From a virus, in IMG/VR virus record IMGVR_UViG_3300033064_008228, positions 1 to 32,828 of that record: 32,828 nucleotides of DNA; one strand, 5' to 3'. The position numbers were made by a program, and so were the translations under genes. Shown here piece by piece: positions 1-32,828 of the stretch. Each line of letters begins with the position of its first letter. The stretch's first letter is position 1. A model generated the notes under the pieces. The model was given only the letters and a program-made list of their open reading frames with translations, had not been told where the DNA came from and did not search any database.

Positions 1-486
1 TTAAGGGGCGGTAATAGTTGCAGAATCGATCACGACGCGGGAGTAGGGTGAATTACAGACAAGATTGCTATAGGTTCCAACTGGAGAGGGGTCTGAGGTT
101 GTGAATGCTTTATAGCCTGTCCAGTATTGAAACTTGGTGAAAAATCCCAAGACTAATGGATTTGGCTTTGCTGTGCTGTATAGATAAAGTTTCCACTTGA
201 AAACACCTGCAGTTGAATCATAAATCAATTTAAAGCTGGCAATATACCAGGCGGTCCAGTAGTTTCCAGTTCCTGAAACGGTTTCTGAATTCCAATAGAA
301 TGAATTGGCTCCTTTTTGGAGGTCACAAGTATTGTCAAGCGGAGGAGTGGCATAAGGGTACTGGAAGGTTCCCGTGATTGAAATACCCATACCGTCAGGT
401 AATGTATCATAATCGAGTGCCGTAAATGTATGGTCGGTCTGCTGGAAGTATCCCCCAGCGGAGGTTTTTAAAAATCTAATGTCCAT
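1..486 (-). CDS. Hypothetical tail-tip or fibre-like protein
   Basis: A 161-residue protein, complete, whose TAA stop occupies the first three bases of the window. I do not recognise a family. The sequence is rich in aromatic residues, Thr, Ser and Gly and low in charge, with a spread of short beta-strand-like segments and no signal peptide or membrane segment. That composition, and its place as the last gene visible in the late operon straight after the large tail protein (TAA then three bases before this ATG), fits a small tail-tip, receptor-binding or fibre-associated protein. The Shine-Dalgarno sequence is weak, so translation may be coupled to the upstream gene. The function is inferred from position only. 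Confidence 0.6.
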   Translation of the reverse strand: MDIRFLKTSAGGYFQQTDHTFTALDYDTLPDGMGISITGTFQYPYATPPLDNTCDLQKGANSFYWNSETVSGTGNYWTAWYIASFKLIYDSTAGVFKWKLYLYSTAKPNPLVLGFFTKFQYWTGYKAFTTSDPSPVGTYSNLVCNSPYSRVVIDSATITAP

Positions 487-489
487 AGT

Positions 490-2445
490 TTAACTCACGT
501 CAATTACAATGTAGTCGCGCCATCCGGGATCACCTGCAGAGTCGCAGGCTAGAACCTTGTAGGCCGCTACGCCGTCGGGAAGTCCTGATCCTCCGAGTTC
601 TTTGGCCGTTCCGTATGGCTCGGAAACGAAGCCCTGGACAAGTTTAGCCTTCATTGTGCCTGCATCATCATAGGGGGCGTAAAACTCTCGTAGCTGGATA
701 TCCTGGGCGGCTTTATTGGCTACGTCGGAATAGGCGATGGCGGCGGGATTGAAGTCTATCACAACCTGGTTGTCGTCTGGGTCCTGGGCTTCTACCCGGA
801 AGCGGGAGCGGTAGTTTGCGGGGGTGCCATCGGCGACGGAGTCAATCGGGGTTCCGGTGGCACCTTCGACGGTGTTGTCGGGGGTTTCTTCGGTGTCGCG
901 TGAGAGGCGGTTTTGCGACTGTCTGCGGCCTCTGGCGGCGCGGTAGACGGACATGAGGTTATCAGCCTCCAACCGGCCACAGGTGCCAAAGCTTAGCGAC
1001 ACGGTTCCCGCTGAGAGGTTGTAGGTTGCGTCCTGTACGATTGCGGCCATGGTTGCCCACTCTGCGCGGCCGCCGGTCAGGTTGAGACGATGGCCGGGTT
1101 TTATGTGAAATGGCAGGTCCTTATATTGAAGGGTTACATCGCCATCAAAATGTAGCATGTTCCAGGAAGCGTAGAGATTGGCGGCCATGTCGGGAGGGAC
1201 CGGTTCGGCTTCCAAAAATGATTGCTGTTTCTTATATTCCTTGGATGTTCCGTCTGTTGATAGCTCGTTGAAATAGAGTTCTTTTTTTCCGTCGTCCCAG
1301 GTTTTACCAGACTCTGTGATTGTATAAGAAACTTTGAGAGTTACGGTTTCGCGCTCCTGTTTAACTTTCATCCAGGGTATTATTGCTCCGGATTTCAAAA
1401 CAGAGGGAAGGTTGAGTGTGTTTGTTGAAGAGCAGTCATCTACCGTGAAGGTTACGCCGGATTGCTGAAGCCAGGGTATGCGGGCCTGGATAAACGGCTT
1501 GGCTGCGGCATCGGTAAGGTCAAGCGGCCAGTCCTCTACTTCAATCTCCTGTTTTACATAAACGATATGAACTCCATCAAGATCATAAACAAGTGAGATC
1601 GCCTCGGGGTCGGTAGTGTTTCCTGCGGTCTGGATGTAGCGGCCTTTGACGGGCTGACCGTCGATATCTCCGAGATAACGGAAATGGATGGTCAAGCCGG
1701 GGACCTGCACGTCGTAGCGCGGGGTTATCGTCGTCTCGGTTGCGTCGGATTCGGGGAGCTGCTCGGTAACTGTCGTCATCGAGGCAGGTGCAACCAGGTT
1801 AAATGTGGGCTGATAGTTGCCTGACCCGTCGGTGGTTGTGTAATCGACCTGCAGAACATAATCGGGTGTATATCTAAGCATGGCTACAATGCCGTCCCAG
1901 CAGGTTATGTTATCACGCTCATCATAAGGGGTATAGGTGCCTGGTTCGCAGTCTCCGACCTGTAGATTTATTCCGCGTGATGCGGCATAGGCGAGAATGT
2001 CGGCGATCATTTCACCATTTTTAAGCCGTGTGCCTGAGTTGTTTTCGCCAAGGACAACGCGGGGTTCAGTGACCAGCACGGCAGATGTGCCGTCGTTTAC
2101 CATCCAATCCTGAGCGTAGGTGCAGCGCTGGAGGGCTTTGACGGCGTTCTCCGCTGTGTATGTTATTGACTGATTCTGTTCGGAGGCTGAGCGGGGAACT
2201 GCTCGGATTGTGCCGACGAACTCGCAAGTGTCGGTTGTGGTTTCTCCGTCAACGACACGGCGGATCAGGGCGACGGTATCGTTATGAGAGAAGAGCGAGG
2301 CGGCAATGTAGCTGTCTACAGTTACCAGGCGCAGGGAGTCAATGCCGTTGGCCTTGTAGGAAGGATCGGCTGAGGTAATGCCGAGGGCTTCGAGGGTTGC
2401 CGGGGCGGCGGTGTTCTTTTTTATGAGGTAGGTGGTTGTTGGCAT
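490..2445 (-). CDS. Large tail-tip / baseplate-hub-like protein
   Basis: A 651-residue protein downstream of the tape measure gene, where siphovirus-type phages encode distal tail and tail-hub proteins. It has no signal peptide, membrane segment or coiled coil; it is beta-rich with many Thr/Asp/Val segments. Around residues 40-110 it reads like the N-terminal domain of tail hub proteins (short strands, a transition to AENAVKALQR, then a middle domain). A basic, linker-like stretch (ARGRRQSQNR, about residue 505) separates a C-terminal domain of about 120 residues that may be a carrier or receptor-facing module. Its size and position support a hub or receptor-binding role, but I cannot name a family. 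A GC-rich stem-loop lies just upstream at 2458-2479. Confidence 0.6.
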   Translation of the reverse strand: MPTTTYLIKKNTAAPATLEALGITSADPSYKANGIDSLRLVTVDSYIAASLFSHNDTVALIRRVVDGETTTDTCEFVGTIRAVPRSASEQNQSITYTAENAVKALQRCTYAQDWMVNDGTSAVLVTEPRVVLGENNSGTRLKNGEMIADILAYAASRGINLQVGDCEPGTYTPYDERDNITCWDGIVAMLRYTPDYVLQVDYTTTDGSGNYQPTFNLVAPASMTTVTEQLPESDATETTITPRYDVQVPGLTIHFRYLGDIDGQPVKGRYIQTAGNTTDPEAISLVYDLDGVHIVYVKQEIEVEDWPLDLTDAAAKPFIQARIPWLQQSGVTFTVDDCSSTNTLNLPSVLKSGAIIPWMKVKQERETVTLKVSYTITESGKTWDDGKKELYFNELSTDGTSKEYKKQQSFLEAEPVPPDMAANLYASWNMLHFDGDVTLQYKDLPFHIKPGHRLNLTGGRAEWATMAAIVQDATYNLSAGTVSLSFGTCGRLEADNLMSVYRAARGRRQSQNRLSRDTEETPDNTVEGATGTPIDSVADGTPANYRSRFRVEAQDPDDNQVVIDFNPAAIAYSDVANKAAQDIQLREFYAPYDDAGTMKAKLVQGFVSEPYGTAKELGGSGLPDGVAAYKVLACDSAGDPGWRDYIVIDVS

Positions 2446-2457
2446 GAGGTTCTTTCA

Positions 2458-2479
2458 GGGGCGGCGCAAGCACCGCCCC
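2458..2479 (-). repeat. GC-rich stem-loop between tail genes
   Basis: Stem GGGGCGG/CCGCCCC with loop CGCAAGCA. Related in base composition to the type A repeats but without the CTAGCTCA tag. Confidence 0.6.
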
Positions 2480-2487
2480 TACTTGGG

Positions 2488-2745
2488 TTATTGTTTACCT
2501 GGGTTCTTTACTGGATAATGGAACGTCATTTTATCGACGGTTTTTCCCTTGTCCATGATATACAAGTAATCGGTTGCAATGCGTCCGCCGTGCCATTCTC
2601 TGATTGTATTCCCGTTGAGGTAGCAGATTATCCGGGAATAGATTATGTCTTCTTTTTCATCTACCTGATTATCGATATGAAGGCCGTCACATTCAACTAT
2701 GTGCATGTGACCGCTCATGCCTTTTCGTGCTAATTTTACTATCAT
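2488..2745 (-). CDS. Hypothetical protein between tape measure and tail-tip gene
   Basis: An 85-residue soluble protein I do not recognise. The start is supported by a good ribosome binding site (AAAGGAA about ten bases upstream on the minus strand). It begins with a short basic stretch (MIVKLARKG) and then alternates charged and beta-prone segments, with several His and Tyr residues. There is no export signal. Being cotranscribed between the tape measure and the large tail protein, it is probably a small tail-assembly component. The complementary strand also has an open frame here, but that frame lacks a ribosome binding site and runs against the operon. Confidence 0.6.
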   Translation of the reverse strand: MIVKLARKGMSGHMHIVECDGLHIDNQVDEKEDIIYSRIICYLNGNTIREWHGGRIATDYLYIMDKGKTVDKMTFHYPVKNPGKQ

Positions 2746-2789
2746 GTCTGTATTCCTTTATTTTTGTGTCTGTCTTGCTTTTTCAGGCA

Positions 2790-2817
2790 GGGGTACAAAT
2801 GCCCCTCTGCTGATCTA
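2790..2817 (-). repeat. Type A stem-loop repeat (tape measure end)
   Basis: Imperfect stem-loop GGGGTACAAATGCCCC with the downstream tag CTGATCTAG (plus-strand order). The TAG stop of the tape measure gene is read from the tag. Confidence 0.6.
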
Positions 2818-4224
2818 GTTGTTGGGGAGGTTCTGAAAGGCGTTTTCAAGGCGGTTTAATTTGGCTTTAATGCTGCTGATACTTTGGCCGAATTTCTCCA
2901 GCGGGATTGCATCGGCGGACGCCTCGGCATCTGCGAGCTGCTGCTGAAGCTGCTTAACATAGGCGGCCTGCTGATCCAGGCGTTTATCTTTAACTCGGGC
3001 CTGCTGTCGCGTTCCCTGATCGGCGTGTTTGAAATCTGCTGCGTCAAACTGCTCGGCTTTCCATTCTGAGTTTTTAACGCGGTTGGCCGCTTCGGACTTG
3101 AGACGGTCTATCTGATCGTCTATCAGCTGGCGGCGCTTTTCATCGTCCGCCTTCTGTTGATCCCTGACAATGGCTGATCCACTTGACTTTGTTTTTTCGG
3201 CTGTGGTCTGTTGCTGGACATTGGCGGTGCCTTTCTGAATGGCCGCCATGGCAGCTTCATAGACAATATTCCGCAGGGCTTCGTCGGCATCTTTACTAAC
3301 ATCGATCTGGGTGGCGATACCTTCATAGGCGGCCTTTCTGTTTTCTCCCAGTTTGTCAAGTTGTTCGGCTAGCTTCTTGTCTATCTTGTCAAGCATGCCA
3401 GGCATGAATGAACCAAGTGTCTTTTTGCTTTCTTTTTCCAGGCGGGCTAATTCTCGAGCGGCTGATTCTTCTTTATTAATTCGGGCAATATCAGATTCAT
3501 AGTCGACTATCTGGGCGGCTGCGTCGGCTTTAACGCCGGTATAATGTTCGCGGTCCGTTGTCCGTGCCTGATCCTGCTGGCGATAACGACGGTCTTCAGC
3601 TTCGGCCAATATTCCGGCGCGGGATTTTGCAGCTGCATTATCTGTGCGGCGGACGTGAAACTCATTTTCAGGGTCCAGGGCTTTCACTCTCTCAGTTTCA
3701 AGTTCCAGCTCTGCTAGTTTCTGAGCTGTGAGTGCATCGTCTTTTGACTGCTGGAAGTCGGAGAGTCGTTTAGCTGATTCATAATTCCGGTCTATCTCTT
3801 TGCGCTGCAAAGCATATTGCTCGGTCGTTGATTTAATACTGGATTCAATATTTTCAAAGCGAATGCTTTCAATCTGCTCTTTGAGTTTCTTTTTTGCTTC
3901 GGATACAGCATTGATGGCTTTATACCAGGCGACGGCACCAGCAATCAATAAACCGGCAGGACCGGCAAAGCGGGCAAGTTTCGGCATGAGCTGCAGCATG
4001 CCGCCCATGGAAGCTGTAAGCGGACCTATGCCTCCTGATGATGCTGCGGAAGCGGCTTGTCCGGCGGCGGCAAAACCCTGGGAGGCTCCGACGCTGGCTT
4101 TAGCTGCGGCGTTGCTGTTCTGGGTGACCTTGGCGGTGGATGTTGAGAGTTTGTCAACTTCTGTTGTGGCCTGGTCGGTGCCTTCTTTTTGAAACAGGGA
4201 TTTGATTTTTAGAATGATGTCCAT
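2815..4224 (-). CDS. Tape measure protein
   Basis: A 469-residue protein starting at the ATG at 4224 (MDIILKIKSLFQK); AAAGG lies 7 bases upstream inside the end of the previous gene, so the longer open frame (to 4341) is not used. Residues 1-80 are Ala/Ser/Gly-rich; a hydrophobic stretch (about 86-102, FAGPAGLLIAGAVAW) is followed by about 350 residues of charged heptad-like coiled coil rich in Ala, Gln, Lys and Glu. That layout, size and place in a tail operon fit a tail tape measure, which sets tail length and usually takes part in DNA passage across the inner membrane. It is short for the family, implying a short tail. Residues about 115-180 are strikingly similar to the protein at 21217-21543. 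The stop codon TAG belongs to an intergenic repeat (2790-2817). Confidence 0.75.
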   Translation of the reverse strand: MDIILKIKSLFQKEGTDQATTEVDKLSTSTAKVTQNSNAAAKASVGASQGFAAAGQAASAASSGGIGPLTASMGGMLQLMPKLARFAGPAGLLIAGAVAWYKAINAVSEAKKKLKEQIESIRFENIESSIKSTTEQYALQRKEIDRNYESAKRLSDFQQSKDDALTAQKLAELELETERVKALDPENEFHVRRTDNAAAKSRAGILAEAEDRRYRQQDQARTTDREHYTGVKADAAAQIVDYESDIARINKEESAARELARLEKESKKTLGSFMPGMLDKIDKKLAEQLDKLGENRKAAYEGIATQIDVSKDADEALRNIVYEAAMAAIQKGTANVQQQTTAEKTKSSGSAIVRDQQKADDEKRRQLIDDQIDRLKSEAANRVKNSEWKAEQFDAADFKHADQGTRQQARVKDKRLDQQAAYVKQLQQQLADAEASADAIPLEKFGQSISSIKAKLNRLENAFQNLPNN

Positions 4225-4226
4225 TA

Positions 4227-4427
4227 TTAACCTTTTATCTTTCTGCGACGCTGTGCCGTTGCCCGGTTGTTTCTTTGAGCAGCAACGCCTATCGGCTTTC
4301 CGTCGTTGCTGACAAATGCTATATCGTGAATAAGTCCACAATCGCAGCAGGCCCAGCGTGTAATTTTTCCGCTTTCAACTTCAAAGCCTTCACCATCATG
4401 ACGCTGTATATATTTTACTTTAGACAT
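4227..4427 (-). CDS. Small zinc-ribbon-like protein upstream of tape measure
   Basis: A 66-residue protein with a CCDCG motif (about residues 27-31) followed by LIHDIAF, and a strongly basic C-terminus (RNNRATAQRRRKIKG). One CxxC-like knuckle is visible; a second metal-binding pair is not, so full zinc binding is unproven. It sits one base after the gpG-like gene and two bases before the tape measure start, and its last codons carry the tape measure Shine-Dalgarno, so the two are probably translationally coupled. Siphophages usually have tail chaperones in this slot, but the sequence does not look like one. Function unknown. Confidence 0.6.
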   Translation of the reverse strand: MSKVKYIQRHDGEGFEVESGKITRWACCDCGLIHDIAFVSNDGKPIGVAAQRNNRATAQRRRKIKG

Positions 4428-4428
4428 G

Positions 4429-5160
4429 TTAAGACGCTTTCTGTGTTAGCAGTTCGATTGTTTTAGCGGCGCGCTGGTTGGCGCGGGTTTCAAGGGTTGG
4501 TTGGTCGGGCATGGCGTTGGGGTCGTGGCGGGTCTGGACTTTTGAGACAAGCCAGTAGTGCGGCTCTGAAAATCCTACGGTTGCATTTTTTGCGGTGGCG
4601 GCGACGCGCTGGCCTGCGTTACGGCCGCGCCGGGCTATGCGCTCGTTGTTGCGCTTGGCGACGAGGGCGGGCATCCACCCGCCATCGGGTGTCATGGCGA
4701 ATCCGAAGTCGAGGCCGCCGCCGGGGTCGAAGGTGCGCGGCATGCCTGCGTAGGCAGCGGCGCGGATGCTGGCGGGGATGGCAAGGTATTTTCGTCCGCC
4801 TTTGGGGACGATCAACGGCGGGTTTGGGTCAACCTTGTGGGCGAGGGCGGGGCTGTCGATCTCGATGGTCGCGGTATTGGCGGCGGTGTCGATGACGGGG
4901 GCTTTGATGGATTCGGCGACTGAGTTGCCATGGGAGCCTGACCAGAAGTAGGACTTTGGGAAGTCTTTGCCGAAGGCGGGAAAGCCCTGGTTATTGCGGG
5001 GTTCGGTTTCGCGGCGGGCGAAGTGCTCACGGGTGCCTACGATAACCTCCTGGGATGCGGCCTCAAGAACGGCGCGGTGGATGCGCGGGCCGTGCAGCTC
5101 TTCAAGGGCGGCGCGGGTTTCTTCGGTTCCCTGGATTTCTATGGTTGTTGAGGTGCTCAT
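4429..5160 (-). CDS. gpG-like virion morphogenesis / tail completion protein
   Basis: A 243-residue protein from the ATG at 5160 (MSTSTTIEIQ); a GTG at 5187 would add nine residues and neither start has a clear ribosome binding site. The N-terminus (an amphipathic strand, then a helix reading TRAALEELHGPRIHRAVLEA and a conserved-looking basic HFARRE segment) and the C-terminal KTIELLTQK helix fit the phage virion morphogenesis family (Mu gpG, P2 gpS), which finishes head-tail joining. The middle (RKYLAIPASIRAAAY) resembles the KYLAIP segment of those proteins. In Mu, G directly follows portal and F; here F-like and G-like genes lie far downstream next to the tape measure. Confidence 0.6.
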   Translation of the reverse strand: MSTSTTIEIQGTEETRAALEELHGPRIHRAVLEAASQEVIVGTREHFARRETEPRNNQGFPAFGKDFPKSYFWSGSHGNSVAESIKAPVIDTAANTATIEIDSPALAHKVDPNPPLIVPKGGRKYLAIPASIRAAAYAGMPRTFDPGGGLDFGFAMTPDGGWMPALVAKRNNERIARRGRNAGQRVAATAKNATVGFSEPHYWLVSKVQTRHDPNAMPDQPTLETRANQRAAKTIELLTQKAS

Positions 5161-5218
5161 GGTGTGGCCGGTTATTATTGCGACCACTCAGTGGTTGCAA
5201 TTTAGAGAGTAAAAGAAT

Positions 5219-5245
5219 CATGGCGCAAGCGCCATGGGTGATCTA
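5219..5245 (-). repeat. Type A stem-loop repeat (gpF-like gene end)
   Basis: CATGGCG-CAAG-CGCCATG, a perfect 7-bp stem with a CUUG loop in the late transcript, plus the tag TGATCTAG giving the TAG stop at 5243. Confidence 0.75.
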
Positions 5246-6034
5246 GGGGGACCAGGTGAGGGTGTTGCCGCTGCGGGTGATCTGGTCGCCGAATGTCTGC
5301 TTGAGATAACGCCAGGCGGGGTCATCATCGCCGGTTATTTTAAGATCGGTTTCAAGCTGCTGTTTGTGAGTGTCGGCGGGGTTGGTGTCGGCGGGGAGAT
5401 AATCGGGTTTGATTATGCCGAGGGTGATGCACTCTTCACGGGAGATATCAACGCGTCCCATGCCGCTGTTGTAGTCGAAGGGTTCCCAGGGATTACCGAA
5501 GCGGGAGAGCTTGGCCCATACAGGGGAGTCTTTGCGGGCGATCATGCGGTCGCCATAGAGTGTGCCACCGGCGGCAAGCCAGCGGGCCTGCCAGTTGCTG
5601 CGCTCGCGGCGGCGGGATTCGATCCGCTTGAATTCCCAGGCGGGATAGGCAATCTGTGCGCCTTCGGTGGTATCGATTGCATGCCGGACCTCGCCCGTGG
5701 CCATAGCGGCGTTGGTATCGACAATTAGCGCGGCGCGTTTGCTTGATCCGGGGTCTGTGATGCCGCCTTGACCGGTGGCGATGCCCATATCTCTAGCGGC
5801 CTGCATGAGGTCGGAAACAACCTGGGCGCGGGAGGTAATAGCGCCGTCGGCGTTCTGCAGGCGGGAAAGGAGCTGGACAAGACCGCGCTGGGCTTTGGAA
5901 AGGAATTTGAGGTTTTCGATTTTTGCCGAGAAGAAGGCGCGGTTCTTCAGCGCAGTCTGGATGATCTCCCATTCGTTACTGGAGATGCCGGAGGCGATGA
6001 GCTTGCGCATTAAGAGTGTTTCGGCTGGTGTCAT
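5243..6034 (-). CDS. gpF-like minor head / head morphogenesis protein
   Basis: A 263-residue protein with features of the Mu gpF / SPP1 gp7 minor head group: a helical N-terminal half with RAQVVSDLMQ, then a segment around residues 100-215 with RAALIVDTNAAMATGE, repeated Trp/Arg motifs and a C-terminal aromatic W-P-FDYNSGMG stretch. Proteins of this group sit near the portal and take part in head assembly or DNA ejection. In Mu the gene follows the portal gene; here it is about 10 kb downstream, between the DUF1353-like and gpG-like genes. Its TAG stop is supplied by the repeat at 5219-5245. Confidence 0.65.
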   Translation of the reverse strand: MTPAETLLMRKLIASGISSNEWEIIQTALKNRAFFSAKIENLKFLSKAQRGLVQLLSRLQNADGAITSRAQVVSDLMQAARDMGIATGQGGITDPGSSKRAALIVDTNAAMATGEVRHAIDTTEGAQIAYPAWEFKRIESRRRERSNWQARWLAAGGTLYGDRMIARKDSPVWAKLSRFGNPWEPFDYNSGMGRVDISREECITLGIIKPDYLPADTNPADTHKQQLETDLKITGDDDPAWRYLKQTFGDQITRSGNTLTWSP

Positions 6035-6045
6035 TTTTTAGATCC

Positions 6046-6071
6046 GGGGCACAAGTGCCCCTGCTGAGCTA
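6046..6071 (-). repeat. Type A stem-loop repeat (DUF1353-like gene end)
   Basis: GGGGCA-CAAG-TGCCCC plus CTGCTGAGCTAG. The tag provides the TAG stop at 6069. Confidence 0.75.
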
Positions 6072-6608
6072 GGCAGGGTCGGGTTTAGGGGTGAAGACGG
6101 CGCGGGCTTTGGTTGTGAGGCGGTGGAAGTAATAACCAAAGATGCGGACAAAAACGAAGTAGGTGTATTTGAAAAGGAATCCTGAAGCGGATAGCTGGGC
6201 AAGAAACCAGCGGTCGGCAATGTGCAGCACTTCGCGAACTGATATGCCCAGCACTGCTGCCAACTCTTCGGCGTGCTGATAGATATAGTCATGCGGGAGT
6301 GCGGCAGGCAGTGCCCGGCGGAAGTTAGGCGCAACGGAAACGGCAAAGAAGAAGGGTGCGGGAATCTCTAAGAACAGGGAGTGGATGCCGTCTGTCACTG
6401 AATGGGTGAGGTGGCCGGGGTTTGTGTCGGCGGGGTCGCCGATGCGGAGGGTTCCGACCGGCAAAGCGCGCATCAATGAGGCGGAAACGTTGCGCCATGA
6501 AAAGGTTACGTCAGCCGTGGTTACAAACTTGTCGGGAGCGCCTGCAGGTGCGCGGCGGTAGGGTAGCGGATCGGGGTAGTAGGTTGCTTTTTTGGGTTGC
6601 AGTTTCAT
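6069..6608 (-). CDS. DUF1353-like phage protein
   Basis: A 179-residue protein matching my recollection of DUF1353: a beta-rich N-terminal part, then HDYIYQH (about residues 106-112) in place of the family's HDyLY signature, then ADRWFLAQLSASG in place of the typical aDr.Fl.am...G helix, then an aromatic VRIFGYYFH segment matching the usual yyavrlfG end. DUF1353 proteins occur widely in phages, often near lysis or tail genes; their biochemical role is not established. It overlaps the exosortase-like gene by four bases (ATGA), so the two are translationally coupled. The TAG stop is part of the repeat at 6046-6071. Confidence 0.6.
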   Translation of the reverse strand: MKLQPKKATYYPDPLPYRRAPAGAPDKFVTTADVTFSWRNVSASLMRALPVGTLRIGDPADTNPGHLTHSVTDGIHSLFLEIPAPFFFAVSVAPNFRRALPAALPHDYIYQHAEELAAVLGISVREVLHIADRWFLAQLSASGFLFKYTYFVFVRIFGYYFHRLTTKARAVFTPKPDPA

Positions 6609-6958
6609 GATCTTGCTAACCTTTCAGATAGGCGGATGAGAATGTAGACGGATGGCAGGACGAACAGGTATCCTAAAATTGTATGGGCAATATGCCAGGC
6701 GTCGGCTGAAAGAGTGCCGAGGATTATCAGGGTGGCGACGCGGAGCTGGTTGAATAGGATGGAGAGGGCGGCTGCGGTGAGAATAAGCAGGCAGGCGCGG
6801 CGCGGAGGGTTACGGTTAAATAATGCCAGGATAACGGCCAGGGCAAGAAGGGCTTTGAGGGAGTTGATACCCGAGCAGGATTCAAGCACAGCGAACCGGC
6901 CCGCCGGGTCGAGCAGGCGGGCGGTTGCTGTTGTTAATGCTGTGAGCGGGTTTGTCAT
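6605..6958 (-). CDS. Minimal exosortase/archaeosortase-family membrane protein
   Basis: A 117-residue, very hydrophobic protein with about four membrane segments. It carries the three signature positions of exosortases (cysteine transpeptidase-like enzymes that process PEP-CTERM-type tails): Cys28 in ESCSGINSL (family consensus xCSGI/L), Arg73 in FNQLRVATL (consensus N..Rv) and His92 in HTILGYLF (consensus H...G). Full exosortases are about 280 residues with eight membrane segments; this one is essentially just the catalytic core. It lies between a caspase-like lipoprotein gene and a DUF1353-like gene in a phage late operon. None of the nearby exported proteins ends in a visible PEP-CTERM-like tail, so its substrate may be a host protein. 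No clear ribosome binding site is seen. Family call is strong from motifs; activity is inference. Confidence 0.8.
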   Translation of the reverse strand: MTNPLTALTTATARLLDPAGRFAVLESCSGINSLKALLALAVILALFNRNPPRRACLLILTAAALSILFNQLRVATLIILGTLSADAWHIAHTILGYLFVLPSVYILIRLSERLARS

Positions 6959-6969
6959 ATTTAGATTCA

Positions 6970-6994
6970 GGGCGCAAGCGCCCTTGCTGAGCTA
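6970..6994 (-). repeat. Type A stem-loop repeat (between caspase-like and exosortase-like genes)
   Basis: GGGCG-CAAG-CGCCC plus TTGCTGAGCTAG. The caspase-like gene stops at a second CTAG a few bases beyond the tag (6997). Confidence 0.75.
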
Positions 6995-6996
6995 GG

Positions 6997-7845
6997 CTAG
7001 TAGAGGATTGGATCAAGGGCGAAGGATGGGCCGATCTCGGTTATGACGGGGACCTGATCGGGCGGCATTGCGGCGCGAATTCGGTCGCACCAGTGCTGAT
7101 AGGTTGATGAGATTGGTATGGCTTTGCGCATTACCCTGGAGAGGGTGCCGCCTTCCCTGGTCCCGAATGATACTTTGCCGTCATCGCATCCGCCTATATA
7201 GAGGAGGGAGCCTTCAAATGGCGGAGCCACGTCATAGGCAAATTCCCTGTGTTTTGATTGTCTGACTGCGGCGGCGTAGTCATGCGGGGATCGATACATG
7301 GTGCCGCTGTTGCAGGTGTCGAGGGCAAGGATAACGCGGACGCCTGGCGGGAGCTGACATAGCAAACGCCAGATGTCGTTATCAACTAAGGGGCCATCGG
7401 CGCAGCAGAAGTATTCGTCTTTGCCGTCAGGTTCATCCGGGTTGGGTCGCTGGCCTCCATGGCTGGAACCTTTGATATACAGCAGGTCACCGGCTTTAAG
7501 GTTGGCGCAGGCGAGATAGGCGCTGTCGATTATGTTCTGGCGTGTGGCCTGATCGTTAAGGAGCAGGTCAACTTTATCAAAGCCGATCGCCTGGAAGAGC
7601 TTCGCGTCCTGGGCGGCATCGGTATCGGCTCCCAGGCAATCGCCATAGACGCTGCCTTTATAAACGCCGACGCAGATGGCCACGCGGTAGATGTTGTCAT
7701 CCCGGTACATGGCGGCAATCTGGGCGGCGCTCAATGCCAGGTTGCCGAAGGTAGTTATCTGCTCCGGCGTGGGGTTGAACATTTCACAGCCGGTGAATGC
7801 GGCCATCGAGGCAGCAAGTAGAAGTGTAGCGATGTAGCGTTTCAT
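6997..7845 (-). CDS. Caspase-like (peptidase C14 / metacaspase) lipoprotein
   Basis: A 282-residue protein. Residues 1-20 form a lipoprotein-type signal (MKRYIATLLL..AAFTGC) with Cys20 as the likely lipidated residue; the lipobox FTGC is slightly unusual. The rest follows the caspase/metacaspase fold: strand AICVGVY (about 56-62), acidic loop GADTDAAQDAKLF, strand LLYIKGSSHGGQ with the catalytic His129, DEPDGKDEYFCCADGPLVDNDI, and VILALDTCNSGT with the nucleophile Cys178. Both dyad residues are present, so it is probably active. Metacaspases cut after basic residues; substrate here is unknown. The start is supported by AAAGGAA upstream and TAATG coupling to the previous gene. An exported, lipidated caspase homologue in a phage late operon is unusual. 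Confidence 0.85.
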   Translation of the reverse strand: MKRYIATLLLAASMAAFTGCEMFNPTPEQITTFGNLALSAAQIAAMYRDDNIYRVAICVGVYKGSVYGDCLGADTDAAQDAKLFQAIGFDKVDLLLNDQATRQNIIDSAYLACANLKAGDLLYIKGSSHGGQRPNPDEPDGKDEYFCCADGPLVDNDIWRLLCQLPPGVRVILALDTCNSGTMYRSPHDYAAAVRQSKHREFAYDVAPPFEGSLLYIGGCDDGKVSFGTREGGTLSRVMRKAIPISSTYQHWCDRIRAAMPPDQVPVITEIGPSFALDPILY

Positions 7846-8828
7846 TATTTGGATTCCTTTTTGATTGGGAAGGCGAGGGGGTAGGTTGTGGTCCCCTGCC
7901 AGGTTGTTTTATTGATTGTGTTGGTTGTGAGATTGATTTTAGTGGGAGAGAACATTGAGCGCACAGCACGATAGGGAGTTCCGAGGGTGTGGAGGATGCC
8001 GCGCTCTTCCACTTCTTCAGCCATGGCCATGGAGGATAGAGGGGTCACAGATACGCCGTTGAGCCACTCGACGGTGTTGCTGCCTATCTGGGTGGTAAGT
8101 GTCCTCCCCTGCCAGATGGTGTTTCCATCGTCGATCAGAAATACTCCGGCGATCGACAGGCCGTAGGAGCTGCCGACAGGACCGCCGAAACGGACAGGCC
8201 CTTTCCAGGTGCGCAGGCGGTTGGTAAATGCCACTGGCACCTCGCAGCGGAACCAGTAGCAGGAATGAACGCCTGAAGGAAGGGTGATTCCGTAGACCGT
8301 CGGGAAGCTGTTTGTGATTGCCTCGACGGTGTGTGACTCGTTGAGAAGATCGGAGTAATCAAAGACCATGCCAGGGGCTTCGGTCGGAGTGGATGAAAAC
8401 TCGACATAGTGGTCTTCGTAAAGGATGCCACTGATATTGGTAGCTGTCACCCACTGCACCTGCGCCATCTGATTAACGGCGGATGGCTCGCGGGACTGAT
8501 AGGAGAAGCCGAAGTCCACCGTGATAGCGGCTGCGTTTGCGAGTTCCTCGGATACAAGGGCGACTGTGCTGGTTGCCATGGCCGAGACGTATTCGGCTGC
8601 TTCGCATTTTTCGAGGGAGCGGGCGGCGGTGTCGAGGGCTGAGGCGGAGTCATCACCGGAGGCGGCGAGACCGGAGGGGTAGATAGTACGCGTTGATGCG
8701 TTGAACATCATAAACGACTGCATGACGCGCTCGACCGACACGGGCGGTTTGTCAGAAGCATAGACGATCAGGCAGATTAACGCTGCCAGCATTGCGAGCC
8801 TCAAAGATATATTGCGTAAGCGCTGCAT
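7845..8828 (-). CDS. Exported or membrane-anchored beta-rich protein
   Basis: A 327-residue protein. Residues 9-24 form one hydrophobic segment after a basic N-terminus (MQRLRNISLR), ending VYAS before DKPP, so it is either a cleavable signal or a membrane anchor. The remainder is a beta-rich, Thr/Asn/Ser-rich ectodomain with an acidic helical start (about 65-100) and a jelly-roll-like middle (SYQSREPSAV to GVFLIDDGNT). I do not recognise the family. The C-terminus ends in basic KKESK with no sorting-type tail. The start is supported by GGAGAG about eight bases upstream; the neighbouring genes are two bases upstream and overlapping by one base downstream. It may be a tail fibre-type or host-envelope-modifying protein. 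Confidence 0.6.
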   Translation of the reverse strand: MQRLRNISLRLAMLAALICLIVYASDKPPVSVERVMQSFMMFNASTRTIYPSGLAASGDDSASALDTAARSLEKCEAAEYVSAMATSTVALVSEELANAAAITVDFGFSYQSREPSAVNQMAQVQWVTATNISGILYEDHYVEFSSTPTEAPGMVFDYSDLLNESHTVEAITNSFPTVYGITLPSGVHSCYWFRCEVPVAFTNRLRTWKGPVRFGGPVGSSYGLSIAGVFLIDDGNTIWQGRTLTTQIGSNTVEWLNGVSVTPLSSMAMAEEVEERGILHTLGTPYRAVRSMFSPTKINLTTNTINKTTWQGTTTYPLAFPIKKESK

Positions 8829-8830
8829 GA

Positions 8831-9589
8831 TTACTCTCCAAATGGTTGGGCCGCGATCCCGCCGACGATCTCTATTGCTGTGCCGTTGTTATCTGTGAGG
8901 GTTCCGGTCCAGCCGGTGCGTCCGTTGACGTCCAGGCGGTTGTAAAAGAGAAAGTACAGGCCTGATCCCCCACCGCCATCGTCCAAGGAAAGAACTCTTA
9001 ACATTGCGGTAGCGGGAGATGGAGCAGGGACATCGAAGGAATAAACGAACGGAGTGGAAGCTCCCGGAGCTGATACGGTGGACGGCCATGAACAGGTTAC
9101 GTTGGTGATGACTGCCCAGCCGGTTGAGGTTCCTCCGGTTGAGAGACTGGAGCGCCAGTCAACGGCGGGAGATACGGTCTGGAGTTTGTCGAATGTTGCC
9201 ACTAGATGAATGTTGGTGACCGGAGACCCATCCAAGCGCATGGAGTATACTCGAATTACCTGGCTGGTGCCTGCGCTTGTCTGGGCTCCGATCGAAGTTA
9301 TGTAGGCGGTTGATGATACGATATTGGAGGCATCGATAAAGCGGATGGAGTCGTAAGCGTCACCGGCGAGGGTGATGGCATTGACGGAGTTATCAAAGGC
9401 GGCAGTTGATTTGGCGGCAAGCGGCGTCAGCTGGGCGGTCAACTGCTGCAGCTCGGAGGGCGTCGCGATAGAGTTGGTCGGGTAGGCGACGGCGTCATCA
9501 ACCATGACGATTGAGCGTCCGGGAGGCGGGTTAGCGGCGGCGGTGATTATTAAGAGGCTCGCTGTAGCGAGTAAGAGCAGGTTTCTCAT
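8831..9589 (-). CDS. Sec-exported beta-sandwich-like protein
   Basis: A 252-residue protein with a classic signal peptide (MRNLLLLATASLLIITAAA, cleavage about residue 19 before NPPPG). A short helical region (SELQQLTAQLTPLAAKSTAA, about 43-62) precedes a long beta-rich region rich in Ser, Thr, Asn and Gly, with a glycine cluster GGGGSG near residue 210. The helical-then-beta layout resembles trimeric fibre shafts and heads, but I cannot assign a family. The ATG overlaps the upstream stop (ATGA) and has GGAGT as ribosome binding site, so it is coupled to the preceding exported protein. A signal peptide on a protein made from a phage structural operon is odd because virions normally assemble in the cytoplasm. 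Confidence 0.65.
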   Translation of the reverse strand: MRNLLLLATASLLIITAAANPPPGRSIVMVDDAVAYPTNSIATPSELQQLTAQLTPLAAKSTAAFDNSVNAITLAGDAYDSIRFIDASNIVSSTAYITSIGAQTSAGTSQVIRVYSMRLDGSPVTNIHLVATFDKLQTVSPAVDWRSSLSTGGTSTGWAVITNVTCSWPSTVSAPGASTPFVYSFDVPAPSPATAMLRVLSLDDGGGGSGLYFLFYNRLDVNGRTGWTGTLTDNNGTAIEIVGGIAAQPFGE

Positions 9590-10842
9590 TGCGGTACTCC
9601 GGTTACGGTGTAGGTGTTTAATTCGGCGTTCCAGCGGAAGTAGTAGTTTGTTCCGCTGGATGCGTAAAGAAGACAGTCCTGAAAGTTGACGGTGTGGGCG
9701 GATATGGCGTCGGCTACATAGTTGGTTGAGGCCACAGCGGATAGCGTATTGGTTACAATCTGCATTGACCTGGTAACATCAACCCATCCAGTTGAACTGT
9801 TATATAAATCACCCAATGCGCTCCAGACTTTAGGCCACGATTCAAAATCAGATACATATGGCTGCCATTCATGCACCGTTTCGACTTCGTGATTTCCGAC
9901 CCATACATAAAAATCTCCAGCATCATGAGCGAGTCCCAATAGGTTACCTGCCATATACCATATATCAGTATCCGGCACTATCGCTCTCCATATATCAGAG
10001 GTTGTTTTGCTAAGTGTCTGCACACCATATTGAGGATAGCGAGATGAATACATCCGCAACTGGGTATCGTCAGTGACTTCCACTTCTCCGATCTCCCATT
10101 GAATACCTGCTGCGTCGGTGTAATTTGACGGGCTGCTCCACCATAGGCCGTCGAAGTGGCGGAGGGCGGCGGCGTTGGTCTGGGCGAGTTCTGAGACGGT
10201 GGCGGTATAGTTGCTGATGTTGTTAAATTCGGCTTCAATACTTGCGTAATATTCTGCCCATGCATCGGTGAGTGTGCCGGAAACAGCAAGGGCTGATCCG
10301 AGGGGATCATACGGAGGCAGGGCGGATATGACATACGGGGCGATCTGAGCAGCGAGGGTGGGGTATACGTCCGGGCTTGGCAGGGTTGCCGGGATGAAGC
10401 CGGGAGATCTGCGCATTATCAGGGTGCCGTTGGCGCGGTAGGAACTGCCAGCGGAGGAGGTTGCTTTTATAAAGAAGGTGTAATAGGCTGCGCCGTTGTC
10501 GTTGGTGGGTGCGAAGGTGGCGCGGATGCGGTCGGGGGTTCCCTCGCTGCCATAGGTGAGGACCTCGGCGGGTTTGCTCCACCATGAGTCGGCCATGTCG
10601 GAGGACTGCCAGTAGAATGTGGCGGTGACGATGTTGGTCAGGGGTGCGTAGGTGCCATAGAGTTTGTAGGCTGGCTCAAGCGGGATGGTCTCGCCCTGGT
10701 ATGCGTCGAAGCTGACGGATTCGGCTTTGGTGGTTTCGACGGTCCACTGATATGGAAACTGGGCGCTGGCCGGGAGGGCTGCGAGGCACAGGGCCAGGGC
10801 CGCAAGCGACCATTGTGAGCTAATTAAAGCGGGTTTAAACAT
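9586..10842 (-). CDS. Sec-exported fibre-like protein
   Basis: A 418-residue protein with a textbook signal peptide (hydrophobic WSLAALALCLAAL then PASA, cleavage about residue 27) and a strong ribosome binding site (AAGGAG). Residues about 30-150 look like a beta-sandwich: a Q-G-E-T-I-P-L start, a YWQSSD segment and FAPTNDNGAAYYTFFI, then RANGTLIMRRSPGF. That pattern recalls N-terminal domains of phage upper-baseplate or fibre proteins; I state this from memory and with caution. A helical linker (SIEAEFNNISNYTATVSELA) follows, then an aromatic C-terminal part. It is probably either a fibre-like adhesin or a surface protein exported late in infection. Confidence 0.65.
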   Translation of the reverse strand: MFKPALISSQWSLAALALCLAALPASAQFPYQWTVETTKAESVSFDAYQGETIPLEPAYKLYGTYAPLTNIVTATFYWQSSDMADSWWSKPAEVLTYGSEGTPDRIRATFAPTNDNGAAYYTFFIKATSSAGSSYRANGTLIMRRSPGFIPATLPSPDVYPTLAAQIAPYVISALPPYDPLGSALAVSGTLTDAWAEYYASIEAEFNNISNYTATVSELAQTNAAALRHFDGLWWSSPSNYTDAAGIQWEIGEVEVTDDTQLRMYSSRYPQYGVQTLSKTTSDIWRAIVPDTDIWYMAGNLLGLAHDAGDFYVWVGNHEVETVHEWQPYVSDFESWPKVWSALGDLYNSSTGWVDVTRSMQIVTNTLSAVASTNYVADAISAHTVNFQDCLLYASSGTNYYFRWNAELNTYTVTGVPQ

Positions 10843-10851
10843 GGTTGCTCC

Positions 10852-11283
10852 TTATGGTGCCGGGGTTGTGTCAACGGGGCGGGTTGTCTGCCAGATGTAA
10901 TCTATCTGGACGGCGACGGTATATTGCTGAATGGTTATCTTTTTAAGGACTGCATTCGAGCGGGTATATTGTTTTGATGTGTAATCAATAACAAGGGTTG
11001 CGCCTGTACGGGGCAGGCTGGCAGGCCATTCGTCTACAAACTGATCGGCGAGGGCCTCGGTTGCAAACTCAATCCAGATGGAAAAGGCGTAGGGCCATAC
11101 GGCATGACCGCCGTCGAGCGGGGTTTCGTCCGCTGCGCCGATCGGGCGCTTGGGACGGATGGACCACTCGGCCTCGGTGCGTCTGCTTCCGATGGGTATG
11201 TGCTTGCCTTTGGTGCCGTACTGGTCGGCACCGTGGCAAAGCACTACGTCGGTGTTTCCGGTTGTTTTGAGGGTTATAGTCAT
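10852..11283 (-). CDS. Hypothetical protein after the tail tube gene
   Basis: A 143-residue soluble protein without signal peptide or membrane segments and with no recognised family. The N-terminal half is polar and beta-prone (MTITLKTTGNTDVVL), the middle contains RPKRPIGAAD and a Trp/Tyr cluster, and the C-terminus alternates strands (TIQQYTVAVQIDYIWQT). It lies directly downstream of the probable tail tube, with two copies of the stem-loop repeat (11295-11347) in between, and upstream of the exported protein genes. A tail assembly role is possible from position only. No clear ribosome binding site is visible. Confidence 0.5.
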   Translation of the reverse strand: MTITLKTTGNTDVVLCHGADQYGTKGKHIPIGSRRTEAEWSIRPKRPIGAADETPLDGGHAVWPYAFSIWIEFATEALADQFVDEWPASLPRTGATLVIDYTSKQYTRSNAVLKKITIQQYTVAVQIDYIWQTTRPVDTTPAP

Positions 11284-11294
11284 GGTTTAAATCC

Positions 11295-11347
11295 GGGGCG
11301 CGAGCGCCCCTACTGAGCTACAGGGCACAAGCGCCCTTGCTGAGCTA
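11295..11347 (-). repeat. Tandem pair of type A stem-loop repeats
   Basis: Two copies in a row: GGGGCG-CGAG-CGCCCC with TACTGAGCTA (11295-11320), then a weaker GGGC/GCCC stem with TTGCTGAGCTAG (11323-11347), the second supplying the TAG stop of the tail tube gene. Confidence 0.75.
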
Positions 11348-12337
11348 GGCGGCGGGGTCAGGGGTGAGGGTGAGTGTTCCGAGGGGTGTCCAGTTTCCTT
11401 CGGCATCCTTTTTGCACTGGGCGGCCCATACGCATTGACCGGCGACAGGGTTCATGACGGAGTAGCTGTTAGCCGGGTCTATGAGTTCGGCTCCGTTGAT
11501 CACGGCGGTCACTCCGCCGAAGTCTTCAGCAATGGTGAAGTCGGAACCGGCCACGCTTGTCCCGATCTGGCGGGATGAACCCAGGACATAATCGGCCCAG
11601 AGGTGGGACTCGTTCAGATTGGCTGGCTTGCCGGATATTTCGAGTTCGGGTCCATCCTCCGGCACCCAGAAATCAACCGTGCCGATGTTGGTGGGTTTAA
11701 TCGGCTGGAGCTGGCATTTGATAGAAAGGTTCCAGGCCTCCATGCTTTCCATGGTCAGACCGGCGATGGCGGCCCATGATGCAGCGCAGGCGTAACTCTG
11801 ATAATCGGAGGCATCGGGTTCTGCATCAAAGGATTCATCCGCCCAGGGAGTCCAGAGGGCATTGGCGGCGGTGCGTGCCATTCCACGGCCAAGCACTCCG
11901 GTCAGAGTGACGGAGCCGCCGAAGCGGCCGACGCCTGCGCCGAAGGTGACAGGCACGAAGCTTGTCGGCCTGCAGTTGGTCAGGGTGAGGATGCGGCCTG
12001 CCTTGGTATGAATTGAAACCGGGGTGTTGGTTGCTCCGAACCAGGAGGAGCCGGGAGCGGCCGCAAGGATGCCGCCATAGAGGAAGTCGAGGGACTTCTG
12101 ATTTAGCTTCTGCCCGGACGGGGTGAAGGTGACGGTGACGTACTCATCTTCGATAGGCTGGGCGACGCGGCCGAAACCGGAGACTTTGATCTGTCTTTTA
12201 GGGCGGACCACTTTAACGGTTACTTCTCCGTTGGCAAAGAGATACTGCCAGTCTGTTTTTGTGGCTGGCTTGTCGATGATTATATGGGCGGCTCCTCTGA
12301 AAATTGTGTCGCCTATGAGTGTGGGTGCTATGGACAT
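11345..12337 (-). CDS. Probable major tail tube protein
   Basis: A 330-residue beta-rich protein placed after the head-tail connector genes and before other tail genes. Its start (MSIAPTLIGDTIFRGAAHI), the VTVTFTPSGQ segment typical of proteins that define a repeated tube subunit, and two similar-looking halves (about 1-165 and 175-330) fit a siphovirus-type tail tube protein with an added C-terminal domain. The identification rests on position, size and beta content rather than a signature motif. The start has AAAGG upstream and lies just after the TGA of the preceding gene. The TAG stop is part of a tandem repeat at 11323-11347. Confidence 0.5.
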   Translation of the reverse strand: MSIAPTLIGDTIFRGAAHIIIDKPATKTDWQYLFANGEVTVKVVRPKRQIKVSGFGRVAQPIEDEYVTVTFTPSGQKLNQKSLDFLYGGILAAAPGSSWFGATNTPVSIHTKAGRILTLTNCRPTSFVPVTFGAGVGRFGGSVTLTGVLGRGMARTAANALWTPWADESFDAEPDASDYQSYACAASWAAIAGLTMESMEAWNLSIKCQLQPIKPTNIGTVDFWVPEDGPELEISGKPANLNESHLWADYVLGSSRQIGTSVAGSDFTIAEDFGGVTAVINGAELIDPANSYSVMNPVAGQCVWAAQCKKDAEGNWTPLGTLTLTPDPAA

Positions 12338-12342
12338 GATTG

Positions 12343-12837
12343 TCAGCCTTTCAGTTTGCGGTTGATCTTAACGGTTTTGGTGGATAATAAAATGTGGTGG
12401 GAGACGTCGGCACCTTCCGGCAGGCTGGGGTTTTTGACGATCCGCTCAACCAGGTAGATACGTCCGTCCGGGTCGCGGAACTCTTCGAGGATTTTAGCGG
12501 CTGCTTCCGCCGTTTCCAGAGAGGGGCGGCCGCCGTTGGCTCGGTTGATTGATGAGAGCTCTGAAACTTCCACGACGAAGTTTGCGCCGTCGAAGCAGAG
12601 TCCCGGTATGTTGTTGCGGCCGTCAGTACCGGCAAACATGACAACGATGCAGGTTCCCTGGTTGCCGACGCACTGGGTTATCTGCGTATCTATATCGCCG
12701 TCATCTTCGGTGAGGATGGTCACGCCGGAAGTATTGATATCAGAGTCGGCGCGGAGCGCTCCGGCCAGCGCCTGGAGCATGGCGCACAGGGTTGAGTTTG
12801 CGGCGCGGCGCTGGCTTTCTATAGGGTCGGTGCTCAT
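12343..12837 (-). CDS. Head-tail joining / tail terminator-like protein (gp37-like position)
   Basis: A 164-residue protein. I place the start at the ATG at 12837 (MSTDPIESQRR) because it overlaps the upstream TGA as ATGA, rather than at 12891 where the open frame begins. An N-terminal helix (AANSTLCAMLQALAGAL) is followed by strands (TCIVVMFAG, NFVVEVSELS), a helix (AAAKILEEFRD) and more strands (YLVERIVKN), an alpha-beta layout seen in minor tail / tail terminator proteins. In Mu the gene after gp36 (DUF1320) is gp37, in a comparable position. Family assignment is by synteny and fold impression. Confidence 0.5.
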   Translation of the reverse strand: MSTDPIESQRRAANSTLCAMLQALAGALRADSDINTSGVTILTEDDGDIDTQITQCVGNQGTCIVVMFAGTDGRNNIPGLCFDGANFVVEVSELSSINRANGGRPSLETAEAAAKILEEFRDPDGRIYLVERIVKNPSLPEGADVSHHILLSTKTVKINRKLKG

Positions 12838-13292
12838 ATCAGGCCGTCCATTTCGATTGATGTCGGTTCGTGCCCGCTGCCGACGCTCCATTCAATGGAA
12901 CCCTGGGGCTGGTCGGCTGCTTCTGATCCGGCGGCGGCGGAGGCTACGAAGAAGTCGCCGGAGGATGCAAGGCGCAGCTCTTTGATTGCATCGTCTTTGG
13001 CTTCTTTAATGGTATCTGTAAATTCTTTAGGGAGGCTGAGACGTAATGAGAGCTTGTGACGGCAGAGGTCAAGAGCGGAGTCAAGCAGCTCATCGGGTAT
13101 GGTGTCGCCCGCCTGCATAACGTTGTCTGAGTTTCCGGCAACGTATCCGCGCACCTTCTTTGTTATGCTGGTTATGATCTCCGGCAGAGGGGATGCCTGA
13201 CCAGGCCGCAGATACTTGTTTGTATATGCGTTGAATTCGGAGGCGGTCATGCGGCCAGCGACTTGCTCTTCTGTGATTGTTATCCAGGACAT
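12834..13292 (-). CDS. DUF1320-like (Mu gp36) head-tail connector
   Basis: A 152-residue protein with the expected layout for the Mu gp36/DUF1320 group: WITITEEQVAGRM at the start (family consensus Y.t..dl....g), a helix with a Thr/Arg-rich turn (ITKKVRGYVAGN, in place of the usual I..A...id.yl..RY), IPDELLDSALDLCRHKLS and a C-terminal helix with IKEAKDDAIKEL. These proteins sit between head and tail. The leader between 13292 and the upstream hairpin carries a short tandem GTTAAAG-type repeat and no obvious ribosome binding site. Confidence 0.65.
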   Translation of the reverse strand: MSWITITEEQVAGRMTASEFNAYTNKYLRPGQASPLPEIITSITKKVRGYVAGNSDNVMQAGDTIPDELLDSALDLCRHKLSLRLSLPKEFTDTIKEAKDDAIKELRLASSGDFFVASAAAGSEAADQPQGSIEWSVGSGHEPTSIEMDGLI

Positions 13293-13337
13293 AATCAGGG
13301 TTAAAGGTTAAAGTGGTTAAAAAGGTTACAGGGAATG

Positions 13338-13375
13338 TGGCGGCGGATGCGGGAGTATACGGCCGCATCCGCCGC
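13338..13375. repeat. Perfect 14-bp-stem hairpin in the head operon
   Basis: GGCGGCGGATGCGG pairs exactly with 13362-13375 around a ten-base loop containing GTATAC. It lies between the signal-peptide gene (13395-13763) and the DUF1320-like gene. No T-run follows it directly on the minus strand, so it probably acts by RNA stability, processing or attenuation. Confidence 0.7.
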
Positions 13376-13394
13376 CGGGGTGATAAGGCAATGG

Positions 13395-13763
13395 CTAGTC
13401 ACCTTCGAAGATCAGGCGCACCACTCCGTTTGTGCAGGTTCCCTCCCTTACAAGGGAATCACCGGCGGCGAAGTAGTTTGTTGTTGTCACAGCGGCTGAG
13501 ACGGCACCGCCTGAAGCGCTGCCGCTGTAGACGGTGTTAGTGCTGCTCTCAACAACGCGCTTAATGATCAGGGTGCCGTTGGTCGGAAGAAGTCCGAAGG
13601 CTTCAACGTACAAGGGCTTTGCCAGGCCAACGCCCGGCGCGGTGTACTCTCCCTTTTCAGGGAGTGAGGCAACTTTAAGAGATGCCGCCGTTGCCGCGAG
13701 TGCAATTACCGAGCATACGCAGGCGGTTATAAACAGAATTCTTTTCATGGTATTAACTTTCAT
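13395..13763 (-). CDS. Small exported protein in the head-decoration slot
   Basis: A 122-residue protein between the major capsid gene and the DUF1320-like connector, where many phages encode a decoration protein. It has an apparent Sec signal (KRILFITACVCSVIALAATAAS, then LKVASLPEKG). The mature part is beta-rich, with GTLIIKRVVE, a Ser/Thr/Ala/Gly-rich loop and FAAGDSLVREGTCTNG. I choose the start at 13763 because a strong AAGGAAGGC leader precedes it; an inner ATG at 13748 would shorten the signal's n-region. The decoration-like position and the signal peptide conflict, which is why it is reported as a finding. Function unknown. Confidence 0.6.
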   Translation of the reverse strand: MKVNTMKRILFITACVCSVIALAATAASLKVASLPEKGEYTAPGVGLAKPLYVEAFGLLPTNGTLIIKRVVESSTNTVYSGSASGGAVSAAVTTTNYFAAGDSLVREGTCTNGVVRLIFEGD

Positions 13764-13785
13764 TGTTTGCCTTCCTTATAAGGAG

Positions 13786-13807
13786 TGGGCGAGGCAGGCC
13801 TCGCCCA
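13786..13807. repeat. Stem-loop between capsid gene and signal-peptide gene
   Basis: TGGGCGAGG pairs with CCTCGCCCA around CAGG. It follows the capsid stop and precedes the next gene, and may stabilise capsid mRNA. Confidence 0.6.
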
Positions 13808-13812
13808 TACGA

Positions 13813-14694
13813 CTATTTTTCAAGGCGCATAAGCGCTTTGCTGTTTCCAACGCCAACCGCCGGAATGGCATTGACGGAACTCGACATTTCGCCAGTGCCT
13901 GAGTTCGTAACAATAACCTGCTGCATACTGAAGCCGGTTTCAGGATCAGTAATCACCTGGACTTCGTCGAATACCTTTGTGCTTGCGATATCCTCAATTG
14001 CAGAACCGACGCAGATAGCATCCTGGTGACAAACGAAACCGGGCTTTGTCAGCTGGCGGATTTCGATAATCTCCTTGAACCCAAGCAGACCGGGGATATG
14101 CCCGGAGGCGATGATTGCCGGGTCACCGGTTTTGTCATAACCGCAGCTAGCCAGCAACGCGCTGAAGTAGAGCGGATTCAAACCCAGGGTTGACTCGTTG
14201 ACAAACATTCCACGCTCAATTGCAGCTGCGCGGATGTCACCCACCGTTGCAAGGCCGAATCCAGCCAGCGGGACCGACATTGAGTCACCCTTGGCACTGC
14301 CGTAGTTGGCAGCGGTGATCAGCGCCGCAACCTTGCCCAGAAAGACATTGGCCATGCCGTTAACATTCAGCTCGGCTTTTCCCTGCCACCAGTTGGGGCG
14401 GAAGCGTTTCATCTGCTGCGGCGTGATGCCGAAGCCACCAATCAACTTGACGCCGAGTTTAAGTGAAACCTCTGAAAGATCAGCGGTCAAACGGTGGAAG
14501 TTGTTGTTGGTTGCATTCCACTCTGTGATAGCATCCGGCGTAATCAGCGGGATGTTAATACTTTCACCGGTGCGTTTGAACTCATCGGTGAAGTCGGTCG
14601 AGAATGAAGTGAGGCGGGCAAGCGCGACCTTCATTGCAACGATTGCCTTGGCGGAGTAGATTTCCGCTGCTGTGGCGACATTAGTTTCAGCCAT
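13813..14694 (-). CDS. Probable major capsid protein
   Basis: A 293-residue protein directly downstream of the protease/scaffold gene, the invariant place for the capsid protein. It begins without a signal and contains stretches typical of capsid subunits: a helical N-terminus (AAEIYSAKAIVAMKVALARL), a PLITPDAITEWNATNNN loop, NWWQGKAELNVNGMANVFLG, and a C-terminal beta region with GFSMQQVIVTNSGTGEM. It does not obviously start like Mu gpT, so it may be a different HK97-fold subgroup. A strong ribosome binding site (AAGGAAAT) precedes the ATG, as expected for a highly expressed protein. Confidence 0.7.
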   Translation of the reverse strand: MAETNVATAAEIYSAKAIVAMKVALARLTSFSTDFTDEFKRTGESINIPLITPDAITEWNATNNNFHRLTADLSEVSLKLGVKLIGGFGITPQQMKRFRPNWWQGKAELNVNGMANVFLGKVAALITAANYGSAKGDSMSVPLAGFGLATVGDIRAAAIERGMFVNESTLGLNPLYFSALLASCGYDKTGDPAIIASGHIPGLLGFKEIIEIRQLTKPGFVCHQDAICVGSAIEDIASTKVFDEVQVITDPETGFSMQQVIVTNSGTGEMSSSVNAIPAVGVGNSKALMRLEK

Positions 14695-14736
14695 GATTTT
14701 ATTTCCTTATTGTCTTTTTTAAACGGGGTTTAAAGG

Positions 14737-14752
14737 GCGGCACAATTGCCGC
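14737..14752. repeat. Type B stem-loop (between capsid and protease genes)
   Basis: GCGGCA-CAAT-TGCCGC followed by TGCACAGTAAC; partner of 20806-20821. Confidence 0.7.
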
Positions 14753-14767
14753 TGCACAGTAACTTGT

Positions 14768-15286
14768 TTAATCAGTGCGCTGGTTGCGTGCGTTGTTAAT
14801 TGCCTCTGCGTTTTTCGAGAGGAAGTCGCGTTTCTGCTGACCGGCGGGCATTGACTCATAGTGAGCCAGGCAGGCGGCCTCGTTGGCGAATCCTTCGCGT
14901 TCGTCCGGTCCGCGCTCGTTGGCGAATGCCGAGCGGGTTTTAAATCCGGGCTTTTCGCGGCTGAGGCTTGCGGCTTCATTGGCGAAGCTTTCACGATTGC
15001 CCAGGCGCTTTTCCCAGTTGGGGCGGGCGGCGGCTGAGATGCGGCCGTCTGACAGAGCATTATCAAGCATGAGCTTGACGCGCTCGGTACGCTCGTTGGC
15101 GAACTCTTCTTTGGCCTTGTCGGCTTCGGCTTTGGCGGCTGCGACTTCGGCCGCTTTGTCCTCGACCTCTTTTTTGAGGTCGGCCTCTTCGTTGGCTGTA
15201 CCGGACAGGCTTTTAATTTTTGCCACGGCTTGTTCAACGGAGGCACCCTCTTCTAATCCGAGGGATTCCAGGATAAGTTTATCCAT
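14768..15286 (-). CDS. Scaffold protein from an internal in-frame start (Mu Z-like)
   Basis: A 172-residue product read in frame with the protease gene from the ATG at 15286 (MDKLILESLGL). On the minus strand AAAAAGGAG lies about ten bases upstream, one of the best ribosome binding sites in the window, although it is inside a coding region. The product is highly charged and helical, has no cysteines and is rich in Ala/Glu/Lys. In Mu, scaffold Z is made the same way from inside gene I. Motifs TANEE, FANER, FANEA, FANER and FANEA occur at about residues 30, 62, 101, 121 and 133. Confidence 0.7.
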   Translation of the reverse strand: MDKLILESLGLEEGASVEQAVAKIKSLSGTANEEADLKKEVEDKAAEVAAAKAEADKAKEEFANERTERVKLMLDNALSDGRISAAARPNWEKRLGNRESFANEAASLSREKPGFKTRSAFANERGPDEREGFANEAACLAHYESMPAGQQKRDFLSKNAEAINNARNQRTD

Positions 15287-15781
15287 GGTTGTTTCTCCTT
15301 TTTGGGTTAGGGCTTGACACGTCAAGCCCGTACTGTTTGTGGCAGCCTCGTTAGGCAGCCTAAAACGGGTATCGTTTGGTGTGTTGGTCAGGGCAATCGA
15401 TTTTATTTCGTCGATAATCTTGCGCCTGCTTGTTGTTGCATCACTGAAAAAATAGGGCGAGAAGTAAATGAACTCGCCGGGCTTGGGCTGGCTGATCCAC
15501 TCGGGCTGCAGCTCTACGCTGTCGGCGGTTGCGGTGATTTTTGTAATCCAGCCGATGGCGGCTTTGTTTGGGTATTTGGATGCAAGCTCGGGTACGTCGG
15601 GGTGACCCTGGTATATCGGTAGTCCGGGTGCTCCGTTTGCTTTGGCTGACAGAAGGTCTGCAGCGAAAGCGGCGGCGCTGGCTTCGTTGATTATCTGGAT
15701 TGCGTCTTTACCCTTGTGGAGATATTCAGCGAACGGAATAACAAAGGGCTTGTCTGGATCAAATTTGAATTGCAGTAACAT
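14768..15781 (-). CDS. Head maturation protease with C-terminal scaffold (Mu I-like)
   Basis: A 337-residue protein. Residues 1-150 form the protease-like domain with GLPIYQGHPDVPE (about 54-66), QPEWISQPKPGEFIYFSPYFF and IKSIALTNTPND, matching the layout of Mu I-type proteases (the ALTN-P segment is characteristic). Residues 166-337 are helical and charged (Ala, Glu, Lys), as in a scaffold. Between the domains lie RLPNEAATN, an inverted repeat in the DNA (15310-15329) and a strong internal ribosome binding site, so a separate scaffold is probably made from Met166. Five FANE/TANE motifs recur in the scaffold part. The start overlaps the portal stop and has GGAGAC upstream. Confidence 0.75.
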   Translation of the reverse strand: MLLQFKFDPDKPFVIPFAEYLHKGKDAIQIINEASAAAFAADLLSAKANGAPGLPIYQGHPDVPELASKYPNKAAIGWITKITATADSVELQPEWISQPKPGEFIYFSPYFFSDATTSRRKIIDEIKSIALTNTPNDTRFRLPNEAATNSTGLTCQALTQKGETTMDKLILESLGLEEGASVEQAVAKIKSLSGTANEEADLKKEVEDKAAEVAAAKAEADKAKEEFANERTERVKLMLDNALSDGRISAAARPNWEKRLGNRESFANEAASLSREKPGFKTRSAFANERGPDEREGFANEAACLAHYESMPAGQQKRDFLSKNAEAINNARNQRTD

Positions 15782-17601
15782 TATGCGGTCTCCTGGATGT
15801 TATTAGCGGCGGCGGTAAACATTGCCTCGGTTAAGGTCTTCTCTAGGGTGTCGGGCAGGTCGGCGGCTGCGCCGGGGAGCTTTTCAAGTTCTGCGATGGC
15901 GGCGGCCATAGCCTCATCAAAGGGGACGGAGCCGTCAAGGATGGCTGCGGCGGCGCGGTTGAGTATGGCTGCGGCTGGATCGGGGATGCCAGGGGAGCCG
16001 CTCCGGTCGGCGGGTGTGTCGGTTCCGTCGGCGGGGGCTGGGCTCCCTTTTGAGGGTTCAGCCTCGTTGGCAAAATCTGATTTAGGCAGCATGTCTGCTA
16101 TCTGCTCATCTGACATAAGAGGGAAAGCGGCCTTCATGACGGCGGGCGCTACATCCTTGCTCATTTCGCCGCTTTCAACCTGGGCGATAATATCCAGGAG
16201 CGCGGTTACCTGGGCACCGTTGAGGGAGGTTTTCGCGACGGCGGCGGCGGTTGTGTTTTCGGCGGAGACCGGAGCGGACTGGGGGGAACTCGGCACGAGT
16301 GCCGACTGTGAACTAGAGGATTCGGCAATAATGCCTCCCGCTGTAACGGGTGCGGTGAGGGCGGAGTCGTCCGGGTCGGATGGGTCGGCCTCGGTGCGGT
16401 TGTAGCGTTCGAGCGTTGCGTTTTTGGAGAGTTTTACTCCCATGTTAACGAGGGCCTGATCTGTAAGCAGGTCCTGGGCGGTTGTGTCGGATTCCGGCGG
16501 GATCAGTTCAAAGCCTGCTTTTATCTCGATGTCTTCGCCGTAATGCCAGGCGAGGACAAGCGGGTCGAGCTGGGTTTGGAGGGTTTCTGTCACCATGGCG
16601 CAGTTGTCGGCGGTGATAAGGGTTGATTCATCATCCTGGACAGATGCGCCTTCGCCGCTTCCGGTTCCGGCGCTCATGGTGGAGAGGTCCGCGCCGCGCT
16701 GGAGGCTGGATATGGCGCGGTCCATCATCTCTATAATTATTGGCTGCGGCAACTGGCCGGATATTGAGAGGTCAATCTTTTCGAGGATATCTGTCAGGCC
16801 TGTTACGCATGAAAATTCTTTGCCGAAGTTCTGAACGGCGGCGGCAATCGCGTTCCATTCGGTTGTGTTGTAGGTCGCATTTGTTTTGCCGTGTATGCCT
16901 GGGTGTCCGCAGCGACCGGAGTATATAGCAAGGTCAGCCTGCGCCATGCGCTTAAACTGATAGGCCACGGAGCAGGCAACGCCAACGCCGTCGGACTGTG
17001 ATATTATCCAGCCGCCGTCTTCAAGCTCTGTGCTTTCGGCATCCTGCTGGGGGCGCAGGTGCATGTATCCGTCTTTGAGTTCAAACCAATTAAGAGGGCA
17101 GCGCATGATGCGGGCAGAAAGATGACCGGAGGCGGTGGGGCAGAATACAATTTCCTGGACTGCAAACCAGTCGTTGTATGAGCGCATGATATTCTTGATC
17201 AAGCCGCTTACGCCGGAGGTTACATTCTTGCAGCGGTAGTCGGTTACCTTGATGCGGGAATAGAACTCGCGGAGGGTTTCGGCCTGATCGGCGGCGGATG
17301 GATCGTCCTTGTATCCGTCTTTAGGTACGCACTGCCATTGCCGACGGCCTACATCCTTGCGGGCTTTAGCGGCGGCGACCTTCCAGGTGTGGTCGCGGTT
17401 CTCCATGGCGGTTATGACTTCGGCCAGAAGTTGGAAGTCTCCCATTTCAAACAGTTCAATGTAGCGGGTCAGATCGGAAGGGGAGAGCCCGCGCAGAACG
17501 GAGAAGCGGCAAGCGGTGGAGCTGTGCAGTGTCTGGGCGCTGATGACGGTTTCGCGCTTGATAACTTTGGATTCTCTTTTTTTTGTCTGGCGCTTTGTCA
17601 T
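15781..17601 (-). CDS. Portal protein (DUF935 / Mu gp29-like)
   Basis: A 606-residue protein immediately after the large terminase. It carries the expected order for the DUF935 family: an Arg/Tyr-rich N-terminal region (LTRYIELFEMGDFQLL), a mid helix-rich stem, KTNATYNTTEWNAIAAA, PQPIIIEMMDRAISSLQRGADLSTMSAG (a segment like the family's gag.L......s....stmss), and WHYGEDIEIKAGFELIPP. The last 170 residues are an Ala/Ser/Pro-rich extension with a FANEA motif (about 16061-16075) and a Pro/Asp-rich linker. A copy of the stem-loop repeat lies in frame at 16290-16315. As portal it would form the DNA entry pore at one head vertex. Confidence 0.75.
   Translation of the reverse strand: MTKRQTKKRESKVIKRETVISAQTLHSSTACRFSVLRGLSPSDLTRYIELFEMGDFQLLAEVITAMENRDHTWKVAAAKARKDVGRRQWQCVPKDGYKDDPSAADQAETLREFYSRIKVTDYRCKNVTSGVSGLIKNIMRSYNDWFAVQEIVFCPTASGHLSARIMRCPLNWFELKDGYMHLRPQQDAESTELEDGGWIISQSDGVGVACSVAYQFKRMAQADLAIYSGRCGHPGIHGKTNATYNTTEWNAIAAAVQNFGKEFSCVTGLTDILEKIDLSISGQLPQPIIIEMMDRAISSLQRGADLSTMSAGTGSGEGASVQDDESTLITADNCAMVTETLQTQLDPLVLAWHYGEDIEIKAGFELIPPESDTTAQDLLTDQALVNMGVKLSKNATLERYNRTEADPSDPDDSALTAPVTAGGIIAESSSSQSALVPSSPQSAPVSAENTTAAAVAKTSLNGAQVTALLDIIAQVESGEMSKDVAPAVMKAAFPLMSDEQIADMLPKSDFANEAEPSKGSPAPADGTDTPADRSGSPGIPDPAAAILNRAAAAILDGSVPFDEAMAAAIAELEKLPGAAADLPDTLEKTLTEAMFTAAANNIQETA
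16290..16315 (-). repeat. In-frame type A stem-loop inside the portal gene
   Basis: TCGGCA-CGAG-TGCCGA plus CTGTGAACTAG. The CTAG here is not in the stop frame, so the element is translated as part of a Ser/Ala/Pro-rich portion of the portal extension. Confidence 0.6.
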
Positions 17602-17603
17602 GG

Positions 17604-19091
17604 TTAAAACAAGTCCCTTCTGCTGGAGATTGAGCCGGAGTATCCACCGAGGCCGGAGAGGCTGGAGGCCAGCGGGTTGGCGAATGGTGTTACGATCTGA
17701 ACTATGCCGGAGTCGCCACCGGCTTCGGCTGCGGAGTTGGCGAGTACTCCGGCCATGAATTCATCACAGTGTGATGTTTCTTTTTCGCCGGTCTCGCTGT
17801 TTTCAAAGTCAAAGGCGGGAACGATAATGCGGAGTGCGCCGTTTTTGGCAGAGGCTTTGGTCGGGCCGGAGAGATCGGCGCGGAGCTGATCCTCATCGGC
17901 CGGTATGAATATGCTCTGGTTTTCAAAGCGGTCGGCAAACATTACGCAGAGCTCGGTGCGGCGATGGCTTTCGAGGTTGACCTGATCAACGCGGCCGGGG
18001 AACTTTTTCGCCATGCGTTCGGCCATCTGCATACCAAGGCCGGTGGAGTCGATACCCATGTTATGAATGCGGGGTTTGCTGGCGTCGGTCATACGGGCGG
18101 ATATCCAGGCTTCCTGGGAATCAAATGACTCGTTGTGCCACGTCTGACGATCTGCCAGATACAGGCCGGTCCCGATGAGGGCATATTCGTGCCAGGCGGC
18201 GGCATGTTTTCTGCGCGCAACATCATAGCCGCCGAAGCGCGGGGCGTTGGAGTATTTAGCCAGGAGCAGCGCGAGTGATACCTTGTCCATCTCGCAGGGC
18301 ACGATTTTAGATACAGGGATCAGCTTGCCGCCTGCGTCCTGGACGATGCAGAGGAACTGCGACTCCCACGCGGCGAGGGTACGGCACAGGCCGCGCATCT
18401 TGGCGCGGAACTGCTGGCGGGTCAGGCTGGTTCCGGCGACGGCGTTAATCTTTTCGGCAAGGCCCTGGTCGATGGCTTTGTCGATGTTGACATCGTGGAG
18501 GCTGGCCCCCTGCGGGTTATCACCTTCGGCGGCGGCTATGACCTTTGCCCAGGGGGTTTCTCTGGTGCCGTTGACGCGATAGGCGCTTACGGCCTCAAGC
18601 TGATTACCCCACATGATGCACGGCATGGACATATCCATGAGGGTGCCGCCTTCCTGATGAAGGTCTACTTCGTCAAGAAACACGTCGCCGCCTTTACCTG
18701 CAAATGCGGCGGGGTTTGAGGAGAGGGAGACGATGCGGCTGCCGGTGGGGTAAGAGCAGACGTTGGCGGTGATGCCGCGCTCTTCGTCGATCACCTGGAC
18801 GTTATCGCCGTACATGCCTTCGGCGACGATGTTTGAGCGCTCGCACCATTTGCGTACGTAATCGGTTATCAGTTCGCGGGCGGTCAGCTGGTCCTTGGAG
18901 CTGACCCACTGGGTGAAGTTGCGGCGGTTCATGCACTTGCGGTGCATGCGGTAGCTGCTGCCATAGGTGAAGCCGACGCGTCGGGCTTTCTTAGCAAGCT
19001 TGAACGTTGATTCGTCGTTGATCCATTCCACCTGATACGGTAGAAAGAAATCATCGCGTTCATTCTGATCTATGTTCTGCGCTGCGTTCAT
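17604..19091 (-). CDS. Large terminase subunit (Mu gp28-like)
   Basis: A 495-residue packaging motor. Residues 34-46 (KKARRVGFTYGSS) are the ATP-binding loop, a variant of the K-A-R-x-G-x-T form seen in Mu gp28-type terminases rather than a classic P-loop; DVFLDEVD (136-143) is Walker B with the catalytic Glu. The C-terminal nuclease begins at GGYDVARRK (Asp289), and HNMGIDSTGLG carries a second acidic position. It overlaps the small terminase stop as ATGA, and the portal gene follows after two bases. It would package phage DNA, as in Mu by headful cutting, though the cutting mode cannot be read from sequence. Confidence 0.85.
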   Translation of the reverse strand: MNAAQNIDQNERDDFFLPYQVEWINDESTFKLAKKARRVGFTYGSSYRMHRKCMNRRNFTQWVSSKDQLTARELITDYVRKWCERSNIVAEGMYGDNVQVIDEERGITANVCSYPTGSRIVSLSSNPAAFAGKGGDVFLDEVDLHQEGGTLMDMSMPCIMWGNQLEAVSAYRVNGTRETPWAKVIAAAEGDNPQGASLHDVNIDKAIDQGLAEKINAVAGTSLTRQQFRAKMRGLCRTLAAWESQFLCIVQDAGGKLIPVSKIVPCEMDKVSLALLLAKYSNAPRFGGYDVARRKHAAAWHEYALIGTGLYLADRQTWHNESFDSQEAWISARMTDASKPRIHNMGIDSTGLGMQMAERMAKKFPGRVDQVNLESHRRTELCVMFADRFENQSIFIPADEDQLRADLSGPTKASAKNGALRIIVPAFDFENSETGEKETSHCDEFMAGVLANSAAEAGGDSGIVQIVTPFANPLASSLSGLGGYSGSISSRRDLF

Positions 19092-19654
19092 TTTGCTTTT
19101 TTGAGTCCAAGGTGTTCGTCAAGCTTTGCCATGACGGCGGCGGGGTCGGCCTGGTTGACTTTGCCAAGATTGGCGAGGGCGAGGCGGAGCTCTTCGTTTT
19201 CGGCGCGGGCGGCGGCGAGCTCTTTACGGAGGGAGGCGGCTTCGCGCTCGGCCTTCAGGGCGCGGTCCAGTTTGGTTTCTTCGCGCTGATCCTTGTTGTA
19301 GTCAAGCGCGGTTGAAGCAAAATCTAAAGTTGCCTGGGTGTCTCCGGTGGCGACAGCATCAAAGAAGAGGGTTTTTAATGCAGTGCCCATACGGGAGTCC
19401 ATTACCTCGGTGTCTACCTTCTGGTCAAAAACTTTAGAAACATCGATGGAATCAACTATACGCTGCTGCAGGCGTTCGGTCCGTTCCTGCTTGTACCAGC
19501 GCGAAAGGCCGGAGGTGGATGATTTGATTTTGAGAGTTTCAGACAGCCAGCGGACGGCCTCGGCGTAGGTCGAGGTCTCGATGATCACGAACAGTTCGTC
19601 GGCCTGGGTTTCGGTCAGGTCGATGAGCGGGCTATCTGTGCGGCGTTTTCTCAT
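19088..19654 (-). CDS. Small terminase subunit (DUF3486 / Mu gp27-like)
   Basis: A 188-residue, highly helical protein. Residues 1-55 contain a helix-turn-helix-like part (ETQADELFVIIETSTYAEAV to STSGLSRWYKQER); the rest is coiled coil (about 110-165, with ALKAEREAASLRKELAAARAE). This organisation and its place between a gp26-like gene and the large terminase match Mu gp27/DUF3486. It should recognise packaging-start DNA and oligomerise. The Shine-Dalgarno is weak. Confidence 0.75.
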   Translation of the reverse strand: MRKRRTDSPLIDLTETQADELFVIIETSTYAEAVRWLSETLKIKSSTSGLSRWYKQERTERLQQRIVDSIDVSKVFDQKVDTEVMDSRMGTALKTLFFDAVATGDTQATLDFASTALDYNKDQREETKLDRALKAEREAASLRKELAAARAENEELRLALANLGKVNQADPAAVMAKLDEHLGLKKAK

Positions 19655-19775
19655 GTTGGTTTTTCTTTACCCCTTGCGGGGCCGGTCCGTGGGCGATTCG
19701 GTTCAGGGCTTGCCTCTTTATATTTTCGGCTTACCTCCGCCTCCGGCAGGCGGGTCGGGTGTCGGGCAGATCGGA

Positions 19776-19796
19776 GGGCGGCCACGGGGGCCGCCC
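19776..19796. repeat. GC-rich stem-loop between gp26-like and small terminase genes
   Basis: GGGCGGCC pairs with GGCCGCCC (19789-19796) around a five-base loop, in the 145-base gap between 19654 and 19800. The rest of that gap shows no gene. Confidence 0.65.
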
Positions 19797-19799
19797 CTG

Positions 19800-20060
19800 C
19801 TAAAACTGTTCGGCCATGGCGCGGCCTGCGGTTGTGATGCTCCAGAGGGTTTTGTTGGGGTCGAGCGGGTGCGCCTGGCTGGCAACGTAGCCACGGTTCA
19901 GCAGGTAGTTGCAATGCTCGGTTGTGATGGCGTAGTCAACAGCGACCTTGGGAAGGTTGACGTTGGTCTGTTCCGCCAGGGTTTCATGGGCCAGAGCTTT
20001 GCCGGGCGGCAGCTCTGCGAGGATGTCAAGAATGGCGTCGGATATTTCTGCGGTTATCAT
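19800..20060 (-). CDS. Small winged-helix-like protein (Mu gp26 position)
   Basis: An 86-residue protein from the ATG at 20060 (MITAEISDAILDIL). It reads like a small winged helix: helix ISDAILDILAELPPG, helix LAHETLAEQTNVNLPKVAVDYA as the recognition region, and a wing with LLNRGYVAS and LWSITTAGRAMAE. In Mu the gene in this slot is gp26. The spacing to the upstream stop is one base. It is likely DNA-binding, perhaps supporting packaging, but its target is unknown. Confidence 0.6.
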   Translation of the reverse strand: MITAEISDAILDILAELPPGKALAHETLAEQTNVNLPKVAVDYAITTEHCNYLLNRGYVASQAHPLDPNKTLWSITTAGRAMAEQF

Positions 20061-20061
20061 G

Positions 20062-20406
20062 TTAACGTTTACCTCCCATTGCGATTGGTTTGACGATTTC
20101 AAACTGACCTGCGAGTCCATCTACCGAGCTGCGCACTCCTTTGATTTCGCTATAAATATTGCCAAGATCTTCACGGTAATCTTTCCGGCAGTTGGAGCAG
20201 TCGGCTTCGATTGATGAACAGCGTTTATCAAGCTCATCAAAGCGGGATGTCAAGGCAGTGAGCTTTGCCAGAATCTGGGGGATGCCCTCTTTCGGGCGGA
20301 CACGTTCGATCAGGCTGAGGATTGAATTGGCGATCATGAGCAGAACGAAAAGAACTACGATGACGGCGATGAACTGGAAGGCTGTTATCTGCTCTACAAA
20401 CGGCAT
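20062..20406 (-). CDS. DUF2730-like (Mu gp25) membrane coiled-coil protein
   Basis: A 114-residue protein from the ATG at 20406 (MPFVEQITAF), first gene of the late operon in this window. Residues 10-30 (FQFIAVIVVLFVLLMIANS) form one membrane segment; the rest is a helical, coiled-coil-like tail with CSSIEADCSNC (three Cys). Single membrane segment plus coiled coil at this place matches DUF2730 (Mu gp25). A spanin- or holin-like role is possible since no lysis gene is recognised elsewhere, but there is no direct evidence. AGAGG lies upstream; a 26-bp palindrome begins 19 bases before the start. Confidence 0.65.
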   Translation of the reverse strand: MPFVEQITAFQFIAVIVVLFVLLMIANSILSLIERVRPKEGIPQILAKLTALTSRFDELDKRCSSIEADCSNCRKDYREDLGNIYSEIKGVRSSVDGLAGQFEIVKPIAMGGKR

Positions 20407-20424
20407 GGTTAAAATCCTCTTTTT

Positions 20425-20450
20425 GTAAATGGCAATGCATTGCCGTTTAC
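20425..20450. repeat. Palindrome copy 1 upstream of the late operon
   Basis: A 26-bp inverted repeat with ATGCAT at its centre and core TGGCAATGCATTGCC, with one mismatched pair. It ends 19 bases upstream of the first late gene start (20406). It is one of four related copies; probably a protein-binding site. Confidence 0.75.
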
Positions 20451-20469
20451 GTTTCCAAAAAAAACGGAG

Positions 20470-20513
20470 TTTTCCGGCCACCCCTCGGGAAGGCATTCGA
20501 GGGGGCCGGAAAA
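20470..20513 (-). promoter_or_regulatory. Long hairpin in the late-operon leader
   Basis: Outer stem TTTTCCGGCC paired exactly with GGCCGGAAAA (20470-20479 with 20504-20513), then an inner stem CCCTCG/CGAGGG with a small bulge. On the minus strand it is preceded by CTAGCTCA, the tag of the late-gene stem-loop family, and followed after CTCCG by a run of T. It may be an attenuator, a processing site or an antitermination element in the late leader. Confidence 0.5.
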
Positions 20514-20639
20514 TGAGCTAGTTTTGGGGAGCTATAGCCGCGCTCATGGGGGTCAATTTACAACATAATGCGCGGGCGTGCGCGTATGCGTGGGATGCGT
20601 GGAAAAAAAGAGAGGAAAAACAGCAAAAAAAACGAAATG

Positions 20640-20662
20640 AAAATGGCAATGATTGCCATTTT
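20640..20662. repeat. Palindrome copy 2
   Basis: A 23-bp perfect inverted repeat (AAAATGGCAAT, G, ATTGCCATTTT). It shares the TGGCAAT half-site with the other copies but has a one-base centre where the others have GC, so the half-sites are one base closer. Confidence 0.75.
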
Positions 20663-20717
20663 GAAAGAAACCCAATGTTTATAGGGGTGAAAAAAGGTGT
20701 GTTTTTGAAAATGAAAA

Positions 20718-20733
20718 TGGCAATGCATTGCCA
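20718..20733. repeat. Palindrome copy 3
   Basis: A 16-bp perfect inverted repeat TGGCAATGCATTGCCA, the shared core of the family. The left flank AAAA matches copy 2; the right flank diverges. Confidence 0.75.
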
Positions 20734-20805
20734 CTAACTTTTCGGAGCCCTGAAAAATGGCACAAAAAAGGGGCTTTTCTGTGAAAAAAAGGGGTGTTTC
20801 TGAGG

Positions 20806-20821
20806 GCGGCAATAATGCCGC
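20806..20821. repeat. Type B stem-loop (copy near lysogeny terminator)
   Basis: GCGGCA-ATAA-TGCCGC, followed by TGCGCAGTAAC. It closely matches 14737-14752 including the downstream TGCRCAGTAAC tag, so the two are copies of one element of about 29 bp. Confidence 0.7.
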
Positions 20822-20857
20822 TGCGCAGTAACCAGGCGATGGAGGATTCAGGGCACG

Positions 20858-20882
20858 AAAAAAGGGCCTTTTAAAGGCCCTT
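20858..20882 (-). terminator. Intrinsic terminator of the lysogeny operon
   Basis: A 10-bp stem (AAGGGCCTTT/AAAGGCCCTT) around a single central base. On the minus strand the stem runs into six T residues, as expected for a rho-independent terminator of the leftward operon that ends at 20954. Confidence 0.7.
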
Positions 20883-20900
20883 GAAAATGCGGTTTTTTTT

Positions 20901-20936
20901 GAAACGTAAATGGCAATGCATTGCCATTTACGTTTC
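20901..20936. repeat. Palindrome copy 4: perfect 36-bp inverted repeat
   Basis: All 18 base pairs match around the ATGCAT centre. Left arm GAAACGTAAATGGCAATG, right arm its exact complement. It lies between the last lysogeny-operon gene and its terminator. No T-run follows on either strand, so it is not an intrinsic terminator; a protein-binding site or cruciform is more likely. Confidence 0.85.
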
Positions 20937-20953
20937 GGGGGTGTCGGGAGGGG

Positions 20954-21220
20954 TTAAAAAATACCCATCATTGAGAGAATAAGCCAGACGAAAACACCGG
21001 CGACAAGCACGGCTGGAATAGATGCCAGATATATTTTTATCATCAGGTTAACCCATTCTCTGAAAGGCAGGTCTATGCCGGTTATGGTTGTGCCTGTTTC
21101 ATGGGGAGATTTTAGCAGGTTGATGGGATGGCCGCAATGCGGGCACGTTGGCGCAAGCCGGGAAACACTGGCAGAGCATACGGGGCAATCGCTGAGCAGA
21201 TCAGAAAAGGGAGAACTCAT
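20954..21220 (-). CDS. Zinc-ribbon membrane protein of the lysogeny operon
   Basis: An 88-residue protein with an N-terminal zinc ribbon (CPVC, about 12-15, and CPHCG, about 26-30, with 10 residues between the pairs) and one C-terminal membrane segment (about 66-86, IPAVLVAGVFVWLILSMM). It is the third gene of the repressor operon; its ATG overlaps the previous stop as ATGA, so it should be made in lysogens along with the repressor. The layout (small cytoplasmic domain plus tail anchor) and lysogenic expression suggest superinfection exclusion or host signalling, but the family is not recognised. Confidence 0.65.
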   Translation of the reverse strand: MSSPFSDLLSDCPVCSASVSRLAPTCPHCGHPINLLKSPHETGTTITGIDLPFREWVNLMIKIYLASIPAVLVAGVFVWLILSMMGIF

Positions 21221-21543
21221 TTATGTAAACCTTCTTTCATTCTGGCTGCTTCTAGTTCCAGCTCTGCCAGGCGCAAAGCTGTTTCGGCATCGTCTAATGC
21301 CTGCTCATGTGCCAGCCTGGCCTTTTCCTGCTCATACTTCCTCTGTGTCTCTTTGCGTTCATCTGCATAATATTCGGTTGTTCGTTCAATGCTGCGGCTG
21401 ATATTGTCAATCCTGATTTTAGAAACCATATCCTGCCTGCTCCATTCCTTTTCCCGTTTGACCTCATTATAGATCAGAATGGCAATAACCGGAATTATGA
21501 TTATGGCAAAGATAACAGCAAAGGTTAGTTTATTATCATTCAT
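21217..21543 (-). CDS. Membrane-anchored coiled-coil protein similar to the phage's own tape measure
   Basis: A 108-residue protein: one N-terminal membrane segment (about 7-25, FAVIFAIIIIPVIAILIY) then a charged coiled coil. Residues about 42-102 align without gaps to about 121-181 of the tape measure protein (2815-4224), with 33 of 61 positions identical by hand count; shared pieces include LAELELE and the DDA-TA spacing. In both proteins the coiled coil follows a hydrophobic segment. It overlaps both neighbours by ATGA junctions and should be expressed with the repressor. Best guess: a superinfection-exclusion protein acting on incoming tape measure or on its membrane target. The alternative is a recent duplication without function. 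Confidence 0.75.
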   Translation of the reverse strand: MNDNKLTFAVIFAIIIIPVIAILIYNEVKREKEWSRQDMVSKIRIDNISRSIERTTEYYADERKETQRKYEQEKARLAHEQALDDAETALRLAELELEAARMKEGLHK

Positions 21544-22007
21544 GATGCTTTTCCCTTCTCGCTTTTATTGCGCCTGACCGAACCACCACCGGAAGCACCA
21601 GAGGCAAGGTTCGCAGGCCCTTCGTTTTTTGCCTGAAGCAGATCCAATGCCTGGCTAAGATTGCGCTGCGATGATTCAAGATTCTTTTCATAAGCCGTAA
21701 CCATATTGACCAGACGTCTTATTTCCTGGTCTTTAACATCGCACTGACGACAACCTACGGTTACATGTGCGGCTTGATCTTCTTTGACTTCAAGAGTGTT
21801 TTTATTAAATAACAAACCTGTTTCTTTTTCAAGTTCATTTAGTTTCTTTAACGGGTCAGGACCGAGGTTTCGCACCCCTTTTCTGACCGATGTTATAAAT
21901 GTACGGGTGACGCCGAGACGCTCGGCAAGTCCGTCCCAGTTGGTTTCCAGCTCTGTCATGACTGAAAAGAGCCTGATTTCAAGCTTCTTCAACGCATCTG
22001 TTTTCAT
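21540..22007 (-). CDS. Phage repressor (helix-turn-helix)
   Basis: A 155-residue protein from the ATG at 22007 (MKTDALKKLEIRL); the longer open frame to 22100 runs into the promoter region and is not used. An HTH of the Cro/cI (XRE) type covers about residues 14-52 (NWDGLAERLGVTRTFITSVRKG), followed by a coiled-coil-like segment (about 90-125) likely for dimerisation, with CRQC in between, and a Gly/Ser/Lys-rich end. It faces a small Cro/Ner-like gene across about 105 bases, the classical switch layout. It lacks the peptidase domain of LexA-type repressors. Confidence 0.75.
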   Translation of the reverse strand: MKTDALKKLEIRLFSVMTELETNWDGLAERLGVTRTFITSVRKGVRNLGPDPLKKLNELEKETGLLFNKNTLEVKEDQAAHVTVGCRQCDVKDQEIRRLVNMVTAYEKNLESSQRNLSQALDLLQAKNEGPANLASGASGGGSVRRNKSEKGKAS

Positions 22008-22014
22008 ATAAAAA

Positions 22015-22024
22015 CTTTGTTTCT
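22015..22024. promoter_or_regulatory. Candidate operator half 1 (inverted AGAAACAAAG)
   Basis: CTTTGTTTCT, the exact reverse complement of 22093-22102. It lies eight bases before the repressor start, so repressor bound here could limit its own synthesis. Confidence 0.4.
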
Positions 22025-22041
22025 TTTTAACGTTTTTAGTG

Positions 22042-22070
22042 TTGTCATTTAGAAACCGTTTTGTTACTTT
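22042..22070 (+). promoter_or_regulatory. Candidate early promoter with AGAAAC operator in its spacer
   Basis: TTGTCA (22042-22047) and TACTTT (22065-22070) are 17 bases apart, a sigma70-like arrangement with a good -35 and a poor -10 box. AGAAAC (22051-22056) falls in the spacer, where a bound repressor would block polymerase. It would drive the rightward early operon starting at 22113. Confidence 0.35.
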
Positions 22071-22092
22071 TAACTGTGACGGCAACAACAAT

Positions 22093-22102
22093 AGAAACAA
22101 AG
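22093..22102. promoter_or_regulatory. Candidate operator half 2 (AGAAACAAAG)
   Basis: Exact inverted partner of 22015-22024, placed ten bases upstream of the Cro/Ner-like start. It also overlaps the Shine-Dalgarno (AAAGG) of that gene, so part of the conservation could reflect translation signals. Confidence 0.4.
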
Positions 22103-22112
22103 GTAATCTTAA

Positions 22113-22283
22113 ATGACGAAAAAATCAATCAAAAAGAAAAAACGCGGACTACGCATAAAGGGCATAACTGCCGATGCTGCAGCGCTGGGAGTAACGCGGG
22201 AACATCTGTGGCGCGTGTTGAAAGGACTGCGCGAAAGCCCAGGTCTGATTAAGCGCTATAACAATCTACAGTCAATGAAATAG
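22113..22283 (+). CDS. Cro/Ner-like small DNA-binding protein
   Basis: A 56-residue basic protein (MTKKSIKKKKRGLRIK start) with one clear HTH: GITADAAALGVTREHLWRVLKG, then LRESPGLIKRYNNL. It is the first rightward gene, opposite the repressor, with AAAGG about ten bases before its ATG. Position and size fit a Ner- or Cro-type early regulator that shuts off the repressor and tunes early transcription; the LGVTREHLWRVLKG helix is the likely recognition region. The downstream gene starts 23 bases after its TAG. Confidence 0.75.
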   Translation: MTKKSIKKKKRGLRIKGITADAAALGVTREHLWRVLKGLRESPGLIKRYNNLQSMK

Positions 22284-22306
22284 GGCAAAAAAGGAAGGCG
22301 AAAAAA

Positions 22307-22663
22307 ATGAACTGGAAAAAACACGAGATGATGGAATGTTTGACGGCGGCTGGGCTGGCAAAGGCGATCAGTAAACAAAGGCTGCCGGATGGGATGAAGC
22401 CCATCACGGGCAAAGAGCTGCTGAACGTGATTGCGTTTGACTGCGTGATAGATGCGATTGTCTCCCAGGTGATGTATCTGCGCTATGACGGGATGGTACC
22501 TAAAACTTATGAGGGCGGCACCTATGAGCCGTTTGCAGTAGAGGCGGGTCAGGATACCTGCGCAATCTGTGTGGCGAAGTGCAACGGTAAACTTTGCCAT
22601 GCGTTCTGTGGAAGCCCGTTTGAATGCTTGGATGGCACATCATGGCGAAAGGCGGGCGAATAA
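22307..22663 (+). CDS. Cysteine-rich hypothetical early protein
   Basis: A 118-residue protein I do not recognise. The N-terminal two thirds are mixed helix and strand (helix MMECLTAAGLAKAIS); the C-terminal part is dense in cysteine: CAICVAKCNGKLC followed by CGSPFEC, probably binding zinc. The start has the recurring AAGGAAGGCG leader. Its stop overlaps the next ATG (TAATG). Being second in the early operon, it probably acts in host takeover or early regulation. Confidence 0.65.
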   Translation: MNWKKHEMMECLTAAGLAKAISKQRLPDGMKPITGKELLNVIAFDCVIDAIVSQVMYLRYDGMVPKTYEGGTYEPFAVEAGQDTCAICVAKCNGKLCHAFCGSPFECLDGTSWRKAGE

Positions 22664-22845
22664 TGAAGGCTTTACGCATTGAAGTTGAAGTTGATGAGTG
22701 GGGTAACTACACGTACAGGGACCATACGGCGGACCGGTGCCACATGAGCGGGCGCGACTCTCCGCTTGAAGTGGCGCTTGATATTACCGGGCAGATACTG
22801 GAGAGCATGGGCGCTCTGAGTGAAGATGCAACCAGGACAGATTAA
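22663..22845 (+). CDS. Small hypothetical early protein
   Basis: A 60-residue acidic protein (MKALRIEVEVDEWGNYTYRD start). The strand-turn-strand beginning and the helix SPLEVALDITGQILESMGAL resemble the two-strand-plus-helix shape of small HicB-like or regulatory folds, but this is an impression only. It is coupled to the upstream gene by TAATG. The next gene has its own ribosome binding site. Confidence 0.55.
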   Translation: MKALRIEVEVDEWGNYTYRDHTADRCHMSGRDSPLEVALDITGQILESMGALSEDATRTD

Positions 22846-22864
22846 CAAAATGGAAGGAAGGCGA

Positions 22865-23785
22865 ATGATGAAGGCAAAAAATGAGGAGAGATTCAGAGGG
22901 CGGTGCTACATCGCGGTGGATGGTGAGGCGGGGTCGCTGCCATGTGTTGCCTGCGTGGCGGTTGACGGGCTTAAACACGACTGGGACTTGTGCGAGGCGC
23001 TGATGCCCTGCAGCCAGGTTAACCGCGATGACGGGCGTAATGTCATCTGGGCGGATAACGGTCCGGCGGCGTTTACGGATCAGGACCGGGCGGATCTGAT
23101 TAAAGCCATCCGCTATGGGTCTACGGCGGCGGTGATGCCGCAGCCGTCGAGCTGGTGTTTACAGGTTATCCATGCGGAGTTCCGTCCGCTTACGATCTGC
23201 CAGACGTGCATGGTGCGTTTAACTGAGCTCTATTATGAGCATAACATCAGCTATACGGTTTCGCGGCTGGATGCAGTCAGCCGGTGCGAGTGCTGCGGGG
23301 ATGGCGGATTTGAGCAGATGACGGTCGGGGTTGATATGGCTAAAGGTGAGAGCTGGACGGTCGGGTTTGCCTGTGCTTCTGACCTGCCTGACAGGGATGC
23401 GATTATAAAGGCGTATAACTCTGAGGTCGCATCAATGATATTTGCGAGATGGGGGAGCCCGGCATTAACCTTACATCTGCCATCAACCCCACGGGATAAT
23501 CCCAATATATTCGACGGCTTGATGGATAGTTTGCGGGCGGATACATGCACGGCGTTGGTGGTGATTCCAAAACGGTGGGTGATATGGTTTGAAAATAATC
23601 CCGATCTTGCTGAACAGATCCTATGTGATCAATGCCTGGATGATCTTCAGTCCCGGTGTGATAAAGAAGGAGTTGATTATCATACAGAGTGGGTGCCTGG
23701 CTGGATTAGTTGCAGATCGTGTAAGGCCGGTATTGAAGATGAAATTTTACACGACTTCAAATTTATGCTGGAGGAGGTCCTTTAA
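22865..23785 (+). CDS. Multi-CxxC hypothetical early protein
   Basis: A 306-residue protein from the ATG at 22865 (MMKAKNEERF), chosen because AAGGAAGGCG precedes it; the open frame extends to 22820. Several cysteine pairs are visible: CVAC (about 27-30), CQTC, CECC, CDQC and CRSC, suggesting two or more metal-binding sites. Two blocks of similar layout (WC.QVIHAEFRPLTICQTC and the later W.IWFENNPDLAEQILCDQC) look like an internal repeat, so it may have arisen by duplication. No enzyme motif is seen. Confidence 0.65.
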   Translation: MMKAKNEERFRGRCYIAVDGEAGSLPCVACVAVDGLKHDWDLCEALMPCSQVNRDDGRNVIWADNGPAAFTDQDRADLIKAIRYGSTAAVMPQPSSWCLQVIHAEFRPLTICQTCMVRLTELYYEHNISYTVSRLDAVSRCECCGDGGFEQMTVGVDMAKGESWTVGFACASDLPDRDAIIKAYNSEVASMIFARWGSPALTLHLPSTPRDNPNIFDGLMDSLRADTCTALVVIPKRWVIWFENNPDLAEQILCDQCLDDLQSRCDKEGVDYHTEWVPGWISCRSCKAGIEDEILHDFKFMLEEVL

Positions 23786-24111
23786 TGAGCTATTCAAAAA
23801 ACAAGTGGTATCTTTTCGATGCGACGCAGCCGGGTAACCGGCTGACTCTCCCGCCGGTGAATCATCCGGTGCTGATCCGGCTGACAGCTGAGGCATCTGC
23901 CAGGCGTGAGGTTGTCTGTGTGGGGTGGAGGATCACCCAGGACGGGACGCTGCACGGCAAGGCGCGGCGGATATCGTTCTTCCATGTTCCTGGGCTTGAG
24001 GAGGCAACCCTGCGGTGTGAGTGGAATGATGCGATTATGGATGGTTTCGCGGGGCAGGGTTCAGCCGATTACTGGCACAGCTATACAGCGGCGGGGGTGG
24101 GCCATGCGTAA
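23785..24111 (+). CDS. Hypothetical early protein (DUF551-like pattern)
   Basis: A 108-residue soluble protein with many Trp (WYLFDA, VGWRITQDG, YWHSY). The start of the form W-x-x-x...PPVNHPVLIR recalls DUF551-type phage proteins, which open with W....P.....V....., but the match is loose. It is coupled to the previous gene by TAATG with a strong GGAGGAGG upstream, and it overlaps the next gene. Function unknown. Confidence 0.55.
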   Translation: MSYSKNKWYLFDATQPGNRLTLPPVNHPVLIRLTAEASARREVVCVGWRITQDGTLHGKARRISFFHVPGLEEATLRCEWNDAIMDGFAGQGSADYWHSYTAAGVGHA

Positions 24112-24460
24112 TATGAGCTTTGCGTTAACTACGGATCAGGTTCGAAACCGCACCAAGCGGGTAACCAGGCGTAACGGCTGGGAGTTCGCAGAGGCTGGCG
24201 ACTGCGTCCAGCCGGTCGAGAAATGCCAGGGTCTGAAAAAGGGTGAACACGTTACCAGGTTGATTGACGTTCCTATCATGTTTGAGGACGTCCGGCGCGA
24301 GCCGCTGGCGGCAATTCTAGACGAAGGGCCGGATGCTACCGCCCTGGAGGGATTCCCGAAAATGACAGCTGAGGAGTTCATTGCATTCTACTGCAAACAC
24401 AATAAGTGCAAACGGGATAAAGTCATAACCCGCATCGGGTTCAATTATCTGCCCTTTTAA
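24104..24460 (+). CDS. ASCH-like phage protein
   Basis: A 118-residue protein. MSFALTTDQVRNRTKRVTRR near the start, then GDCVQPVEKCQGLKKGEHV, and RREPLAAILDEG and VITRIGFNYL fit the ASCH/PUA-like fold seen in a common family of small phage proteins; that fold binds RNA or modified nucleobases. I choose the ATG at 24104 with GGGGGTGGG upstream; a second ATG at 24113 (MSFALTT) is equally plausible and matches the usual family start. It overlaps the preceding gene by eight bases. Role in the phage is unknown. Confidence 0.6.
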   Translation: MRNMSFALTTDQVRNRTKRVTRRNGWEFAEAGDCVQPVEKCQGLKKGEHVTRLIDVPIMFEDVRREPLAAILDEGPDATALEGFPKMTAEEFIAFYCKHNKCKRDKVITRIGFNYLPF

Positions 24461-24474
24461 AGGAGGTTTAAACG

Positions 24475-24774
24475 ATGCAATCAAGAGATTTTGATTATGC
24501 CGGACGGTACCGGGCCTATGCCAGGGAGCAGATGGTGCGATTCTGCTGGGATTACGCGATAGCCTGGCTGGTTTTGCTGGCAGCTGCGCTGATGATTGGT
24601 ATGGGTGCGGCGCTGATCCGCCAGGCGCGGAGTGCGCTTGATTGCCGGAGGGTGCCGCTGATTGAGTCGGGACACCCGTCGATTGATAAGGGGGTTTATC
24701 CTGATCCGGTGTGTCCCTGGTGCGGCGGGTTGATGGATGGTCACGGCTGCAGCTGCAAGGGGGTGGGGCTGTGA
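24475..24774 (+). CDS. Membrane protein with C-terminal zinc ribbon
   Basis: A 99-residue protein with a polar N-terminus, one membrane segment (about 26-50, YAIAWLVLLAAALMIGMGAAL), then a basic turn and a C-terminal zinc ribbon (CPWCGG with GCSCKG). The last codons, from GGATGG to the TGA, are copied at the end of the next gene. Strong ribosome binding site AAAGGAGG; the stop overlaps the next ATG. Unknown function; early membrane proteins often act in host takeover. Confidence 0.65.
   Translation: MQSRDFDYAGRYRAYAREQMVRFCWDYAIAWLVLLAAALMIGMGAALIRQARSALDCRRVPLIESGHPSIDKGVYPDPVCPWCGGLMDGHGCSCKGVGL
24735..24774 (+). repeat. 40-bp direct repeat, copy 1
   Basis: Ends with the TGA of its gene and includes AAGGGGGTGGGGCT, which serves as ribosome binding site for the next gene. 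It matches 24938-24977 at 38 of 40 positions. Confidence 0.75.
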
Positions 24775-24977
24775 TGTATTCAGATTATAAGATTGTTGAT
24801 AGCAACGACTGTGGAGTTATGCAGCGGATGGTTAGAGACTTGATGGCGCAGGGCTGGGTTCCGCTGGGCGGGGTGTGCGCAGTGCAGCATGCACCGCATA
24901 AAGTAAGCGTCGGTCAGGCTATGGGGCTGCCGGTTGAGGATGGACACGGCTGCAGATGCAAGGGGGTGGGGCTGTGA
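24774..24977 (+). CDS. DUF1737-like protein with duplicated tail
   Basis: A 67-residue protein whose N-terminal 38 residues match DUF1737 as I recall it: YKIVDSNDCGVMQRMVRDLM..GWVPLGGV, a strand-helix-strand unit found in phages and bacteria with unknown role. Its last 12 residues (GHGCRCKGVGL) are nearly identical to the end of the preceding protein, where they complete a zinc ribbon; here only the C-x-C half is present, so metal binding is doubtful. The ATG overlaps the upstream TGA. Confidence 0.6.
   Translation: MYSDYKIVDSNDCGVMQRMVRDLMAQGWVPLGGVCAVQHAPHKVSVGQAMGLPVEDGHGCRCKGVGL
24938..24977 (+). repeat. 40-bp direct repeat, copy 2
   Basis: Second copy of 24735-24774, again running to a TGA and again giving the next gene its Shine-Dalgarno. 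Probably made by duplication or recombination between gene ends. Confidence 0.75.
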
Positions 24978-25234
24978 ATATTTTAGACCTTACAAGGAAA
25001 CTGTTGGAAGAAGAGGCGCGTCCGACTGTAGATCAAAACAGCGCTGAATCAAAAATAGTATCTGGCGGCGGCATTGCCGTGATCTGCAAATGTGGACACG
25101 TTGCCGACCTGTTCGACTTCTCGCGGACGGAGATATCTGGTGAGCTGCCTGATAATGAAATTCAATGCCCAGCATGTAAACGGGCCGTGCGTAAAACATG
25201 GAGCGGGCTTCAACCGATCGGAGCGAGATTATGA
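24974..25234 (+). CDS. Zinc-ribbon hypothetical protein (GTG start)
   Basis: An 86-residue protein from a GTG at 24974 overlapping the previous stop (GTGA). The second half contains a zinc ribbon: CKCGH (about 39-43) and CPACK (about 68-72). The N-terminus is helical and acidic. No enzyme motif. The GTG is preferred because the repeat-borne AAGGGGGTGGGG lies just upstream, whereas no other ATG is in frame nearby. After its stop, an ATGAAAAAG reads into the antisense of the next gene and is rejected. Confidence 0.55.
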   Translation: MNILDLTRKLLEEEARPTVDQNSAESKIVSGGGIAVICKCGHVADLFDFSRTEISGELPDNEIQCPACKRAVRKTWSGLQPIGARL

Positions 25235-25270
25235 AAAAGCCTAAATTATGCTTCGTTGTTCAACAACCAC

Positions 25271-25756
25271 CTAACGTTTCTTGTCAGGGTCCATCCACGG
25301 CGGGTCGTCTGCGGGTATTTTTTCAAGCGGGTCGTTTATTCCTACGGAAATTGCTCTGGCTACTCGACTTAAAAAGGTATGTCGGCATGCGTTCCAATAC
25401 CTCACGATTGCCCACTCAAAACTATAGCTTTGATCAGGTGCATCATGATGAAGCTCTTCGTCTTCGTTCAATGTCTGAAGCAGCAGTGTCAGGTTGTATA
25501 TTGCCCCCTGCAGGCGGATTCGAACAAAAAACACCTGAGTCGGTGTTAGATCGAATTCCCGCATATCGAGAATATTGCCTTGCAGCAATCGATCAAGCTC
25601 ATCCCGGCTCTCATATTCCATCTGGCTCAGAAATTGCCAGGTGCTGTGTTGATCCGGCTCGGTTGAGTGATCACCCATCGGACGTACGGTTAAACGTGGG
25701 TCCGGGAAATCCGCGAGATACTCGCGGCACATTACAATAATTTCACCAATTGTCAT
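25271..25756 (-). CDS. Reverse-oriented gene in the early operon (candidate moron)
   Basis: A 161-residue acidic protein from the ATG at 25756 (MTIGEIIVMCREYL), preceded on its strand by the AAGGAAGGC ribosome binding leader. It is helix-rich: a central segment (LTPTQVFFVRIRLQGAIYNLTLLL) and WAIVRYWNACRHTFLSRVARAI look like a soluble or membrane-associated helical bundle. No family recognised. It runs against the surrounding rightward early genes, and its codon and leader quality look genuine. An inverted repeat, GTTGTTCAACAAC, lies just beyond its stop (25255-25267). A lysogeny-expressed moron, such as an exclusion or defence gene, is plausible. Confidence 0.6.
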   Translation of the reverse strand: MTIGEIIVMCREYLADFPDPRLTVRPMGDHSTEPDQHSTWQFLSQMEYESRDELDRLLQGNILDMREFDLTPTQVFFVRIRLQGAIYNLTLLLQTLNEDEELHHDAPDQSYSFEWAIVRYWNACRHTFLSRVARAISVGINDPLEKIPADDPPWMDPDKKR

Positions 25757-25823
25757 TGCTTGCCTGCCTTCCTTTATGGTGCAGAATAGCAAAACGGGTT
25801 TAGAAAGTAAAGGAAGGCAAAGA

Positions 25824-26129
25824 ATGAACACTTTATTTGATATGGAGATATGTAACAACCAGGCTAAGGAGCAGATTCATGCAGGCACAGGGCATAAATG
25901 CAGAGCGTGCGTAAAGCGTGTCCGCCTGGTGTATAGGTCCGGGCAGGCCTTCAGCTACTGCGGTGTGAAACCTTGCGGCCGTACCTGCCTGGGAATCAAG
26001 AAGATAAAGGCCAATGATCCGGCATGCAGCCGATTTGAAAAGAAGCAGCAGGCCGAACGGGCGGTTGAGACCAGGCAGTTCAATACGGTTTATGTTAACT
26101 GGTGCGGAAAGGAGAGAGCTGATGCTTAA
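25824..26129 (+). CDS. Cysteine-rich phage protein
   Basis: A 101-residue protein from the ATG at 25824 (MNTLFDMEICNN) with an AAGGAAGGCAA leader. HKCRACVKRVR, YCGVKPCGRTC and PACSRF give a set of cysteines compatible with one zinc site. Phages of transposable and other types carry small proteins of this layout (C..C....FSYC....RT..G.KKI....PAC); their function is not known. Its last bases overlap the next gene. Confidence 0.6.
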   Translation: MNTLFDMEICNNQAKEQIHAGTGHKCRACVKRVRLVYRSGQAFSYCGVKPCGRTCLGIKKIKANDPACSRFEKKQQAERAVETRQFNTVYVNWCGKERADA

Positions 26130-26274
26130 AGAGATTAAATGTCCGTTTCTATTCCGTTCTGGAAAGAAGTTTCATTGTTCAATCAAGCGAGGGTTTCTTA
26201 AGCGCAAGCGGGTTTGTGCGAGGGAGTGCCGGGATTGTTACAACAGGGAGATCATGGATGCCATTCAGAACTGA
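26122..26274 (+). CDS. Small basic cysteine-rich protein
   Basis: A 50-residue protein (MLKEIKCPFLF start) with five Cys, including a CRDC pair after CARE, and many Lys/Arg, possibly binding nucleic acid via a small zinc knuckle. AAAGGAG lies about nine bases upstream. It overlaps the preceding gene by eight bases and the next by seventeen. Too small to assign. Confidence 0.5.
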   Translation: MLKEIKCPFLFRSGKKFHCSIKRGFLKRKRVCARECRDCYNREIMDAIQN

Positions 26275-26596
26275 CAATAACGGGCAGGTGCTGATGCCTT
26301 GGGGCCATGACGGTTATGAGGTTGAGGTTTCGGCGGTTGAGGCGGTTGTCGCGGATATACCGAAAAACGCCCGGACTGTCACGCCGGTCAAGGCGTCGAA
26401 GATACTGAATTGCGGGTTATCGACCATTTACAACATGATGGCTAATAATGAGCTTCTGACGATGCGGGTCGGGGTTGGAGGGACTCGCGGGCACCAGCGC
26501 ATTGTTGTCAAGGTTGACCGGGTGTTTGACCCGAACAGGGAACATCACAACAGCCTTGAAGAGGCAAAGCTTAAACGTTCTAACGTCGGCATTTAA
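26258..26596 (+). CDS. Excisionase/MerR-like HTH protein
   Basis: A 112-residue protein from the ATG at 26258 (MPFRTDNNG). Residues about 45-95 form an excisionase-type winged helix: TPVKASKILNCGLSTIYNMMANNELLTMRVG, followed by the wing GGTRGHQRIVVKVDRVF. Such small proteins act as recombination directionality factors or local regulators; with a transposase present, a DNA-bending or regulatory role is more likely than site-specific excision. Its TAA lies inside a small hairpin (26587-26601) before the DUF3164 gene. Confidence 0.65.
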   Translation: MPFRTDNNGQVLMPWGHDGYEVEVSAVEAVVADIPKNARTVTPVKASKILNCGLSTIYNMMANNELLTMRVGVGGTRGHQRIVVKVDRVFDPNREHHNSLEEAKLKRSNVGI

Positions 26597-26628
26597 TGCC
26601 GGTTTAAAAACAACAAAGGAAGTACAAA

Positions 26629-27471
26629 ATGAGTAATGAAGAGCTGAATAATTACGCGGTTAAGGCGTCGATCGAGAAAAGCCATGGCGATACGCACGTG
26701 GCTGTAATAGGAGCCGGAGCGGAAAACGCATGCGCCCGCGTAAAACTGCAGGAGGGATATCCCGGTCTTGTAATCCACGGCAATCCGGTGCCTGGAAACA
26801 TGCTGCGCTTTTTTGAGGCTATGACGCTGGCTTTTTATGGCGAGCGGAATAGACAGCGGGAAGAGCGCCGGGTTGTGCCGGAGGGGTACACGCGGGATTA
26901 TAAAGGCCGCCTGGTGCCGGATGCGCTCATAGCGGATAAGGATAAGGTCGAAAGCGATCTGGTGGATGAAGCTCACCAGCTTATGGCTGCGCTCGGTGCG
27001 GCGGTTGATTGCTTCAGGACTCATGTCCACGTGGAAGCGGACGCGCTGGTCTCGATGCGTATCTGCGATGCGGGCGGGAGTAAGGTGGCCCAGGAGCCGG
27101 GCAGAGTATCTATAAACAATCTGGACAATACGCGGCGCATTACGATTGACCGCCGGGCGACGATGAGCTTCTCGCCGGAGATCGCGGCGGCCAAGGAGTT
27201 GGTAATGGATTTTGTCGACCGGATGGGAGAGGGCGCAAACGCGTTTATTATGAGCCTGGCTAAAAAGGCGTTTATGACCTCCGATGACGGGGAGATATCT
27301 GTCAGCAAGGTTAATGACCTGCTTTCCACGCCATGCGACGAGCCGGAGTGGATCGATATCAAGAAGTCGGTTAAAGCGGCGATGCGGTCAAACGGTGTTA
27401 AAACCTACACCCGCCTCTATCACCGACCGGACACAAACGCGAAGTTTACGCTGCGCGAAGTGAAGATTTAA
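26629..27471 (+). CDS. DUF3164-family early protein
   Basis: A 280-residue protein matching DUF3164, a family characteristic of transposable phages: YTRDYKGRLVPDALI (family consensus .......D.kGrLvPe.li) followed by DKVESDLVDE. A helical early part and mixed C-terminus (KSVKAAMRSNGVKTYTRLYHR) follow. No membrane segment. Function is not established; genes of this family usually lie in early regions near the transposase. AAAGGAAG precedes the start. Confidence 0.75.
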   Translation: MSNEELNNYAVKASIEKSHGDTHVAVIGAGAENACARVKLQEGYPGLVIHGNPVPGNMLRFFEAMTLAFYGERNRQREERRVVPEGYTRDYKGRLVPDALIADKDKVESDLVDEAHQLMAALGAAVDCFRTHVHVEADALVSMRICDAGGSKVAQEPGRVSINNLDNTRRITIDRRATMSFSPEIAAAKELVMDFVDRMGEGANAFIMSLAKKAFMTSDDGEISVSKVNDLLSTPCDEPEWIDIKKSVKAAMRSNGVKTYTRLYHRPDTNAKFTLREVKI

Positions 27472-27520
27472 CCTTGGTTTAATCAACCATTAACAAAACA
27501 ACAAAAGGAATCCATACAAA

Positions 27521-28243
27521 ATGGCAACTAAGAAAACAGGTACAAAGAAGGCAGCAGCCAAAAAACCAGCTGCTAAGAAGAAGACCACAACAGCCGTGAC
27601 TAAAATTACACCTGATGAGCTTAATGAGGTAAATAACATCCTTGATATGGTTAACATGGATATCGGCAACGCGCAGGTTGGCAGAGTGTTTGCTTTGCGG
27701 GCTGGCGTCGGCCTGCTGATTGTCAAGGATATGTGCCTGCGCGGTGAGTGGCAGACTATTATTCCGAATGCTCTTCCGCATCGTGCGCCGCGCACGATTC
27801 GCGGGTATATGAAGGATGCAAAGAAGTATCTGGATTCAAAGGGGTTGAAAGCATCGAATGTCTGGCAGGGGCTTTCTGAGTTCAACCCGGCGATGCTGGC
27901 GCAGAGCGACACCGGCGCTCTTATGCTGAAGTGCGGCGTCGATGACACCGGCGATGTACCGGAGGCTGCCGTCAAGCTTACGGATTACATTAATGAGCTC
28001 AACGAGGAAAAAGAAACCCGCAAAGGCGCAAATGACGCGGATAAAGAAAAGAAGAAAAAGACGCTGAGCAAAGCGCAGAAGCGCGACGCTGCAGCCGCTG
28101 ACCTTGCGCTTGCAATAGGGAAAGTCAGCACGGCGCTTAATGGCGACTGGATGCTGGTTGACACGGAGACGCTTGACACGGTGGCATCTTCGCTCACGGT
28201 TGCGGCGGCTACGATCAAGGAAGAGCTTAAAAAGCGCGGTTAG
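27521..28243 (+). CDS. DUF3102-like protein with histone-H1-like tail
   Basis: A 240-residue protein. The first 26 residues are Lys/Ala/Pro-rich (KKTGTKKAAAKKPAAKKK), as in histone H1-like tails. Residues about 55-115 resemble DUF3102: a G.LL..K....GEW segment (AGVGLLIVKDMCLRGEWQT) followed by RTIRGYMKDAKKYL, a likely DNA-binding helix-turn-helix. A linker with long Lys/Glu runs (about 160-190) precedes the C-terminal helices. It may bind DNA, perhaps coating or regulating phage DNA. AAAGGAA precedes the start; a terminator follows the stop. Confidence 0.6.
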   Translation: MATKKTGTKKAAAKKPAAKKKTTTAVTKITPDELNEVNNILDMVNMDIGNAQVGRVFALRAGVGLLIVKDMCLRGEWQTIIPNALPHRAPRTIRGYMKDAKKYLDSKGLKASNVWQGLSEFNPAMLAQSDTGALMLKCGVDDTGDVPEAAVKLTDYINELNEEKETRKGANDADKEKKKKTLSKAQKRDAAAADLALAIGKVSTALNGDWMLVDTETLDTVASSLTVAAATIKEELKKRG

Positions 28244-28254
28244 AAGCTGAACAG

Positions 28255-28283
28255 GCGCGGGAGCAATCCCGCGCGGTTTTTTT
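28255..28283 (+). terminator. Rho-independent terminator
   Basis: Perfect 8-bp stem GCGCGGGA/TCCCGCGC with a GCAA tetraloop, followed by GG and seven T. It separates the first early operon (22113-28243) from the transposase operon (28317 onward), so the transposase unit needs its own promoter or antitermination. Confidence 0.9.
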
Positions 28284-28316
28284 GAGTACGTTAAAAAATA
28301 GGAAGGCAAACCTGAA

Positions 28317-30383
28317 ATGAAACTTTGTAATAGAGATTGCGTAAACTGGGAATCGCTACCCAGCACGGTTAAAGCCGAAGTCGGCCGGATGGAGAAAGCC
28401 ATGGAGGTGATAGACGCAGCCGATAACAAGCTGGACAAGTGTAAAGAGCTTGCCCGCAGTGCCAGTGGCGAGCGGGGATGGAGCAGCAGCCGTTTACGGG
28501 CGAGGTACTACGAATGGATGAACAGCTCCCGCGCCTGGACAACTCTGGTTGACTGGGCAAAGGTTGGAGAGCAGCGAAAAACGCCGCGAAAGATGTGCGA
28601 GGAGATTTATAAACATTACTGTGGCAGCCATCAGCGCTCAAGCAAACGCGCCTGGGAGCGGATGCTTAACGATGTTCGCAAGGGCAAGCGCTTTAAAGGC
28701 ATAGGCAAGAACGGAGCCGACGGAGACTGGACGGATATCTATCGCGCCTGCTATCCGCATCTGGCACCGCCGCCCGAGTGCCCTTTCGGCTGGACGCCCC
28801 CAGGCATGAGTTACCGTAATATGCAGCACTACGCTAAACTTTCTGATCGCGAAATAAGCATGCTGCGCATTGGTCCGAAGGCCGCCGGGAACAAGTTCAC
28901 TCCTCCAGTATTCGCCACACGCGAAGGCATGAAGCCTGGTCAGCTCTATCAGATAGACGACGTGTGGCATGATATTGAGGTGATTTTGCCTGGCATAAAT
29001 AAAGGTTTAGCAAGGCCTTTGGAGTTTGCCTGCGTCGATTATGCGAGCACAAACAAGATTGCATACGGTTTGATTTGCCAGATTGAGAGAGAAGACGGCT
29101 CTAAAATATCCCTTAAAGAGTGTCAGATGTTATGGCTGATATGCCATATTCTGACCAACGTAGGCTATCACCGCGACGGATGCGTTATCGTTATTGAGCA
29201 CGGCACAGCTACGGTACGTCCTAAAATACGCGAGCTGATTACGCGTCTGACTGACGGCAAGGTGACTTTCAGAACTTCGGAGATCATAGGTAAGTCGATT
29301 GTCAATGGCATGTTTGACGGTGCCGGAAAAGGCAATTTCAAGGCTAAAGCGCTTGTCGAATCAAGCCATCGCCTATTACATTTTGAGGCGGCCTACCTCC
29401 CGGCCCAGACTGGTGGAAACGCGAGGATTGATCGTCCTGAGCAGTTGGACGGGATCGAGAGCTATGCAGGCAACATTCTGAAAGCATGGTCAGCCATGTC
29501 TGAGGAGCGGCGTGGTATGCTGTGGATGCCTGCCTTATCGTATTGGGCGTATCGCCCGATTGTCGCTGATCTTTACCGCGCCATCTATACCCGAACAGAT
29601 CATAAATGCGAGGGATGGGAGGCCAACGGATGGATGGTGCCAGAGTGGAGCCTTACCGGCATAGGCGACTGGCAGCCGGTTGCTAACATCAAACACATGC
29701 CGCCGTCTATGCGGGTCATGGCTGAGGCCGCCTGTAAAGAGGATGGTCACGTCAGGGCACGGCGAATGTCGCCTATTGAAGTGTGGGACAACGGCCAGGA
29801 TGAGCTTGAGCGGCTACCTCCCTGGGCGGCGGTTGAAATCCTCGGCGATAAGTACTGCCATCGGGCAGCAGTGCAAAGTAATGGATTGATAGAATTTATG
29901 GATCGCAATATTGAACCAGGTAAAAAATTCCGCTTCCAAAGCCAGATCCTTTCACCGGCTGGAGAGGCTTTCATAATGGAGCCTGGCCAAATCGTCTCCG
30001 TTTATGCTCTTCCACACGATCTAACCAAGGCGGTTATTACTGATCCTGATACCGGAGCGATTCTTGGCGTTGCGCCCGCGTGGAACGCGGTCAGCCCGAT
30101 CAACGCGACCCAGGTCACGACGGCGATCGCCGAGCAGGCTAAGATTGTGGCGGCCAAAAATGCGCCGATCAAAGCGCGACACGAAGAGGATGGGATCAAC
30201 CTTGAGAGCTGCAGGGCAAGCAATGATTACCTGCTTGCTGAAGATGCCGAGCTGGTTGCTGACACAGCTCCGATATCAAGGCAGGTAAAAGAGAGCACAG
30301 GCGGCGTTCATCTGACGCAGCTTTTTAACGCGAATTTTGACAACGATAACAACAACGAGGAGGGCGACCCTAATGAGTACTAA
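28317..30383 (+). CDS. Mu-like DDE transposase (MuA-like)
   Basis: A 688-residue protein of MuA size. Residues about 1-130 are helical and basic, fitting DNA-end-binding domains. The catalytic core begins at YQIDDVWHD (Asp214 or 215), then VIVIEHGTATVR (about 294) and KAKALVESSHR (Glu348). Spacings of about 80 and 54 residues match the MuA-type DDE layout, but the second acidic position reads Glu-His-Gly rather than Asp-x-Gly. The C-terminus is Ala/Asn/Asp-rich. It would catalyse strand transfer of phage ends. A GGAAGGCAAA leader precedes it; its end overlaps the MuB-like gene by eleven bases. Confidence 0.85.
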   Translation: MKLCNRDCVNWESLPSTVKAEVGRMEKAMEVIDAADNKLDKCKELARSASGERGWSSSRLRARYYEWMNSSRAWTTLVDWAKVGEQRKTPRKMCEEIYKHYCGSHQRSSKRAWERMLNDVRKGKRFKGIGKNGADGDWTDIYRACYPHLAPPPECPFGWTPPGMSYRNMQHYAKLSDREISMLRIGPKAAGNKFTPPVFATREGMKPGQLYQIDDVWHDIEVILPGINKGLARPLEFACVDYASTNKIAYGLICQIEREDGSKISLKECQMLWLICHILTNVGYHRDGCVIVIEHGTATVRPKIRELITRLTDGKVTFRTSEIIGKSIVNGMFDGAGKGNFKAKALVESSHRLLHFEAAYLPAQTGGNARIDRPEQLDGIESYAGNILKAWSAMSEERRGMLWMPALSYWAYRPIVADLYRAIYTRTDHKCEGWEANGWMVPEWSLTGIGDWQPVANIKHMPPSMRVMAEAACKEDGHVRARRMSPIEVWDNGQDELERLPPWAAVEILGDKYCHRAAVQSNGLIEFMDRNIEPGKKFRFQSQILSPAGEAFIMEPGQIVSVYALPHDLTKAVITDPDTGAILGVAPAWNAVSPINATQVTTAIAEQAKIVAAKNAPIKARHEEDGINLESCRASNDYLLAEDAELVADTAPISRQVKESTGGVHLTQLFNANFDNDNNNEEGDPNEY

Positions 30384-31344
30384 TACAGCGCTGGCAAAAA
30401 CAGCAAACCCGAAAATCAAAGAGGCCTTGGAATCATTCATGGATTCAAACGACCTCTCCCTTAAAAAGATATCTGCGATGGCCTGCTGCAGCGAAAGCAT
30501 GGTGTCGCAGTATTTTTCACCCAATCCGGTGGGTGATATTGACAAGTTCGAGGCGCGTGTCCAGGATATGCTTTCAGCAGATTCAAAGAAACGCACCCGT
30601 AACGATGAGTTTTTTCGTACCTTCGTTGCCGATCAATGCTTCGTTAACTTTGAGCTGATCCGGGCGGCGAATGATGTTGGCATCATCTACGGGGCTCCCG
30701 GCATCGGCAAAACCAAATCAAGCAAGAAATACCAGGAGCTGCATCCGACATGCCTGCGCATTGAGGTTCCTGAGTGGAATGCAAATCGCTTCGGGATTGC
30801 AAAGCTCCTTTTCGCGGAGTTTGATAACCGCAAGCGCAAGGCCAAAGAGGGCGTGTGCGAGTTCCTGGTACGCAAGCTTCGGCATTCAAACCGGCTGGTT
30901 ATTATCGACAATGCGCAGCGCGTACCACTATCGGGGCTTCGCTGGATAATGGATTTCAATGATTCAACCGGCACCCCGTTTGCATTGGTGGGTAACCCGG
31001 ACCAGATCATGGCGCGGCTGCTGACAGATAACGCGCTTGCCTCACGCGTCGGACTCTCGGCTGTTATATCAACTGATTACAAGGATGCTGACACCGGCAA
31101 GGAGGTTCGCCGTTGGATGTACGACTCAGCCGACAAACTGATAAAATCGAGATGGCCGGAGGCCTTCGACAAAATCCGTAAGTTGGCCCACGAGTCAGTC
31201 CTTGAGCCTGGCCACCTTCGCCGCTTGAGCAAGCAGATAGACATTGCAATCAGTCTCACCGAGTCCCCTGCTTGGAATAGATCAATTGATGCGGCCTTTG
31301 TTTATGCACGGTCACTGCTTATTAATGGCAAGGAGGACTCATAA
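30373..31344 (+). CDS. MuB-like AAA ATPase, transposition target selector
   Basis: A 323-residue protein from the ATG at 30373 with GAGGAGG upstream. An N-terminal HTH (about 25-68, LSLKKISAMACCSESMVSQYF) matches MuB's DNA-binding part. Walker A is YGAPGIGKTK (107-115); Walker B reads VIIDNAQ (Asp179), lacking the usual catalytic Glu, which is Asn180. A C-terminal helical domain (HLRRLSKQIDIAISL) completes the layout. It should bind target DNA and stimulate the transposase. The stop overlaps the next start (TAATG). Confidence 0.8.
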   Translation: MSTNTALAKTANPKIKEALESFMDSNDLSLKKISAMACCSESMVSQYFSPNPVGDIDKFEARVQDMLSADSKKRTRNDEFFRTFVADQCFVNFELIRAANDVGIIYGAPGIGKTKSSKKYQELHPTCLRIEVPEWNANRFGIAKLLFAEFDNRKRKAKEGVCEFLVRKLRHSNRLVIIDNAQRVPLSGLRWIMDFNDSTGTPFALVGNPDQIMARLLTDNALASRVGLSAVISTDYKDADTGKEVRRWMYDSADKLIKSRWPEAFDKIRKLAHESVLEPGHLRRLSKQIDIAISLTESPAWNRSIDAAFVYARSLLINGKEDS

Positions 31345-31901
31345 TGGCACTGACTGATAAACAGAGGGTGTTCTTCTTTAATATAGCTCGCCGGGCCTAT
31401 GATACCCAGCAGCCGGATATGGAGTTTAACGACTGGCGTAAATCTGAGATGGAAGAGGCTGGATTGCCAAATTCAACCAAGAAGGTATCGCAGATAATAG
31501 GCTATGACACGCTCATGCTTCATTTTGCAGAACTGGCCTATGATATGGAACTTGTCGAAAAATTCCAGACCAACGAGGCCCGTATGCTGCGCCATGTTAT
31601 TAGCGGTCTTATTAAAGACCTCGACTTTATATGCAGGCGGGTCACAGAAGGCCACCAGGGTTTTGAATACAACAACGATCTTTCAAACGCACCGGTTAAA
31701 TCGCTGCGCCCTATAATGCAGGAATTTGGCCACCAGGTAACTGACCTGTGCAAACAGCATGACATTAAGATCCGCGACCTTCCAACGGCCTCAAGACCGT
31801 ATGAAATGCGAGGGAAACGCGCTGCTGAGTTCAACGACTACATCCGGCGTAAAACAGGAGCAGAAAAGCGAAAGGAGACTAAAACATTAGATAAGCAATA
31901 A
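31344..31901 (+). CDS. Helical early protein, possibly GemA-like
   Basis: A 185-residue, mostly helical basic protein. The start MALTDKQRVFFFNIARRAYD with a Trp in DWRKSEMEEAGL and a later LMLHFAELAYD recalls GemA/DUF1018 regulators, which sit near MuB in transposable phages, but the usual signatures are weak and the call is tentative. AAGGAGG lies upstream and it is coupled to the MuB-like gene by TAATG, so cotranscription with the transposition genes is certain from spacing. Possibly a modulator of transposition or replication. Confidence 0.55.
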   Translation: MALTDKQRVFFFNIARRAYDTQQPDMEFNDWRKSEMEEAGLPNSTKKVSQIIGYDTLMLHFAELAYDMELVEKFQTNEARMLRHVISGLIKDLDFICRRVTEGHQGFEYNNDLSNAPVKSLRPIMQEFGHQVTDLCKQHDIKIRDLPTASRPYEMRGKRAAEFNDYIRRKTGAEKRKETKTLDKQ

Positions 31902-32036
31902 AGAATGATAGAACATAAAAAGGGACTGACATCCCTCCTTAGATCGGTACGCCAATACCAACCACACATGCCATATGCTGCTCTATCAAGGGCAATCGTT
32001 AAAATATGGCGCAAACAATATCAAAAGGAGACAGTG

Positions 32037-32828
32037 ATGTCAGTTCCTTCTTTTTATCACAAAGTAAAACCAGTCATTACCCGCCCAGGTGGCAAGAGCC
32101 GTATGCTTAAACTTCTGCTCCCCATCATAAACCACATAGACCACAAAGTCTATTGTGAGCCATTCGCGGGAGGGGCCGCCGTCCTTCTTGCCAAACAACC
32201 TTCATATCATGAGATCATCAACGATATTGACGGCAATGTTATTAATCTATATCGTCAGATTAAACACCATAGAGGAGAGATGATAAAATCACTCAAATTG
32301 CTGCCTAGCAGCCGTTCTCTTTTCACTGAGCATCTGGACATTCTAAGCAGTAGACACTCGACAGAGATTCAAAAAGCTACAGCATTCGCATATTGTAACT
32401 TTCATTGCTTCGGTGCCGATAATTCCACATTCGGGATTCAACGCCTTGGGTTTCGGACAAACAGTTATCTTGTCAAAAAAGTAATAGCATTCAGCAAAAG
32501 GATAGACAGAGTGACAATTGAAAACGTTACCTGGCAACGGTGTATGGATTTATACGACTGCAAGGAGGCTCTTTTCTTTTGTGATCCCCCATACACATCT
32601 GGTAAAGTAGATGCTTATAATGCCTGGTCAATGGCTGATGTTCAAGAGTTGCGTGACCGGCTATCCACACTCAAAGGCCAGTGGATTGTCACGCTTAACG
32701 ACAGCCCCGATAATCGCGCTGTGTTCAATGGCTGCCACATTAGAGGCACAACCACGGCGGCTGCAATGCGCAAGCGCACACAGGGCCAGACACGCGATAG
32801 ATTCGGCGAGATCATTATCACGCCTTAA
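32037..32828 (+). CDS. D12-class DNA adenine N6-methyltransferase (Dam-like)
   Basis: A 263-residue enzyme from the ATG at 32037 (MSVPSFYHK), chosen because AAAGGAG lies just upstream; an in-frame ATG at 31905 would add 44 basic residues with a poor ribosome binding site. TRPGGKSRM (15-23) and EPFAGGAAVL (41-50) are the AdoMet-binding motifs, NDIDGNVIN follows, and DPPY (183-186) is the catalytic motif IV, in the order typical of D12/Dam enzymes. Methylation could protect phage DNA from restriction or regulate phage promoters. It is complete and ends at the last base of the window. Confidence 0.85.
   Translation: MSVPSFYHKVKPVITRPGGKSRMLKLLLPIINHIDHKVYCEPFAGGAAVLLAKQPSYHEIINDIDGNVINLYRQIKHHRGEMIKSLKLLPSSRSLFTEHLDILSSRHSTEIQKATAFAYCNFHCFGADNSTFGIQRLGFRTNSYLVKKVIAFSKRIDRVTIENVTWQRCMDLYDCKEALFFCDPPYTSGKVDAYNAWSMADVQELRDRLSTLKGQWIVTLNDSPDNRAVFNGCHIRGTTTAAAMRKRTQGQTRDRFGEIIITP

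Follow-up and report, generated by a model that had tools for sequence, protein, structure and literature searches.

Among the systems closest to the one described here, the moron-encoded exclusion protein gp15 of phage HK97 stops DNA injection, and escape from it occurs through swapping of the genes for the tail tube and the tape measure protein, or TMP (reviewed in PMC10883804). Ltp of Streptococcus phage TP-J34, the product of a lysogenic gene located near that for a CI-like repressor, targets the TMP at DNA injection (PMC3952083), while Tab of Pseudomonas phage JBD26, a Mu-like siphophage, is expressed from the prophage and has an effect and specificity which are linked to the TMP (PMC10884400). 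SNIPE, a DUF4041/GIY-YIG membrane nuclease, possesses an inner-membrane anchor and a cytoplasmic part and associates with the TMP during injection (PMC13190303). For JBD30, also of the Mu-like kind of siphophage, it has been proposed that the TMP serves as the membrane channel for the DNA (PMC11445458). The exclusion and defence proteins compared here act through the TMP yet do not resemble their own TMPs: HK97 gp15 scores 37 against its TMP, where shuffled sequences reach 44, and JBD26 gp31, which we take to be Tab, shows no relationship to the TMP of its phage. In the open literature searched we found no report of an exclusion protein derived from a TMP.

The window, that is, the whole stretch of DNA analysed here, is the complete IMG/VR virus record IMGVR_UViG_3300033064_008228 (32,828 bases). 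Behind its putative repressor gene lies an ORF, open from ATG to stop, which specifies a protein (hereafter the small protein) homologous to a segment of the putative TMP of the same phage (Table 1). We suggest, with a probability of roughly 45%, that this is a superinfection-exclusion protein expressed by the prophage and made from a duplicated piece of its own TMP. Slightly more tentative is the proposal that the duplicated unit of membrane segment plus helix has been turned into a lysogenic immunity protein which would act as a dominant negative or a decoy, and specifically on phages sharing the TMP or its entry partner.

Table 1. Features of the small-protein locus and of the putative TMP gene.
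Feature	Position	Strand	Basis or remark
Small protein ("moron")	21217..21543	-	108 aa; N-terminal membrane anchor and TMP-derived helix
Predicted transmembrane segment of small protein, residues 6-24	21472..21528	-	Hydropathy 3.19 over 19 aa
TMP-homologous block of small protein, residues 35-103	21235..21441	-	Alignment
Putative repressor	21540..22007	-	ATG start, ORF reaches 22100; weak HTH_3 match, E 0.0066
Divergent small Cro/Ner-like ORF	22113..22283	+	Position and sequence; similar ORF in G609 and G002
Zinc-ribbon protein with C-terminal membrane segment, third operon gene	20954..21220	-	PF13248, E 9.8e-5, below curated cut-off
Terminator-like hairpin, strongest of several, between operon and late genes	20862..20882	-	Consensus match only
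Putative TMP, 469 aa, source of the copy	2815..4224	-	Start ATG at 4224; synteny and composition
Matching block in TMP, residues 113-181	3682..3888	-	Alignment; inside predicted helix 89-183
TMP hydrophobic stretch before the block, residues 86-104	3913..3969	-	Hydropathy 1.34 over 19 aa; position conserved in relatives

Like HK97 gp15, the small protein is small and by its sequence has a single anchor at the N-terminus with a charged helix after it, and on hydropathy and helix prediction only it can be placed among the small membrane-anchored exclusion proteins of the gp15 kind. Unlike the small protein, gp15 has 62 residues, and its gene is a late one, next to that for the TMP. Tab differs in being soluble, in blocking tail assembly and in the position of its gene, which lies together with that for anti-Tab between the terminase genes; with its predicted membrane anchor and different gene context the small protein does not fit the Tab type. 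The lipoprotein of TP-J34, to which the first-pass annotation had pointed, does target the TMP but furnishes an analogy only, since this surface protein binds the TMP through its repeat domains (PMC3952083) and is not known to descend from one, whereas the small protein has a TMP-derived helix, lacks cysteine and therefore has no lipoprotein signal. SNIPE is a large bacterial nuclease and the small protein is without a nuclease domain; the N-terminal region of some SNIPE homologues, which is like the P22 tail needle, offers a distant parallel for a borrowed phage part. Nor, at its size and in a repressor operon, is the small protein a whole TMP, which is a long protein of the late tail operon.

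The genes of the window mark the phage as B3-like and transposable. They specify a Mu-type portal protein (PF06074, 1.5e-36), a Mu-like protease (PF10123), a transposase (phrog_310) with an AAA ATPase gene behind it, and a large terminase whose identity with the B3 (Pseudomonas phage) enzyme is 29%. The nearest terminases (70–75% identical) are encoded by two IMG/VR contigs, L003 and L004; that of L013, a contig of an Opitutia bacterium genome, is 74% identical, and further related terminases occur in Verrucomicrobia and Kiritimatiellae genomes. On this account the host probably belongs to the Verrucomicrobiota.

Synteny, size class and helix content led us to regard the product of the gene at 2815–4224 as the putative TMP. 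It is the only large all-helical late protein in the window and lies between a tail-morphogenesis gene (4429–5187) and a conserved tail gene (490–2445), a gene order which is kept in related phages. None of the family profile searches recognised it; it does not align with the TMPs of B3 or JBD26, and comparison of profiles for both families gave no match. Its structural model is poor (mean pLDDT 60.5), with a helix at residues 89–183 (pLDDT 76–91 in the second half) which begins inside the hydrophobic stretch and finishes at about the point corresponding to the end of the small protein. Directly upstream of the TMP gene is a small cysteine-containing ORF (4227–4427, minus strand). In B3 that position is taken by a Com-like regulator and a methyltransferase, whereas the D12 adenine methyltransferase (PF02086) of the window is encoded at the right end (31905–32828, plus strand).

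A local alignment of the small protein with the TMP scores 154 and covers TMP residues 105–181; it contains a gap-free block of 69 positions, 33 of them identical. Full shuffles of the small protein scored at most 70 against the TMP and heptad-preserving shuffles at most 75 (n=3000 for each), and 11 other proteins of the window, helical ones included, scored 49 or less. The first-pass annotation, working by hand, had given the identity count, the residue range and the hydrophobic segment in both copies correctly, and its reservation that the alignment might be no better than that of other coiled coils does not hold. When the TMP was used as query against the 245 small ORFs of the window the small protein was matched at 1.5e-12 and the next best at 0.99. 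A profile made from the TMPs of four other phages, the window phage being excluded, matched the window TMP at 1e-28 and the small protein at 2.8e-5, so that by profile match the latter carries the segment typical of the TMP family of these phages; training sequences and overlapping copies of these loci aside, no further ORF among those compared was matched. Over the block the DNA is 58% identical, and the same codon is used at 20 of the 33 shared residues (13.3 ± 2.7 expected), an excess which speaks for common descent rather than for convergence. At the level of sequence the homology is thus confirmed. What had been called a "mimic" is indeed homologous to the TMP, but, being descended from a segment of it, is better named a diverged copy. 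The TMP hydrophobic stretch is the weaker of the two (Table 1), and the anchors of the two proteins give no confident alignment with each other.

In relatives the hydrophobic stretch and the helix occur in register in the TMPs of L020 (an Opitutia genome), of two G238 prophages and of G286, and the TMP segment is also matched in G617 and its near-duplicate G608. Since TMPs across related Verrucomicrobiota phages thus have the segment, it is the small gene which is derived, and this distribution shows that copying went from the TMP to the small gene. When the segment was used for a maximum-likelihood tree, 98% of 200 bootstraps joined the small protein to the TMP of its own phage; the branch leading to the small protein is long, that to the TMP short. 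By this placement the small gene is copied from the TMP of the same lineage or a close one. The DNA identity, the long branch and the excess of identical codons together point to a copy which is fairly old and fast-diverging. The anchor may have had another source. One G238 prophage encodes, beside its zinc-ribbon gene, a small membrane protein whose anchor ends in LIYNELKR where the small protein has LIYNEVKR, a likeness of few residues whose score was reached by two of 2000 anchor-aware shuffles; tentatively, the small protein may be a fusion of the anchor of an older operon member with the TMP helix.

AlphaFold2, run on the single sequence, models the small protein as one helix from residue 2 to 106 (mean pLDDT 93). 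There are four K/R residues after the anchor as compared with one before it, and charge alone favours a cytoplasmic location for the helix. Searches with the small protein gave no match in Pfam and no relevant match in PADLOC, and phrog_4980, which is annotated as superinfection exclusion, matched it at E 0.03, no better than other anchor-plus-helix families. The weak PHROGs and PADLOC matches of the small protein were rejected, as they look like generic matches to an anchor plus coil.

The neighbouring gene is considered to encode a repressor because of its weak HTH match, the divergent Cro/Ner-like ORF and the presence of similar proteins at the corresponding position in L014, G610 and L004. 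Exact ATGA overlaps join the repressor, small-protein and zinc-ribbon genes, and terminator-like hairpins come after the third of them, which upholds the earlier assignment of the small gene to the repressor operon. Being translationally coupled to the repressor gene upstream of these hairpins, it is probably expressed, and its product made, in lysogens. In temperate phages, exclusion or conversion genes are expected in a slot of variable content which is expressed together with the repressor. In relatives this slot is occupied by a zinc-ribbon membrane protein (L004), by a zinc-ribbon protein together with a small membrane protein (G238), the zinc-ribbon proteins of both being counterparts of that of the window, by what appears by eye to be an HNH-like protein (L014), or by a coil with a C-terminal membrane segment (G610; L062:176–499, minus strand), the gene for which overlaps that of the putative repressor. 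The G610 coil shows no significant similarity to its own TMP. The corresponding slot of G609, next to its putative repressor gene, contains what looks by eye like a serine protease of the S49/SDH type (L060:10525–11421, plus strand). A 16-bp palindrome, TGGCAATGCATTGCCA, occurs in three near-identical copies (20430–20445, 20718–20733 and 20911–20926; 0.01 expected) in the region which separates the immunity operon from the late genes, with an imperfect fourth copy at 20640–20662; relatives carry, as judged by eye, other repeated palindromes at the same place.

No second phage with a small protein and matching TMP was found among 15 phages, some 600 Verrucomicrobiota genomes, and scans of IMG/VR and INPHARED. 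Small proteins of the 15 other phages, including HK97 gp15 and JBD26 gp31, matched their own TMPs at E 0.11 at best; not all of these records are complete, and some of the TMPs were picked by position and composition. Close relatives of the small protein were absent from IMG/VR, INPHARED and the sampled Verrucomicrobiota genomes, and two samples of the host phylum, which overlap and together comprise about 600 genomes, yielded TMPs only. An IMG/VR scan for the motif KDDAxxAxxLAxL returned 37 loci, none with a TMP-like protein or a homolog of the small protein, and IMG/VR scans with the hub and TMP alignments returned nothing. The degenerate pattern LIYNE(L/V)KR, run against 346 genomes, missed G238, which has the peptide, and is therefore uninformative. 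Matches in G605 and G006 were rejected as unrelated host proteins.

Four other explanations may be weighed against exclusion. The small protein might block tail assembly late in infection by a related phage, as a cytoplasmic fragment which poisons TMP oligomers or soaks up the tail-assembly chaperones. Its helix is TMP-derived, and Tab of the Mu-like JBD26 is a prophage-expressed protein whose effect is linked to the TMP (PMC10884400); but Tab is soluble where the small protein has a strong predicted membrane anchor, gp31 of JBD26 does not resemble its own TMP, and no partner gene resembling anti-Tab was identified, so that we consider this unlikely. A little less probable again is a role within the immunity operon, the coil serving as a membrane tether for either the repressor or the zinc-ribbon protein, with the TMP origin of its helix being incidental. 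The coupling of the three genes, the long helical tail of the putative repressor, the anchored coil at the same place in G610 and the resemblance of the anchor end to the G238 operon protein would all suit such a partner. It would not be expected, however, that the helix still agree with its own TMP at about half of the residues, nor that the small gene be absent from the matching operon of the close relative L004, which has both the repressor and zinc-ribbon genes.

A lysis protein, for example an i-spanin (Rz-like), would also have one N-terminal anchor and a long helix, and in B3 the repressor is followed on the same strand by two small ORFs and then the lipoprotein, holin, endolysin and Rz genes. 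We hold this to be improbable: the neighbours here are a repressor and a zinc-ribbon protein rather than a holin, endolysin or small lipoprotein, the charges flanking the anchor point to a helix in the cytoplasm, no spanin profile matches the small protein, and the homology to the TMP would be left unexplained. Equally improbable is a duplicate without a role and on its way to loss, as its occurrence in one phage record and its long branch might suggest, because at 58% DNA identity it is still open and has kept its anchor and exact ATGA junctions.

Superinfection exclusion would accommodate the homology far above shuffles, the match to the TMP profile, the placement in the tree and the fact that the segment is ancestral in TMPs. 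It would likewise suit a gene which is intact, has coupled starts within the repressor operon and is followed by a terminator-like hairpin, in a slot which in relatives holds other small membrane proteins, and by analogy it agrees with HK97 gp15, Ltp, SNIPE and Tab, all of which act through the TMP or on injection. Against it are that a single case is known, that the TMP was identified by synteny and the topology by charge alone, and that the small protein would also meet the TMP of its own phage at induction; no anti-protein comparable to anti-Tab was identified. The observation is firmer than when first made, and its interpretation is plausible and partly supported.

If the small protein does exclude, the repressor promoter would drive its gene in the lysogen and the product would sit in the inner membrane. 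During infection by a related phage, as its TMP is ejected to form the channel for DNA, either the resident helix would join the incoming TMP oligomer and spoil it, or it would already occupy the membrane partner which the TMP needs; in both cases the DNA of the incoming phage would not enter, and only phages whose TMP has a similar segment would be affected. The identities between the two proteins have their peak at close to 87 degrees per residue rather than at the value for an alpha-helix, and are not on one face of the helix. Neither an oligomer nor a decoy interface is therefore visible which would favour one of the two modes over the other. If exclusion is involved at all, what is new is a variant of TMP-directed exclusion built from the TMP itself. 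The fragment would then indicate which part of the TMP is active at the inner membrane, a point still to be settled for the DNA entry of long-tailed phages.

Two further genes of the late region may be mentioned. In the tail region a caspase-domain protein (Peptidase_C14, PF00656, 3e-9) with a lipoprotein-like N-terminus is encoded at 6997–7845 on the minus strand, and a short exosortase-like membrane protein (6605–6958, minus strand) matches the C-terminal part only of PF09721 (4.7e-18).
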